Source: a virus
Strand: one strand, 5' to 3'
DNA: 50,426 bases
Virus record (IMG/VR): IMGVR_UViG_3300049255_000074
Location: 1-50,426 of that record
Every line of letters begins with the position of its first letter. Position 1 is the first letter of the stretch. Made by a program: the position numbers and the translations under genes. A model generated the notes under the pieces. It had not been told where the DNA came from and made no database searches. It worked only from the letters and a program-made list of their open reading frames with translations. Positions 1-50,426 of the stretch are shown one piece after another.

Positions 1-49
1 CCCTTAAGGGTTGCGGTTCGATGCGGATCCGCTTATGTCAATCTCATGA

Positions 50-1689
<1,640 letters not shown>

Positions 1690-1693
<4 letters not shown>

Positions 1694-1854
1694 TGCACAC
1701 CTTCACTCGACTTCATAGACGCCACATGATCGCGCCACGCTAGGGTCCGCATCATAGCCTTGAGGATCATGGCAATATCGGGGTCTGGAGGGCTGAGCTT
1801 CGGGGTAACCAGGATGCCGTGGACGGGCTTTTTCTTCTTGATGACGATTGGCAT
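1690..1854 (-). CDS. Small basic phage protein, MPIVIKK N-terminus
   Basis: A 54-residue open frame starting MPIVIKKKKP and ending one base into the integrase start codon (ATGA overlap), so translation is probably coupled to integrase. It could be a recombination directionality factor or an unrelated small protein; nothing in the sequence decides this. The N-terminal pattern MPI-x-IKK recurs in two neighbours (2140-2541 and 2818-3147). A palindrome copy lies 11 bp upstream of the start. Confidence 0.5.
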
Positions 1855-1856
1855 TA

Positions 1857-2129
1857 TCAGGCTCGTGCAATTAATTGCATATCAGGACGGCGCTTGATTT
1901 TCCGAAACTCAAAAAAGCGAGCGTGTTGTGGGTGCTTCTCCACGAACCTGCGAGCGAGCGTCGGCGTCCAATTGTCGTTGCACTTGAAAGACCGGTCGCC
2001 CTGTTCGATTTGTCGGTGCCAGCGTATGCGGTGGAGGATCGCGTCCGAGGAGTAGCGCTCGATGCCTCGGGATATGAGGTCCAAAGCGATTTCATCGAAC
2101 ATCTTCTGGATTTGTTCGGGTATGGTCAT
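1857..2129 (-). CDS. Conserved small phage protein
   Basis: A 90-residue protein, probably soluble. It resembles a small conserved family I associate with alphaproteobacterial phages and prophages (pattern: L-I-x-RG-x-x-x-YS-x-D-AILHRIRW, then NW-x-x-x-LAR-x-F and HP-x-x-x-FFE-x-R), whose function I do not know. The last residues (MQLIARA) come from a palindrome copy, so the C-terminus looks shaped by the DNA site. It starts 11 bp after the stop of 2140-2541 without a clear Shine-Dalgarno. Confidence 0.7.
   Translation of the reverse strand: MTIPEQIQKMFDEIALDLISRGIERYSSDAILHRIRWHRQIEQGDRSFKCNDNWTPTLARRFVEKHPQHARFFEFRKIKRRPDMQLIARA
1866..1879. promoter_or_regulatory. Palindrome TGCAATTAATTGCA, exact copy
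   Basis: Lies just upstream of the 54-residue gene ahead of integrase and at the same time encodes MQLIA at the end of the 1857-2129 protein. Confidence 0.75.
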
Positions 2130-2139
2130 GGGGCAAGCC

Positions 2140-2541
2140 CTATTGAACGATGATCGAAACGCCCAGCTCGCCGCGCGCCAGATTGGCGGCAGCGTACTTG
2201 ACGATGTTGGGGTACGCGGACGCCGGGAGGTCGAATAGCGATCCGGCCTCCAGATGCGAGCGCGAAATAAGGTGCTTATGGGGGTGTTTCAGCTCGTCCC
2301 ACGCTTTGAGCATGGCTTTCGCCATTTCGTCGTAGAGGCCGTCCGAGAGCAACGGCATGTCGTGGTGGTAGTAGGTGTAGCTCGCAATCAGCCACCATGG
2401 GATCGCGCAATTCGGATTTTGTCTGAGAACGTGACGGCAGATGCCGTCACACGTCTTTCCAGGCTGCACAGCGCGGCGCGGGGCCAGCGGCTCGGGGGCA
2501 GGAGCGGTCGCAGCAGCGCGCTTTTTGATGATGATCGGCAC
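2140..2541 (-). CDS. LigA N-terminal-like small phage protein
   Basis: A 133-residue protein with a GTG start, chosen because GAGGTG lies a few bases upstream and the N-terminus then reads MPIIIKKRAA like its neighbours. After a Pro/Ala-rich linker (10-35) comes a domain with YTYYHHDMPLLSDGLYDEM and WDELKHPHKHLI. This recalls the Ia helical segment of NAD-dependent DNA ligases seen in stand-alone phage proteins. There is no adenylation domain, so it is not a ligase by itself. Role unknown. Confidence 0.65.
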   Translation of the reverse strand: MPIIIKKRAAATAPAPEPLAPRRAVQPGKTCDGICRHVLRQNPNCAIPWWLIASYTYYHHDMPLLSDGLYDEMAKAMLKAWDELKHPHKHLISRSHLEAGSLFDLPASAYPNIVKYAAANLARGELGVSIIVQ

Positions 2542-2549
2542 GGCGCACC

Positions 2550-2627
2550 TCACATGCTTAGGAGCCATTCGGCGATAATAAATACGCCGATTTGAAACAG
2601 GGCCGCGAAGATAAGAACCCGCATCAT
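2550..2627 (-). CDS. 25-residue single-span membrane peptide
   Basis: ATG preceded by AAAGGA, overlapping the stop of 2624-2818 (ATGA), and ending TGAGG just before the next gene. The peptide is almost entirely a hydrophobic helix (MRVLIFAALFQIGVFII, then AEWLL). Overlapping junctions on both sides argue it is translated. Role unknown. Confidence 0.45.
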   Translation of the reverse strand: MMRVLIFAALFQIGVFIIAEWLLSM

Positions 2628-2818
2628 AGCAGTCCTTTCTCTTCGAGGAACAACCGAGGAGCTGTCAGAACGCAGCCGTCGCCGTGATTGTTATCCAGCT
2701 CGACAACGGACTTGGGAACCCACACAGCATTTTCCCGGTCGCCGTCAACGCTGACCAGAAACGCCATTGGGGTCTCGTGATGGACGGTAACTTCAATGTC
2801 TATGAGGTTCGAACGCAT
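2624..2818 (-). CDS. Small phage protein with WVPKS motif
   Basis: A 64-residue protein beginning MRSNLIDIEV with a VWVPKSVVEL strand. It resembles small phage proteins of unknown function that pair an 'E-T-x-x-A-x-LV' strand with W-x-P-K-S. The start overlaps the stop of 2818-3147 (TAATG) and the stop overlaps the membrane peptide start, so it is part of a tightly packed operon. Confidence 0.6.
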   Translation of the reverse strand: MRSNLIDIEVTVHHETPMAFLVSVDGDRENAVWVPKSVVELDNNHGDGCVLTAPRLFLEEKGLL

Positions 2819-3147
2819 TAGCTCGCCTTCTTTGCTCGATACTCGTCAAGCCACTTTGCGTTTAGGCAAGGTTCCTTGCCATCGCAGGGAAAGATGTAGA
2901 GGTGCCCGCAGTATGAGCAGGCCCGCGCCGGGGGCATCCGGTATTTGCCGGGGTTCGCCTTGTAGACCTCGTAAGAAGTCGTAAGCTCTAAGTGAGCAAG
3001 GAGGTCTCTTCCAGATTTTGGATCGGGCTTGGACTGTGGCTGGGGTTGTGGTTCGGGAGCGGGTTGTGGCTCGGGGTTTCGGGGAATGAGGGCGTCCGGC
3101 TGCACGGGCTTGCTTCCTCGAAATAGTTTCTTGATTGTGATTGGCAT
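2818..3147 (-). CDS. Pro/Gln-linker protein with C-terminal Cys cluster
   Basis: A 109-residue protein: MPITIKKLFRG N-terminus, a Pro/Gln/Glu-rich linker (about 25-48), then a short domain with CSYCGHLYIFPCDGKEPC (about 80-98), four cysteines that could bind zinc. Downstream gene starts in its stop (TAATG). No enzymatic motif seen. Confidence 0.65.
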   Translation of the reverse strand: MPITIKKLFRGSKPVQPDALIPRNPEPQPAPEPQPQPQSKPDPKSGRDLLAHLELTTSYEVYKANPGKYRMPPARACSYCGHLYIFPCDGKEPCLNAKWLDEYRAKKAS

Positions 3148-3368
3148 TGGACTGCTTTCCTAGTTCTGCGGCTGCGGAGAATGAGGGTGCGGATTTTGGC
3201 GCGGAAATTCGCGTCAGAGGATCGGCTCGGCCTCCAGAAGAGACTGGGGGCCTCGTAGTGACCGTAACAGTCATTCCAAATGACGGGACCGAGAGGCGAG
3301 CGAACGGTGCTGTCATTCCAGATGCGTTTGCATACCTCTTTCAGAACAAGTCCTTCGGGGGGTCTCAT
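2988..3368 (-). CDS. Doubtful open frame overlapping the next gene
   Basis: A 126-codon frame whose ATG overlaps the stop of the 48-residue gene upstream (GAATGAG), favouring translation. Its last 53 codons overlap 2818-3147 in another frame and look like shadow sequence. No other frame covers 3150-3360 without stops. No recognisable domain; the true end may be wrong or the gene decayed. Confidence 0.3.
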   Translation of the reverse strand: MRPPEGLVLKEVCKRIWNDSTVRSPLGPVIWNDCYGHYEAPSLFWRPSRSSDANFRAKIRTLILRSRRTRKAVQCQSQSRNYFEEASPCSRTPSFPETPSHNPLPNHNPSHSPSPIQNLEETSLLT

Positions 3369-3511
3369 TCAGAGGTGTCCTTCTCGTCACTCTCCTCCTC
3401 TTCGAGCGCGTCCAAGAGCAGCGCTAGAGCGTCGGTTATATCTTCGAGGGTGTGGCCTTCTTTCGTGCGCAGGTCGGCAACGAAATCTGAGAGCTTGTCA
3501 TAGAGTTCCAA
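3365..3511 (-). CDS. Small acidic protein, TTG start
   Basis: 48 residues (MELYDKLSDF at the N-terminus, Glu/Asp-rich C-terminus) started by TTG 7 bp after a good AGGAGAT. Helical and strongly acidic, so it may contact a basic partner or mimic DNA charge; this is inference. The palindrome copy at 3524 abuts its ribosome-binding site. Confidence 0.5.
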   Translation of the reverse strand: MELYDKLSDFVADLRTKEGHTLEDITDALALLLDALEEEESDEKDTSE

Positions 3512-3514
3512 AGG

Positions 3515-3811
3515 CTATCTCCTTGCAATTAATTGCGGGTTGAGTTTGCGAGCGATGGTAACGACAGAGGTCAGCTCCCCGAACGCGGCGGGGAAATCCC
3601 TGGCCTTCAGGAACTCACCGGTTCGCCTGAAGTGATCTTCGGCAATCGCCCGCTCCATGCGCTTGCGCTCGATAGTGGCAGAACGGAGCACGCGCTTCAC
3701 GTTTGAGCGTCGGCTTTTTCTGCTGTCGAACACTGGCAGCGGGCGAGTGCTGGAGGCTTCAGAGGGAGTCTTGTCGAGGCCAAGCGCTTTGGCGACGGGT
3801 AGTGCGCGCAT
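3515..3811 (-). CDS. Basic hypothetical protein
   Basis: 98 residues, rich in Arg/Lys between 28 and 52 (SRKSRRSNVKRVLRS), followed by a helical segment. Ends NPQLIARR, where QLI is written by a palindrome copy. Follows the HD protein with TAATCATG spacing in one operon. A nucleic-acid contact is plausible from charge alone. Confidence 0.5.
   Translation of the reverse strand: MRALPVAKALGLDKTPSEASSTRPLPVFDSRKSRRSNVKRVLRSATIERKRMERAIAEDHFRRTGEFLKARDFPAAFGELTSVVTIARKLNPQLIARR
3524..3537. promoter_or_regulatory. Palindrome, one mismatch (last base G)
   Basis: Directly adjoins the Shine-Dalgarno of the 48-residue gene and encodes QLI in the C-terminus of 3515-3811. Confidence 0.65.
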
Positions 3812-3813
3812 GA

Positions 3814-4371
3814 TTATACCCTATGGAGGTGGTAAAAGAGGCGAAGGAAGACTTGTTCGGCGTAGCGCCAGTCCCAAGGCTTGATCTCGATCCCGAGAGG
3901 CTGGGCATCGAGCTGCCAAGGTTTGGTGGACGGCTTCATAAGGACTTGTCGCTCGGTTGCGAGCAGCCGGTCGTCCAGGTCTTTAATGGCAGCCTTGGTA
4001 AAGGGGCCGGGACTCGGCGGAAGCCCCAAGGCAAGATGGATGCGGCGCTGGATCGCTCTTTCGAGCTGCGCATACTCGGGGCCGATGCGATGCTTTACAG
4101 GCCGGGTCACGTCAGCGATGTACGCTTCCGAAGCATCGTGAAGCAGCGCAAACAAGCGAGCCTGTTTGCCCAAGCGCTCGGGCATCGCAATAGCAACGAG
4201 AACGCTGTGCTGCGCGACCGAATAGAACTCTGTGCAAGCTCCATTGAACCGGCAGATTTTGGCGAGATGCCCCGCAATATCTTCGATGGTGATGATCTGG
4301 TCGTCGTCCGCGTCCCGCTGAGGGTCCAGATGAAAAGCCTTCCCGCTTAAGGTCTGTACCCACTCAGTCAT
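3814..4371 (-). CDS. HD-domain phosphohydrolase (YfbR-like nucleotidase)
   Basis: 185 residues. The HD-superfamily signature is clear: YSVAQHSVLVA (about 52-62) and ALLHDASEAYIADVTRPVK (about 75-93) supply the metal-binding His and HD pair, with a distal DLDDRLLATE helix. Phage enzymes of this type are usually (deoxy)nucleoside monophosphate phosphohydrolases that shift nucleotide pools; the exact substrate cannot be read from sequence. The start overlaps the upstream stop by 8 bases (ATGACTGA). Confidence 0.85.
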   Translation of the reverse strand: MTEWVQTLSGKAFHLDPQRDADDDQIITIEDIAGHLAKICRFNGACTEFYSVAQHSVLVAIAMPERLGKQARLFALLHDASEAYIADVTRPVKHRIGPEYAQLERAIQRRIHLALGLPPSPGPFTKAAIKDLDDRLLATERQVLMKPSTKPWQLDAQPLGIEIKPWDWRYAEQVFLRLFYHLHRV

Positions 4372-5047
4372 CGGACTTTTCCTTGAACTCGATTGATATA
4401 GGGTGAGGCTGGCCTCTCAAAGCGGCGATACCGGCGCGCTGGACAACGCCGGTCATGTAGCCGTGGATTTCGGCTTTCGCCTTCTCCACCACGTCTTCGG
4501 CGTACTCGCCAAAGGACTTGCCTACAAACGGCAGATTGCTGCTGAGCTGCATGATGGCGCGCGTGACGCGAGCCTTCATAGTCGCGGCTCTGAATTTCGA
4601 TAGGCCCATCGTGTCGATGTCGGCGAGAAGCGTACGCAGCTCGGAAAGAACTGATTCGAGCTTTTCGCTCGCTTCCATCTTGAACTGTTCGACGCGGCTC
4701 TCGGGATCGGGCAAACCGGGTACGGACTTGCCGTCTCGAAACTGAATTGTGCATGGGACGCCCGTGCCCACATTCGGGGAGCTGACGAAAGCCGCCCACT
4801 GACTCTCGGACAAGGCAACAGCGAGTATCAGGTCTTGCCCAAAGTGCCAGTCATTGGAAAGCGACCGGTTCAGCGTACTCGTGCGCACCGTGATTTCCAT
4901 GAAACCGTTGTGCCGAAAGTCGCTGCCATAGAGGGACTTCACCCCGTTGACACGGTTGACCTGAATTTGCCCAAAGGCCGGGTGCGTGGTGACAAGTGCG
5001 TCTCCAACCTTTTCAGTGAACGGCGGTTCGATATTTTTGCGCGACAT
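4364..5047 (-). CDS. Conserved phage hypothetical protein
   Basis: 227 residues; I chose the ATG at 5047 because GGAGGG lies 8 bp upstream with a palindrome copy just beyond, while the longer frame upstream is unlikely coding. The N-terminal half has a recognisable phage pattern (HPAFGQIQVNRV, LYGSDFRHNG, LSNDWHFGQD, LSESQWAAFVSSPNVG); the C-terminal half is helical. I associate this arrangement with conserved phage proteins of unknown function near nucleotide-metabolism genes. Translationally overlapped with the HD protein. Confidence 0.75.
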   Translation of the reverse strand: MSRKNIEPPFTEKVGDALVTTHPAFGQIQVNRVNGVKSLYGSDFRHNGFMEITVRTSTLNRSLSNDWHFGQDLILAVALSESQWAAFVSSPNVGTGVPCTIQFRDGKSVPGLPDPESRVEQFKMEASEKLESVLSELRTLLADIDTMGLSKFRAATMKARVTRAIMQLSSNLPFVGKSFGEYAEDVVEKAKAEIHGYMTGVVQRAGIAALRGQPHPISIEFKEKSDD

Positions 5048-5062
5048 TGCATCCCTCCGTGG

Positions 5063-5076
5063 TGCAGTTAATTGCA
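5063..5076. promoter_or_regulatory. Palindrome, one mismatch (TGCAGTTAATTGCA)
   Basis: Four bases upstream of the Shine-Dalgarno of the gene starting at 5047. Confidence 0.65.
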
Positions 5077-5079
5077 ACG

Positions 5080-5178
5080 CTAGAACTTTAGAAAACCGCA
5101 GACCGGTGCTATCTCGACAGTCTGAGATACGACTGCAAGAACTACGCCCGACGCGATAAGAAACCACTGGTACATCAT
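5080..5178 (-). CDS. Possible 32-residue membrane peptide
   Basis: MMYQWFLIASGVVLAVVSQ followed by 13 residues: one hydrophobic helix. No good Shine-Dalgarno; offered because it fills the gap between 5196 and 5076 and follows another small membrane protein. Confidence 0.25.
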   Translation of the reverse strand: MMYQWFLIASGVVLAVVSQTVEIAPVCGFLKF

Positions 5179-5195
5179 ACGACTCGCAACTCGAT

Positions 5196-5372
5196 TTAGT
5201 GGACGCAGGCTTTGGAAACGGCGTCGAAAGCGCGTGTGACGCTCTCGGCGACGAGCGTGGCGAATAGTATGCAGGCTGCGCCCACAATTATTGTTGACAC
5301 AACGGCTTCGGCCCAGCGCGCCCGTTTGAGGGCGTTTAGGTACGATTGCCTTTCACCATCACGATACACCAT
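5196..5372 (-). CDS. 58-residue single-span membrane protein
   Basis: ATG with GGAGAG 5-10 bp upstream and a palindrome copy just beyond, the same layout as recognised genes here. A charged N-terminus (MVYRDGERQSYLNALKRARW) precedes a hydrophobic helix (AVVSTIIVGAACILFATLVA), predicting one inner-membrane span. Role unknown; small membrane proteins of early phage operons often affect host physiology or exclusion, but nothing here shows that. Confidence 0.5.
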   Translation of the reverse strand: MVYRDGERQSYLNALKRARWAEAVVSTIIVGAACILFATLVAESVTRAFDAVSKACVH

Positions 5373-5389
5373 GAAAGTCTCTCCTATTT

Positions 5390-5403
5390 TGCAGTTAATT
5401 GCA
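5390..5403. promoter_or_regulatory. Palindrome, one mismatch (TGCAGTTAATTGCA)
   Basis: Between the methylase stop (5408) and the Shine-Dalgarno of the 58-residue membrane protein. Confidence 0.65.
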
Positions 5404-5407
5404 GAGT

Positions 5408-6193
5408 CTAAGCCGCTTCAATGAGCTTTTCGTTAAGAAGAAGCTTCGCGGTCGGCTTTGGTTCGTACTTCGGATAGCGGACGGCCATCGGCGTAATAAG
5501 AACGTCGCGCTGTTCGAGCCTTAGAGGGTCGCCGTGGATGATTTCGGCTGAAGCATCGGTGAGGCAGCACTGGATGTAGGCTCCGCACACCGCGCGCCAG
5601 TCCACATCCTGCAAGACCCAGTGAACGTCCGCGCCAACGTCAAAACCCTGGCTCTTCAGCTCGATGTTAGAGGCGAGCACCATGCCGCCGACGCCGCAAG
5701 CCGGATCGCTCAAGCGAAGATAGGAGCGGCCCTGCTCTGTATAGCACTTCGCAAGCATACCCCAGGCATCGTGCAAGGTCATTTTCGCCATGCGCTGGGT
5801 TACGCTGGAAGGTGTAAAGAACTGGCCCATATGCGAACTGGCGGCGATCTCGCTGAACACCGGTCCGATGAAATCACTCGGCGAATGCAGCAACGATAAC
5901 TGCGCCACAGCCAGCATACGAGACATTTCTGTCATAGTCTCTTTTGGGTAACGGCACTGCTTGACAATCGCCATATAGCGCTCTTCGTTCGCGTCCCAGC
6001 GCGCTTGGTCGCCAATAGCGGTCAGAACCGGGTTGCGAAGGGCGCACGCGCCAGCCTCCAGCCAGCGAACAAAAGCCTCGTAGTCGGACCAGCCTTCGAG
6101 GCGCGAGATGCTCGTGACGTGAGACAAGAACAGCTTTACGTACTCTTTGTGCGGCGCGTCTGAAGCGATCTTCTGTGCAGTTGGCCTTGCCAT
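5408..6193 (-). CDS. N6-adenine methylase-like protein, motif IV not visible
   Basis: 261 residues related to type I HsdM/N-6 DNA methylases: GQFFTPSSVTQRMAKM (about 122-137), the AdoMet-binding motif DPACGVGGM (about 163-171) and the following acidic strand LQDVDWRAVCGAYIQC. The protein ends soon after HGDPLRL, and the catalytic (N/D)PP(Y/F) motif expected next is absent. It may be a degenerate methylase that binds AdoMet without base methylation, or use a variant motif (ITPM). A good ribosome-binding site (AGGAGGG) and a palindrome copy lie upstream. Confidence 0.75.
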   Translation of the reverse strand: MARPTAQKIASDAPHKEYVKLFLSHVTSISRLEGWSDYEAFVRWLEAGACALRNPVLTAIGDQARWDANEERYMAIVKQCRYPKETMTEMSRMLAVAQLSLLHSPSDFIGPVFSEIAASSHMGQFFTPSSVTQRMAKMTLHDAWGMLAKCYTEQGRSYLRLSDPACGVGGMVLASNIELKSQGFDVGADVHWVLQDVDWRAVCGAYIQCCLTDASAEIIHGDPLRLEQRDVLITPMAVRYPKYEPKPTAKLLLNEKLIEAA

Positions 6194-6222
6194 TTAAGCC
6201 CTCCTTAGCTTGTGCTGGCGCG

Positions 6223-6236
6223 TGCAGTTAATTGCA
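6223..6236. promoter_or_regulatory. Palindrome, one mismatch (TGCAGTTAATTGCA)
   Basis: 30 bp upstream of the methylase-like start, beyond its AGGAGGG. Confidence 0.65.
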
Positions 6237-6249
6237 ATCTGCGAGAGGC

Positions 6250-6534
6250 TTACTCGGCAGCGCGAGAACGCCCGCCGCGGCTGGCCTGTCCGCCTTTACG
6301 GCCCGCCTTGGAAGCGAGGTCGCGGTTGCGCGAAAAGCTGCGATTTTCGTCGGCGACGTTCGAACCGCCTTTGCGACCGGCGTCGGCTGCGAGTTTGCGA
6401 TCCTGGCTGAAAGACCGCCGCTCGTTGGGCACCGATTTGCCGCCCATGCTGGCGATCTCGCGCTGTTTATCTTTGGACATGGAAGCAAATCCACGGCTGG
6501 ATTTGTTGGAAACCGGCTTGGTCTTAGATGGCAT
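6250..6534 (-). CDS. KGG-repeat protein (YciG-like)
   Basis: 94 residues with GFASMSKDKQREIASMGGKS, then two copies of a D-R-x-LA-x-x-AGRKGG unit (about 44-80), the KGG/YciG signature of small disordered basic proteins. In enterobacteria YciG is a stress/motility-linked protein; its phage role is unknown. A 112-bp leader separates the start from a palindrome copy at 6646, where TTGCAA and TAGGCT are spaced 17 bp like a promoter. Confidence 0.85.
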   Translation of the reverse strand: MPSKTKPVSNKSSRGFASMSKDKQREIASMGGKSVPNERRSFSQDRKLAADAGRKGGSNVADENRSFSRNRDLASKAGRKGGQASRGGRSRAAE

Positions 6535-6642
6535 AGAGGCCCCCTGTTGTTGGGATTTTATAGTTGATCCTGGGATGTAAGGTCAGTCGGCCAGTTCTCG
6601 ACTATCTCCGTGACCTTTCTGGTAAGTCTTAAGCCTAGCAGT

Positions 6643-6729
6643 CTATGCAATTAATTGCAAGACATTTGCTGCGCGCCGCCCGGCTATTTCGACAGCGGCT
6701 CGACCTCGTTTTCCAAGACCTAGAGTCAT
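6643..6729 (-). CDS. Possible 28-residue leader peptide
   Basis: ATG directly after GGGGGAGG, reading MTLGLGKRGR and ending VLQLIA from the palindrome. It would sit ahead of the KGG gene. The Shine-Dalgarno spacing is poor, so this is speculative. Otherwise I see nothing coding in 6535-6781. Confidence 0.2.
   Translation of the reverse strand: MTLGLGKRGRAAVEIAGRRAANVLQLIA
6646..6659. promoter_or_regulatory. Palindrome exact copy, possible -35 overlap
   Basis: On the minus strand TTGCAA at its edge is followed after 17 bp by TAGGCT, a weak promoter for the KGG gene. Confidence 0.7.
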
Positions 6730-6781
6730 CCTCCCCCTGGGTACGAGTTAACCGATTCTGCTCGGCTAAAGGTTAAAATCC

Positions 6782-7063
6782 TTATTCTTCTTGTTTCACG
6801 CTTTCGACGGCGGCGACGATGTCCCAAAAGAGGTCCGCGCTTGGAACGAAGTGGCAGCCATCGATGCCTGAGAACTGGAACAGCGATACGTCGGCCTCTT
6901 CGATGCTTTGGTATTCGAGCTTCAGCGGCTCGGACCCCGGTTGATATAGAAAAAAGTAGGCACCTCTAACGCGCTTGCCGCGCTCGATCTTCGTCTCTTC
7001 CGTTGGAGGACTGAAGAAGGTGGGTTTCGGCTTTCTCACGGCTGCGTCTTCTGCGACTTCCAA
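6782..7063 (-). CDS. Hypothetical protein downstream of the partition pair
   Basis: 93 residues with no family I recognise. Mixed alpha/beta composition with an aromatic core (GAYFFLYQPG, FWDIVAAVE). Its start overlaps the end of the ribbon-helix-helix gene by 28 bp, so it is probably the third gene of the parA operon. Confidence 0.5.
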   Translation of the reverse strand: MEVAEDAAVRKPKPTFFSPPTEETKIERGKRVRGAYFFLYQPGSEPLKLEYQSIEEADVSLFQFSGIDGCHFVPSADLFWDIVAAVESVKQEE

Positions 7064-7311
7064 GGTTGATACTGACCGAGACCGTATTTAGCGAACAGCA
7101 TCCCGACAGCCTCGTCCACGAGCTGCTGCATACTGGTGTTGTGATCGGCTGCCAGCCGCCGAAGTTTCAGGTGCATGTCTACCCGAGTGTAATAGGTGAG
7201 GTTCGTGCGCCCGGTCGTTCTGACGCGACGACGGGGGATGATCGGCTGAACTTCGACGCCGCCGCCCAGGGCGTCATCCAGGTCTGGATTTACGAGAGCC
7301 TTCTTGCTCAT
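7036..7311 (-). CDS. Ribbon-helix-helix partition/repressor protein (ParG-like)
   Basis: 91 residues. The start at 7311 is used because its ATG overlaps the parA stop (ATGA) after GGAG. An unstructured basic N-terminus (IIPRRRVRTTGR) precedes a ribbon-helix-helix fold: the strand RTNLTYYTRV, helix MHLKLRRLAADHNT, and second helix SMQQLVDEAVGMLFAKYG. Small RHH proteins encoded right after a short ParA are the centromere-binding and autorepressor partners in type Ib partition systems (ParF-ParG class). The flexible basic N-tail fits that class. The likely target is the 8-bp repeat array at 8042-8145. Confidence 0.8.
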   Translation of the reverse strand: MSKKALVNPDLDDALGGGVEVQPIIPRRRVRTTGRTNLTYYTRVDMHLKLRRLAADHNTSMQQLVDEAVGMLFAKYGLGQYQPWKSQKTQP

Positions 7312-7931
7312 AATGTGATCTCCGCTTTGAGCCATTCATAAAGAGCTTTGAACTCCAGATCGCTTTCGCTTCCCGGATTGGTCTCCCCAACGCCCTGGCC
7401 TCTGGCAATGGCATCAGGAACGATGATTCTCTGGACGATAACTGCCGGACAAACGGGATGCCCCTTGCCGGTCAGATATTCGATGACGTGGTTCGCGCGC
7501 TGACGCTGCGGGGTCGATATGTTCATGAGGTAGCTGTAACGCTTGCGCGCGCCTTTGGCCGCTTTGACGGTCTCGACACTGGCTTCGAGGTCAACATCGA
7601 GCGGGCGGCAGGGAACAAGGATAAGGTGCGAGGCAATGAGGCCCGCGCTCGCCACAGGTGCGTTTCTGCCGGGCAGGTCCAAGAAAGCCCAGTGGTAGCC
7701 TTCCCGCCGCAAGCGTTCGAGAGTCGTCTGAAGATTGACCGCGTTTCCGGCCATCACGGCAGGCGAGTCCTTGCCGCGCCGCTTGCGCCATTTGAGCGTT
7801 GTGCCTTGCTCATCGTCCATATCTATGATGGCCGCTTTCTGCTGGTGCGCGACCGCCTGACAGGCGCAGTTAATTGCAGCCGAGCTTTTGCCGACGCCCC
7901 CTTTTTGCTGACCGAATGCGACTATTTTCAT
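7308..7931 (-). CDS. parA: ParA-family partition ATPase, type Ib size
   Basis: 207 residues with the deviant Walker A motif KGGVGKSS (10-17), Walker A' region DMDDEQGTTLKW and Walker B-like WAFLDLPGR. It lacks an N-terminal HTH, as in short ParF/Soj-like ATPases that pair with small centromere-binding proteins. Such ATPases position low-copy plasmids on the nucleoid. Co-transcribed with the RHH gene. A promoter (-35 TTGATT, 17 bp, -10 TATAGC) lies at 7998-7970, with a palindrome copy at the predicted start point. A second weaker copy lies in the codons right after Walker A (AINCA). In a prophage, ParA suggests plasmid-like maintenance at some stage. Confidence 0.9.
   Translation of the reverse strand: MKIVAFGQQKGGVGKSSAAINCACQAVAHQQKAAIIDMDDEQGTTLKWRKRRGKDSPAVMAGNAVNLQTTLERLRREGYHWAFLDLPGRNAPVASAGLIASHLILVPCRPLDVDLEASVETVKAAKGARKRYSYLMNISTPQRQRANHVIEYLTGKGHPVCPAVIVQRIIVPDAIARGQGVGETNPGSESDLEFKALYEWLKAEITL
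7865..7878. promoter_or_regulatory. Palindrome, two mismatches (CGCAGTTAATTGCA)
   Basis: Inside parA, encoding AINC just after the Walker A motif, 73 bp from the copy at 7952. Confidence 0.45.
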
Positions 7932-7951
7932 GGGGGCCTCCGTGCCCTGTT

Positions 7952-7965
7952 TGCAATTAATTGCG
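7952..7965. promoter_or_regulatory. Palindrome, one mismatch, at predicted parA start point
   Basis: Four bases beyond the -10 of the parA promoter, so it would cover about -2 to +12. Confidence 0.7.
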
Positions 7966-7969
7966 GAAA

Positions 7970-7998
7970 GCTATATCATCGATTTCGAGAGCAATCAA
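7970..7998 (-). promoter_or_regulatory. Predicted sigma-70 promoter of parA
   Basis: Minus-strand TTGATT (7998-7993), 17-bp spacer, TATAGC (7975-7970). The predicted start, about 7963, falls in the palindrome. Confidence 0.55.
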
Positions 7999-8041
7999 CC
8001 AGTGAATCAATGGATTCTATCACAAAGGAAACAGACAATCC

Positions 8042-8145
8042 TCTGATCCTGGAATTTATCGATTATCTGATCCTGCGAGGGTCTGATCTCAGGATCACCT
8101 GATCTTAGGATCGTCTGATTTTCTGATCCTCTGACGAACAGACGA
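8042..8145. repeat. Array of 8-bp repeats, TCTGATCC consensus
   Basis: Read in steps of eight from 8042: TCTGATCC, two diverged octads, TCTGATCC (8066), a diverged octad, TCTGATCT (8082), CAGGATCA, CCTGATCT (8098), TAGGATCG, TCTGATTT (8114), TCTGATCC (8122), TCTGACGA, ACAGACGA. Copies keep an 8-bp register and some are inverted (AGGATC). It lies in the non-coding gap between parA and the divergent gene at 8164. RHH proteins such as the omega repressor bind short (7-bp) tandem repeats of this kind, so it is the best candidate centromere and operator for the 7036-7311 protein. Confidence 0.75.
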
Positions 8146-8163
8146 GAGACGCGATTAGCACCG

Positions 8164-9453
8164 ATGGCGCACCACCTCCGCAACCTCACTGTCCTCCTGT
8201 GCATCGCGCCTTCCGCGATCATGAACATATGGCCGCGAATAGGGGCGGCACTTCAGGGCGGGACTTTGGATGCGAGCGCTGCGGGAGTTGTGGTTTTGCA
8301 GGCTGCGGCAGTTGCCACTATGGCGGCAGTCCCGCTCGGTGTTTCGAAGGGCAAAACTACCGTGCTCAAACTGGCGTGCCTCGCACTTGGGATCGCGCTT
8401 TTCTCTTTGAATTTGTTCAATGCAATAGAGGTTGCGAGCCATGTGCGGGAGTCTGTCACGAGCGGCACTTCGACGGCACTTGTGAGAGCTGCGGCACTTA
8501 AGTCCCGCATTGAGAAACTGCGCAAGTCCCGCAGCGAACTCCCGCAGCAACTCCCGCCCCAAGTCCCGCCCCAAGTCCCGCAGGGTGCGGGAGTACAAGT
8601 CCCGCAGCAACTCCCGCCCCAAGTCCCGCCCCAAGTCCCGCAGGGTGCGGGAGTACAAGTCCCGCTGCAAGTCCCGCCCCAAGTCCCGTACACAAGTCCC
8701 GCGATGGTGAGCGCCGCGAAGGACGCCATGAAATCTGCCGAGACGGCGCGTGACGCGGAGTGCCGGTGGGCCGCAAAAGCCTCGCCGAAATGCGACCAAA
8801 GAGAAGCCGAGTTCAAAGCTGCTCTCGCGGAGTTTAGCCGACTTACGGCGCAGCTCGAATTGACGGAGAGAGCGGATAAGCTGGACCGGGAGATCGAATC
8901 CGCCGAGAGGGAAATGGAAAACCTGGGACCGCTTCCTAAGCACGTAGACGCGGCAGCCGCGAGGATCGCGTCTCTCTTGAACGTGTCCGAAGAATGGGTT
9001 CACGAGAACTGGCCGACGTGGCTTGCAATCGTCGTGGAGCTGCTTGCTCTGTTCGGCCCGGTGACGTGGGTAGAGGCGATGGCCGAGCCGCGCCTGCCGC
9101 CTATGCCGCAACCCAAGCTCAGTAAGGGTGGCAGGCCCAAGGCCGCGACCACTGCTGCCCCGGCCCCCAAGACTCGGAAATCCACAAAGTCTAAGCCGGT
9201 CGGGAGCGGTGACATCCAGACCTGGTTCTCAGAGCAGACACTGAAGAAAGACGGGCACGGAATCCGCGTCAGTGAGGCATACGATGCCTACGTGCAATGG
9301 TGCACAGGCCGGTCGGAGAACCCGGTCAGCCTTACCGTGTTTGGCACAACGATGAAAAAGGATTTGGCCGTGGACTATGCTGAGAAGTCCAAGAGAGGAT
9401 TCTATATCGGGATTGCCCTAAAGAACTCGGCCCTCAAGGTCGTCTCGGTATAG
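8164..9453 (+). CDS. Membrane protein with coiled coil and D5-like C-terminal domain
   Basis: 429 residues on the plus strand, divergent from parA. Three hydrophobic helices near the N-terminus (about 8-25, 38-60, 66-86), then a basic helix, a Pro/Gln/Val repeat (QVPP/QLPP units, about 121-180), a charged coiled coil (about 185-262), another membrane helix (about 283-303), a basic linker, and a C-terminal domain (about 354-425). The last resembles the wing-helix end of D5/primase-type proteins (RVSEAYDAYVQWC, FGTTMKKDL, GFYIGIAL). This suggests a membrane-anchored DNA-binding protein, perhaps tethering the adjacent arrays; inference only. No Shine-Dalgarno before 8164; ATG at 8221 is an alternative start. 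Confidence 0.65.
   Translation: MAHHLRNLTVLLCIAPSAIMNIWPRIGAALQGGTLDASAAGVVVLQAAAVATMAAVPLGVSKGKTTVLKLACLALGIALFSLNLFNAIEVASHVRESVTSGTSTALVRAAALKSRIEKLRKSRSELPQQLPPQVPPQVPQGAGVQVPQQLPPQVPPQVPQGAGVQVPLQVPPQVPYTSPAMVSAAKDAMKSAETARDAECRWAAKASPKCDQREAEFKAALAEFSRLTAQLELTERADKLDREIESAEREMENLGPLPKHVDAAAARIASLLNVSEEWVHENWPTWLAIVVELLALFGPVTWVEAMAEPRLPPMPQPKLSKGGRPKAATTAAPAPKTRKSTKSKPVGSGDIQTWFSEQTLKKDGHGIRVSEAYDAYVQWCTGRSENPVSLTVFGTTMKKDLAVDYAEKSKRGFYIGIALKNSALKVVSV
8245..8702. repeat. GCGG(G/C)A(G/C)TT motif array inside the gene
   Basis: About 25 copies of AA(G/C)TCCCGC or its complement. From 8524 to 8702 they recur mostly every 12 bp and encode QVPP/QLPP, including a 60-bp tandem duplication (8537-8596 and 8597-8656). 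Outside this, copies at 8245, 8258, 8281, 8305, 8327, 8445, 8462, 8491 and 8500 lie in both orientations and different reading frames, encoding unrelated residues. That points to selection on DNA rather than protein. Confidence 0.65.
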
Positions 9454-9469
9454 AAGAAATTAGTTGCAG

Positions 9470-10030
9470 CTAAGCAGGCTGCTTAGGTTTTGCAACTTCG
9501 ATTAACTTCATGAGCGCGCGTTCTTTGTTCTGGACGCCGCGCCGCGCTTTGTGCGCTCCATGTTGGAGCAGCGCAGACATAAGGGTCTCATACTCGACCG
9601 GCGTGAAGTACAGCAGCACAGAGCGAGCGTTGGCGTCTGTGTTCTCGCCTTTCACGTAAGCTTTCAGCTCGGCTGCGGTGTGCTTCGCCGCGAAGTCGAA
9701 CAGGTCTTTCCAATTATCTTTATTAACGTGAGGCTCTATGATGATGAGCTTCGTCCACCCGATGCCAATGAGAAGCTTCTTCGGTACTTTCAAATCCTTG
9801 AATGTCTTGTCGATGGCAATCAGGTAGTAGGCTTTACGCTCTCCGATCCCCGAGGCTTTGATGAAGTCTCGGTATCGGTCGGAGTCTGTGTCTTGAAGCT
9901 GCCTAAGCGTTGCGCCCAGTTCAACAAACGATTCGTCAAACGACTTCGCCAAGGACATGGCATTATCGTATATATGCTGCGGGTCTGCTTTTTGGCGACG
10001 TGTGGCTCTGCTAGAGCGCTCTAACTCCAT
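9470..10030 (-). CDS. Phage protein with GWTKL domain, paralogue of 11970-13139
   Basis: 186 residues. The core (about 32-130) shares a pattern with the middle of the 11970-13139 protein: F-x-x-LG-x-x-L, a Y-x-x-F/Y-x-x-hydrophobic block, RKA-Y/S-Y, a LKVP/KVPW segment, and (I/L)GWTKL before a conserved helix. The ERKAYYLIAIDK segment looks like a helix-turn-helix of the ParB/KorB or DUF3102 kind. Shine-Dalgarno AGGAGG precedes the start at 10030. Probably a DNA-binding or regulatory protein; which site it binds is unknown. Confidence 0.65.
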   Translation of the reverse strand: MELERSSRATRRQKADPQHIYDNAMSLAKSFDESFVELGATLRQLQDTDSDRYRDFIKASGIGERKAYYLIAIDKTFKDLKVPKKLLIGIGWTKLIIIEPHVNKDNWKDLFDFAAKHTAAELKAYVKGENTDANARSVLLYFTPVEYETLMSALLQHGAHKARRGVQNKERALMKLIEVAKPKQPA

Positions 10031-10248
10031 ACCCAGCCCTCCTGGCTCCGGTGTTGCTGTCCCCTTACCACTGTTCGACTATAAACAGATTGCAGCGGTA
10101 TTAAGGGGGCGTCCCTTATAACGCCCCGGCATTGAAAAACCTGCTATTACTTTAGCATAAAACAAGCCAGTGTTACAGCGAAACATCAATTGCCTGCTTT
10201 TTAGGCAATCAATTTTACCAGGGTGGGGTTTAGCTGCGTTGACCGAAG
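10031..10248. other. Intergenic region with two stem-loops
   Basis: GGGGCGT/ACGCCCC at 10106-10127 (8-nt loop) and ATTGCCT/AGGCAAT at 10189-10209 lie between 10249-10683 and 9470-10030. Neither has a long U-run, so they may be weak terminators or processing sites. No convincing gene seen. Confidence 0.45.
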
Positions 10249-10683
10249 TCAAGCAGCCAGAGCGAGCTTCGTGAGTCCGAGCTGAGCTGCCTTTGCATGG
10301 CTCATGCGGATCGTGATTTTTTTCGTGGCCGGGTCGAGCTGCGAACCGACAAGATGGCTCTTCTTGATCCAGGGTAACGTCGCGTTTTTGAAGAAGAGCC
10401 ACGCCGCCGTCTCGCGCGCATAATCGAGGGTGAGCACGAAAAGGTCGTCTGAGCCTGCCACGATCTCCTCGATCTTCATCGCGCGGGCTTTCTTGACCGG
10501 CTTCGGAAGCGGCGCTGGCATGAACGCCGGGATAACTTGGACCTGTACAATCTGCCAGCCGCCCGTAACAGAAACGATGTGATACTTGCGGTCGGTATAG
10601 CGTTTGGCGAGTTTCGCAAGCAACATTTTGGCGGTGGACTCTTTTTCGTAGATCATCTTTTCGGTTTGAATTGCTGTAGACAT
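10249..10683 (-). CDS. Hypothetical phage protein
   Basis: 144 residues, start supported by AAGGAGG 6 bp upstream. N-terminal helix (1-35), a beta-rich middle (KYHIVSVTGGWQIVQVQV, about 35-53), a PLPKPVKKAR linker, and a helical/beta C-terminus. No family recognised. Its own transcription unit: a terminator at 10793 and a palindrome at 10769 precede it. Confidence 0.7.
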   Translation of the reverse strand: MSTAIQTEKMIYEKESTAKMLLAKLAKRYTDRKYHIVSVTGGWQIVQVQVIPAFMPAPLPKPVKKARAMKIEEIVAGSDDLFVLTLDYARETAAWLFFKNATLPWIKKSHLVGSQLDPATKKITIRMSHAKAAQLGLTKLALAA

Positions 10684-10768
10684 CGTGGCCTCCTTGCCGG
10701 TTATTTGGTTGGACTTTCCTGTCCACGATTAATACTTGCATAACGAGCCTTTCCTGTAAACTCCGAAG

Positions 10769-10782
10769 TGCAATTAATTGCA
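10769..10782. promoter_or_regulatory. Palindrome exact copy
   Basis: Lies between a strong terminator and the 10683 gene, where a promoter must be; TTGCAA is 17 bp from TTTACA, a weak match. Confidence 0.75.
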
Positions 10783-10792
10783 ATTTTCTTCG

Positions 10793-10816
10793 AGAAAAAA
10801 TGGGCGCGAACGCCCG
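10793..10816 (-). terminator. Rho-independent terminator, UUCG tetraloop
   Basis: On the minus strand GGGCG-TTCG-CGCCC is followed by ATTTTTT, ending the 10826-11020 transcript. Confidence 0.85.
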
Positions 10817-10825
10817 GTTATTGTC

Positions 10826-11020
10826 TCAGCGCCGAGGTCTCTTTTCGTCGTCGACCAGCACTCTGAGGTAACTTAGTTCGTTAGTCAGCTCCTCGATGAT
10901 GCGATCAATCCTGTCGGCTATCGTCGGAACTTCGTCCAAGTTGCCGCGTGCTAAGTGGAGGTGGCTGATGGCGTCTTTCATAGAACGAAGGGCTTTGGTC
11001 AATTTCTCTGGTGAGGACAT
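10826..11020 (-). CDS. Small helical protein opposite the XRE regulator
   Basis: 64 residues, almost all helix (KLTKALRSMKDAISHLHLA, then IADRIDRIIEELTNELSYL), likely a coiled coil. Divergent from the XRE gene across a 95-bp region with inverted repeats, and closed by a strong terminator, so it is its own transcription unit. In temperate phages such a partner may be an antirepressor or Cro-like factor; no HTH is visible. Confidence 0.55.
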   Translation of the reverse strand: MSSPEKLTKALRSMKDAISHLHLARGNLDEVPTIADRIDRIIEELTNELSYLRVLVDDEKRPRR

Positions 11021-11035
11021 AAAGGAACTCTACAC

Positions 11036-11070
11036 GTTATTAACCATAATAGACGTTATCACCGATAATG
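11036..11070. promoter_or_regulatory. Divergent operator region, two inverted repeats
   Basis: TATTA-ACCA-TAATA (11038-11051) and TTATC-ACC-GATAA (11056-11068) sit side by side between divergent genes, each inside an ACGTTAT direct repeat. Probable autoregulatory sites of the XRE protein; unlike the 14-bp palindrome in sequence. Confidence 0.5.
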
Positions 11071-11115
11071 AATTTCGGCAATCCAACACCTTATATTTTT
11101 GCTACGCTCACGGCG

Positions 11116-11346
11116 ATGATCTTGACGGGGCTACAGTGCCGACTTGCCCGAGCCGCGCTGCAAATGACAGTCGCGGAAGTCGCCAATCTCACCGAAATAT
11201 CAGCGCCGGCTATCATCCGTTTGGAAAACGACCAAAACAAGAGAAAGCCGAACACCGCCACTCAAAAGGTGCTCAAGGCTTTCTTCGAAGAACAGGGTGT
11301 GGAGTTTCTAAACGGAAACGGCGTCCGCTATAAGCGCGCTCCGTAG
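11116..11346 (+). CDS. XRE-family (Cro/CI-like) transcriptional regulator
   Basis: 76 residues. ILTGLQCRLARAALQM, VAEVANLTEISAPAIIRLE and a C-terminal helix ending VEFLNGNGVRYK match the small single-HTH XRE proteins common in alphaproteobacteria (M-x-TG-x-QCRAAR at the N-terminus, GVEF-x-x-GNG at the C-terminus). I chose 11116 over the ATG at 11068 because family members begin with this segment. No clear Shine-Dalgarno at either. Likely a lysogeny or early-gene switch. Its 3' end overlaps 11328-11564 convergently. Confidence 0.85.
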   Translation: MILTGLQCRLARAALQMTVAEVANLTEISAPAIIRLENDQNKRKPNTATQKVLKAFFEEQGVEFLNGNGVRYKRAP

Positions 11347-11564
11347 ACTTCGCGAAGGACTTCCAAGCCGCGCGCTCGAAGGGCGCCGGGATCGCGCCCG
11401 AGCTGAGCGTAGAAGTGACCGTTTTCGTAACACTCGTGAGCACGCTTGATGGCCGCGCGTTGGTCGTCGGTAAGGCCGAGGCGAAACGTCTTGGCTAAGC
11501 GCAGCGCGCCCCGGTCGTCGCCTGACCGGAGCATTTGCAGAAGCTTGTCGGTTTTAGATTGCAT
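11328..11564 (-). CDS. Small helical hypothetical protein
   Basis: 78 residues, predominantly helical (KLLQMLRSGDDRGALRLAKT, then DQRAAIKRAHECYEN), with R/A-rich amphipathic helices. Converges on the XRE gene with a 19-bp overlap. A palindrome copy lies 72 bp upstream. I recognise no function. Confidence 0.6.
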   Translation of the reverse strand: MQSKTDKLLQMLRSGDDRGALRLAKTFRLGLTDDQRAAIKRAHECYENGHFYAQLGRDPGALRARGLEVLREVYGARL

Positions 11565-11635
11565 GAGTCCGTCCTTGGCACGTCTCAGTTGATGGTTAAA
11601 CCTAGCAATTTCGAGACTTGCCGTAAAGTCAGAAT

Positions 11636-11649
11636 TGCAATTAATTGCA
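11636..11649. promoter_or_regulatory. Palindrome exact copy
   Basis: Upstream of 11328-11564. The following minus-strand context (TTCTGACTT, then GCAAG) is shared with the copy at 50276. Confidence 0.75.
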
Positions 11650-11657
11650 CTAATTTT

Positions 11658-11873
11658 CTAGCTATTCAGCAGATAAACGGCCACTCCGAGCTTATCGTCG
11701 GAATCAGCAGCGCTGACATTGAAAAAGAGCCGGCGTCCAGGTTCGATCCCGTCCACTATGCCGTGCGGAAACCTTTCGGCCAGAGCGTGTTTTATCTTAT
11801 CGAGGGCGAACTGAATTTCCTCTTGGGTAATTTTGGACTTCTGCGCGGGTAGCAGTTCGATAGCGACTCTCAT
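11658..11873 (-). CDS. Small hypothetical protein
   Basis: 71 residues. I use the ATG at 11873 because AGAGGAACAG lies just upstream; the longer frame would run through a terminator. Pattern: strand (MRVAIELLP), amphipathic helix (EEIQFALDKIKHALAERFP), beta C-terminus. Function not recognised. Confidence 0.6.
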   Translation of the reverse strand: MRVAIELLPAQKSKITQEEIQFALDKIKHALAERFPHGIVDGIEPGRRLFFNVSAADSDDKLGVAVYLLNS

Positions 11874-11900
11874 GATCTGTTCCTCTTCTTTCGATTGAAA

Positions 11901-11946
11901 ATAGAAAAGCCCCCCCAGTCTGATTTCGGCCACGACTGGAGGGGCT
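11901..11946 (-). terminator. Strong rho-independent terminator
   Basis: Minus strand: AGCCCCTCCAGTC pairs with GACTGGGGGGGCT (13 pairs, one G-U), 13-nt loop, followed by TTTCTATTTTC. Ends the 11970-13139 transcript. Confidence 0.85.
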
Positions 11947-11969
11947 TTCGCCGAGGTCAGGCCCCCGCT

Positions 11970-13139
11970 TTACTCCTCGGCAATCTCGACTTCGATCTTG
12001 GCGTTCGGGAACGCCGCCTCGACGGCCGCAAGCGCCTTCTCGATGCCCATAGTCTTGAGGCGCTGCTCGATGGTTTGGCCGCTCAAGAAGTCGCTGCAAA
12101 TGTACTCCAGAGCCACCGTGTCATAGGTGGTGCCGGATTGCTGTTTGGCCTTCGCGATAGCCGCCTCGATAGTAGCCTTCTGGTCGTCGTGGATTTTGAA
12201 GGTCTTGGTAGTGACGGTCGTGGACGACTGGTCCTCGATTGCCTTCGGAGCGTCTTTCTTGACGCTCGCCTTCACCGCGTCGATAAGCGAGATGGTGTTG
12301 CTCTTCTCGGCAATAGCGACCCATTCATCGACGTTGGAAGCTGTGAGCACCGGGACCAGCTCCTTGAGCTTTGTCCAGCCCAAGTGCTTCACCTTCTCCC
12401 ATGGCACCTTGCTCTCCACGAGGCCGTTGTAGATCGAAACCCAGTAGCTGGCCTTGCGGTAATGCAGGCCGTGCTCCTTCTCGACGTAATCCTTGAAGGA
12501 TGCGTAGGGAGAAAACCAACTGTTGGCCTGGATGACGGAAAGGACGCCGCCGAGCCGAAAGAAGGTGATTTCGCTTTGCTCAGCGAGCTTGCCGACGAGA
12601 GCGCGAGCTTCCTGCTCCTTGATGTTTTCGATCTCGTGAACCAGCTCGAAAAGCGGATCGTCGCCGGGTGTAACGATCTCACCCGTCTTCGGTGCCTTAT
12701 CGACGGCTTTGCCCTTTTTCTTGGCTGGACCAGCCGGGGCCGCAGCCGGGTCGATCTCAGCCGCCTCCTTGGCTCCCGCGTCGGTAGCGATCTCGGCGCT
12801 AGCGGCGGGTTGACCCTTTTTCTTTTTCGTGTCTTTGGCCTTTGCTTCGACCGTAGCAGGCGCAGGTGCCGGGGCCGGTTCTGGCTCGGGTTCTGCCTGA
12901 GCCTCGAACTGAGATTTCAACCACTCGCGCTTGCCTTCTGCGTCCCATCCGCCCCATTCGGCGGGCGTCTCGATCTCGTGTTCGGAGACAAGTGCGTCCA
13001 GCTCGGCTGACGACATGCCGTCAACGTCAACCTCGACGTTTTCCTCGCCGGTGTCGGCGACCTGATTGATGTTGTCTGCGATCTCGTCAGTGACAGTTTC
13101 GCTGTCCCCTTTGAGTAAGGACAAAGAGTTTGCGGTCAT
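11970..13139 (-). CDS. Acidic two-part protein with GWTKL domain
   Basis: 389 residues. An acidic N-terminus (about 20-75, DEIADNINQVADTGEENVEV onward) leads to an Ala/Pro/Lys-rich linker (about 80-150). Then comes a domain paralogous to 9470-10030 (about 165-275: LGGVLSVIQ, SFKDYVEKEHGL, YRKASYWVSIYNG, LGWTKLKELVPVL) and a C-terminal alpha/beta tail ending in IEVEIAEE. Its own promoter region (palindrome at 13220 with TTGCAA-17-TAATGT) and strong terminator suggest high, independent expression. It may be a DNA-binding or host-takeover protein; I cannot name the function. Confidence 0.7.
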   Translation of the reverse strand: MTANSLSLLKGDSETVTDEIADNINQVADTGEENVEVDVDGMSSAELDALVSEHEIETPAEWGGWDAEGKREWLKSQFEAQAEPEPEPAPAPAPATVEAKAKDTKKKKGQPAASAEIATDAGAKEAAEIDPAAAPAGPAKKKGKAVDKAPKTGEIVTPGDDPLFELVHEIENIKEQEARALVGKLAEQSEITFFRLGGVLSVIQANSWFSPYASFKDYVEKEHGLHYRKASYWVSIYNGLVESKVPWEKVKHLGWTKLKELVPVLTASNVDEWVAIAEKSNTISLIDAVKASVKKDAPKAIEDQSSTTVTTKTFKIHDDQKATIEAAIAKAKQQSGTTYDTVALEYICSDFLSGQTIEQRLKTMGIEKALAAVEAAFPNAKIEVEIAEE

Positions 13140-13219
13140 GAAATGGCCCCTTCATGATTGGATTTGGAGTGGAGTTGTGCGGTTCGCCCTCTTGGCTTGA
13201 GCGTTACATTAGCCCTTTG

Positions 13220-13233
13220 TGCAATTAATTGCA
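13220..13233. promoter_or_regulatory. Palindrome exact copy, possible -35 overlap
   Basis: Minus strand TTGCAA, 17 bp, TAATGT; about 80 bp upstream of the 13139 start. Confidence 0.7.
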
Positions 13234-13242
13234 ATAGAGAAA

Positions 13243-13256
13243 CGAAATTAATTGCG
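13243..13256. promoter_or_regulatory. Degenerate palindrome (three mismatches)
   Basis: CGAAATTAATTGCG, 10 bp from the exact copy; it supplies the AAT-TAA end of the RuvC-like gene. Paired with 13220 as 21665 is with 21641. Confidence 0.4.
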
Positions 13257-13799
13257 CCTTAAAGACATAGCGCCCGCGATCTTTCGCATATCGAGGGTGA
13301 CGCCCGGTAGCCGGTTTGACTGAGCAAGGCCCATTGCAGCGAGAGTGTAAGCGTCAGCAAGGTTGTTTGTCGCGGCCTCGTACCCCCATCGCTTGAATAC
13401 TGAAAGCATTACCTGTTCCTTTGGGGCATTGCCCTTACCGGTCGCGAACATTTTCAACTCGGTCGCCCGAGGCTCGTACCATTTGAAGCCGTCCAGGTGC
13501 AGCATGAACCGGATAAGCCCGCCAAGCTCGACCAACGGGATCACGCTGCTCGCGTTCTTGAGATTGAGGCTGTACCCCTCGATCACGATCCTGTCGGGCT
13601 TGTGGTTATGGATCGTAATCATCAGCTTCGTGACGATATGCCGGATGCGCGCCATACCTTCCATGTTCTTCGTGCCGATCTCCCAATGGAAAAAAAGATC
13701 GGGCTTAGGTGTGCCGTTCTCTCTGAGTATGACAACGCCGGTCGCGTTCGGAGATGGATCGATCCCGAGCGATAAGAGAGGCTTCCTATTGAGCTTCAT
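13248..13799 (-). CDS. RuvC-like Holliday junction resolvase
   Basis: 183 residues with the RNase H-fold RuvC layout: first acidic residue in LSLGIDPSPNATG (about 9-20), Glu in RIVIEGYSLN (about 70), and the last acidic cluster in NNLADAYTLAAMG (about 150). Start 13799 overlaps the end of the nuclease gene. It would cut four-way junctions made during recombination-dependent replication, before packaging. The stop codon is provided by a degenerate palindrome. Confidence 0.85.
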   Translation of the reverse strand: MKLNRKPLLSLGIDPSPNATGVVILRENGTPKPDLFFHWEIGTKNMEGMARIRHIVTKLMITIHNHKPDRIVIEGYSLNLKNASSVIPLVELGGLIRFMLHLDGFKWYEPRATELKMFATGKGNAPKEQVMLSVFKRWGYEAATNNLADAYTLAAMGLAQSNRLPGVTLDMRKIAGAMSLRRN

Positions 13800-14712
13800 G
13801 AAACTGGCCTGGTGGATAGCTGCCGTCAAAACAGGGCACTTTGAACGGACAGTTCTGCGCCCGCTTACCGAGAGCCGTCGAACAGATGCCTTTCGGCATC
13901 CCGATCTTGCCGTCACGGAAATCCTTTACGACCTTCGCAGCGCTCGCGTATTCTTCTGTCAGAGCATCGTTTCGAATGACCTCAAACTCCTTGAAGGGGC
14001 TGTACTTCTCATTGATGCCCGAAGACTTCAAACCAGAGTCTAGGCACCCATAGCCGCCTTTCGAAACGTAAAGGATGTAGGCTCGACTTGTGTCGATTTG
14101 AGCGGCCCACGGAGTATCGGACTCCGCGATGATTCTGAGGTAAAGAGAAGTGCGCTCGCGGTGTTCGCCGAGCGGTGCCAGCAAAGACTTGAACTCGTCT
14201 TTATCGATGGTTTTCAGCTCATATGGTACGAGCTTGGAACCGCCCAAGGCGAGCAGCATATCGATACCGCAGGACGCGCCAGTGACGGCGCTTTCAAGGC
14301 GAACCTCTTTTGGTTCGAACCGGGAAGTCCATAGGTCTCCACACTTGGAGCATTTGGCGGGCCGAAGCTGGAATAGATGCGTAGTACCGCAAACGATGCA
14401 GCGCCAATGGCAAACTGCGCGGCCCATGTCGCCGAACCATGACACGACATTGCGTTCGAGATCGCGGCCCATCTGAAACGTGACGGCCTCAGAGGTGCTG
14501 AGCCAGCGATCCTTGGGCTTGATTTTTGTCACGTCGTGGAGTGCGTAGGCGCGAGGACAGAAGCCGTCTGCCTTGGTCAGCTCTGAAGCGTGTACGGTCT
14601 TCATTGACCGGGCCGGATCAAAGCCAGAAAGGTGATTGTGCAGGAGGGTTTTAGCCGTCTGCTTGGGCTTAAGCTCACTGGCTTTTTTGATGAAAACGAC
14701 CACGGGCCGCAC
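13786..14712 (-). CDS. Cas4/RecB-like nuclease with Fe-S cysteines and zinc knuckle
   Basis: 308 residues. Cys in FCPRAYALHD (about 51) together with three late Cys (GICSTALGKRAQNCPFKVPC, about 278-297) give the four-cysteine Fe-S pattern of Cas4/AddB nucleases. The PD-(D/E)XK core shows CGIDMLLALGG and VPYELKT. An extra CIVC...CSKC pair (about 105-125) resembles a zinc ribbon inserted in the fold. It is probably a 5' end-resecting exonuclease for phage recombination, between the RuvC- and Hjc-like genes. N-terminus VVVFIKKASE again shows the IKK pattern. Confidence 0.75.
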   Translation of the reverse strand: MRPVVVFIKKASELKPKQTAKTLLHNHLSGFDPARSMKTVHASELTKADGFCPRAYALHDVTKIKPKDRWLSTSEAVTFQMGRDLERNVVSWFGDMGRAVCHWRCIVCGTTHLFQLRPAKCSKCGDLWTSRFEPKEVRLESAVTGASCGIDMLLALGGSKLVPYELKTIDKDEFKSLLAPLGEHRERTSLYLRIIAESDTPWAAQIDTSRAYILYVSKGGYGCLDSGLKSSGINEKYSPFKEFEVIRNDALTEEYASAAKVVKDFRDGKIGMPKGICSTALGKRAQNCPFKVPCFDGSYPPGQFHEAQ

Positions 14713-14980
14713 CTTTCGCTAAAGTCCAAGCAACGCCGTGAGCGGTCCAATACGCTGTACCGTCCTTCTCGCGATATACGTGCCAGATCGAAGACTTTGG
14801 AAGCTGGGACAGGGGCTTGCAGTGAACGTCAGGCCCATCGACGGCGCACCATTCGGGATCGCACGGTCGGAAACCGAGAATCACCCACCACACGCCGTCT
14901 ACAGGGTCGAAGAACTTGTCGCCGACCTTGACTTTCACTTCCGCGACCTGAACAGCCGCCCGCAGCCTTGCCTCTTTCAT
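14675..14980 (-). CDS. Hypothetical protein in recombination operon
   Basis: 101 residues; start at 14980 chosen for GGAG 8 bp upstream. Beta-rich with several Trp (GVWWVILGF, SSIWHVYREKDGTAYW). VKVGDKFFDPVDGVWWVI looks like an SH3-like small barrel. Overlaps the nuclease gene by 38 bp. Role unknown. Confidence 0.6.
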   Translation of the reverse strand: MKEARLRAAVQVAEVKVKVGDKFFDPVDGVWWVILGFRPCDPEWCAVDGPDVHCKPLSQLPKSSIWHVYREKDGTAYWTAHGVAWTLAKGAARGRFHQKSQ

Positions 14981-14981
14981 C

Positions 14982-15341
14982 TTAAACTCCACCCATGTTT
15001 CTGAAATCCACCATTCGAATGCAAACCCAGTCGCCGTCCAAGATCGGCGAGCCGTTCTCTGTCGTGAATGAGATCGCCAAAGCTGGGGTCTTGTTTTCGG
15101 AGCGCGCCTCAGCAGCAATCTTGAGAAGCCAGTCCCGATTCAGCGCGATGCTGTTCATGTGCGTGCTCTTGGCTTCGACAAGGAAGTCGCCCACGGCTAT
15201 GTCGCCTTTAGCGCCCTCCACAGCCCCCGAGGCTGGCCGCTGGCGGCCCTTGAGGGACTTGGCAAGGCGATGTTCCGAGGCACGCCCAGCAGCCCCTATA
15301 CCCGCTCTGGCTTTTCGTTCGAGGTAGGGGTTACTTTTCAT
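14982..15341 (-). CDS. Hjc-like Holliday junction resolvase / VRR-type nuclease
   Basis: 119 residues. A basic N-terminus with RASEHRLAKSLKGR is followed by KGDIAVGDFLVEAKST (about 45-61), the D-x(n)-E-x-K core of PD-(D/E)XK resolvases, and a helix/strand with ALAISFTT. Similar in size to archaeal Hjc. Start overlaps the RecA stop (ATGAAAAGTAA). A second junction nuclease beside the RuvC-like gene is noteworthy; it may act on a different branch structure. Confidence 0.65.
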   Translation of the reverse strand: MKSNPYLERKARAGIGAAGRASEHRLAKSLKGRQRPASGAVEGAKGDIAVGDFLVEAKSTHMNSIALNRDWLLKIAAEARSENKTPALAISFTTENGSPILDGDWVCIRMVDFRNMGGV

Positions 15342-16410
15342 CGCTGTCGCCTTCGATCAGCTCGCCCGTTTCCAGCATGGTCTTGATAATGTACTGGCGA
15401 ACTTTGAAGCCGTAGGCGGGGTCACAGACAAGGCGGGACTTCCACTCACCCTGCGTCTTGTAGGAGTCGCCGAAGATAACCCAGCCGTCCTTATCGCCTT
15501 TGTTGAATTGACCAAGTGAGGTCAGGAACGTCTTGATCGCTTTGGCATCGTCTGTCTGTCCGATCTCAAGGCCAGCGTGAGGGTGCGTGACCATTTCAAA
15601 CTTGCCCGAGGTGGCAAGGATCGGGAACTTGTGCTTGCGAACGAGGAAGGTGACTTCCTTGCGCACAGGCATGACCTGGGAAACGGACTTGTCGATTATG
15701 TTGTTACCGTGGACGCGAAGCATGAGCGCCGACTGATACCAGGGCTTCTTGCCGCCCGGTGTCGTCTCCGGGTTGCCGAACATGACGCCGATCTTGTAGG
15801 TGATCTGGTTCACGTAGATAAGCGTCGGACAGTTGCCGCGCTTGTCTGCTTCGGTCATGGCCGCAATGCTCTTGCGGTACAGTTTGCTTATGACCTTGGC
15901 CGCGCCCGCAATGACTTCTCCGTCAGCACTCTTCGCAAGTTCTGCGGTGCCCACGAGGGCTGCCAGACTGTCGAGAACCACAAGGCCCACATCATCTGCG
16001 AGAAGCATTGCCTCAATCAGATCGACCGCCTGCTCGCCATAGGACGGACGCAGCAAAACCATCTTGTCGAGGTTCACGCCGAGCTTTTTGGCCCACTCGC
16101 TGTTGTATTCGTTTTCGAGGTCAACGAACACGCAAGTCAGGTCCGGCCACAGTTTCTGATGATTAGCCACGAGCAGCAGCGCAATGTTTGTCTTGTTGCT
16201 GCTTTCAGGACCGTAGATCGTCGCCACTTTTCCGCGAGGAAAACCGCCACCGATAGCAAGATCAAGCTCGAACAGACCAGTGGGTATGCGATCAGCGTTG
16301 ACCGGCTTATTCCCAAACGAACCAATCTCGTCCCCCATGTCCTTTTGAAATTGCTTGAGCAGAGAGCCGACCGAGACCGAGGTCTTCGTGACCTTTTTAA
16401 TCGTGACCAT
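15331..16410 (-). CDS. RecA-like recombinase
   Basis: 359 residues. Walker A GPESSNKT (about 67-74) has the RecA GPESS core, Walker B is VGLVVLDSLAAL (about 140), and INQIT-like YVNQITYKIG with FGNPETTPGG forms the L2-type region. Starts MVTIKKVTKT. It would catalyse strand exchange for recombination-dependent replication, together with SSB, the UvsW-like helicase and the resolvases of this block. TTGCAA-17-TACGAT at the palindrome just upstream may be its promoter, giving a very short leader. Confidence 0.93.
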   Translation of the reverse strand: MVTIKKVTKTSVSVGSLLKQFQKDMGDEIGSFGNKPVNADRIPTGLFELDLAIGGGFPRGKVATIYGPESSNKTNIALLLVANHQKLWPDLTCVFVDLENEYNSEWAKKLGVNLDKMVLLRPSYGEQAVDLIEAMLLADDVGLVVLDSLAALVGTAELAKSADGEVIAGAAKVISKLYRKSIAAMTEADKRGNCPTLIYVNQITYKIGVMFGNPETTPGGKKPWYQSALMLRVHGNNIIDKSVSQVMPVRKEVTFLVRKHKFPILATSGKFEMVTHPHAGLEIGQTDDAKAIKTFLTSLGQFNKGDKDGWVIFGDSYKTQGEWKSRLVCDPAYGFKVRQYIIKTMLETGELIEGDSDEK

Positions 16411-16438
16411 TGCGATGGTGCCTTATCGTAGGAGAATT

Positions 16439-16452
16439 TGCAATTAATTGCA
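16439..16452. promoter_or_regulatory. Palindrome exact copy, possible -35 overlap
   Basis: TTGCAA followed after 17 bp by TACGAT on the minus strand, 29 bp from the recA-like start. Confidence 0.7.
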
Positions 16453-16462
16453 AAGCGGCAGC

Positions 16463-16804
16463 CTAAGCCGAGCCTTCCTGCAATTCTTCGATGGCGGACT
16501 GCATCCGCTCTTCAACCCAAGCCTTCGTAAACTCGAAGACCTTGTTGACCTCTCCGATGATGCAAGGGACCTTCAGGCTGATGCCGTAGCGCGCCGACTG
16601 GTAGTTGCCAAGATTGTGCGTATAGCTCGCCTCGACGCCGACCTCACACCAGGGGCCAGAGTGCCCTTTCTGAGAAGGAGCGACTTTATCGGGAACATCC
16701 ACGAACTCTTGATCGGTGTTTTCCAGTACAACAACGCCCTTGTTCGAAGTCTCTTTCGTCAAGGTCGCAATTGCAGGTGATTTCTTTGTGAGCTTTACTG
16801 GCAT
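16463..16804 (-). CDS. Conserved phage protein of the replication block
   Basis: 113 residues with start supported by AAGGAGG. After a short MPVKLTKK N-terminus come CEVGVEASYTHNLGNYQSAR, SLKVPCIIGEVNKVFEF and WVEERMQS. This pattern (YTHN-x-GNY-x-S, then P-C and a helical tail) occurs in small phage proteins near SSB and helicase genes. Function unknown; a role in recombination is suggested only by position. Confidence 0.65.
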   Translation of the reverse strand: MPVKLTKKSPAIATLTKETSNKGVVVLENTDQEFVDVPDKVAPSQKGHSGPWCEVGVEASYTHNLGNYQSARYGISLKVPCIIGEVNKVFEFTKAWVEERMQSAIEELQEGSA

Positions 16805-16817
16805 CTTCGCCTCCTTG

Positions 16818-18185
16818 CTAAGAGTTCATGTCCTTAACTTCGCAGCCTATCTTATCATAAAACTTAAGCCTTGCGTTGGCGTAATTTAATAGTATTGGGG
16901 AGTCTGCGTCAATAAGGTCCATGACTACAGGCTGCTTTTTATTTTCTACAACTCTTCTTATGCGGCCAATCGCCTGTTCGACGTTCGCGCGGGGAATGCC
17001 GATGATGCAGGTGTCGAGGGTGTCAATCGACGTGCCCTCGCTGCACATGGCATACGTGGTGAGAATGACCGGCTTTTCCTTCTCCTTGTCGCGGCGTTCT
17101 TTCTCAGCGCGCGTGGTTGCGCCGACATAGAACCCGATCTCTTTGCCGCTGATCTTGTGCTCTTTGATGCAAAGGCGCTGAACGGCGTTCAGGTGATCGT
17201 GAAGAGTGGAGAACAGGACGAGCTTGCGGCCTTTGGAGTGAGCCTCGGAAATGAGTTTTGCGATAAGCTTGTTTCTGTCGGGATCGGCAGCGAGGGACTT
17301 CTCGACACGAGTGGTCCGGCCCGCATCGTGAGGGAGTATTGTGAGTTTGCGCTCACCGGTCTCTTTGTCCGTCACGTAGACGCGCGGGCACTGCCAGCCG
17401 GTGCGAAACCTCAGCACCTTGGGCACCATGAGCTGCGTGCTCGTGGACGCAATGATCGGCCCGATATGCGCGAACAGGAGCTGTTCCTTGCCGTCAGAGC
17501 GCGTGGGGGTCGCGGACAGGCCGAGCCGCACTTTGGCGGGAAACCGGTCGGCGACGGTCGAGAACTGCTCTGCCGGCAGCCGGTGGCACTCGTCAAAGAT
17601 GACCAAACCGAAGTCTTTGGTAATCCAGTCGGGGTACTTGTCGTCTTTGCTGAGGCTGTGGATCATGGCGACGACGAACTTGGTCCCGATGACTTCGCAC
17701 TTGTCGCCGCGTATTTCGCCCACTTCATGCGGGGCGAGGCCGAGAAATAGCTGCGCCCCCTCGATCCATTGCTTGTAGATGTCGTCCTTTGTCGTAATGA
17801 CGAGGGTTTTGCGCTGGAGCAGGTAGGCAGCGTAATAGCCGACAACGGTCTTGCCGAACCCCGTGAACGCCACGATTACGCCGTTGGCTTTTGAAGCCAT
17901 GGCGTTCGCCACCTGCTTGAACAGGTCTGCTTGATAATCGCGCGGCGTCGGGCATTTCTCGAATACTACGTGCTCGCCGTCATCGCGCCGATCATCCGGG
18001 CCGACAGGGCAGAGCGCGCGAGGAAGGTGTATGAACGGGCCTTCGACGCGATGCAAAAGAACTTCGTCGCCAAAGCGCGAAGTGAAGACATAGCGCTGTT
18101 CGAGATGCGCTTTCCAAGGGTAAACGGCTGCGCCCGCTGTCCATAAAGGCGGGTCACTGCGTACAAGCTCGGCAAGGGTCGGCAT
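16818..18185 (-). CDS. SF2 DNA helicase (UvsW-like)
   Basis: 455 residues from the ATG at 18185 (GGAG 7 bp upstream; the longer frame is not needed). Superfamily 2 motifs are in order: YQADLFKQ (Q-like), AFTGFGKT (Walker A), DECHR (II), GLSATPTR (III), the second domain with VLFSTLHDHL, TTYAMCSEGTSI and QAIGRIRR (VI). UvsW-type helicases reverse stalled forks and process branched DNA with UvsX/RecA, which fits the flanking RecA and SSB genes. Confidence 0.88.
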   Translation of the reverse strand: MPTLAELVRSDPPLWTAGAAVYPWKAHLEQRYVFTSRFGDEVLLHRVEGPFIHLPRALCPVGPDDRRDDGEHVVFEKCPTPRDYQADLFKQVANAMASKANGVIVAFTGFGKTVVGYYAAYLLQRKTLVITTKDDIYKQWIEGAQLFLGLAPHEVGEIRGDKCEVIGTKFVVAMIHSLSKDDKYPDWITKDFGLVIFDECHRLPAEQFSTVADRFPAKVRLGLSATPTRSDGKEQLLFAHIGPIIASTSTQLMVPKVLRFRTGWQCPRVYVTDKETGERKLTILPHDAGRTTRVEKSLAADPDRNKLIAKLISEAHSKGRKLVLFSTLHDHLNAVQRLCIKEHKISGKEIGFYVGATTRAEKERRDKEKEKPVILTTYAMCSEGTSIDTLDTCIIGIPRANVEQAIGRIRRVVENKKQPVVMDLIDADSPILLNYANARLKFYDKIGCEVKDMNS

Positions 18186-18300
18186 CGCTCGCTCCAGGAA
18201 AGGGGTGGCAGAGACGGGGCTTGGGTTGGCGACATGGGAGCGCTCCGTCTCTGCCTTTCCATCGGGTCCGGGGGTGGGGTAGACCCGATGAAAGCTACTC

Positions 18301-18314
18301 TGCAATTAATTGCA
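18301..18314. promoter_or_regulatory. Palindrome exact copy
   Basis: In the gap between the SSB stop (18317) and the helicase start (18185), 116 bp upstream of the latter. Confidence 0.75.
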
Positions 18315-18316
18315 AA

Positions 18317-19156
18317 TTACAACTCGTCGGAAACGCTGGCAGAAGCCGCCGCCGATGTGAGAGACTTTGTGGCCTTGCCCACGCCGAGAGCGATAAGCTC
18401 CTGGGGCGAGAAGTATTTGATCTCAGCGTCGTAGGCAGCCGGGATAACGTCTTCCGGCTTGAGACCGTACTTCTCCGCGATGGCTTGCCGGGAAGTGATC
18501 TTCTCCACAAAGTCGAACTGGTTGCCCACCGAAGCCGAGGTGTCGCCGACACGAGACACGTCGAACGTACAGCCAGCGAGGCCACCGCGTTTCTTGGCGA
18601 GCGTCGTGAGCTGCTTGAGCGTTTGCGGTTTGACGAGAAAGAGCTTCCGCGTGTTGGAGATCGTCTTGCCCGCGTTGACACCGCTCTTCACCGTGTAAGG
18701 TGTGTGATCGATGACCGTCATAGCGCCGACGAGAGATGGCCGGTCGCCAGAGTCGCATATCGGGCAGGGCTGGGTTTGATCGGCTTCCGCCGTGCATACG
18801 AAGTTTTGCCAGGAGCCGTTCAGCCGGATCATGTGCTCGCGGTACATGGAAATGTCGAGCATTCCGTCCCCGTCAAGAGAGCCGTCCAGAAACGTGATGC
18901 GGCGCTCGTCGCCTTCGTTCATGCGGAACCGGTACAGGCGACCGGCGTCGGCTTTCCGAAGCTCTGCGGCCACTTCCTCGGCAGCCAGGGCTTCCTTGGC
19001 GGCTGCGCCCTTCTTTATCCAGTTCGACTGGGATGAGGAAGGAGCTTTCTTCTGTGAAACGGGGGGAGTGTCGGATTGGGGGGTCTGAGCTTGCGTTGCC
19101 GGAGCTTGGGTGACCCCAGCGTCCGCTGCTGCTTTCTTTACGAATTTCAGTGCCAT
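18317..19156 (-). CDS. Single-stranded DNA-binding protein (gp32-like)
   Basis: 279 residues starting MALKFVKKAA at 19156; upstream codons are poor. A Pro/Gln/Thr linker leads to an OB-fold core with a zinc-type cluster (VCTAEADQTQPCPICDSGD, about 118-136), KSGVNAGKT and a DFVEKITSRQ strand, and a tail ending SVSDEL. The layout matches phage T4 gp32-like and T7-like SSBs, though the acidic tail is short. It coats template strands for the primase, helicase and RecA next to it. Confidence 0.8.
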   Translation of the reverse strand: MALKFVKKAAADAGVTQAPATQAQTPQSDTPPVSQKKAPSSSQSNWIKKGAAAKEALAAEEVAAELRKADAGRLYRFRMNEGDERRITFLDGSLDGDGMLDISMYREHMIRLNGSWQNFVCTAEADQTQPCPICDSGDRPSLVGAMTVIDHTPYTVKSGVNAGKTISNTRKLFLVKPQTLKQLTTLAKKRGGLAGCTFDVSRVGDTSASVGNQFDFVEKITSRQAIAEKYGLKPEDVIPAAYDAEIKYFSPQELIALGVGKATKSLTSAAASASVSDEL

Positions 19157-19249
19157 TCTCGTCTCGCTTTTTCCTGCTTTGACCATTCGACTTCTCGGAG
19201 TCGGCAAAGCTTAAGATGCTTCTAAGCCGGGTCAAAGTCAATGAATTTT

Positions 19250-19263
19250 TGCAATTAATTTCA
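19250..19263. promoter_or_regulatory. Palindrome, one mismatch (TGCAATTAATTTCA)
   Basis: Overlaps the primase stop and lies about 94 bp ahead of SSB. A TTGACT hexamer follows on the minus strand. Confidence 0.6.
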
Positions 19264-20247
19264 GATTTCCTGATCGAAAGTGACGTAGGGCGCGAGCGCT
19301 TCTTTCAGCTCGTCAACGGTCATCTCGCCAGGGTCTTTCCGGTGGGGCGGCACCTCTGGAAACGTAAGGACGTTGCTCTTGCTCAGCGTCTTCTTGAAGG
19401 CAGCGCGGCCCGCATCCCCGCCTTTGCCACGGTCAAAGAAGATCACCATCTCGGTTGCCAGCAACATGCGCTTGATTTTCTCAGCGCCTGGGCTTGCGAA
19501 CAGAGGGCTGACCACGTTCCTGTAGACCCGCATGACCGACGCCAAGTCCATCGGACCCTCCACCACGACAACGGGCTTGTGCGTGTGAACCCAGCTCTCC
19601 CCGAGCCATACGATTGGGTTGTTCTTGCCGCCCTGGAGATACATGCGATAACGAGGTTCCACGCCGGGATCGACGGCGCGACCGTGCAGGCCCATGAGCC
19701 GTCCGTTAAAGTCTCTAACAGGAAAGCATACCCGGCGCTGGTGCGTGTCGGCCCGAATGTCTAGAAGTGCAGCCACGGTGTCTGTGACGCCGCGCTTCTT
19801 GAGGTAGTCGCGCGCGAACGGGACTTCGCTCCACGCAGGGAAGCTGTCGAGCCACCACTGCGGGAACTCCCTCGATTGAACCTTGTTCGCGTAAACGTCC
19901 TCCACTGACCCCCAGGCGGTGAGATCGACAAACTCCGAAACGCTCAGCTCGTCCAGCAGTGCCGAGTATTCAGCCCAGTCGATGTCGAGCGCCGGGGACT
20001 GCTTGTTGTTGTGCCTGATTTCGTAAGCCAAGGCCGACAGGCTTCCGCTCCAGTTGCACGAGAAACAGTGCGTGAATGCGTCGCCGCTTTCCTTCTTGAC
20101 CGCAAAAGAAGGGTTTTTGTCCGTGCCGTTGTCGTGCCTCCAGAAGCGCAAAGGGCACGGCGCGATGAGCCATCCTGCGCGAGACTGAGCAATCGGGGGC
20201 TTGGACTCGATCAGAGTCAACAGCTTTCTGAGGGCGTCGAGGTTCAT
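19261..20247 (-). CDS. DnaG-type primase
   Basis: 328 residues. An N-terminal zinc-binding region has CPLRFWRHDNGTDKNPSF then HCFSCNWSGS (about 31-72). A Toprim domain follows: VVVVEGPMDLASVM (about 221-234, catalytic Glu) and VIFFDRGKGGDAGR (about 272-285, the D-x-D-like acidic pair). About half the length of cellular DnaG, as usual for phage primases. It would prime lagging-strand synthesis with the DnaB-like helicase encoded 1.4 kb away. Confidence 0.88.
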   Translation of the reverse strand: MNLDALRKLLTLIESKPPIAQSRAGWLIAPCPLRFWRHDNGTDKNPSFAVKKESGDAFTHCFSCNWSGSLSALAYEIRHNNKQSPALDIDWAEYSALLDELSVSEFVDLTAWGSVEDVYANKVQSREFPQWWLDSFPAWSEVPFARDYLKKRGVTDTVAALLDIRADTHQRRVCFPVRDFNGRLMGLHGRAVDPGVEPRYRMYLQGGKNNPIVWLGESWVHTHKPVVVVEGPMDLASVMRVYRNVVSPLFASPGAEKIKRMLLATEMVIFFDRGKGGDAGRAAFKKTLSKSNVLTFPEVPPHRKDPGEMTVDELKEALAPYVTFDQEI

Positions 20248-20257
20248 AAGCTGATTC

Positions 20258-20297
20258 CAGAAAAGGAACGGCCCCGACGCGAAACCGGACGGGGCCG
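20258..20297 (-). terminator. Likely rho-independent terminator
   Basis: Minus strand CGGCCCCG and CGGGGCCG enclose a 13-nt loop and are followed by TTCCTTTTCT, between 20340-21026 and the primase. Confidence 0.6.
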
Positions 20298-20339
20298 CAT
20301 GACACTGCGCAACAAACGCAACAACTAAAGGTCGTCGCG

Positions 20340-21026
20340 CTACGCCGCTGCCGGGGTTGCCGATGCGGACGGGGTTGCCGATGCGGACGGGGTTGCCGTC
20401 GCAGCCGACGCTGCCGAAGCGTTCGGATCAGCCGTAGCTGGTGCCGCCGTCTGTGCGGGTTGCGCAGCAGACGAAGACGTACCCGTGCTCGACGGGCTGG
20501 CAGCAGCCGGTGCCTCTGGCGTGTTCGCCACGATACCGTTTGCCAGTGCCTGTTTGTCCGATTCAAGCTCGTCGATAAGAGCCTGAATATCTGCCGATGT
20601 CGGGGCAGCCTGGATAGATTTGAGGCTGTCCTGAATGCCCTGGAACACGGTCAGCGCGGCGTTAACCGCGTCGGTCATGCTGTGGACTTCATTGGCGAGA
20701 TCAGAGAATTGAGCACCCATAATGACTCCTATTTCCCTACGGAACATTGCGCGCCGTTGGTGATGACGAAAACCGTGACGCGCACCGGTCTCCGACCCGA
20801 GAGCACGATTGCTGTGCTCTAAGCTCTGTTCGCGCAGCCACTCCTCGATCTGGAAGGCTGCTTCGTTGATCCCCAGCATTTCACCCAGAGACAGAAAGCG
20901 GCCGCCGAGATTGGCGCTCGCCGCAACGCTCTGAATGAGTGCGATATGCTTGCGCACCGCTTCGGGCACTTCGACTTCGAAGGAAGCCAGGTCTTTGAGT
21001 GCAACTAATTTCAAATTGCGGATCAT
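20340..21026 (-). CDS. Open frame, possibly two genes in one frame
   Basis: 228 codons. The first part (MIRNLKLVALKDLASFEVEV, then a helical region to about residue 70) looks coding. Residues about 71-101 look like untranslated sequence. From M103 (base 20719) a strong AGGAGTC Shine-Dalgarno starts MGAQFSDLANEV, a helical domain (to about 160) and then an Ala/Pro/Ser/Thr tail with repeated ATPSAS. A separate 126-residue protein from 20719 is a real alternative. Start at 21026 overlaps the stop of the 40-residue gene. Function unknown. Confidence 0.55.
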   Translation of the reverse strand: MIRNLKLVALKDLASFEVEVPEAVRKHIALIQSVAASANLGGRFLSLGEMLGINEAAFQIEEWLREQSLEHSNRALGSETGARHGFRHHQRRAMFRREIGVIMGAQFSDLANEVHSMTDAVNAALTVFQGIQDSLKSIQAAPTSADIQALIDELESDKQALANGIVANTPEAPAAASPSSTGTSSSAAQPAQTAAPATADPNASAASAATATPSASATPSASATPAAA

Positions 21027-21145
21027 GCGAAGCTCCTGTCGTAAAGCACGGACTCGATAGCGGCACTGCAGAGGTGGTCGCAGTGTTCGTTCCAGGGATC
21101 GCCAGAGCGGCCGCCATCGGTGTATATCGCGACTCCCTTAAGCAT
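21023..21145 (-). CDS. 40-residue protein in overlapping operon
   Basis: MLKGVAIYTDGGRSGDPWNE at the N-terminus, Cys/His-rich middle. The start overlaps the upstream stop (TGATG) and the stop overlaps the next start (ATGA), so coupling supports translation. The phrase YTDGG recalls RNase H-type strands, but the protein is far too short for that fold. Confidence 0.5.
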   Translation of the reverse strand: MLKGVAIYTDGGRSGDPWNEHCDHLCSAAIESVLYDRSFA

Positions 21146-21600
21146 CAGGATGGCCGACGAGTGAGCTTGAGACTGCGAGTCGTGCGGTCGATCTTGAGGA
21201 CCTTGTCGAGCTGCACGGGTGTAAGGTACTTGTCGAGGTCGCCGAGCTTGACGGTCGCGAGCGCCATGAACGTCTCTTCACCGAGAAGAGTGCGAACGAG
21301 GGCAAGGTCGGTGATAGACCGCGCCTTCGCCTTCACGCCCGCCGTGACCATGTACTTGGAACCGAGTTCGACCAGCGTCTTGTCGGCGTCCAGCGGCATT
21401 TGATCGATGTAGGCTTGCAGCTCGTCAATCGGCTTCGAGACCGCTTTCAGCTTTTCGGAAGCGGATTTGATCGTGGCTTTGAGCGCGGCGATCTGCTCAG
21501 AGGCAGCACCAGCGGCGTCGATCATTTGAGCCAGGACCGAAACTCCTTCGACGGGGCTTGCGACCCGTGTTGTCTTTTTCTTGAGTACGAGCGTTGCCAT
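21145..21600 (-). CDS. Hypothetical replication-block protein
   Basis: 151 residues starting MATLVLKKKT at 21600 (AGGAGG upstream). A long helix (AASEQIAALKATIKSASEKL, about 31-50) is followed by an alpha/beta domain with LVELGSKYMVTAG and LGDLDKYL. No catalytic motif recognised. TTGCAA-17-TAGGTT at the palindrome may be its promoter. Confidence 0.65.
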   Translation of the reverse strand: MATLVLKKKTTRVASPVEGVSVLAQMIDAAGAASEQIAALKATIKSASEKLKAVSKPIDELQAYIDQMPLDADKTLVELGSKYMVTAGVKAKARSITDLALVRTLLGEETFMALATVKLGDLDKYLTPVQLDKVLKIDRTTRSLKLTRRPS

Positions 21601-21640
21601 TTGGACCCTCCTTGGTTCACGCAAACAACCTAACACCTGT

Positions 21641-21654
21641 TGCAATTAATTGCA
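21641..21654. promoter_or_regulatory. Palindrome exact copy, possible -35 overlap
   Basis: Minus strand TTGCAA, 17 bp, TAGGTT; 41 bp upstream of the 21600 start. Confidence 0.7.
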
Positions 21655-21664
21655 AGCTTTGCAG

Positions 21665-21678
21665 CGAAATTAATTTCA
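21665..21678. promoter_or_regulatory. Degenerate palindrome (CGAAATTAATTTCA)
   Basis: Ten base pairs from the exact copy, at the end of the DnaB-like gene; it keeps the central AATTAATT. Confidence 0.4.
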
Positions 21679-22950
21679 GATTTGCAGGTCGCTCAAATTC
21701 TCGGAGACGGCCTCCGCGAAGTCCATAGACTTGAAATTCCAGTTCGTATAGAAGCGGCCCGTCTCGCCGTGACGGCCTTTGAGAATATCGGCGCGTCTGC
21801 GAATGATCGTTTCCACACTCTCGTCCTCGAAAAAGCCAATCGCAAGAGAACTGACCTGGGCGATCACGTCCGAATAGCCGATGTCGTTCAGATCGGCCTT
21901 CTCGCCCTTCTGCGTGTTTTTCTTCGCTGCGCTTCGAGCAAACTGCCAGCTCACGACAACCGGGCAAAGCGGGGCGAGCATCGATTTCATCAATTCGGCG
22001 TTCTCCGCAACGCGGCGATAACGGTCGTTCTCGTGGGGATGCCTGACGAGGTATCCGCCGTCGATAAAGATCGCACCCGGTTTGAGCTGCGATGCGAGCG
22101 CCCAAATGTCTTCGACGGTCGCGGTGAGGTTGCCGTCCACAACCCAAAACGGATGGGCGAAGCCTTTGATCTCGGTGAGGCCGTTCTTGAGGCGCGCGAC
22201 CTCGGCTGAGGTGAGCTGCGTTTTCTTGAGATACCCCATCGGGATTTTCGCGTACATCGCGGCCAAGCGCTGCTCTATAGGCAGCACGCCCATTTCCATG
22301 CTGACAAACAGGCGGGACTGGTTTTTGTATTTCTTGGGATCGACACCGGCCTTTGCCCAGCCGTGGAGCGCCGCGTGCAACATCATCCACGTCTTGCCCG
22401 TCGCAGGACGGCCCACGAAGCTCACCACGTCCCCTTTCACCAGACCGTTAGCCATGGCGTCCAGAGACGGCCACCCCAGCTCCAGGCCCTCCAGCTCGTC
22501 TTCGTCGCCGAGTTTGGACGAGTAATCGCCGATGACGAGATCGTAAGCCTCGCGGAAGTCCACGACCGATTTCTGCTGCTTCTCGGACATGAGCTGCCGG
22601 ACGGTCTCAGCCAAGACCTGCAAAGGCTTCGCGGTGTCCACCTTGTCGGCTTTCATGAGGTTCTGGACCTCTTGCAGACGGAGCTTGAGGGTGTCCTCGA
22701 CGTGGCGGCGCACCAGCCCATCGTAGTAATAATCGACCGGCTCAGAGATGCTGAGAAGCGGCTCGCCGGTATGGGCCTCGACGGTCGGACCGGTCGGCAG
22801 CGCATGGTACTTTTTCGCAAAGTCGCGCACGAACTCGTAGATCGGCTGTTCGGTTCCTTTGAACAGGTGATCGATCCTGCCGTACTGCATGAGCGCCGTG
22901 CTCGAACCGCTGTTGATGACAGCGGACAAAAATAGCCTGCCTAACGACAT
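21676..22950 (-). CDS. DnaB-like replicative helicase
   Basis: 424 residues. A helical N-terminal domain (to about 120) precedes a RecA-like ATPase: LGWPSLDAMANGLVKGDVVSF, Walker A GRPATGKT (about 178-185), SMEMGVLPIEQRL, Walker B-like GAIFIDGGYLV and VVVSWQFAR. Standard DnaB family order and length. It unwinds DNA for replication from the iteron origin inside 23537-24577, presumably loaded by the initiator or the 22966-23529 protein. Confidence 0.87.
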   Translation of the reverse strand: MSLGRLFLSAVINSGSSTALMQYGRIDHLFKGTEQPIYEFVRDFAKKYHALPTGPTVEAHTGEPLLSISEPVDYYYDGLVRRHVEDTLKLRLQEVQNLMKADKVDTAKPLQVLAETVRQLMSEKQQKSVVDFREAYDLVIGDYSSKLGDEDELEGLELGWPSLDAMANGLVKGDVVSFVGRPATGKTWMMLHAALHGWAKAGVDPKKYKNQSRLFVSMEMGVLPIEQRLAAMYAKIPMGYLKKTQLTSAEVARLKNGLTEIKGFAHPFWVVDGNLTATVEDIWALASQLKPGAIFIDGGYLVRHPHENDRYRRVAENAELMKSMLAPLCPVVVSWQFARSAAKKNTQKGEKADLNDIGYSDVIAQVSSLAIGFFEDESVETIIRRRADILKGRHGETGRFYTNWNFKSMDFAEAVSENLSDLQI

Positions 22951-22965
22951 GGGCTAACCTCGGGG

Positions 22966-23529
22966 TTAGATTTCGTATCTGAGGTAAGAGCTGGTTATGA
23001 GGCGGCGAAACGCGGCCCCGTAGTCTTCGCCGACGCCCTTGAGACTCGTCGCGTAAAGGACCGTCTGCAAGCCATGCAAGGACCGGTAGGTGAGGTAGTC
23101 GAGAAGCCCCTGGGTTTGCCAGGGAGAGAGCTTCCCGCCGCCCTCGGGCTGCGTGAGATAGAAATTCGGGATGAGCAGGCACGACAGGTCCGGCATCTCG
23201 CCTTTCGGGAGCATGTCCAAGACGGTCCCGAGTGTCGCCACGCGGGCGCGGATGAAGTTCCGCACCAAGACGCCGCACATGGCCGACATGATGCTATCGA
23301 CGTTGCAGTTCTCGTTCTGGCCGAGAATGACAAGGCCCGAGATGTTGCCAAGATGGTGCCTGCGGAAGCTGAGAAGGTAATTTTTCAGAGCGCCCGAGAC
23401 GTACTTCGGGAGCGGCTGGTAAATCCAGTGCGGCTGGATGCCAGCATCGAAGGCATAACCCGACAGATTGGCGACCAGCCGCTCGTGCGTCTCCTGCGTC
23501 AAGACGCCGAACTGATAGGGGTCAGCGGT
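22966..23529 (-). CDS. Hypothetical protein between initiator and helicase
   Basis: 187 residues from ATG 23529 (GGAG 8 bp upstream). No family recognised. Globular, with IQPHWIYQPLPKYVS, an LVILGQNENCNVDSIMSAM core and TSLKGVGEDYG. Position between initiator and DnaB-like helicase suggests a helicase-loader-like task, which sequence alone does not show. It overlaps the initiator stop. Confidence 0.6.
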   Translation of the reverse strand, partial: TADPYQFGVLTQETHERLVANLSGYAFDAGIQPHWIYQPLPKYVSGALKNYLLSFRRHHLGNISGLVILGQNENCNVDSIMSAMCGVLVRNFIRARVATLGTVLDMLPKGEMPDLSCLLIPNFYLTQPEGGGKLSPWQTQGLLDYLTYRSLHGLQTVLYATSLKGVGEDYGAAFRRLITSSYLRYEI

Positions 23530-23536
23530 CATCGGG

Positions 23537-24577
23537 CTACTCCTCGGCATCCCCGTTCAAGATCGCCAGAAACTCTTCGTAGGTCGCGGGTTTCGGCTGT
23601 ACGGGTTTGGGTTTCGTCTCTGCAATTAATTGCACGGGTTCGGGTGAAGGTAAAGAGGGAGCCTCATGCTCCACAACCTTGGACTTCGCTTTCGGGGTGA
23701 GAGCACAATTAACCGCAACCTGGAGATTTTGCAAGAGGTATCCAATCGAGGGCAGTCCAGATTTCGTTTTTTTGTTGTCGAGCACACTGACCTGGAAAAC
23801 AAACTCCTCCCAGTTCCTGACGGCCCACTCGACTACCGTGAGCGCTGTATCGGGCGGGCATAGGTTCAGGATGTGCTTGAGCTGGCCTTTCTGAGTACCG
23901 TTCACGATCACGAAATTTACACCATGCACTTCGGAGACAAGTTCCTTCCAGAGCATAACGAGACCGGAAACATTACAAGGCTTCGGCTTGCTCTTTGCCT
24001 TTGACATGGCCTTAGCTATTTCGGCAACCTTCATCTTCGCTTCTCCCTCCGAAACTTCTTTCCCAAAATCTATACCCGAGCAATTCTTGACTGATGCGTC
24101 AGCATCAGGCCCAGGCTCTTGTATATCTCCTTTTTCTTTTATACCTCCATTATAATATATCTCTATATTATGACAGGTCCCTCCAGGGACCAATGGTAGG
24201 GGGGTATGAGTCCCTACAGGGACCGATGGTGTCTGAGTTGAAGTCCCTCCAGGGACCGATGGTTTTTCAGTTGAAGTCCCTGCAAGGACTTTTACTCCAT
24301 GCTCTGTAAGGCGCATGAGAGCTATTTTTCGGCCATCGAAAAAAGACAATTTTGACTCGATAATGCCCTTTCTTTTTAGAAGCGAAACGGCCCGCTTGTG
24401 CTGTTTTGGGGTCAACCTTGTTTCTTCAAGCCAGCGCTCGGTCGGCAGTGTGGCCCAGTATTCTCCACCCCGAATGAACTTGGTGTGGCGCATCCAGTAA
24501 GAGAGTCTGAGAAGGAATAAGGCGGACGGAAGATCATCACCGCTGGCTGCCATGCAGCGCTCGACAAGGTTGACCAT
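23537..24577 (-). CDS. Replication initiator protein with internal origin
   Basis: 346 residues. The N-terminal part (about 17-93) looks like a winged helix: LFLLRLSYWM, TERWLEETRLTPKQHKRAVS, LLKRKGIIESKLSFFDGR. Then residues about 94-137 are four 11-residue repeats (SVPGGTSTEKP, SVPGGTSTQTP, SVPVGTHTPLP, LVPGGTCHNIE) written by 33-bp iterons, next to an AT-rich stretch. A C-terminal helical domain (about 190-285) follows, then a linker with QLIA from a palindrome. An initiator with iterons in its own gene is the lambda O / P22 gp18 arrangement. Start 24577 has GGAGC upstream. Confidence 0.75.
   Translation of the reverse strand: MVNLVERCMAASGDDLPSALFLLRLSYWMRHTKFIRGGEYWATLPTERWLEETRLTPKQHKRAVSLLKRKGIIESKLSFFDGRKIALMRLTEHGVKVLAGTSTEKPSVPGGTSTQTPSVPVGTHTPLPLVPGGTCHNIEIYYNGGIKEKGDIQEPGPDADASVKNCSGIDFGKEVSEGEAKMKVAEIAKAMSKAKSKPKPCNVSGLVMLWKELVSEVHGVNFVIVNGTQKGQLKHILNLCPPDTALTVVEWAVRNWEEFVFQVSVLDNKKTKSGLPSIGYLLQNLQVAVNCALTPKAKSKVVEHEAPSLPSPEPVQLIAETKPKPVQPKPATYEEFLAILNGDAEE
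23621..23634. promoter_or_regulatory. Palindrome exact copy inside the initiator gene
   Basis: Encodes QLIA near the initiator C-terminus, about 90 bp upstream of the 23529 start. Confidence 0.7.
24119..24296. other. Putative replication origin: four 33-bp iterons plus AT-rich region
   Basis: Iterons GTCCCT(C/A)CAGGGACC(A/G)ATGG start at 24177, 24210, 24243 and (diverged) 24276, exactly 33 bp apart. Each contains a GTCCCT/AGGGAC inverted repeat. Immediately to the left, 24119-24176 is very AT-rich (tataatatat, tctatattat), a plausible unwinding element. As in lambda, the origin lies inside the initiator gene. Confidence 0.75.
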
Positions 24578-24676
24578 AAGGGTGCTCCGTTGAATTTGAA
24601 AAGGCCGTCGCAGAGGCCCGCTAAGGCCCCTACAAACGGCGTAATATTTTCGGGTAGGGTGGTACCAGAAAAACAG

Positions 24677-25339
24677 CTATTCGAAGCTGATGTCGCTTTC
24701 TGGCGCGTCTTGGACGAGCTTTTCGATGTCCTTCATGGAGATCACCTGCCCAGCCGTTTTGTCCATCGCTTCGCGGAGCTTGCGAAGCTTTTCGGCGCGG
24801 GCAAACAGGGCTTCAATTGTCTGGTCGTAAGTCTCCGAGAGCCAGGTCGTGATTGCCCTTGAAGGCACGACGAGGTTTTCATGGCCGATCAAGCCCGCGA
24901 GGTATTCCGTGACCAGTTGCGGTATCTGATTTTCCTTCATGGAAGCGACCAGCACTTCGATGCTGTTGTGCTGGTTGCCTTGGAGCAGAATACCAAAGTC
25001 CTTGGACGCCCTGGTATTGTCTGAGCGATCCCATTCGATAGGCAGAGCATCGCCCGGCTTATCGAACGTCTTGAGGTCTTTGAACGGCACGATAGGGTTG
25101 CTCTCGGTCGTTTCGAATAGAGAGCCGCCGAACGCCGCCCGGAGCTTAAAGCCGAACCACGTCGCTTCGCTGTTGCCGCCTACGGCTCTCCCGTTTGCGA
25201 TGCTCGTGGGGCGAACGCCGATGGCGACGTTGCCGATCCGGCCAATCCACAGGTAGCTGCTGCCGCTGAAAGTCCCGTTCATCATTTTGTAGGAAGGGGC
25301 TTCCTCGTTCACTTGTGTTACTTCTGCTGCTTCAGTCAT
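24677..25339 (-). CDS. Hypothetical phage protein
   Basis: 220 residues. The beta-rich N-terminal part (GTFSGSSYLWIGRIGNVAIG, FGFKLRAAFGG) is followed by a helical half (SETYDQTIEALFARAEKLRK). Located between the AAA+ ATPase and the initiator, probably expressed with the ATPase as an early gene pair. I know no family for it. Region 24578-24676 contains nothing I can identify. Confidence 0.65.
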   Translation of the reverse strand: MTEAAEVTQVNEEAPSYKMMNGTFSGSSYLWIGRIGNVAIGVRPTSIANGRAVGGNSEATWFGFKLRAAFGGSLFETTESNPIVPFKDLKTFDKPGDALPIEWDRSDNTRASKDFGILLQGNQHNSIEVLVASMKENQIPQLVTEYLAGLIGHENLVVPSRAITTWLSETYDQTIEALFARAEKLRKLREAMDKTAGQVISMKDIEKLVQDAPESDISFE

Positions 25340-25370
25340 TGGCTAACACTCCGTTGTTGCCTTGTTGTAG

Positions 25371-25384
25371 TGCAATTAAATTCA
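25371..25384. promoter_or_regulatory. Palindrome, two mismatches
   Basis: TGCAATTAAATTCA, 32 bp upstream of the 25339 start. Confidence 0.45.
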
Positions 25385-25403
25385 CCCTTGAAAACCGAAA
25401 AGG

Positions 25404-26594
25404 TCAAGCTTGTTTTTTCAAGGATTTCACATAGGCATAGCAGGCGGTCGTTAAGGCAGCCTGGCTATACATCGAGGGCTGTGAATTACCTGCGATTGGT
25501 TTGACCGACGATTTGAGGATTGGGGTTACGTCGGTTGCTGAAAGTTGGATGCTGAACGTGTCGAGCACCGATTGCATGAATGAGATTGCTTCGATCTCGC
25601 CAAGCCCGCCGAACCACATCGACTGGTCTATGCGCCCATCACGATACAGCTCTTTCGGGAGGGCCGAAGCGTTGTTCGTCGTCATAATCACCAGGACGCG
25701 GGAACGCCGCTCAGCGAGCCACCAGAGGAGCTGTGAGAGCATCGTCTGCGTGGTGTCTGACGTGTCGTGCGCGCTGGTCGAAAAGACCTTCTCGACTTCA
25801 TCGAACAGGGCAACGCACGGCTCTTCGTGATCCAGGCGCGCAAGGTTCGATAGCATGTTCGCTTCTGACGCGCCCATCCACTTGCTCTTTGTGCCGCCGA
25901 TGTCCACTCGATAGAGGGGCACGCCGAAGCGCTCGGCCACAAACTTTGCGCCCGCCGTCTTGCCCGTGCCGGGAGGCCCGTCGAAGAGAAGCCCGCGCGG
26001 CACAAGGCGGTGATCCTGGCATTCGAGAAAGAAGGACTGTTCCGTCGCGATCCAGTTCGCAAGCTTCTTGGGCGGGATATAGAAGTTCTGGCGGGTGTTG
26101 ACGTGGTTAAGCCCCGCAGACCCTTGGAAGATCGTTCGGCGGGTCTCGGCCAATCCTTGGACTGTCAGACCGCCTTCGCGCGCCATAGTAAGGGAAGCCA
26201 GCTCTGCGCATTCTTTGAGAGTGCAGCCGCCGAGCGCGCGGGACAGCTCAGAAGCTTTCTTCATGTCCTGAACAATCGAGTGCATGAAAGCAAGCACGAG
26301 CTTTTTGGGGACCGGGACTTCGCCTGCGTCGAACATCGGTTCGCGGACGCTAACCGGGTTCACGAGGATAAGCGTGCTGTTGGCCTTCTCCATGACCGTG
26401 TAGACGGAGTGAAGCGAAAGCTTGGTCACGTCGCTCGTATAGTAGTAGAGCGTTTCTGGCTTGACCTCTCCTTTGGGATCGTACTTGAGAGGTGTCTTGC
26501 CGGTGATTTCTTTGAGGACTTCCGGCAGATTGATCCTGTCGCGTGTCGTGACCGCGATTAAAGGCAGACCTGATTTTACGCTGAGTTTAAGCAT
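25404..26594 (-). CDS. AAA+ ATPase
   Basis: 396 residues with a single AAA+ module: Walker A GPPGTGKT (about 204-211), KSKWMGASEANM, Walker B VALFDEVEK (about 262-270), sensor-1 VIMTTNN and an arginine-finger region KELYRDGRID (about 315-325). The N-terminal 170 residues are unfamiliar and likely select the substrate. No protease domain. Closest in style to FtsH/katanin-type AAA ATPases used in phages for protein remodelling. Starts after GGAGGG. Confidence 0.85.
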   Translation of the reverse strand: MLKLSVKSGLPLIAVTTRDRINLPEVLKEITGKTPLKYDPKGEVKPETLYYYTSDVTKLSLHSVYTVMEKANSTLILVNPVSVREPMFDAGEVPVPKKLVLAFMHSIVQDMKKASELSRALGGCTLKECAELASLTMAREGGLTVQGLAETRRTIFQGSAGLNHVNTRQNFYIPPKKLANWIATEQSFFLECQDHRLVPRGLLFDGPPGTGKTAGAKFVAERFGVPLYRVDIGGTKSKWMGASEANMLSNLARLDHEEPCVALFDEVEKVFSTSAHDTSDTTQTMLSQLLWWLAERRSRVLVIMTTNNASALPKELYRDGRIDQSMWFGGLGEIEAISFMQSVLDTFSIQLSATDVTPILKSSVKPIAGNSQPSMYSQAALTTACYAYVKSLKKQA

Positions 26595-26650
26595 TCATTG
26601 CCCTCCGTGGCTGAACCTTCACCATAAAGAAAATGACTTTGGAAATCAAG

Positions 26651-26664
26651 TGCAATTAATTGCA
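26651..26664. promoter_or_regulatory. Palindrome exact copy
   Basis: 57 bp upstream of the AAA+ gene and next to the plus-strand hairpin at 26681. Confidence 0.75.
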
Positions 26665-26680
26665 AATCTGGAGAGATAAT

Positions 26681-26713
26681 GCGGGGCCAAGCACCCCGCT
26701 TTTTTGGCCCCGC
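26681..26713 (+). terminator. Plus-strand terminator with alternative hairpin
   Basis: GCGGGG-ccaagca-CCCCGC then six T (26681-26705) is a plus-strand terminator, yet no plus-strand gene is near. The outer GCGGGGCCAA/TTGGCCCCGC repeat (26681-26690, 26704-26713) would compete with it. Confidence 0.6.
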
Positions 26714-26775
26714 CGCGCTGTGTGGGGACAGCAACGCGGATCAGAGGTTAACCATAGATTAAATGCACAGCCAAG

Positions 26776-26789
26776 CGCAAATAATTGCA
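26776..26789. promoter_or_regulatory. Palindrome, two mismatches (CGCAAATAATTGCA)
   Basis: In the 276-bp gap between the AAA+ gene and the lysis cassette, beside the minus-strand terminator. Confidence 0.4.
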
Positions 26790-26799
26790 ACAATCTTCA

Positions 26800-26840
26800 C
26801 AAAAAAGGGGACGCACCGGGGCCTGATAGCGCGTCCCCTT
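26800..26840 (-). terminator. Strong rho-independent terminator of the lysis operon
   Basis: Minus strand AAGGGGACGC pairs with GCGTCCCCTT (10 bp) and runs into TTTTTTG, 31 bp past the 26871 stop. Confidence 0.85.
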
Positions 26841-26870
26841 CTGCACCTCGACGGAGTAACGAGGGCAGCT

Positions 26871-27335
26871 CTAGCGGGCCGGAGCCTTGAGCTGCGGTGT
26901 CGCTTGCAGCTTTAGAATCTCGACCCAGGATTTCGTCTCCGAACCCGTCAACTCGATTCTGTGCAGACCATCGATAACGGTTTTCAGGTCGCCGCGAATG
27001 AAGACAATATCGCGCTCGGTCGTGCTGATGCGGTTGTAGGCTACGCCAGCCGCAAACAAGACGAACAGCAGTTGCAAGATGACCGTCGCAAAGATGTACG
27101 GGATATGCCAAGTACCCATGGCTTTAGATGGGTTGTCGTTGCGATTGTCACTGCGGATGCTGTTATGGTCGCCGTGCGAGTGGGAAAAATACCAGTCGCC
27201 ATCTTGCCCGTTTTTTACGGGAGACTTTTTCGCTCGAACCGGTTTGGGCTTTGCTTGGGGTGAGCGATTCACCCCTGTTGGAGTGCGCCTAAGCGGTTCG
27301 TCATCCCCCGCTGCCAAAACGTGTGGCGTAGCCAT
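26871..27335 (-). CDS. Membrane protein of the lysis cassette (possible spanin/holin)
   Basis: 154 residues: a polar N-terminus of about 75 residues, one hydrophobic helix (IPYIFATVILQLLFVLFAAGVAY, about 78-100) and a C-terminal coiled-coil tail (TTERDIVFIRGDLKTVIDGL). The N-in single span with long tails resembles an inner-membrane spanin or a pinholin-like protein. Last gene of the operon before a strong terminator. Confidence 0.55.
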   Translation of the reverse strand: MATPHVLAAGDDEPLRRTPTGVNRSPQAKPKPVRAKKSPVKNGQDGDWYFSHSHGDHNSIRSDNRNDNPSKAMGTWHIPYIFATVILQLLFVLFAAGVAYNRISTTERDIVFIRGDLKTVIDGLHRIELTGSETKSWVEILKLQATPQLKAPAR

Positions 27336-27343
27336 ATCTTACC

Positions 27344-27679
27344 TCAGCCTCTGCGCTGCTTCGCGGGTGCGGGGCATTTTTGCGCGTGTTGTTTTTCGAA
27401 CTCGACCCCGGCCTTGTAGCCTTGATCGTAACCTTTGTTTTCGACGTGGAAATACGCCCACAACAGAGCGATGGCACACGCAGCAAAGAAGAGCACCCAC
27501 CGGCCTTGCGGGGTCTTCATGAGGTCGAAGACCATCTTCACGAACTCGGTGAAAATGGTGAGCACCGTCTGAAAGACGTTGACGATGATTTGCCCGAGCG
27601 GAAAGCCGCCGATGGCGAACGACGCGATGCCCCCGACGATACTCGTTAGGAGCGTACCGATTCCAAGGTATGCGAGCAT
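27344..27679 (-). CDS. Probable holin-like membrane protein
   Basis: 111 residues from ATG 27679 (GGAGGG 7 bp upstream, next to the endolysin stop). Three hydrophobic stretches: LGIGTLLTSIVGGIASFAIG, a middle amphipathic segment (IIVNVFQTVLTIFTEFV), and GRWVLFFAACAIALLWAYF, then a short basic tail with CPAP. Position directly after the endolysin and membrane content suggest holin function. Confidence 0.65.
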   Translation of the reverse strand: MLAYLGIGTLLTSIVGGIASFAIGGFPLGQIIVNVFQTVLTIFTEFVKMVFDLMKTPQGRWVLFFAACAIALLWAYFHVENKGYDQGYKAGVEFEKQHAQKCPAPAKQRRG

Positions 27680-27680
27680 G

Positions 27681-28874
27681 TTACTTCCCTCCGTTTGAAA
27701 CACTTACGTCAGTGCCTTGGTAATCGAATCTCCGGTAGGCCCCGGTCAGATCGAGAATTACCCAGCGAACGCACAGCGCGGCGAGGAACGCCCCGACTGT
27801 GATGATGAGGACTTTGTGCCCGGCGACGGCCTGGGCGAGACCGCTGAAAGCTCCGACAGAGCCTGCGATCTGGTTTGCTGTGTCAGGCAAGGATTGCGTG
27901 AATGCCCCGCCGAGTCCGACGAATGCGAGCACGCGCTCGTACCAGCCGAGCTTGCGCGTGATCGGGTCTCTCCGTTGCATCTGACCGGTCGTGATGGACG
28001 CCCGATCTTCCGATACGAACGGCTGGGCGTTTTCCAGCACGCTGTCGTAAGCAGCATACCAGCACCCACGGTCGCCTTCTAAAGCATAAGTGTCCTGGAA
28101 GGTCGCGATGGCCGCCGAGGTGATCTTGCCGTTGAAGCCATCCACATTGCCGACCGGGTAGCCCAGCTTCCTGAGCTTGGACTGGACTTGCGCGAGCCTG
28201 GGATCGAACTCGGTGTTGCCGGGACGGGCGATGTAGTTCGGATCGGGCGGCGTGTCAGGCTCTGCCGGTACGCTCGGCTTGCGGTTGCGCCATACCGTGT
28301 AGGCATAGGCAAGCTTGCTGTCGTAGCGGTTCGTCGCGTACCCAGCGCCGTTGTAGCCCCTTGCGAACTGCGTCCACAGGTGCCTCTGAAGCGGCACGAG
28401 GAGGTTGCTGGCCGTGATTTCTCCGACCATGCACTCCACCTGCTCTTCGACGCTGCCCCGCATCTTATCGACCATGGCTTTGGCCGAATCGAAGCCGAGC
28501 TTCGCGTATTGGAAGCCCATCGTCTGACCGACGCCCCAAGAGCAGGACCGGTACGCGGCCTCCTCGTGAACGGCGCAGGCTTTTTGAAAGAGCGCGAGCT
28601 TCATGGCGCTGGTGCCCTCGTCCCGGTACTGGGATTGAGGACGCCAATCAGGATGCGCGAGACCTTGGTCAACCGCCGCCTGAAGTTTGTCGGGCGCTAT
28701 TGCCCGGAGCTGCTGGTAGAAGATGTGGCGCTCGAAAAGAAACTCGGGAGTTGTTCCGTCGATCTCAAACGGGTTCCCGGCGCTCTCGATGTCCACAACC
28801 GCCAAAAGGGCAGCTTGTTCAATGCCGTGCTCGTCCGCGACTTTACGGACGGCACTTTCAACATCTTGTCTCAT
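27681..28874 (-). CDS. Endolysin: muramidase with binding domain and C-terminal membrane segments
   Basis: 397 residues from ATG 28874 (AAGGGG upstream). N-terminal N-acetylmuramidase domain (about 1-185) with VVDIESAGNPFEIDG, FLFERHIFYQQL and SCSWGVGQTMG. Then a peptidoglycan-binding helix bundle (QSKLRKLGYPVGNVDGFNG, about 229-270). A C-terminal part (about 320-385) has hydrophobic segments (LAFVGLGGAF, HKVLIITVGAFLAALCV), unusual for an endolysin and suggesting membrane attachment before lysis. The catalytic Glu is probably in IESAG or FLFERH. Confidence 0.85.
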   Translation of the reverse strand: MRQDVESAVRKVADEHGIEQAALLAVVDIESAGNPFEIDGTTPEFLFERHIFYQQLRAIAPDKLQAAVDQGLAHPDWRPQSQYRDEGTSAMKLALFQKACAVHEEAAYRSCSWGVGQTMGFQYAKLGFDSAKAMVDKMRGSVEEQVECMVGEITASNLLVPLQRHLWTQFARGYNGAGYATNRYDSKLAYAYTVWRNRKPSVPAEPDTPPDPNYIARPGNTEFDPRLAQVQSKLRKLGYPVGNVDGFNGKITSAAIATFQDTYALEGDRGCWYAAYDSVLENAQPFVSEDRASITTGQMQRRDPITRKLGWYERVLAFVGLGGAFTQSLPDTANQIAGSVGAFSGLAQAVAGHKVLIITVGAFLAALCVRWVILDLTGAYRRFDYQGTDVSVSNGGK

Positions 28875-28890
28875 TGAGGCCCCTTGATTG

Positions 28891-28904
28891 TGCAATTAAT
28901 TGCA
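28891..28904. promoter_or_regulatory. Palindrome exact copy
   Basis: 17 bp upstream of the endolysin start codon, just before AAGGGG. The rest of 28905-28989 shows nothing clear. Confidence 0.75.
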
Positions 28905-28989
28905 AATTCAGGGGTTAGCGCGTTCGCGAGCAAAAGTAAACCATTGAGCGGAGCAAGCTAGGGTCCATTCAATAAATATACTGTCGCAC

Positions 28990-29193
28990 CTAAACCCCCA
29001 TTAAGAAACTTGCGCCTTTCGAGGCCGAACTTGAAGCGCCGGGAGTGTAAGGTTGAAGTATGGCGTAAGCGTTCAGCTTTGAGACGTTCGTGCCCATTGA
29101 CGCAATGATTGCGTAGGCATTGAGCTTCGAGACGAAAGACCCCAAAGGCACGATAATCGTGTAACCGTTTAGCTTGGAAACGTCGGTAGCCAT
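28990..29193 (-). CDS. Small tail-module protein with three VSKLNxYxII repeats
   Basis: 67 residues made of three 16-residue units (DVSKLNGYTIIVPLG, FVSKLNAYAIIASMG, NVSKLNAYAILQPYT) and a Ser/Ala/Gly tail. Repeats of this sort form beta-structure in tail fibres or baseplates. RBS AGGAAAG precedes the ATG, 18 bp after the LamG-like gene stop. Likely virion-associated. Confidence 0.65.
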   Translation of the reverse strand: MATDVSKLNGYTIIVPLGSFVSKLNAYAIIASMGTNVSKLNAYAILQPYTPGASSSASKGASFLMGV

Positions 29194-29211
29194 GTCAGCG
29201 CCTTTCCTGGG

Positions 29212-30186
29212 CTATGCGACGGATTTGACGCCAACTTGGAATCCGCTGAGGTCTGAGAGCGTCCAGGCCGCGCCGCTGTTGTTCGGGTTCGTGCCCCATG
29301 TGTATTTGATCGGCCCGAAGTTCGTGGTCAGTCCGCTGACGTTAGGGGACCAAGAATCAGAGCCGTTCGAATGCACGCCAAGCTGGATGTTCTGGTTGCC
29401 AGATGCGCCTTTTCTTGCAGTAGCGGACACGGACACGGCTAGAACATTGAAGCTGCCCGAAGGCGCGCTGTTCACGGTGTACTGCGAGACCTGCCCGTCT
29501 GTGTTTGAGGTGATGTAGGTGCTGTCATTATAGTCGGTCGCATAAGAAACGCTCGAACCGTTCGTCCAGTTGTTCGCGGTCCCGCTAGCCTGGGGTTCAA
29601 GCGTCAGAAGCTTGAGGCCCACTGTGCTTTGCGCCCCGTCTCCGACCATACACTGCGACCAGTAAGTAGAACCGTAACCACTGCTGTATATCTCGATCCC
29701 GCTGAAAGACGTAGCGATGCCGCTTGTGTCTCCAGAGAAGGAACCGACAAGATTTCCGTTTACGTAGAACTCTACTACTCCCGCGCTACCGTCGAGTTTG
29801 ACATGCACATCAATCGTGTAAATTGTGTACGAGTTGAAAGCACTTTCAGTTAGATAGGTGAAACCTGAACCGTTATAGTAACCAAGCCTTAATTTGGCAG
29901 TGCTCGAATAGTCAACTTCGAGTTGGATTCGATTCGTGCCGGTCGCGCTGTCGAGCATAGCGCCGATGGTCTGACTCAAGTTGACGTAGATGCTGTAGAG
30001 ATCGGCGTGCCACCAGACCTCAGTCTGGTTTGAAGGAAAATCCCCCCAAGCGTGATAACCTGGGGTCACGGCGAAACCGCTTTTGGAGTAGGTGGTGTCG
30101 CAATAGCTTGATTGGAAGTTAATATTCGACAAGGTCGTATCCAGGCGAAAAGCCTCAATGTCGCCACCGATAAAAAGCCAAGTCAT
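29212..30186 (-). CDS. LamG-like tail protein
   Basis: 324 residues from ATG 30186 (AGGAG upstream). A concanavalin/LamG-like beta-sandwich (WWHADLYSIYVNLSQ, IDVHVKLDGSAGVVEFYVNG, FSGIEIYSSG; about 45-175) is followed by a second beta domain with NWTNGSSVSYATDYND, FNVLAVSVSATARKG and an aromatic end. The second half has the same order as that of 39243-40343, so the two are paralogues. Probably a receptor- or glycan-binding tail component. Confidence 0.7.
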   Translation of the reverse strand: MTWLFIGGDIEAFRLDTTLSNINFQSSYCDTTYSKSGFAVTPGYHAWGDFPSNQTEVWWHADLYSIYVNLSQTIGAMLDSATGTNRIQLEVDYSSTAKLRLGYYNGSGFTYLTESAFNSYTIYTIDVHVKLDGSAGVVEFYVNGNLVGSFSGDTSGIATSFSGIEIYSSGYGSTYWSQCMVGDGAQSTVGLKLLTLEPQASGTANNWTNGSSVSYATDYNDSTYITSNTDGQVSQYTVNSAPSGSFNVLAVSVSATARKGASGNQNIQLGVHSNGSDSWSPNVSGLTTNFGPIKYTWGTNPNNSGAAWTLSDLSGFQVGVKSVA

Positions 30187-30197
30187 AGGTGATCTCC

Positions 30198-33100
30198 TTA
30201 TGCGTAAGCCTGTCCGATGATGTCGCCGTAGACCGTCGTGCCGCCGTCGCCGGTCGAAAGAACGTAGCGGTCGTATTTCCCGCTGCCCGAGGTGACGGTC
30301 GGAGCCGTGCCCCCAGCCCACTTCGCGCCAGCCCAATTCTCGATGTTGAAAGCACCTGTGTTGCGAACTTCGAGCGTGACCTTCGAGAGCTTGCCGGTGC
30401 CGAGCCAGTTCGCGATTGTCAGGGTCGTCACGTTGGCTTCGAGCGTTAGAATGACGTATTCGCCCGCGCTCGCGTCGATTGTTACAGACGCGCCCCCAGC
30501 CGTGACGCTCTGCACATTGAGCGCCCGCAAGTCCGGCTTGCCCGAGAGATCGGAATAGGCTCCAGAGATCGCGACCTCAGCGATAGCCGTTCCGCTTACC
30601 TTCAAGCCGCCTGAACCAACGTCCAGGCCCCCGGTCCCGGTGATGTAGACCGTCTCCGAAGCGCCGTGGACTTCGAGGATGGACGCGCCGTTGCAATTGC
30701 CGATGACGAACCCATCGTCTCCGTTCGTGCCTCCGGTGCCCGCACCCATCTCAAGCTGGATGCTCGCGCGGGTGCCAATGTGAGTGCAAGTAATTGCACC
30801 GAAGCCGTAACCGAAACGCCAGTTGTTGTCGGTCGGGGACGAGAGGTTGATCCAAGCTTCTGAAAGATCGATGCCGCTGGAAAACGTCTGCTGCGCCATC
30901 CAAGTGTTGGCAACGCTGAGCGAGACGCCACCACCACCGCCGCCACCCGATCCTATGAGGGACGTTCCAGACCCCCACGCGCCGCTCGCCTTTGGCCCGT
31001 AAATCCCCCAAGCCGATGTGTCGATGTAGAAGTCCCCGTCAACGCCAAGGCCGCTGGAAGGCGCTCCTGAGCCGTTTAGGACGGTCTTGCCGTCAGCGCC
31101 ATTGGTGCCGTTGGTTCCGTTTGTGCCGGCAGGGCCGACAAGAGACGTTCCCGATCCCCAAGCCCCTGAAGTCTTCGGACCGTAGATCGTCCAGTTGGAG
31201 GTGTTGATCCAGAAGTCGCCGTCCAAGCCATCGCCGCTGGTGGGCGCGCTCGCCCCGTTCAGAACCGACAGGCCGTCCGATCCGCTGGCAGCGGTCGAAG
31301 GCTTCCAGGTGCCGCTCGTGCTGTCGTATGCGAGGGTCTGTCCGTTCGTCGGCGGAGTCGAGAAATCGACGTTGCTGAGATCGCCGAGGCCGAGATGGAT
31401 GACGCCGGTCCTTGTGCGCGCCGACGCTGCATAGTCCATGTCGTCGTAGTAGGTGATGAGAACGCCGACCGAGCCGTTGTGGACAGCGTTCGAGCGGTTC
31501 GTGATGCCAGCGCGCGTTGGCGTGCCGCCGAGTGTGGAGCTGGCCGAAAGCGCCGTCGCGAACGATTCCCACACAAGACCGTCGCCCGAGACCGAGGCGC
31601 TGAAGTTGTTTCCGTCGAAGCCGAGGCGCAGCCAGTTGTAGCTGTTGCTCGATGTCTTGATGAGAGTTTCGTTCCCCGATGAGTCCACCCAGCCGAACCG
31701 AATGACATCTTCGGTGTCGCTGGAAGAATCGCCCACGGCAAGAAAGACGAACGCCCCATTCGCGCCGCGCTGAAGGACGATGCCGCCTGCGTGGCCGCTG
31801 GCCGCGAACGACGAGGGAATAACGCGGGCCGTGATCTGGTAGGGCGCTGTCGTGTTCGAGATGTCGTGGTAGGCGATGGCGTGCTTGACGGCGGAGCTTG
31901 TCTGAGCGCCCGGCTGCACGACCAAGCCCTGCGTGTCGCTGTACGTGAGCACGCCGGACGGCATCTGGAACTCGCTGTTGAACATAGAGGCAGTCGGCGG
32001 CGCGAACGGGCCGAACTCGTATGTGGCCGGTTCGTACTCGTTGCTGCTGATAACGTCCGCCAGCGCCTTCGCCTTCCAAGTGTGGCTTGTGCCGTCGTAC
32101 GAGAGAAGATTGCCGTCAGCCGGGGACGAAATCGATACGTCTGACAAGCCTGCGAGCGAGGTTGAACCGCCAGAGCCGGTCGCGTCTACTTCGACGTTCA
32201 GGACGCTTCCTACAAGCGTGACGTTCATCCCAGCGCCGAGGAAGTTGACCGCCGTGACTGCGCCGGTTATGGGCGTTCCGCCGTTCTTGAAACCAAGGGC
32301 GTTGGCCGCCTGAACGGTGACGTTGCCCGAGCCATCGTTAGAAACGGTGAAGCCGTCGAAGACGATGCTTTTCGCGCCGGACGTTTCGAGCGTCGAACCG
32401 CTGTAGATCGAAATCGCGTAGCTGACCGGTGCGTAGTAGTTATAGACGTAATTTGAACCAACCTTGGTGAGCTGGAGAAGCTGGCCTACTTGCGCGTCCG
32501 TTGGGGCGGTCACGTCAGCCAGGCCCTGAAGCTTGACGCCGCCTGAGAGAAATTCTGCGGGCGTCTTGAAGACGATCTGCGTCTCTGCGTCGTCGACCGC
32601 CAGCACTTTTCCAGCGCCGCCTGTGAAGCTTCCTGGGCCGTCTGTCATGCCCGAGAACGAGTAAGTGATGGCGCGCGTACTTGGCCCCCATGCCGAACCG
32701 TTGAAGGCCAGCACGTCGTTGGGGGCGGCCCCGCTGACATTAACGTCCGTGAGGTTCGCGAGCGCAACGGACGGCGTTGGCACCGCTCCCCATCTGGCAT
32801 AGCCGTCTGTGCCGTCCCAAGTCAGAACCTGATTGTTCTCGGGCGTCGTCGGCATGTGAACGTCGGTGAGCTGCGACAGGTGTGTCGCGCCGAGCGCCAG
32901 CGTTGTGTTTTCCCACTTGCTGTCGGTCGCGTTCCACTGAAGAACCTGATAGCCCGTCAGTGTAGTTAATTGCACATCGCTCAGACCGGAAAGGGTCTTG
33001 TAGGCGGGCTGCGCCGGTCCCCACTTCGAGGCCGAATGGTTGTAGGTGAGAACGTCCCCATCGTTCGGGGCGGTCCCACTCACATCTGTCAGATCATCGA

Positions 33101-33458
33101 GCGACGAGGGCGTCCCCGCAGCGTCCTGCGTCCACCCGCCACTGGAATCGTAGGTGTAGAACGCGCCCGCGTTGGCGTTCCAGAACTTCATCTTCGGGGC
33201 GGGCACGATGTACCGCCAGCCGTTGTAATAGAACGCGATGGCGTTGGTGTGCCCATCCCATTCGCCTGAAGGCGCGGTGCCAACGATATAAACGTCGCCA
33301 TCGCTTGGGGTCGAAGGCGGGGCGTTCAGGATATTGAGGCAGCTACCAGCCGCCACGATGTCCAGAGAGATCGCAGCTTCATTGAAGACGGTTTCCTTCT
33401 GCGCGTCAGAAGTCGCCATCAAGTTGATGCCGAGTTTAGGAGTTTGCAGCAGCGTCAT
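30198..33458 (-). CDS. Long tail fibre protein (DUF2793-like N-terminus)
   Basis: 1086 residues. The N-terminus (about 1-105: TPKLGINLMATSDAQKE, NEAAISLDIVA, PSTPSDGDVYIVG, NGWRYIVPAPKMKFW) resembles DUF2793 virion-attachment domains. It is followed by about eight repeats of L-(S/T)DV-x-x-x-x-P-x-(D/N)G-x-x-L-x-(Y/W)D/N, a beta-sandwich region, two copies of WTIYGPKTSGAWGSGTSL-like strands, a collagen-like GTNGTNGTNGADG stretch, and a beta C-terminus (about 985-1086) shared with 49067-49402. The adhesin of the tail. It contains two weak palindromes (30785, 32961). Confidence 0.85.
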   Translation of the reverse strand: MTLLQTPKLGINLMATSDAQKETVFNEAAISLDIVAAGSCLNILNAPPSTPSDGDVYIVGTAPSGEWDGHTNAIAFYYNGWRYIVPAPKMKFWNANAGAFYTYDSSGGWTQDAAGTPSSLDDLTDVSGTAPNDGDVLTYNHSASKWGPAQPAYKTLSGLSDVQLTTLTGYQVLQWNATDSKWENTTLALGATHLSQLTDVHMPTTPENNQVLTWDGTDGYARWGAVPTPSVALANLTDVNVSGAAPNDVLAFNGSAWGPSTRAITYSFSGMTDGPGSFTGGAGKVLAVDDAETQIVFKTPAEFLSGGVKLQGLADVTAPTDAQVGQLLQLTKVGSNYVYNYYAPVSYAISIYSGSTLETSGAKSIVFDGFTVSNDGSGNVTVQAANALGFKNGGTPITGAVTAVNFLGAGMNVTLVGSVLNVEVDATGSGGSTSLAGLSDVSISSPADGNLLSYDGTSHTWKAKALADVISSNEYEPATYEFGPFAPPTASMFNSEFQMPSGVLTYSDTQGLVVQPGAQTSSAVKHAIAYHDISNTTAPYQITARVIPSSFAASGHAGGIVLQRGANGAFVFLAVGDSSSDTEDVIRFGWVDSSGNETLIKTSSNSYNWLRLGFDGNNFSASVSGDGLVWESFATALSASSTLGGTPTRAGITNRSNAVHNGSVGVLITYYDDMDYAASARTRTGVIHLGLGDLSNVDFSTPPTNGQTLAYDSTSGTWKPSTAASGSDGLSVLNGASAPTSGDGLDGDFWINTSNWTIYGPKTSGAWGSGTSLVGPAGTNGTNGTNGADGKTVLNGSGAPSSGLGVDGDFYIDTSAWGIYGPKASGAWGSGTSLIGSGGGGGGGVSLSVANTWMAQQTFSSGIDLSEAWINLSSPTDNNWRFGYGFGAITCTHIGTRASIQLEMGAGTGGTNGDDGFVIGNCNGASILEVHGASETVYITGTGGLDVGSGGLKVSGTAIAEVAISGAYSDLSGKPDLRALNVQSVTAGGASVTIDASAGEYVILTLEANVTTLTIANWLGTGKLSKVTLEVRNTGAFNIENWAGAKWAGGTAPTVTSGSGKYDRYVLSTGDGGTTVYGDIIGQAYA
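30785..30798. promoter_or_regulatory. Palindrome, one mismatch, inside the fibre gene
   Basis: TGCAAGTAATTGCA encodes AITCT; no gene starts nearby, so it is not a simple promoter operator. Confidence 0.5.
32961..32974. promoter_or_regulatory. Palindrome, two mismatches, inside the fibre gene
   Basis: TGTAGTTAATTGCA encodes VQLTT in a fibre repeat; may be chance. Confidence 0.35.
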
Positions 33459-33462
33459 TTGC

Positions 33463-36087
33463 TTAGACCTCTATCGTGGCGGGGAAACCGCGACCTATGG
33501 TTTGACCAATCTGATACAGGTTCATGTAAACCTTGTCAGGAGTAGAACCGTAATCGGTTGCTTGCGCGGATGCTGTGTAGGTCCATTCCCGAACCGCGCC
33601 GAAGGAATAGGTGTTCTTGACGTTGCCGTTGGCATCCAGCACGTCTATTGAGTAAGCTTCGGTCGGCTGATCCAAGACCGTGGCTTGCCCGTCGATAAGG
33701 CCGCCGTTCTGGCGCACGCGGGGACTCCAGCGGATGTAAACGTCCCCTGTCGAGCGCCGCGTCTGCTCGTAGATCGCGGGCGCGTAGGGTCGCAGGCTGT
33801 TGCCGGTGTTGGCAAAAGTCACGCTGCTGTCGGAATCGAGCGAGTTGCCGCTGGAGATCGCGCGGAAGGTTCCCGGCTTATTGAGCTGCCGCACGTCGTT
33901 CGTTATGCGGACTGTCGAACTCTGCAAGAGCCTGACGAACCGCTCGCCCCTGGTGTGGCTGTTGATCGCGTAGTCGGTTCCTCTTAGGCCGCGAAGGAAG
34001 GTGGACAGCTCCCAAATGTCGTTCCCGAGAGCGCGGACGTTGGCGTACTGGACAATCTCATTGCCGATGATCGCCACGTTGAAGGGATTGGCGATGAGAT
34101 CGGACTGCGCGACGTTCGAGAGCTGCATTCCCTTGCTGCGGAGAAGCACCCTGACTTTCGATTTGTAGTCCCAGCACGCCGGATGCGCTGGCCCGAGCGC
34201 CGTCATGCAATACCCGTGCGCCATATTGAGGGAGTTCATGGCGAGCTGGTTCCAATTCGAACCGGTAGTCGTCGCGGGCTGCTGCTGGCCGAAAGCCGGT
34301 ACAGTGCCGCCTGACGAGATGTCCACGAGCAGAGCGCCGCCACGCCAATTGTCGTTGTTGCCCCCGAGCACCGAATAGAAGCCCGGCGTGTCGCTCGTGA
34401 GGTCGTCCAGAAGCGGGATGTCGAGTAGGTAGGGAATCGTCGGAGAGTTTTGCGGCAGCGTGACCGTGTTGTCTTCGAGGTCCGCTTCCACAATTGCGCC
34501 GGACTCGACATACTGGTCGTGATCCACAAACGTCATTTCGATCAAGCCGCGGGGCGACAGGTTGACCTCTACGCAACGCCAGACGAAGTATTGGTCCGTT
34601 TCGTTCAGGTAGCTGGGGTCCGGCACCAGCACCGCGTCGCCCGGTTCGATGATGACGTATTTGGGCGGCAGATAGACCTTGTGGCTTTTGCTCGCCGTGT
34701 ACTTGAGCGCCAGCAATTCCTCGACTTGCTTCTGCGCCTGATCTCGGGTCAGAGCGATGGTCACATCAATATTGTCTATCGATTGGCTGTTCGTCGCGGT
34801 GCGAAGGAAGTAGACCGTGTTCGATGAGTAATTTCGGGCGACCTCTTGGAACTTGAGGTTGATGCGCTTGGGCAAGTCGAGGTCCATTGCGCGCGTCGTC
34901 TCCACCGAGGGCGGCGGACTGGATTGAGCATCGCCTTCGAGATAGCTCCCGAAATCCTCGCGCCGCAGGATCGCCTTCGGTCGGAGATTGATCCAGTTGA
35001 AGACGATGCCGTAAGAGCTTTCCGCCGCGTCGAAGGGAAAGACCGACTGAAGCATATTGAGGGCTTGGCGACCACTCATAGACTGGGTGATCGCAAAACC
35101 TGGGATTTGGATCGTCTCGGGGATGTTGCCGAGCGAATCGATCTCGTCTTCCGTCAGACCCGAGTCAATGCAGATGTCGTGGATGATGTCGTGAAGGTAT
35201 GCAGAACCGTTCTTGTTCTGCTGCACTTCGACCGTGAACTGAGGGATCGCGTTGCCGAAGTCTTCAAGCTGGAGATTAGTCAGGCAGATATAGACCGTGC
35301 CGCGAAAAGCCGGGACATTGCCTGCACCAAGATAGCTTTCGAGCATCGCGTTCGGAATCTGCTCTTCGCTTCCTAGATAGATGTTGGCCGAATCGAACCT
35401 GAGCTTATTCTGAGCGTAGGTTTGATCGTGCCCAAGGCCGTCGAACATCTGCGTCAGAAGGGCTTCGCAGTCGCCGATGTTCGCGGGCGGCACTGGAGGA
35501 TTGCAGTAAGGCGCAACGCCGGGATGTGATTGAATGTAGGACGCGCCCGCCGCCGCCGTGCTGAACGTGTATTCGTCGGGGTTGTAGTTGTTGAAGGCGA
35601 AGACGAACGCGCCGCAATAGGCTTCGTCAATATCGGTGTCGTATTCCTGGTTCACGAGCCGGTCCAGTTCGGCGTAATAGGCCGCGTCGAAGGCCGCCTG
35701 CTCGTTTGCCTGCACATCGGGGTGTATCCAAAGAAGCTTCTGGTTCGCCCAAATGCGATTGACGCGATAGACCGGGCCGCGACAGACCGCGAATGCGCAA
35801 TCCACAGCATAGGTATAGTAATATTGCTTCGGCTGGCCGCCGCCGAGCGAACCCTTGCTTGGCTGCTGAACTTCGTGCTGCGTTTCGATGAGGCGCGATG
35901 TCCATATGAGCTGGCAGGTCAGCTTCATCGTTCCCCAGTGCTGAATGATGGAGTTGCCGGGCGACACAAGCCCCACATTGAGATCGCTAACGCGCGGGCC
36001 GTAAGTGTTCTTGGGTTTTGGGGCGAGCGCCGAGGCAAGCAGAAGCCCGCCGACGCCAACGGCAATCGGGATAATCAGAGCAGCCAT
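33463..36087 (-). CDS. Tail tip / baseplate hub protein (GTA gp15-like)
   Basis: 874 residues from ATG 36087, overlapping the peptidase stop (TAATG). An N-terminal hydrophobic segment (MAALIIPIAVGVGGLLLASA) precedes GPRVSDLNVGLVSPG, IIQHWGTMKLTCQLIW and YYYTYAVDCAFAVCRGPVYR, the pattern of rhizobial/rhodobacteral tail-tip proteins near a P60 peptidase. A middle hub region (about 330-600) and a C-terminal fibronectin-like part (about 780-870) follow. It caps the tail and carries the fibre encoded next. Confidence 0.8.
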   Translation of the reverse strand: MAALIIPIAVGVGGLLLASALAPKPKNTYGPRVSDLNVGLVSPGNSIIQHWGTMKLTCQLIWTSRLIETQHEVQQPSKGSLGGGQPKQYYYTYAVDCAFAVCRGPVYRVNRIWANQKLLWIHPDVQANEQAAFDAAYYAELDRLVNQEYDTDIDEAYCGAFVFAFNNYNPDEYTFSTAAAGASYIQSHPGVAPYCNPPVPPANIGDCEALLTQMFDGLGHDQTYAQNKLRFDSANIYLGSEEQIPNAMLESYLGAGNVPAFRGTVYICLTNLQLEDFGNAIPQFTVEVQQNKNGSAYLHDIIHDICIDSGLTEDEIDSLGNIPETIQIPGFAITQSMSGRQALNMLQSVFPFDAAESSYGIVFNWINLRPKAILRREDFGSYLEGDAQSSPPPSVETTRAMDLDLPKRINLKFQEVARNYSSNTVYFLRTATNSQSIDNIDVTIALTRDQAQKQVEELLALKYTASKSHKVYLPPKYVIIEPGDAVLVPDPSYLNETDQYFVWRCVEVNLSPRGLIEMTFVDHDQYVESGAIVEADLEDNTVTLPQNSPTIPYLLDIPLLDDLTSDTPGFYSVLGGNNDNWRGGALLVDISSGGTVPAFGQQQPATTTGSNWNQLAMNSLNMAHGYCMTALGPAHPACWDYKSKVRVLLRSKGMQLSNVAQSDLIANPFNVAIIGNEIVQYANVRALGNDIWELSTFLRGLRGTDYAINSHTRGERFVRLLQSSTVRITNDVRQLNKPGTFRAISSGNSLDSDSSVTFANTGNSLRPYAPAIYEQTRRSTGDVYIRWSPRVRQNGGLIDGQATVLDQPTEAYSIDVLDANGNVKNTYSFGAVREWTYTASAQATDYGSTPDKVYMNLYQIGQTIGRGFPATIEV

Positions 36088-36524
36088 TATGCGTTCTCCA
36101 AAGGAGCTGTGCCGGGAAGTTCGTAGACTTTCATGATGCGGCGAATCCAGAAGTTGTCCCAACTGTGCTCGACCACCATGCCGCGCTTGCTGAATGCGTG
36201 GATCATTGTGAAGCGGCCATTCATGTCGCCAACAACGGCGAAATGCTGAGCCTCCTGAGAGGTCATGCCCCACATCACGACGATGCGGCCAAGCGCGATC
36301 TTCTTGTCGGGTATGATGATGCCTTGCGTGTCAGCGTGCTTGAGCACGAGGTTCGAGGAAGGGCTTGGCGCGTAGTCGTTTGGTGCAATTAATTGCACAC
36401 CAAATTCTTGAGCCACGCAGATCACAAGACCGATGCAATCGATGCCCTTGCGGCTTCTGCCCTGGTGTTTGTAGGGGGTGCCCACGTAGCTGCGGGCCAC
36501 CTTCACGATGTCTGCGCGTTCCAT
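36087..36524 (-). CDS. NlpC/P60 tail peptidase
   Basis: 145 residues. Catalytic Cys in RKGIDCIGLVIC (about 26-37) and His in EAQHFAVVGDM (about 92-102), with VGTPYKHQG before the Cys, as in P60 peptidases of GTA-type tails that cleave peptidoglycan crosslinks at DNA entry. The palindrome at 36384 encodes VQLIAP between Cys and His strands. Start overlaps the upstream stop (TAATG) after GGAGG. Confidence 0.88.
   Translation of the reverse strand: MERADIVKVARSYVGTPYKHQGRSRKGIDCIGLVICVAQEFGVQLIAPNDYAPSPSSNLVLKHADTQGIIIPDKKIALGRIVVMWGMTSQEAQHFAVVGDMNGRFTMIHAFSKRGMVVEHSWDNFWIRRIMKVYELPGTAPLENA
36384..36397. promoter_or_regulatory. Palindrome exact copy inside the peptidase gene
   Basis: Encodes QLIA in a conserved enzyme about 300 bp from the next start, so a stoperator-like or architectural role fits better than a promoter operator. 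Confidence 0.65.
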
Positions 36525-38053
36525 TACGAGCCTCCAGAATCTTTGTTCGGCGTGCCGTGCGAGCTGATGTCCGCCGTGGCGAGCGCCTTGTCCTCGGTGG
36601 GCATGTCGGGAAAACCTCTGAAGTTATAGAGGTTGTCGAAGTTCTTGCAGGCCGTCCGCGTTTTTGGGCAGCCCATGACAAGCTCGTAGGTGTCGCCTAC
36701 CGCGATCTTTCGGGGCATAGGCTCCATGAGCGCGAACGATCCGCCCAAGACGTGATCGCGCACTTCCATCGAATACCCGGCGTTGTCTCCGGTCAGCCAA
36801 GTCAGGACGCCGTATTTCCAATACTCGAACGGCTCGGTCCGGCTGCTGTCGATAAACCGGTTGCGGTCGGATACCGAAGTGACAGCACCGCGCACGCGCC
36901 GCGCCCGCCAGCATTCCCACACGAGCTGGTTGTCCGTGACGGTTGCTCCAACCGTGGTAGGCCATGCAGGCTCTGCTGAGCCAGAGTAGCCAAGCGCGTA
37001 GATGACCCTTGTGGATAGGTTCGTGATCGCAAGAGGTTCCACACCTTCCGGCGCGCTGAGCGGGACTTTGCCTTTCGTCGTCGGCGTCAGATAAGCGCTG
37101 GAGTTCACGAGCTGACCGGACTCCGTGAAGCTCTCTTGATAGAAGCTGTCGCCTTTGCCCGTATACGGGTCGGCAAAGGGCGTTTCGCCTTCGATGGTCG
37201 CGCCGTTCGAAAGGCCGTTCTTGACGTTGCCGCCGCTGTTGGCAAGAGCGCCCGTAAACTGAGAAACGGCTGTACCCAAATTCTTGATCGTGGTCTCGGT
37301 GTCAGCGGTGATCGTAATCTGTCCGTTCTGGATGTTCTCCAAGGTGGAAACGAGGGGCAGGGCCGCGTCCACAGCGCCAAGGAGGGCTGTCAGGATCGTT
37401 CCGCCGTTGGGTATGGACTGGACTTGGGCTTGCTGGCTTTGCGCGCTTATGCAGCGATACCAGTAGCCGTTTGGCGTCGTAGGCTGCACCCACGAACCGA
37501 TGCCGGCGTCGTAGCCCGCCTTTGCAAGATAGCGTTCACCCGGCTGCCACGTATCGACGTTCGTCTGGACCTTGCATTCGGTGTCGCCGAAATGGGCCGA
37601 GCATTCGAGCAAATAGAATTTGCCATACGGCTGCTGAAGCATCTGGAACGGCGAGCGCAGCTCTGCTTCGAAATCCTGGTTCCTGATCTTGACCTCGCCC
37701 AACACGCCGCCCCTGAGCGGTACGGTGCCGTTTTGCGGGTTCAGCGGGTCAATCCAGAACATCTTCACGTCGGCCTGGTCCCACTTGCCCGCGATCAAAT
37801 CCACCTCGGTTATGAGGTCGGAAAGCAAGACCGTCGCGTTCGTGTTATCGACCGAGAGGTTCGTCTTCGAGTCAACCGCCAGCCCCGCAAATGCGTTCGA
37901 GGGTTCGTAGGTCACACCGCCGAACGTGAAGGGCACGTCAGAAGTCGTGAACCCGAGCTGGAATCCATCTGTGCGTGTGATGAGCCACCCGAGCGCGAGT
38001 TGCGTCGAGGTGGTCTTCAGCGTGTTGAACATCGCGTTCGTTATGCGTTTCAT
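36524..38053 (-). CDS. DUF2163 / BR0599-type tail protein (GTA gp13-like)
   Basis: 509 residues. The N-terminal DUF2163 part has WLITRTDGFQLGFTTSDVPF and TYEPSNAFAGLAVDSK (about 22-65) and FQMLQQPYGKFYLLECSAHFGD (about 138-160). The C-terminal BR0599-like part shows YWKYGVLTWLTGDNAGYSMEV and GCPKTRTACKNFDNLYNFRGFP (about 462-483). A middle insertion (about 200-330) is not typical. Hub or distal tail protein; ATGA overlap with the DUF2460 gene. Confidence 0.85.
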   Translation of the reverse strand: MKRITNAMFNTLKTTSTQLALGWLITRTDGFQLGFTTSDVPFTFGGVTYEPSNAFAGLAVDSKTNLSVDNTNATVLLSDLITEVDLIAGKWDQADVKMFWIDPLNPQNGTVPLRGGVLGEVKIRNQDFEAELRSPFQMLQQPYGKFYLLECSAHFGDTECKVQTNVDTWQPGERYLAKAGYDAGIGSWVQPTTPNGYWYRCISAQSQQAQVQSIPNGGTILTALLGAVDAALPLVSTLENIQNGQITITADTETTIKNLGTAVSQFTGALANSGGNVKNGLSNGATIEGETPFADPYTGKGDSFYQESFTESGQLVNSSAYLTPTTKGKVPLSAPEGVEPLAITNLSTRVIYALGYSGSAEPAWPTTVGATVTDNQLVWECWRARRVRGAVTSVSDRNRFIDSSRTEPFEYWKYGVLTWLTGDNAGYSMEVRDHVLGGSFALMEPMPRKIAVGDTYELVMGCPKTRTACKNFDNLYNFRGFPDMPTEDKALATADISSHGTPNKDSGGS

Positions 38054-39243
38054 GGGACGTTGCCTTCGGATGCGGGCCGGACTTCAACGAGCTTCACATC
38101 GGCAGCGCCGCCGATCCCGTACCATTCGAGAGTCACAGGAAGCCGGTCGGTGTCGAAGCGAACCGGGACGTAGTAGAGGTAGCCTGCCGTGATGACAGCG
38201 CCTGTAGCCGGAGCTGGATGGACGTAGATGCTTACGCCGTTGCGGTTGCTCTCTGCCTGCCCGTAGCTGCTGGGTGCTGTGAACTTGATGTAGGAGCCGT
38301 CAGAGCCGATCTCCGTGACGACAAGGCTCAAAGAGAGCGTCGTGTTATTGATCGGGTTCAGCCAGCCGGTCGTCACGATCTTATTGCCGACAGCAATGCC
38401 GCCTGTGAAGGTTCTGGCAGGGCCGCTGATCGTGAAATGCGGCGGGTCGCTGTCGGTCGGCATTGTGAGCGTCATGCCGTTCAGGCCCGTCTTGCCCCAC
38501 GGCGAAGAGAACGTGACTATGCCGGTGGTGTTATCGACAGACCAGTTCGTGACCTCTTGCCCATCGACGGCGATCATAACTGTGCCCGGTTGTGGGCGAT
38601 AAATTGGCCGAACTTGGGTATTCTGTCCGCTCGGCGACGGGTAGGTTTTCGTGAGCTGGAAAGTGTACGTGCTCGAATCGCCGATGCCGATCTGCTGGTC
38701 GGTGGCCGTGATTTCCGGCGTTGTGCGCGCTTCCACATTCACGGCAAGATTGCTCGTGTGGTCCACGATGTCTTGATAGAGGAATGCGTACTTGCGGCCC
38801 TTCATGACGCGGAAGAACGCGATGAGCGCGTGAAGCTGTTCGAGCGTGCGGACGCCGTAGGCCACGTCATACTCCATGAGCGGCTGGCTCCAGCGAGACG
38901 CGCGCTGGTCGTGTCCCGAGTCCACCCGCACCACGTCAGTCTGGAAGCGAGTCGCCCCGATGGAGTTGTAGGAAATGTCGAACGGGAAAACTTCATCGAT
39001 AATCATGTCAATCCACTCAAAGTTGGGCGCAAACGGGATCATGATACGGGCGTAGACTTCGGTGCAGCGTACGCCCGGCGAACCGAGTTGCGACATGGCT
39101 CGCGCCGTCATTTGCGTCACGTTGCGGCGAATGATGGACAGGTCTTTCTGCGTCATCATCCGCGCGCTTTGCTGCGTCACGCGGGCGTTGGCGGTTCCTT
39201 GGCTCATGGCCCGAACCGACATTTGAGTCGTGCGTAGGGACAT
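38050..39243 (-). CDS. DUF2460 distal tail protein (GTA gp12-like)
   Basis: 397 residues. DUF2460 core: EVFPFDISYNSIGATRFQTD, VRVDSGHDQRASRWSQPLMEYDVA and FFRVMKGRKYAFLYQDIVDH (about 75-165). The 60 residues ahead of it are unusual: a Met/Arg/Gln/Ser-rich lead with RAMSQ and ARMMTQ repeated, perhaps a tail-assembly tail. The C-terminus carries extra beta domains. TAATG overlap with the upstream LamG-like gene. Confidence 0.85.
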   Translation of the reverse strand: MSLRTTQMSVRAMSQGTANARVTQQSARMMTQKDLSIIRRNVTQMTARAMSQLGSPGVRCTEVYARIMIPFAPNFEWIDMIIDEVFPFDISYNSIGATRFQTDVVRVDSGHDQRASRWSQPLMEYDVAYGVRTLEQLHALIAFFRVMKGRKYAFLYQDIVDHTSNLAVNVEARTTPEITATDQQIGIGDSSTYTFQLTKTYPSPSGQNTQVRPIYRPQPGTVMIAVDGQEVTNWSVDNTTGIVTFSSPWGKTGLNGMTLTMPTDSDPPHFTISGPARTFTGGIAVGNKIVTTGWLNPINNTTLSLSLVVTEIGSDGSYIKFTAPSSYGQAESNRNGVSIYVHPAPATGAVITAGYLYYVPVRFDTDRLPVTLEWYGIGGAADVKLVEVRPASEGNVP

Positions 39244-40343
39244 TACGCGACCTCTACGCCAATCGTCGTCGCGACAGCCTTGGTGCGGTTCCAGTTCGAA
39301 CTATCGGGAGCCGTCTCCATCATCATGTAGCGGGTCGTGTAGACCGAGGGCAGAGAGGTGGCCGGGCCGGTCGTCGTGTTGCCTGTCTCGGTCGCCAGGA
39401 GCTTTATAGAGGCCGATCCGGGCGCATCCTTCTTGGCGCGCGCATGAACGCTCATGGCGAGAACATCGATCACGTCGCTCGATAGCGGGGAGAGATTGAA
39501 CATCTCGATCTGCCCCGAAGTGTTCGAATAGAGATAGGAGCTGTCCTCGTCGGAGGGCACGTCAGAGACCGCTGAAGCGTGCGTGAGCGAGCCTCCATAC
39601 TGCGTCCATTGGTTCGTACCCGCGTCGGACGCCGGCAGCAGCGTCTCGATCACCACGTCGCCAATGAAGTCGTAATAGGTTCCGCCCGTGGTCGTGCTCA
39701 GAATGTAGAGGTCGTCGATCTCGATGTTGGAGTCATCGGAGAGGTTCAGCGAGTACCCTGTGCATTCGAACAGGACGTAATTGACCAAGGCCGGGTTCGT
39801 GGTCGGAATGGTCTGGCCTGTGTAAGTCAGGACGGTGACGCCATCCAGCCGAACCGTGATCGTCCCCGCCGTGAGACCGGGCGTGTACTTGACCTCGACA
39901 TAATGCCAGGTGTGATAGAAGAATATGTTATCCGCGCTGTTGGCGACATACGTGGCAGGCTGACCGTTCGAACCCACAAACCCGACTGTGATGCCGCCCG
40001 TCGCGTTTGCGAAGACGACCATGGCCGATTTGCGCGTGCCGAAGTGGTCATCGTACATCAGGTTTACCAGCGGCGTGATCTCGCTGTAGGGGATTTTGAT
40101 CGCGAAGCCCACCACGATGCCCGTGTCCGTTGGAATCGAAAACCCGAGCTTGCCGGTGTTGATGTCGGACGCGCTCTGCTGGAGCGCCAAACACTGCCCG
40201 TTCCCTGTTCGCGTGTCAGAGTTTACCCAAAGATACTGCGCCTGCGCATAGCCCGACGAAGCCATAGCGTTTTCGACCGTGGAATCCGGGGCGCTGCCCG
40301 AGACGCCGTAGGAGTCGAAGCCGTCCATAAAGATAAGTGCCAC
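39243..40343 (-). CDS. LamG-like tail protein, GTG start
   Basis: 366 residues; GTG at 40343 follows AAGGAG with the palindrome immediately beyond. N-terminal beta-sandwich (MDGFDSYGVSG, FYHTWHYVEVKYTPG, TVRLDGVTVLTYTG, IEIDDLYIL; about 6-200). The second half (HARAKKDAPGSASIKLLATE, about 290-366) parallels 29212-30186 and ends in a related strand (GVEVA versus GVKSVA). Probably an ancillary tail adhesin inserted between tape measure and DUF2460. Confidence 0.7.
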   Translation of the reverse strand: MALIFMDGFDSYGVSGSAPDSTVENAMASSGYAQAQYLWVNSDTRTGNGQCLALQQSASDINTGKLGFSIPTDTGIVVGFAIKIPYSEITPLVNLMYDDHFGTRKSAMVVFANATGGITVGFVGSNGQPATYVANSADNIFFYHTWHYVEVKYTPGLTAGTITVRLDGVTVLTYTGQTIPTTNPALVNYVLFECTGYSLNLSDDSNIEIDDLYILSTTTGGTYYDFIGDVVIETLLPASDAGTNQWTQYGGSLTHASAVSDVPSDEDSSYLYSNTSGQIEMFNLSPLSSDVIDVLAMSVHARAKKDAPGSASIKLLATETGNTTTGPATSLPSVYTTRYMMMETAPDSSNWNRTKAVATTIGVEVA

Positions 40344-40357
40344 TGTCTTTCTCCTTG

Positions 40358-40371
40358 TGCAATTAATTGCA
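40358..40371. promoter_or_regulatory. Palindrome exact copy
   Basis: Abuts the AAGGAG of the GTG-started LamG-like gene. Confidence 0.75.
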
Positions 40372-40376
40372 AATTC

Positions 40377-43300
40377 TCAAGAGTTGCGTTCGGTCACACG
40401 TCTTGCCTGCACAGCGCTGTCGGCCATGAGCTGCGAAGATGACTTTCTGAAGCTGTTGGCATCCTGTGCATAAACGGTGATGTTCTGGTTGAAGGGCTTC
40501 GACATGCGGCTTGCGTTGTTTACCGCTGCCGACTGCTGCGATGCGGCGATCCTGTCAGTCAAGGCACTCATGACGTTCATCGTACGGTCGTTCTGAGAAG
40601 CCGTGAGCACCCGTTCGCCGCGTTGCAGGATCGCTGGGTACTCAGACGAAGTAAGGCCCGTGTGGAAACGCGGGGCGCTCCTGAACATGCCAGCCGAGAC
40701 TGACCGGTAGCCGGATGCGGGCGTACCTGCGCCGACGATACCGCCTGCGTGGAACAGCCCAGCCAAAAGACCGCCGCTCGAAGACGCCGCAGTACTTGCG
40801 CTGTTCGCCAGACTGGTTGCGAGCTTCACGGTCGCGTCGTCCATGGACTGCATCTGAGGAACGGTCGCAGTCGCGCTTTCGCCCACGGACTTGATCGGAC
40901 TCTCAAGGCTTGTCATGGCCTTCGAGGTCTCTTTCATTTGGTCATCAAGGGCCTTCTGCGCCATCTGTTGCTGTTGCAGCATTTGGTCAGGGCTGGTGAC
41001 GTTCGTGAACGCATTGGGCATGGCCCCCACGTCAGCGCGCTTCTGGAGATCGTCGGCAGACACGGTGGTCATGCGCTGCTGGGCTTCGGCGGTCGCCCGC
41101 CAATCTGGGTATTGCGTGGTTCCGCGAGCGAGAGCGCCGGTCGGGTGAAGGAAGGACTCGCCGCCATAAGTCGAGTTCGGCCCGTACAACCCCTTGGCAA
41201 CGCGGTCGGCTGCGAACTGTCCCGATGCGTTATCGGTCGCATAGTTCGAAACATTCGAACCTTTGAGCACTTTGTCGAGGTTGCCTTCCGCCATCTTCAT
41301 GTAAGCGGGGTTGTTTAAGGCAGCCGGATTGTAGCCCGCGTAGTAGCCGCCTTCGCCAGTCGTCCTTGCTTCGAACGCAAGCGGCGTCTTCATCATGGCC
41401 GCGCGGTTCATCATGCTTTCCATGACGGCCTGGTTAGCAACAGGGTCTTGGTTTTCGCCCGCAGAGATGGCGAGGACTTTCTGCTTTAGCGCGGGATCGG
41501 CGTCGAGTTCGGCTTGGAAGCGCGAGCGGTCAATCCCGCCGCCGAATGCATTCGTGGTGACGGCTTTGAGCGCCGGATCGTATGCGGCTGTAAGGCTTGG
41601 CGTGGCCCCCGCGCCGGTCCCCACAAGCTGCGTGGGCTGTGCGAGGCGCTTCACCGCGTCTGTCGTCGCTTGCGTGGACGCTGCCGAAGTGGAGCTGCCG
41701 AACAAACCGCCGAACAGACCACCGCCGCCTGTCGTCGCAGTCGAGGTTGCAGACTTCGTGGCGGCTGTAGCGATTGTCGTGCCACCGAGGCCAAAGATAC
41801 TGCCAAGGCTCGATCCGCCGATGCTGAGGCCGCTGAGACCTTCTATGAGCTGTTTCAGGATGTTGTTGATGCCGAGGCGAGCAAGGTCTTTTGCCAGCCC
41901 GAGTGCGAACTCGTGCCAGGGACGTTGCGCTCGGGTCGCAGCTCCGATGATCGCATCTGCAAGCCCATCAGCGGCTTTCTTCGTGGTGTCGAGAAGGCCG
42001 TCCTTGATTGACGTGACGGAATTGGAGAAGCCGCGCAGGCCGGACGTTTGCTCTTTCTGCATGTCCTTGAGCGCGCGGTTCGCGTCGATAAGAGCGTCCT
42101 TCTGTTGCTTGGTGAGCTGAAGCCCCTGGTTCTCAAGCTGCGTGATCGTCTGGAGGCTTTTGATGTCCTCCTGGTAGTATTGCCCATTGAGCTGGGTTGC
42201 CTGCGTGGCTTCCTTGATGGAGCGGAGCTGCGCTGCGTAAGGATCGCGGGCGTTTTGAGTCGTGAGCGTAAGCGTGTTGAGCTGCGATTTGTACTCGGCA
42301 GCCGTGATCGTGCCAGCCCTGAGCGCTTCGTTCAGGATGCGCACGTCGTTCGTGTATTTCTCGGTGGCTTGGGCGACCGGATCAACCGAGGACTGAAGCG
42401 ACTTGTAGGCTTCCGCGTCCGATTTGGCCTGGAGCTGCCCTTGCAGGTTCGAACGGTCTTTCGGGCTGAGCGCGCCGCGTTGGCGCTCGAACTCGGTGAT
42501 CTGCTGTTGGATTTGCAGGTTCTCACGGTCAGCCGTGTTCTTGGTGCGCGCCAGCTCGATTGCGTTCGAGAGCTGCCGAAGCTCTTCGTCGTATGCAGCC
42601 TCGCGCTCTGCGGCTTTGACCGCAGCCACACCGGCAGCGATCTTGGCGGCCTCCTGCTCGGTGATCTTTGTCACTTCGAGATTGAGATCGCGGATCGTCT
42701 TGGTAACTTCGAGCTGTTCTTTTTGGGCAGCCGTGACCGCTTTGGCCGAAGCGATCTGATCCTGATAGCCTTTGTCGAGGTTGATGAGGCTCGTGGCCTT
42801 CTTCTCAGCCTGTATCTGCTTCAACAGGTTAAGATAGGTGTTCGCAGCCTTGGAGCCTTCCGGGTCGAAGTCGGTTGCGTATTTGGCGTCTTCTTCGGTA
42901 AACGGATAGATGCCGCGCGTGTGGGCAAGCTCGTCCCGTTTCTGCGTGATTTCGAGATTGGCTTTTTGATCGCCTGTGCGCGCCCTAGCGGCGTCAAGCT
43001 GGTCTTGGGCCGCTTTGATCTGATCCGGGATGACGAGTTCGCGCTGACTGCGCTGGTAGGCTGCAACCGCATTTGCCCGATCTATGTCAATGCGAGAGAG
43101 CACGCCGCCATTCTTGAGCGGTATGCCGTCTGCTTTGCCTTGCGTCCTGTAAAGCTCTTCGAGCTGCGCGCGCACGCCCTGAAGCGCATCCTCCATCTTC
43201 TGGAATTTCTCGATGTCGTTCAGCGCCGGATTGAGCGAGCTTAGCGTCTTGAAATTCTCGTCGCTGACCGAGATCGACGCGATCTTCGATTTGCGCGCTT

Positions 43301-45056
43301 CTTCCTGGGCCGCTTGCGCAGCTTTATCGATGTCGCCTTTTTTGGCGGGTTGAACGTCTACTTTGACTTCGGCTTTGTTGCCGCGAAGCCAGGAGACGAG
43401 TTCGCCCCAGTGATCGTAGATCGCGGCAGCAAGGGCTGCGACACCTGCGATGGCAAGACCGATAGGACCAACGATGCCGCCGACCGCAGCGGCGAAAGCT
43501 GCCATAGCAATTCGAGCGACCGTAAAGAGCGCCGACAGACCGCCCGCTGCTGAAAGCGTCACGATTGCAGCGCGCAGGACGCCGAGCGAACCGGCCAGAG
43601 AAATTGCACCCAGTCTGAAGGCGGCCATGCTGAGCAGAACGGCTTGAACCGAAACTCTGAGCACCACCATGGCAGCGCTTGTCGCGGCGCTTGCAACGCT
43701 CGTGAGCGTGAGGCTTGTAGCGGTCAGGCCAAGCAACGGGGCAAGCACGCTTAGAGCGGCCCCGAGCGACTTGATGACGACAGCGCCCGTGATCGCAGCC
43801 GCCGTGAGTGTCTGTATCGGGCCGGGTAGCAGATTAAACGCCGCAGCCGCCGTATTGATCGCGTGGGTTAGACCTTCGGTGAGAAGGTTGAAAAGCGGAG
43901 CGAGCGCCGCGCCCGCTTGAACAGACAAACGGCTGAAGGACTTTGAGAGCGCGTCGAGCTGCGCTTGCGTCGTCTGCTGGATTTTCTGGTTTTCACGGTC
44001 GGTCGCCCCGGCATTGCCTTTCGTGTCGGTTGCTTCAGCCAGCTTGGCTTTCACCAAGTCGATATTGCGGGCGAGCGTTTGGATGACGCGCTGGTCTGCG
44101 CCCGTGCCGAGGCCGAACTGTTCGAGGAGCGGCTTGGAGCTTTTGCCTTGATCCTGGAGCTTTTTCACACCTTCGAGGAGCTTGATAAAGAGTCCGCTGG
44201 GGTCATCGTGCTGGAGGTCTAGGAAGGATTGTTGTGTCTCGCCCAGGATCGCCTGCAAGCGTTGTATGCCGCCCGACGCGCCGCTTGTGCCTTCGCTGAG
44301 CTGGTGCATGGACTGTGAGAACACCGTCACGGCTTGACGGACGCGGGGAACGAGATCGCCGAAAGATGCCGCAAAGCCCAACAGCTTCTTGTCCGAGATG
44401 TCGAACTCACCGGTTGATGCCCCGAGCACGCGCGTCAGGTTTATCAGCTCGTTTGCGCTGAGCACCGAATGGGACGCGACCGTCGTAAGCGCGTTGCTAA
44501 AGTCCTTTAGGGACTGCACGCCCTCTTTCTGGAGCGATCCAGACTCGCGGAGGATTTGCCCGATTGCTTGCGCGCCCTCCGTGCCGATCTGAAAGACGGC
44601 CTGGAGTTTTCCCATCTCTCCAGCGAAATTGGCGAGGTTCTGAGCACCTGTTACGCCCAGTTTGGCCGCCGCTGTCGCGAACTCTGACAACTGCCGTCCA
44701 GAGACGTTGCTTACTTCTTTAGAGACACTTGCCAACGCCGTTTTATATTCTGCGAGAGCATCCCCCGTCAGTTTGGTCGCTCTCTGAAACTTAATCATGT
44801 TCTGTTCGGCTTCAGCAAATTTCGCGATGCCGCCAGATATGCCCACAATAGAGGTAACGAGCGCACCGATAGCGCCGGCAGCGCCAAGGGCGTTCTGAGC
44901 GATGGATTGGAGACCGGTCGCGCCCTGATTGCCAGCCGAAGCAAGGTTCTTTGCGCTGGCCCCTGCTTTGTCGAAAGATGCGCCAAGGCTGTTCAGGACA
45001 GAGCTGGCCTGATCTTGCATCTTGATGATGAATTGAAGCTCTTGAGCGCTGGGCAT
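40377..45056 (-). CDS. Tail tape measure protein
   Basis: 1559 residues, the longest gene. Helical N-terminus (ASSVLNSLGASFDKAG), a long coiled coil, hydrophobic stretches (about 385-542) and extended heptad/charged regions. A lysozyme-like segment lies at about 1165-1320 (VLAISAGENQDPVANQAVMES, TTGEGGYYAGYNP, DNASGQFAADRVA) and could digest peptidoglycan during DNA ejection. Gly/Ala/Ser-rich turns near the end. Length roughly predicts tail length. No internal palindrome in 4.7 kb. RBS TAAGGAA. Confidence 0.92.
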   Translation of the reverse strand: MPSAQELQFIIKMQDQASSVLNSLGASFDKAGASAKNLASAGNQGATGLQSIAQNALGAAGAIGALVTSIVGISGGIAKFAEAEQNMIKFQRATKLTGDALAEYKTALASVSKEVSNVSGRQLSEFATAAAKLGVTGAQNLANFAGEMGKLQAVFQIGTEGAQAIGQILRESGSLQKEGVQSLKDFSNALTTVASHSVLSANELINLTRVLGASTGEFDISDKKLLGFAASFGDLVPRVRQAVTVFSQSMHQLSEGTSGASGGIQRLQAILGETQQSFLDLQHDDPSGLFIKLLEGVKKLQDQGKSSKPLLEQFGLGTGADQRVIQTLARNIDLVKAKLAEATDTKGNAGATDRENQKIQQTTQAQLDALSKSFSRLSVQAGAALAPLFNLLTEGLTHAINTAAAAFNLLPGPIQTLTAAAITGAVVIKSLGAALSVLAPLLGLTATSLTLTSVASAATSAAMVVLRVSVQAVLLSMAAFRLGAISLAGSLGVLRAAIVTLSAAGGLSALFTVARIAMAAFAAAVGGIVGPIGLAIAGVAALAAAIYDHWGELVSWLRGNKAEVKVDVQPAKKGDIDKAAQAAQEEARKSKIASISVSDENFKTLSSLNPALNDIEKFQKMEDALQGVRAQLEELYRTQGKADGIPLKNGGVLSRIDIDRANAVAAYQRSQRELVIPDQIKAAQDQLDAARARTGDQKANLEITQKRDELAHTRGIYPFTEEDAKYATDFDPEGSKAANTYLNLLKQIQAEKKATSLINLDKGYQDQIASAKAVTAAQKEQLEVTKTIRDLNLEVTKITEQEAAKIAAGVAAVKAAEREAAYDEELRQLSNAIELARTKNTADRENLQIQQQITEFERQRGALSPKDRSNLQGQLQAKSDAEAYKSLQSSVDPVAQATEKYTNDVRILNEALRAGTITAAEYKSQLNTLTLTTQNARDPYAAQLRSIKEATQATQLNGQYYQEDIKSLQTITQLENQGLQLTKQQKDALIDANRALKDMQKEQTSGLRGFSNSVTSIKDGLLDTTKKAADGLADAIIGAATRAQRPWHEFALGLAKDLARLGINNILKQLIEGLSGLSIGGSSLGSIFGLGGTTIATAATKSATSTATTGGGGLFGGLFGSSTSAASTQATTDAVKRLAQPTQLVGTGAGATPSLTAAYDPALKAVTTNAFGGGIDRSRFQAELDADPALKQKVLAISAGENQDPVANQAVMESMMNRAAMMKTPLAFEARTTGEGGYYAGYNPAALNNPAYMKMAEGNLDKVLKGSNVSNYATDNASGQFAADRVAKGLYGPNSTYGGESFLHPTGALARGTTQYPDWRATAEAQQRMTTVSADDLQKRADVGAMPNAFTNVTSPDQMLQQQQMAQKALDDQMKETSKAMTSLESPIKSVGESATATVPQMQSMDDATVKLATSLANSASTAASSSGGLLAGLFHAGGIVGAGTPASGYRSVSAGMFRSAPRFHTGLTSSEYPAILQRGERVLTASQNDRTMNVMSALTDRIAASQQSAAVNNASRMSKPFNQNITVYAQDANSFRKSSSQLMADSAVQARRVTERNS

Positions 45057-45074
45057 CGTGTGCGTTCCTTAGTT

Positions 45075-45088
45075 TGCAATTAATTGCA
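45075..45088. promoter_or_regulatory. Palindrome exact copy
   Basis: 19 bp upstream of the tape measure start. Confidence 0.75.
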
Positions 45089-45108
45089 CAAGCTTAGTCA
45101 GCGAGGAC

Positions 45109-45363
45109 TTAGCAAGGTTTCCATTCGCCGTCTGTTAGATAGCCATGCCAGTGGTTGCCCCACTTTATCGAGGGAGAGACTGAAGGCGCGTTCATGTTAC
45201 CGTTCCACTTCCATGAGTGGAGATTGCCATGAACGGGAATCCATGCGTGGTTTTTGCACCCACAAGGGCAGACGAAGGCGATTCCGTAGGGGAGCCGGAA
45301 CTCGATAGCGCCTGGTTTGTCGAGGTGGTTTTCGACTTTATCGACAACGATTGCCTTCAGCAT
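45109..45363 (-). CDS. DUF6527-like small protein
   Basis: 84 residues. PGAIEFRLPYGIAFVCPCGC, WKWNGNMNAPSVSPSIKWG and HWHGYLTDGEWKPC fit the DUF6527 pattern (Cys pair, W-x-WNG, PSI, C/H-wHG), a likely metal-binding small protein often seen in phages. Start overlaps the stop of 45357-45797 by 7 bases. Confidence 0.75.
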   Translation of the reverse strand: MLKAIVVDKVENHLDKPGAIEFRLPYGIAFVCPCGCKNHAWIPVHGNLHSWKWNGNMNAPSVSPSIKWGNHWHGYLTDGEWKPC

Positions 45364-45797
45364 GTGACGATCCTGTGGTCTTTGATGAAACCGTGAAAAC
45401 CTGGGGTGACGATTGAACCGGCCCCGGCTGCGCAGGTGTTCCCGTTCTTATCGACGGTCACTCTTTCGCCCACCGTGCCATGCCTAACCCAACAGCGGTG
45501 ATCTGGATCGTCTTTGCGCGTGCAATTAATTGCACGGCCTTCGATGTAAAAATAGGTGGTGCCGTCAAGATAGGGGATGACGGCCACGACAGCGTTTCCA
45601 TCGTAACCGGCGCGCAGATAATCGTTCTTGTCTTCGCGCCCGCGACGGTCGGCGCAAAAGAGCGCTCCCATCGGGAGATCGGACGTGACTTCTCCGGTCG
45701 TGAGATTCCGAAAGATCGGGGACGAGATGCCTCTCTTGTCGAAGGGGGTCATCTCGCCTGTGCGCTCCCACCAAGAGCATTCAGCTATAACACGCAT
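45357..45797 (-). CDS. Hypothetical tail-region protein
   Basis: 146 residues, start after AGGAGATA. Beta-rich: AVVAVIPYLDGTTYFYIEGRAINC, with AINC written by a palindrome, and an end TPGFHGFIKDHRIVTC. No family recognised. Tightly coupled with its neighbours in the chaperone-to-tape-measure interval. Confidence 0.65.
   Translation of the reverse strand: MRVIAECSWWERTGEMTPFDKRGISSPIFRNLTTGEVTSDLPMGALFCADRRGREDKNDYLRAGYDGNAVVAVIPYLDGTTYFYIEGRAINCTRKDDPDHRCWVRHGTVGERVTVDKNGNTCAAGAGSIVTPGFHGFIKDHRIVTC
45521..45534. promoter_or_regulatory. Palindrome exact copy inside 45357-45797
   Basis: Encodes AINC; 158 bp from the next start. Confidence 0.65.
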
Positions 45798-45799
45798 GA

Positions 45800-46213
45800 T
45801 TATCTCCTTAGTGGCCCCGATGGGTTGAAGTCCCGCCGCATCCGGCGTTCGTCTTCAACTTTGTCGCACTGCACGTTCGCGTCATCGAGTATGCGGAATA
45901 TCTCCATCGCTTTGTTGCACTGGCTTGATACTCCGCCCTCGTCTGGGAAAAAGCCTTTCTTGTAGTACCCGTAGTATTTCAGGATTTTGCCCCAGTAATA
46001 GGGGTTCTCTCTGAGATGCTGACGGGGGCAAGCGTAGGTGGTTTCTCCCATAATCGTGATAGGTAGCTTAGCTGGCTTGATCCAGTTGTCTGGATGATCC
46101 GGCTCAGTGGGTTCGTGCATCCTCCACCGTTTTGCTTGGCACCCCCACTCGTTCTGCTTCTTGCAGCTTCCACAATCTCTTTCGGGCATCAGCCGGATGG
46201 CCGTGATGCCCAA
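45800..46213 (-). CDS. Tail assembly chaperone, frameshifted extension (T-like)
   Basis: 137 residues counted from a TTG at 46213 that begins GITAIRLMPERDCGSCKKQ. This is more likely read by -1 frameshifting from 46216-46704, since the frames are continuous across a slippery site. Six cysteines (two early C-x-x-C-like pairs, CPRQHL, and CNK) and YYWGKILKYYGYYKKGFFPD could bind a metal and the tape measure, as gpGT does in lambda. Confidence 0.75.
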   Translation of the reverse strand: MGITAIRLMPERDCGSCKKQNEWGCQAKRWRMHEPTEPDHPDNWIKPAKLPITIMGETTYACPRQHLRENPYYWGKILKYYGYYKKGFFPDEGGVSSQCNKAMEIFRILDDANVQCDKVEDERRMRRDFNPSGPLRR

Positions 46214-46225
46214 TCTTAGTTTTTT
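46184..46225 (-). promoter_or_regulatory. Programmed -1 frameshift signal
   Basis: Slippery heptamer A-AAA-AAC (46225-46219) just before the TAA stop, a 7-nt spacer, then an 8-bp stem GGGCATCA/TGATGCCC (46211-46204 with 46191-46184). Frame after a -1 slip continues into 45800-46213. Confidence 0.88.
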
Positions 46226-46704
46226 TCTTCGGCTGGGCTTATGTCAGAGATTTTCTTGATCTGGTCTGCCAGCTCGGTCATGAGCCTCAAGCCCAAAGCG
46301 GAAAGCACCGTGTCGTCGGCGACGTGATACTGCTTGCCGCCGTTCCACATCTTCTTGGACCGGAAAATGACCTGGTTGCCTCTGGCGTCGTGGAAGTTCT
46401 TGAGGCCCGCGAGGCCGTACCGGACGGCTTCCACGTTGGTCTGGTTGACCTTGGTGCGGATGCCCACTTCGTCCGAACCCTGCTTGCCCGAGATGTCGGA
46501 CGCATTGTCGTAGATGCTGCTCATTAAGAACACGTCGAGCGGCTTCAGCGTGAAGACGGTCGCACCCTCTCCGATGACGACTTTCTCGGTCGTGCCTTTG
46601 GAGGGATCGGACGCATCGATAGGGACTTGCTGCTTCGATTTCGCAGGGTCCAAGTCGGAAACGTATTCGACGGTATCGGAAACTGTCATGGCGACGAGGG
46701 CCAT
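46216..46704 (-). CDS. Tail assembly chaperone (G-like)
   Basis: 162 residues; the ATG at 46704 has AGGAGC 7 bp upstream, while the frame continues to an ATG at 46788. A charged, alpha-rich protein (PIDASDPSKGTTEKVVIGEG, FMS-type helix, then a conserved C-terminal KISDISPAEEKN) located between tail tube and tape measure genes. Its frameshift extension makes a GT-like fusion that scaffolds the tape measure. Confidence 0.75.
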   Translation of the reverse strand: MALVAMTVSDTVEYVSDLDPAKSKQQVPIDASDPSKGTTEKVVIGEGATVFTLKPLDVFLMSSIYDNASDISGKQGSDEVGIRTKVNQTNVEAVRYGLAGLKNFHDARGNQVIFRSKKMWNGGKQYHVADDTVLSALGLRLMTELADQIKKISDISPAEEKN

Positions 46705-46846
46705 CGTTCTGCTCCTTGGTTGTAAAAGCAGCACAAGGGCAGCGAGTTGACCGTTGATCGTCACGGAAGCGAACTCTTCAAGCGCCATCTATCTGCCCGA
46801 GGCTGCGTGGCTTGATGGTCGAACCGTATCTGATCCGAATAGGCTC

Positions 46847-46860
46847 TGCAATTAATTGCA
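46847..46860. promoter_or_regulatory. Palindrome exact copy, supplies a stop codon
   Basis: Its AATTAA forms the Asn-stop of the 70-residue gene; about 143 bp upstream of the 46704 start. Confidence 0.75.
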
Positions 46861-47064
46861 GCAAGCCTGGACTAAGGAGTGTGCCGGATTATTCGGGAGT
46901 TCGGATTTGTCGGCGAGAATGCATGTCACGCCAGCCGGGGCATACTGCTTGGCGACAGCGTGGGCCGCTCCATAGGTGAGTTTGGCGGCGAGCACCGGTC
47001 CCGTGAGCTTGTCGTCCTTGTCGGCTTTCTGGACGATGTAGACCTTGACTTGGAATTTGCTCAT
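46852..47064 (-). CDS. Small hypothetical protein after tail tube
   Basis: 70 residues from ATG 47064 (AAGGA 5 bp upstream). Alpha/beta: MSKFQVKVYIVQKADKD, VLAAKLTYGAAHAVAKQ, GVTCILADKSELPNN. Ends QACCN with the stop in a palindrome. Function unknown; position suggests a tail-completion or chaperone-related protein. Confidence 0.65.
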   Translation of the reverse strand: MSKFQVKVYIVQKADKDDKLTGPVLAAKLTYGAAHAVAKQYAPAGVTCILADKSELPNNPAHSLVQACCN

Positions 47065-47084
47065 GGTCCTTCTCAGGGCGAATT

Positions 47085-47108
47085 GGGGGAGGCGCACGAA
47101 CCTCCCCC
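47085..47108 (-). other. Strong stem-loop after the tail tube gene
   Basis: GGGGGAGG and CCTCCCCC enclose an 8-nt loop; no U-run on the minus strand. Probably mRNA stabiliser or partial attenuator below an abundantly expressed gene. Confidence 0.55.
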
Positions 47109-47130
47109 GTTTCCTACTGCCAGCTTGAGT

Positions 47131-48378
47131 CTAGCAGAAGAAGAAGAAACTTTCGTCGTTTCCGTTGACCCGAGAGAACATTAGTTTGGCATCGTATGCG
47201 CGGATGCCGTTCCGATCCTGATAGGTAAGACCGGTGTACTGGGTCGAAGGAGCGAACATCCAAACAGTGTTGCCTGGATCGACGCCGACGCGCATCTGGA
47301 AGGGCATACGCTCGGCGGAACCGAGCTTGCCCCAAAAGTCGTGGTTCGCCACCAGCTCGGCTTCGGGGTTTATCCCGCCTTCCGGTTTACGAGACACGAT
47401 GCGCGTGCCCACGTAGCCTTCAGCCGAAGAAACGTCCGGTCGGATTTGAACGTCGTTCTGCTGGTTGAAGGTCATCGTCTGGACGATCACGTAATCGTCG
47501 TCCACGCGCAGCCTTGCCAGCTCGACCTGATGCGGAAGCGTCGTGTCGTAGTTGCAAGTCGGCAAAGCGGCGTCAACCGCCTCCAGGAACTTGCCCTTGA
47601 ACTCCCATTCGATCTTGGCGAAGTTGCCGGCTTCTGCCGTCACCGTGAAAGTGCCGAAGGAACCGGTCATCGTGTGCTGAACGCCGTCCATGTTCAGGAC
47701 AAGCGTGAGCGATTGGAAGTTGTCCGAGATCGGCTGGAGCATCAAACCAGCCGGGAGCAGCCACAGACCCCACCTCTGACCGACCACAAGGCTGCCGGTG
47801 AAGGTTGGCGTGACGGTCGCGCCTTTCGTGCCGAGCGAGATCGGCGTGCCCGTGGTCACTATGGCGGCGGCGCTGCTTTCTCCCATCGTGTCCGAAGTCA
47901 CGGTGATTTCTGCCGTGCCGGACGCGCCACCCGTCGTAACGTCCAACTCGTAATAGATCACGTCCGTATTGGTGGCCGCAGAGGCAGAAGAGGCCCATGT
48001 GACCATGTTGGCTTCGTCGCCCAACGAGAGCGGGCCGAGTATCGAAGGGGTGGTGCTGCCTGAAAGCTCATAGCCGCAAGCTTCGAACAGTCGGGCCAGG
48101 ATCGGTGCGTTCGAGGTGTTGCCCGAGTTCTGAAGGCCGTTGCCTTTGAGTTCGGTCGTGAACTTCATGCTGGCTTCGCGGCGACCAACGATACCCGCCA
48201 GAGGCGAGATGTCGTCTCGGGTGAAGTCGCGTTGCAGCAGGTTCACGTTGACCTGGTAGTCGGGGCTTTCGACGTAGATCGCGTCGTTAGCGCCGACCGA
48301 CGCTGCGGTGCCGTAGGTCCCTTCGATGGCGAGCTGGAGTACCGCGCGCCTCGTAAGCAGTGGGGCTGAAACTGTCAT
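47131..48378 (-). CDS. Major tail tube protein
   Basis: 415 residues in the expected slot before chaperones and tape measure. N-terminal motif LQLAIEGTYGTAASVGANDAI, core LQRDFTRDDISPLAGIVGRRE and KFTTELKGNGLQNSGN, a duplicated beta domain, WEFKGKFLEAVDAALPTCN near 270, and an Ig-like end. The C-terminus is five residues of Phe-Phe-Phe-Phe-Cys, odd but in frame. Likely assembled as stacked hexamers. Confidence 0.85.
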   Translation of the reverse strand: MTVSAPLLTRRAVLQLAIEGTYGTAASVGANDAIYVESPDYQVNVNLLQRDFTRDDISPLAGIVGRREASMKFTTELKGNGLQNSGNTSNAPILARLFEACGYELSGSTTPSILGPLSLGDEANMVTWASSASAATNTDVIYYELDVTTGGASGTAEITVTSDTMGESSAAAIVTTGTPISLGTKGATVTPTFTGSLVVGQRWGLWLLPAGLMLQPISDNFQSLTLVLNMDGVQHTMTGSFGTFTVTAEAGNFAKIEWEFKGKFLEAVDAALPTCNYDTTLPHQVELARLRVDDDYVIVQTMTFNQQNDVQIRPDVSSAEGYVGTRIVSRKPEGGINPEAELVANHDFWGKLGSAERMPFQMRVGVDPGNTVWMFAPSTQYTGLTYQDRNGIRAYDAKLMFSRVNGNDESFFFFC

Positions 48379-48420
48379 TTGCTCGTGTCCTTTCTATCCT
48401 TCTATGGTTGCCACGAGCGC

Positions 48421-48960
48421 TTAGGCAGTTTGCAGCGCAGCGATGATCGCGTTGATCGCAGTCTCGAGTGCGTTTGCCAAGGCTTCCGATGTGGTGAGGT
48501 CCGCGGCGTTGGCCGTGGCGACGAGCGACAGAGCGGTGATTGCCGCTTCCTTGGTCGAAGTACCAGCCAGATTGCTTTGGAGAGCCGTGATCGTTTCGTT
48601 CACCGCAACCTTGAGCGCATTCAGAAGCGCAACCGAGGAAGGAAGATCGGTCGCGTTGGCCGTGGTCACGGGCGACAGCGCGAGAACCGCGTTTTGATAC
48701 GCCAGATTCGCGAGCGGGTAGTTTTGCAGGAACGATACGATTGCGTTGAAAGAGGTCTTCAGCGAATTGGCGAGAGCCTCTGTCGAAGCCAGATCGGTCG
48801 CGGCGGTTGTCGAGTTTGCACTGAGCAGGGCAACGCCCGTGTTGTACTTGATCTGATACACGTCAGCGCCAAGCTCATCGAGATATGCTTGAAGCGTGCC
48901 GTCGAAGATGTGGCTTGTGCCAGAGAAACGCTTCGGAGGAAGCGGGAACGAGAATGCCAT
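48421..48960 (-). CDS. Repetitive helical virion-region protein
   Basis: 179 residues: a short N-terminal segment (FSGTSHIFDGTLQAYLDELG) followed by three copies of a Thr/Ala-rich unit, each centred on ATDL-x-x-(T/S)-x-AL-x-x-(S/A)L-K/E and ending AL-x-(N/T)A, with roughly 45-residue spacing. Probably a helical stalk or head-tail accessory protein. Its leader cassette is nearly the same as that of 49067-49402. Confidence 0.6.
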   Translation of the reverse strand: MAFSFPLPPKRFSGTSHIFDGTLQAYLDELGADVYQIKYNTGVALLSANSTTAATDLASTEALANSLKTSFNAIVSFLQNYPLANLAYQNAVLALSPVTTANATDLPSSVALLNALKVAVNETITALQSNLAGTSTKEAAITALSLVATANAADLTTSEALANALETAINAIIAALQTA

Positions 48961-49029
48961 TGGAGCACCTTTCTTTGCGTGTGCGACGGCGGAATGCCGT
49001 CTCCAGACTGGCTATTGCAATTAATTGCA
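48961..49029 (-). promoter_or_regulatory. Leader cassette copy 1: palindrome, GACGGC hairpin, RBS
   Basis: Exact palindrome (49016-49029), then GACGGC-ATTCC-GCCGTC, GCACACG, AAAGGTG and CTCCAATG. A GGAG 5' of the hairpin could pair with the CTCC next to the start codon. Confidence 0.6.
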
Positions 49030-49036
49030 CAAGGCA

Positions 49037-49057
49037 GCGGCTGGACTTGCCAGCCGC
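49037..49057 (-). other. Stem-loop after 49067-49402
   Basis: GCGGCTGG and CCAGCCGC around a 5-nt loop, just past the 49067 stop; without U-run, perhaps a weak terminator. Confidence 0.45.
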
Positions 49058-49066
49058 GCCCGTTTA

Positions 49067-49402
49067 CTACGCAGCGGCCTTTGCGAACATCGCGCCGTAG
49101 ACGTATGTGCCGTCAGAGATGAACTCCAACACGTCAACAGCATTTGCCGCCGTCGAAAGCACGGGTGGCGTGCCGCTGGCCCATTTGACGTTCGAACTCC
49201 AGGTCGGAATCCGAGTGCCGGTGCCATCTTGCTTAAGAGCAAGTACGTACTGTCCGTTCGGAGCGGGATTTTCCACGATGATTTCGTGGTTGCCGCCCAG
49301 CGTCAGAGACGCAGCCTGAATATCGTTCAAGTCCCAGGTGATGGTCGCACCGTCAACGAGAGCGCCCTTGGTGTAGGCTGCTGGGCCGTAAGATGGATAC
49401 AT
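49067..49402 (-). CDS. Fibre-tip-like beta protein
   Basis: 111 residues from ATG 49402. ITWDLNDIQAASLTLGG, then LALKQDGTG, VKWASGTPPVLSTAAN and a closing YVYGAMFAKAAA run parallel to the last 100 residues of the tail fibre (VTIDASAGEYVILTL, AKWAGGTAPTVTSGSG, VYGDIIGQAYA). So it is a stand-alone paralogue of the fibre C-terminus. Located among tail-tube/connector genes rather than fibre genes. Confidence 0.65.
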   Translation of the reverse strand: MYPSYGPAAYTKGALVDGATITWDLNDIQAASLTLGGNHEIIVENPAPNGQYVLALKQDGTGTRIPTWSSNVKWASGTPPVLSTAANAVDVLEFISDGTYVYGAMFAKAAA

Positions 49403-49476
49403 TGGAGCACCTTTCTGTGTGTGCGACGGCGGGAGTGCCGTCTCCATATGTTATCTACAGCGTGCAATTAATTGCA
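49403..49476 (-). promoter_or_regulatory. Leader cassette copy 2: palindrome, GACGGC hairpin, RBS
   Basis: Same order as copy 1 with an exact palindrome at 49463-49476 and hairpin GACGGC-ACTCCC-GCCGTC. A TTGACC (49494-49489) lies 17 bp from TTAATT inside the palindrome, a possible promoter. Confidence 0.6.
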
Positions 49477-49602
49477 GATTCGGGTTAAGGTCAAGGCATG
49501 ACTGGGGTATGGAGCTGCCGTGAGTCCGCCTTACGTGCCACTGGACCACGGTCTTACGCTATGGTGCCCGAGATTCTGTTTTGCTGTAGCACATGAAAGG
49601 TT

Positions 49603-49631
49603 TTGACTTTTTGCACACGAAGACTCATAAC
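49603..49631 (+). promoter_or_regulatory. Sigma-70 promoter of the resolvase
   Basis: TTGACT, 17-bp spacer, CATAAC. Predicted start about 49638, at the edge of the palindrome. Confidence 0.65.
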
Positions 49632-49636
49632 GTCTT

Positions 49637-49650
49637 TGAAATTAATTGCA
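49637..49650. promoter_or_regulatory. Palindrome, one mismatch, at the resolvase start point
   Basis: TGAAATTAATTGCA begins 5 bp after the -10, the same geometry as at parA. Confidence 0.7.
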
Positions 49651-49665
49651 CACTCGGGGTCAAAA

Positions 49666-50226
49666 ATGCTTATCGGCTATGCGAGAACGTCCACGATTGA
49701 ACAGATAGCGGGCCTAGACGCTCAGATACGAGATTTGAGCGCAGCGGGAGCAGAGAAGATATTCTCTGAGAACGTATCCTCGGTAGATTCTAAACGACCT
49801 GAACTTGAGAAGGCGCTTGATTGGGTGCGTGAGGGTGACGTGCTCATGGTCACAAAGCTTGACCGCCTTGCGCGCAGCGTCAGCAACTTTCTGGAGATAT
49901 TTAGGCGCTTAGACAAGAAGGGCGTGTCTCTGAGAATACTTGAACTCGGTGTGGACTCATCTACGGCGACCGGCACACTGGTTCTAAATATGATGGCCTC
50001 TATCGCCCAATTCGAACGCGAGATCATGCTGGCTCGCCAACGGGAAGGAATAGCTAAAGCCAAGGCCGAGGGCAAGTACCTGGGGAGAAAGCCTACAGCG
50101 CGGGCCAAGGCCGATGACGTTCACCGCCTTCGCAAAGAAGGGATGGGCGCGACCGAGATCGCAAAGCAGCTCGGCTTATCGCGTAGGAGCGTGTACCGCA
50201 TACTCGAAAGCAACGGTCAAGCTTAG
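49666..50226 (+). CDS. Small serine resolvase/invertase
   Basis: 186 residues. MLIGYARTSTIEQIAGLDAQ (Ser in ARTST), KLDRLARSVSNF and FEREIMLARQREGI are the Tn3/Hin catalytic signatures, and MGATEIAKQLGLSRRSVYRIL (about 160-180) is the DNA-binding HTH. Start at 49666 taken because it gives the canonical N-terminus. Sits opposite to all structural genes with its own promoter, so it looks like an inserted cargo (moron). It could resolve plasmid dimers alongside parA or invert DNA; no res or inversion sites recognised. Confidence 0.92.
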   Translation: MLIGYARTSTIEQIAGLDAQIRDLSAAGAEKIFSENVSSVDSKRPELEKALDWVREGDVLMVTKLDRLARSVSNFLEIFRRLDKKGVSLRILELGVDSSTATGTLVLNMMASIAQFEREIMLARQREGIAKAKAEGKYLGRKPTARAKADDVHRLRKEGMGATEIAKQLGLSRRSVYRILESNGQA

Positions 50227-50275
50227 CTCCACGCCCCAAATATAGCAAAGTCACTGCTTGCGAACAAGTCAGAAA

Positions 50276-50289
50276 TGCAATTAATTGCA
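50276..50289. promoter_or_regulatory. Palindrome exact copy, three bases after a TATAAT
   Basis: A minus-strand TATAAT (50298-50293) precedes it by 3 bp, though the same bases encode the partial gene's last codon and stop and no good -35 is present. Confidence 0.7.
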
Positions 50290-50293
50290 AAAA

Positions 50294-50425
50294 TTATAGC
50301 GTGGGGTTGTCGCCCGCGTCGGGCGTGAGCTGGCGCGGATCGAAGTGGGCTGTTCGATACTGAACCTCGATATAAACCACGCCCACGACTGAGCGATCCA
50401 GGTAGGTGGTGAGGTCTATCTCGTT
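50294..50425 (-). CDS. Partial phage protein running off the window
   Basis: The last 43 codons of a minus-strand gene (NEIDLTTYLDRSVVGVVYIE and further, ending DAGDNPTL). By gene order it should be a head-tail connector or tail-completion protein. Too short to identify. Confidence 0.55.
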   Translation of the reverse strand, partial: NEIDLTTYLDRSVVGVVYIEVQYRTAHFDPRQLTPDAGDNPTL

Positions 50426-50426
50426 A

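Follow-up and report, generated by a model that had tools for sequence, protein, structure and literature searches.

A probable replication origin with 33-bp iterons inside the initiator gene of a phage

Introduction

In bacteriophage lambda the replication origin lies within the gene for its initiator, O (PMC7466680, PMC3985674). Four dyad iterons, followed by an AT-rich tract, stand in the middle of this gene, and the O protein has a winged-helix-like N-terminus and a C-terminus directed towards helicase loading (PMC7466680). In SPP1, oriL lies inside gene 38, where direct repeats in the initiator gene are joined by an AT-rich unwinding element, and the order gp38-gp39-gp40 runs from initiator through loader to the phage's own DnaB-type helicase (PMC6316719). 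A third group, the RepA_N initiators of pSK41, pTZ2162 and the Vibrio cholerae PLE satellite (RepA), has semi-palindromic iterons with which the N-terminal domain co-varies (PMC7145576, PMC8263062).

Here we describe a locus in IMG/VR virus record IMGVR_UViG_3300049255_000074. We refer to the whole stretch analyzed, 50,426 bases and probably a fragment, as the window. We find that 24119-24289 is very probably the phage replication origin, judged from sequence comparisons, and that it lies inside the gene of its own initiator. This layout of an intragenic iteron origin is already known from lambda and SPP1, and the present phage is another case of it. As in ori-lambda, the putative origin is in the middle of the initiator gene, and its four dyad iterons precede an AT-rich tract; as in SPP1, the genes for initiator, putative loader and a DnaB-type helicase follow each other.

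The initiator gene and its product

The initiator gene and the predicted domains of its product are as follows.

23537..24577, minus strand: initiator gene, 346 aa, O-like/DnaD-like replication initiator by PHROG profiles, just upstream of the candidate loader and DnaB genes
24281..24577, minus strand: predicted winged-helix DNA-binding domain, aa 1-99, an AlphaFold2 block with pLDDT mostly >90
24041..24247, minus strand: predicted disordered linker, aa 111-179, pLDDT < 50, which carries iterons 2-4 (iteron 2 partly) and the AT-rich tract
23699..24028, minus strand: predicted C-terminal domain, aa 184-293, all helical, a block with pLDDT mostly >90

The protein matched PHROG 6493 (DnaD-like helicase loader, E 1e-4) and PHROG 678 (O-like, E 0.011), and in the aligned family (n=32) 26, 18 and 24 members matched PHROG 6493, 678 and 428, respectively, below 1e-3. 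By these profiles it is classed as an O-like/DnaD-like phage initiator. The initiator had no Pfam family match, and a PDB sequence search with it found nothing. The best structural matches of the N-terminal domain were 4pql, 4pt7 and 5kbj (Z 10.4, 10.2 and 9.6), described as a DNA-binding protein, an initiator and a Rep-DNA complex, although generic MarR-type winged helices, which reach 9.3, score only ~1 Z unit lower. Both 4pt7 and 5kbj are RepA_N plasmid initiators (PMC7145576). The RepA_N group provides the nearest solved N-terminal winged helix, including a complex of Rep with iteron DNA (5kbj), but its members belong to a plasmid or satellite context and the window protein lacks a Pfam match. 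In the C-terminal domain, which is presumed from the model to contact the loader or helicase, W210 and W256 are invariant across the 32 sequences.

A sequence-only reading of the window had proposed a lambda-O-like origin here. The layout it implied, with DNA-binding domain, iterons, AT-rich tract and C-terminal domain in one gene, has strong support from the relatives and from a lambda O control (see below). Homology to lambda O does not: a profile comparison found none, hhalign giving a probability of 0.2% with lambda O as a single sequence, and on this comparison the window initiator is not a demonstrable relative of lambda O.

Iterons and AT-rich tract

Inside the gene at 23537-24577 (minus strand) there are four 14-bp dyad sites. 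In plus-strand coordinates they start at 24177, 24210, 24243 and 24276, with a spacing of 33/33/33, which confirms the positions and the exact 33-bp interval reported earlier.

24276..24289, unstranded: iteron 1 (counted along the gene), which reads GTCCTTGCAGGGAC on the gene strand and has a mismatch in one arm
24243..24256, unstranded: iteron 2, GTCCCTGGAGGGAC
24210..24223, unstranded: iteron 3, GTCCCTGTAGGGAC
24177..24190, unstranded: iteron 4, GTCCCTGGAGGGAC, adjoining the AT-rich tract
24119..24176, unstranded: AT-rich tract, candidate DNA unwinding element, 76% AT, the top 58-bp value of the window

Three of the iterons are perfect copies of GTCCCTNNAGGGAC, and the fourth, GTCCCTGCAAGGAC, has a single mismatch in one arm. 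Because of this mismatch, the earlier statement that each iteron carries an inverted repeat was slightly generous; it holds for the three perfect dyads. No further site fitting even a relaxed iteron pattern was present elsewhere in the 50-kb window. The AT-rich stretch beside the iterons is also as had been read: at 76% AT, compared with ~43% AT for the genome, 24119-24176 exceeds any other 58 bp in the window, and it adjoins the last iteron in the direction of the gene, i.e., on the gene-3' side. The predicted disordered linker takes in the AT tract and the greater part of the iterons, which accounts for how coding sequence can accommodate an origin.

The iterons do double as protein repeats. 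They code for VLAGT, VPGGT, VPVGT and VPGGT, within units at 11-residue spacing (VLAGTSTEKPS, VPGGTSTQTPS, VPVGTHTPLPL and VPGGTCHNIEI), of which the last is conserved only in VPGGT. One could thus argue that the array is a protein feature only, an expanded Thr/Pro-rich linker repeat that resembles DNA repeats by chance, given that the 33-bp spacing is in frame, that the repeat is clean at the protein level and that linkers tolerate expansion. However, when we compared the best three-copy repeat score in the gene with that of reshuffled synonymous codons, keeping protein and codon use, the window scored 44 against a shuffle mean of 33.1 and maximum of 39. None of 1000 synonymous shuffles reproduced the DNA repeat, which therefore does not simply follow from the repetition in the protein. 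Nor would the protein need a perfect dyad in each unit, whereas the dyad score was 1.00 for the three copies scored (0/100 column shuffles).

The dyads could instead act in the mRNA, as hairpins that control translation or termination. RNA of the region does fold better than shuffles (z -4.7), but any palindromic DNA folds in this way, and a T run was not found on the gene strand behind the array. In addition, arm and gap lengths vary among the relatives, where several dyads are imperfect, and the order of iterons and then AT tract is that of the lambda ori. We consider a hairpin function extremely unlikely.

Initiators often autoregulate, and the iterons might accordingly be operators, bound by the initiator or a different regulator to control the initiator operon, rather than parts of an origin. 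The AT tract does contain a promoter-like CTGTCA-16-TATAAT in the orientation of the gene. Yet the promoter count of the region is that of the shuffles (2 vs a mean of 1.7), the array lies ~290-400 nt inside the gene, away from the promoter, and across the family the AT tract is conserved beyond codon needs (see below). Operators in place of an origin are thus very unlikely; a double role of the iterons, in autoregulation and replication, is possible.

A purine-rich repeat of ~12 nt (type CAGAGATTACTA; in RcZahn GGGAGATACGAA) is found in the AT tract behind the iterons, at 24041-24176 and at the same place in relatives. It is common to phages with different iterons, and lags of 4 and 8 nt are also raised. 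The repeat exceeds shuffles, with 28 of 33 in one reading frame; because it is mostly in one frame, DNA and protein causes are inseparable. It is possibly a single-strand binding motif.

Arrays in related initiator genes

A direct protein search returned four phage records, all of ~100 kb: Rhodobacter phage RcZahn, Stenotrophomonas phage DLP_3 and two Rhizobium phages. Searching IMG/VR for close relatives gave none with the single protein and one with a 5-sequence alignment. With a DnaB alignment as bait, we collected 61 non-redundant initiator genes located just upstream of DnaB relatives. A scan of a genome collection gave two MAG contigs, neither with a clear array. The window iteron pair was found elsewhere in IMG/VR on one contig, as two terminator-like intergenic hairpins of an unrelated phage, and this hit was discarded.

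RcZahn and the two Rhizobium records have a common gene order (AAA ATPase, unknown gene, initiator, small gene, DnaB, RNase HI, primase), and DLP_3 keeps synteny from the initiator through DnaB to the primase. RcZahn gp51 and Delepquintavirus DLP_3 gp045 are orthologues of the window initiator by sequence and synteny, and each carries an array of its own, spaced at 23 bp, in the corresponding part of the gene; the RcZahn array has three GGTGCA-n4-TGCACC dyads and is followed by TATATATA. They differ from the window in iteron sequence and spacing, and their records describe a helix-turn-helix or hypothetical protein and annotate no origin.

Simple copy counting (14-mer, 2 mismatches) under-detected arrays, so we used the three-copy score and called an array when it lay above all 60 synonymous shuffles. 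This was the case in 42 of the 61 initiator genes, and nearly all of these arrays start at nt 263-507 of the gene. The other 19 showed no clear array; among them are both Rhizobium phages and, from IMG/VR, the closest relatives L015, L016 and L018. At the same loci, an array was called in 0/60 DnaB genes and in 1/31 of the small neighbouring (candidate loader) genes, indicating that the test is well calibrated. As a positive control, the same scan of lambda O found the annotated iterons (nt 348, spacing 20 and 24), with the AT maximum directly after them. The two nearest IMG/VR relatives, L015 and L016, also have a second small winged-helix gene, like the initiator N-terminus, directly upstream of the initiator (L015:2095-2424 and L016:1848-2207).

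Most spacings in the family are 21-24 bp, and a few form a second group at 30-34 bp. The window spacing of 33 bp, compared with 20-24 bp in lambda, is about one helical turn above the common 23 bp, and that of L022 (34 and 33) is nearly the same. Because 54 of 84 intervals are not multiples of 3, the reading frame does not explain spacing. In particular, the arrays of relatives at the same place with 22 or 23 bp cannot be protein repeats; this applies to RcZahn and DLP_3, since 23 is not a multiple of three. The explanation by protein repeats only is therefore largely refuted, and we regard it as highly improbable.

The iteron sequence differs from phage to phage and is mostly palindromic (dyad symmetry at p<=0.05 in 32/42 arrays). 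In the interval 0-60 nt past the array, AT content is raised more than coding would require; at 20-40 nt the excess in the family was 0.105 vs 0.026 +/- 0.010 in synonymous shuffles. GC skew, which had been proposed as a check, does not mark the initiator locus in the window's own profile or in three relatives: in RcZahn (MW677529) the skew reaches a shallow minimum at ~42 kb, 5 kb away from its array at ~47.2 kb, and the others showed nothing.

Iterons and the N-terminal domain

With C-terminal identity controlled for, iteron similarity tracks N-terminal identity (partial r 0.61, 0/2000 permutations). The reverse, iteron similarity against C-terminal identity given the N-terminal, gave r 0.06 (p 0.09). 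Swaps are seen in individual pairs. The C-terminal parts of L059 and L064 are 89% identical and their N-terminal parts 9%; in L093 and L061, the N-terminal parts are 72% identical, the C-terminal parts 9%, and the iterons are similar. Because DNA neighbourhood adds to co-inheritance, this coupling is support, not proof, for the suggestion from sequence that the N-terminal domain reads the iterons. Similar coupling of the RepA_N domain and origins has been described in V. cholerae PLE satellites (PMC8263062).

Neighbouring genes and a candidate helicase loader

Around the initiator gene, the window encodes the following.

25404..26594, minus strand: AAA ATPase, two genes upstream of the initiator, Pfam AAA 1e-25, syntenic in RcZahn and the Rhizobium phages
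24677..25339, minus strand: conserved gene of unknown function, immediately upstream of the initiator and with a counterpart in this position in RcZahn and the Rhizobium phages
22966..23550, minus strand: 194-aa DnaC/DnaI-fold protein, candidate helicase loader, overlapping the initiator gene by 14 bp; PHROG 22850, unknown function
21676..22950, minus strand: DnaB-like replicative helicase, Pfam DnaB_C 5.9e-23, PHROG 19
19261..20247, minus strand: DnaG-like primase, PHROG 47 DNA primase, 5e-32

Gene 24677..25339 had no Pfam or PHROG match. The model of the 194-aa protein (pLDDT 94.7) matched DnaC 3ec2 best (Z 15.8), with DnaI and DnaA AAA+ domains also listed, and Foldseek gave E 1.2e-4 to DnaC in the DnaBC complex. 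Its fold is that of the DnaC/DnaI loaders, but the Walker A/B residues are missing: a Walker A motif is absent from 25/25 aligned members of the family, and the acidic pair of Walker B is replaced, mostly by Pro-Asn (25 members). Based on the model, the 194-aa protein probably loads DnaB, and its family is a candidate ATP-blind helicase loader. SPP1 gp39 is a small non-AAA+ loader, whereas the candidate in the window has an AAA+ fold. Lambda, in contrast, uses P and host DnaB where the window has a DnaC-fold protein and the phage's own DnaB.

Other elements of the window

Two further features may concern the maintenance of the phage.

7036-7931, minus strand: ParA-like ATPase and overlapping RHH protein gene
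83-1693, minus strand: large serine recombinase with Recombinase and zinc-ribbon domains, likely an integrase

The first of these raises the question of whether the iterons, instead of forming an origin, serve as a partition centromere or as the site of some other protein, particularly as a related phage, DLP5, persists as a phagemid (PMC5834331). However, the partition genes have a repeat array of their own immediately upstream, at 8081-8134 and 16 kb away from the iterons; the tandem CTGATC/GGATCA repeats just upstream of the ParA/RHH genes (8056-8134) look like a partition centromere. Moreover, the iterons co-vary with the initiator's own N-terminal domain. A partition role for the iterons is thus barely credible.

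A 60-bp tandem repeat occurs at 8537-8716 (plus strand), inside ORF 8164-9453, which we take to be the main plus-strand gene in the window. It was rejected as a second origin, as it codes for a Pro/Gln-rich (PQVPPQ-type) stretch of a probable membrane protein.

The 14-bp palindrome TGCAATTAATTGCA is present in 32 copies (<=2 mismatches) in the window vs 0.11 expected. The copies extend over window 1866-50289 (e.g., 10769, 16439, 21641, 26651, 40358, 45075 and 49463), most of them at, or <=200 bp upstream of, minus-strand gene starts. With <=1 mismatch the palindrome was found in 12 of 13 related records searched, and among these the L040 genome has 47 copies (as TGCAATTGATTGCA), that of L015 has 36, DLP_3 has 24 and RcZahn has 12. 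The distribution looks like that of operators of a phage-wide regulator, comparable to stoperators.

Discussion

Computation yielded the array with its conservation at the DNA level, the AT tract, the link between iterons and N-terminal domain, the predicted folds and the gene order, and we infer binding, melting, loading and initiation at block 24119-24289 as follows. Each 14-bp dyad iteron would be bound by the winged-helix domain (aa 1-99), probably in dimeric form, and the initiator copies on the four iterons would form a complex, roughly on one face of the DNA because the iterons are three helical turns apart. Strain from this complex would melt the adjoining AT-rich tract. The helical C-terminal domain, via the DnaC-fold protein of the next gene, would then deliver the phage DnaB to the melted strand, where the phage primase would come next.

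The sequence-only reading had considered the locus a lambdoid arrangement in an otherwise non-lambdoid phage, which is too narrow. Because the layout is normal in this large group of otherwise dissimilar phages and in SPP1, because neither Pfam nor a profile comparison ties the initiator to lambda O, and because the candidate loader and the helicase are not those of lambda, we do not regard it as an odd lambda feature in a foreign phage. Plausible, if somewhat short of probable, is a modular cassette in which the winged helix and the iterons would be inherited as one specificity unit in a single gene and exchanged among phages that keep the C-terminal domain, with loading by a DnaC-fold protein that would have lost ATP binding.

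Given the ParA-like gene, the RHH gene and the repeat array in the window, together with the DLP5 phagemid, the origin may also serve plasmid-like maintenance; the large serine recombinase points to integration as an alternative. In phages kept as plasmids, such as DLP5, the same sites could decide compatibility.

For the ~100-kb phages of the RcZahn and Delepquintavirus type, whose examined records annotate no origin, the locus described here provides a testable one. The absence of ATPase motifs from the DnaC-fold neighbour likewise poses a testable question, namely whether an AAA+ relative that is blind to ATP can load a helicase. More broadly, our analysis indicates that lambda's intragenic iteron origin is a layout general to the O-like/DnaD-like phage initiators, whose iteron sequences change fast, together with the DNA-binding domain.
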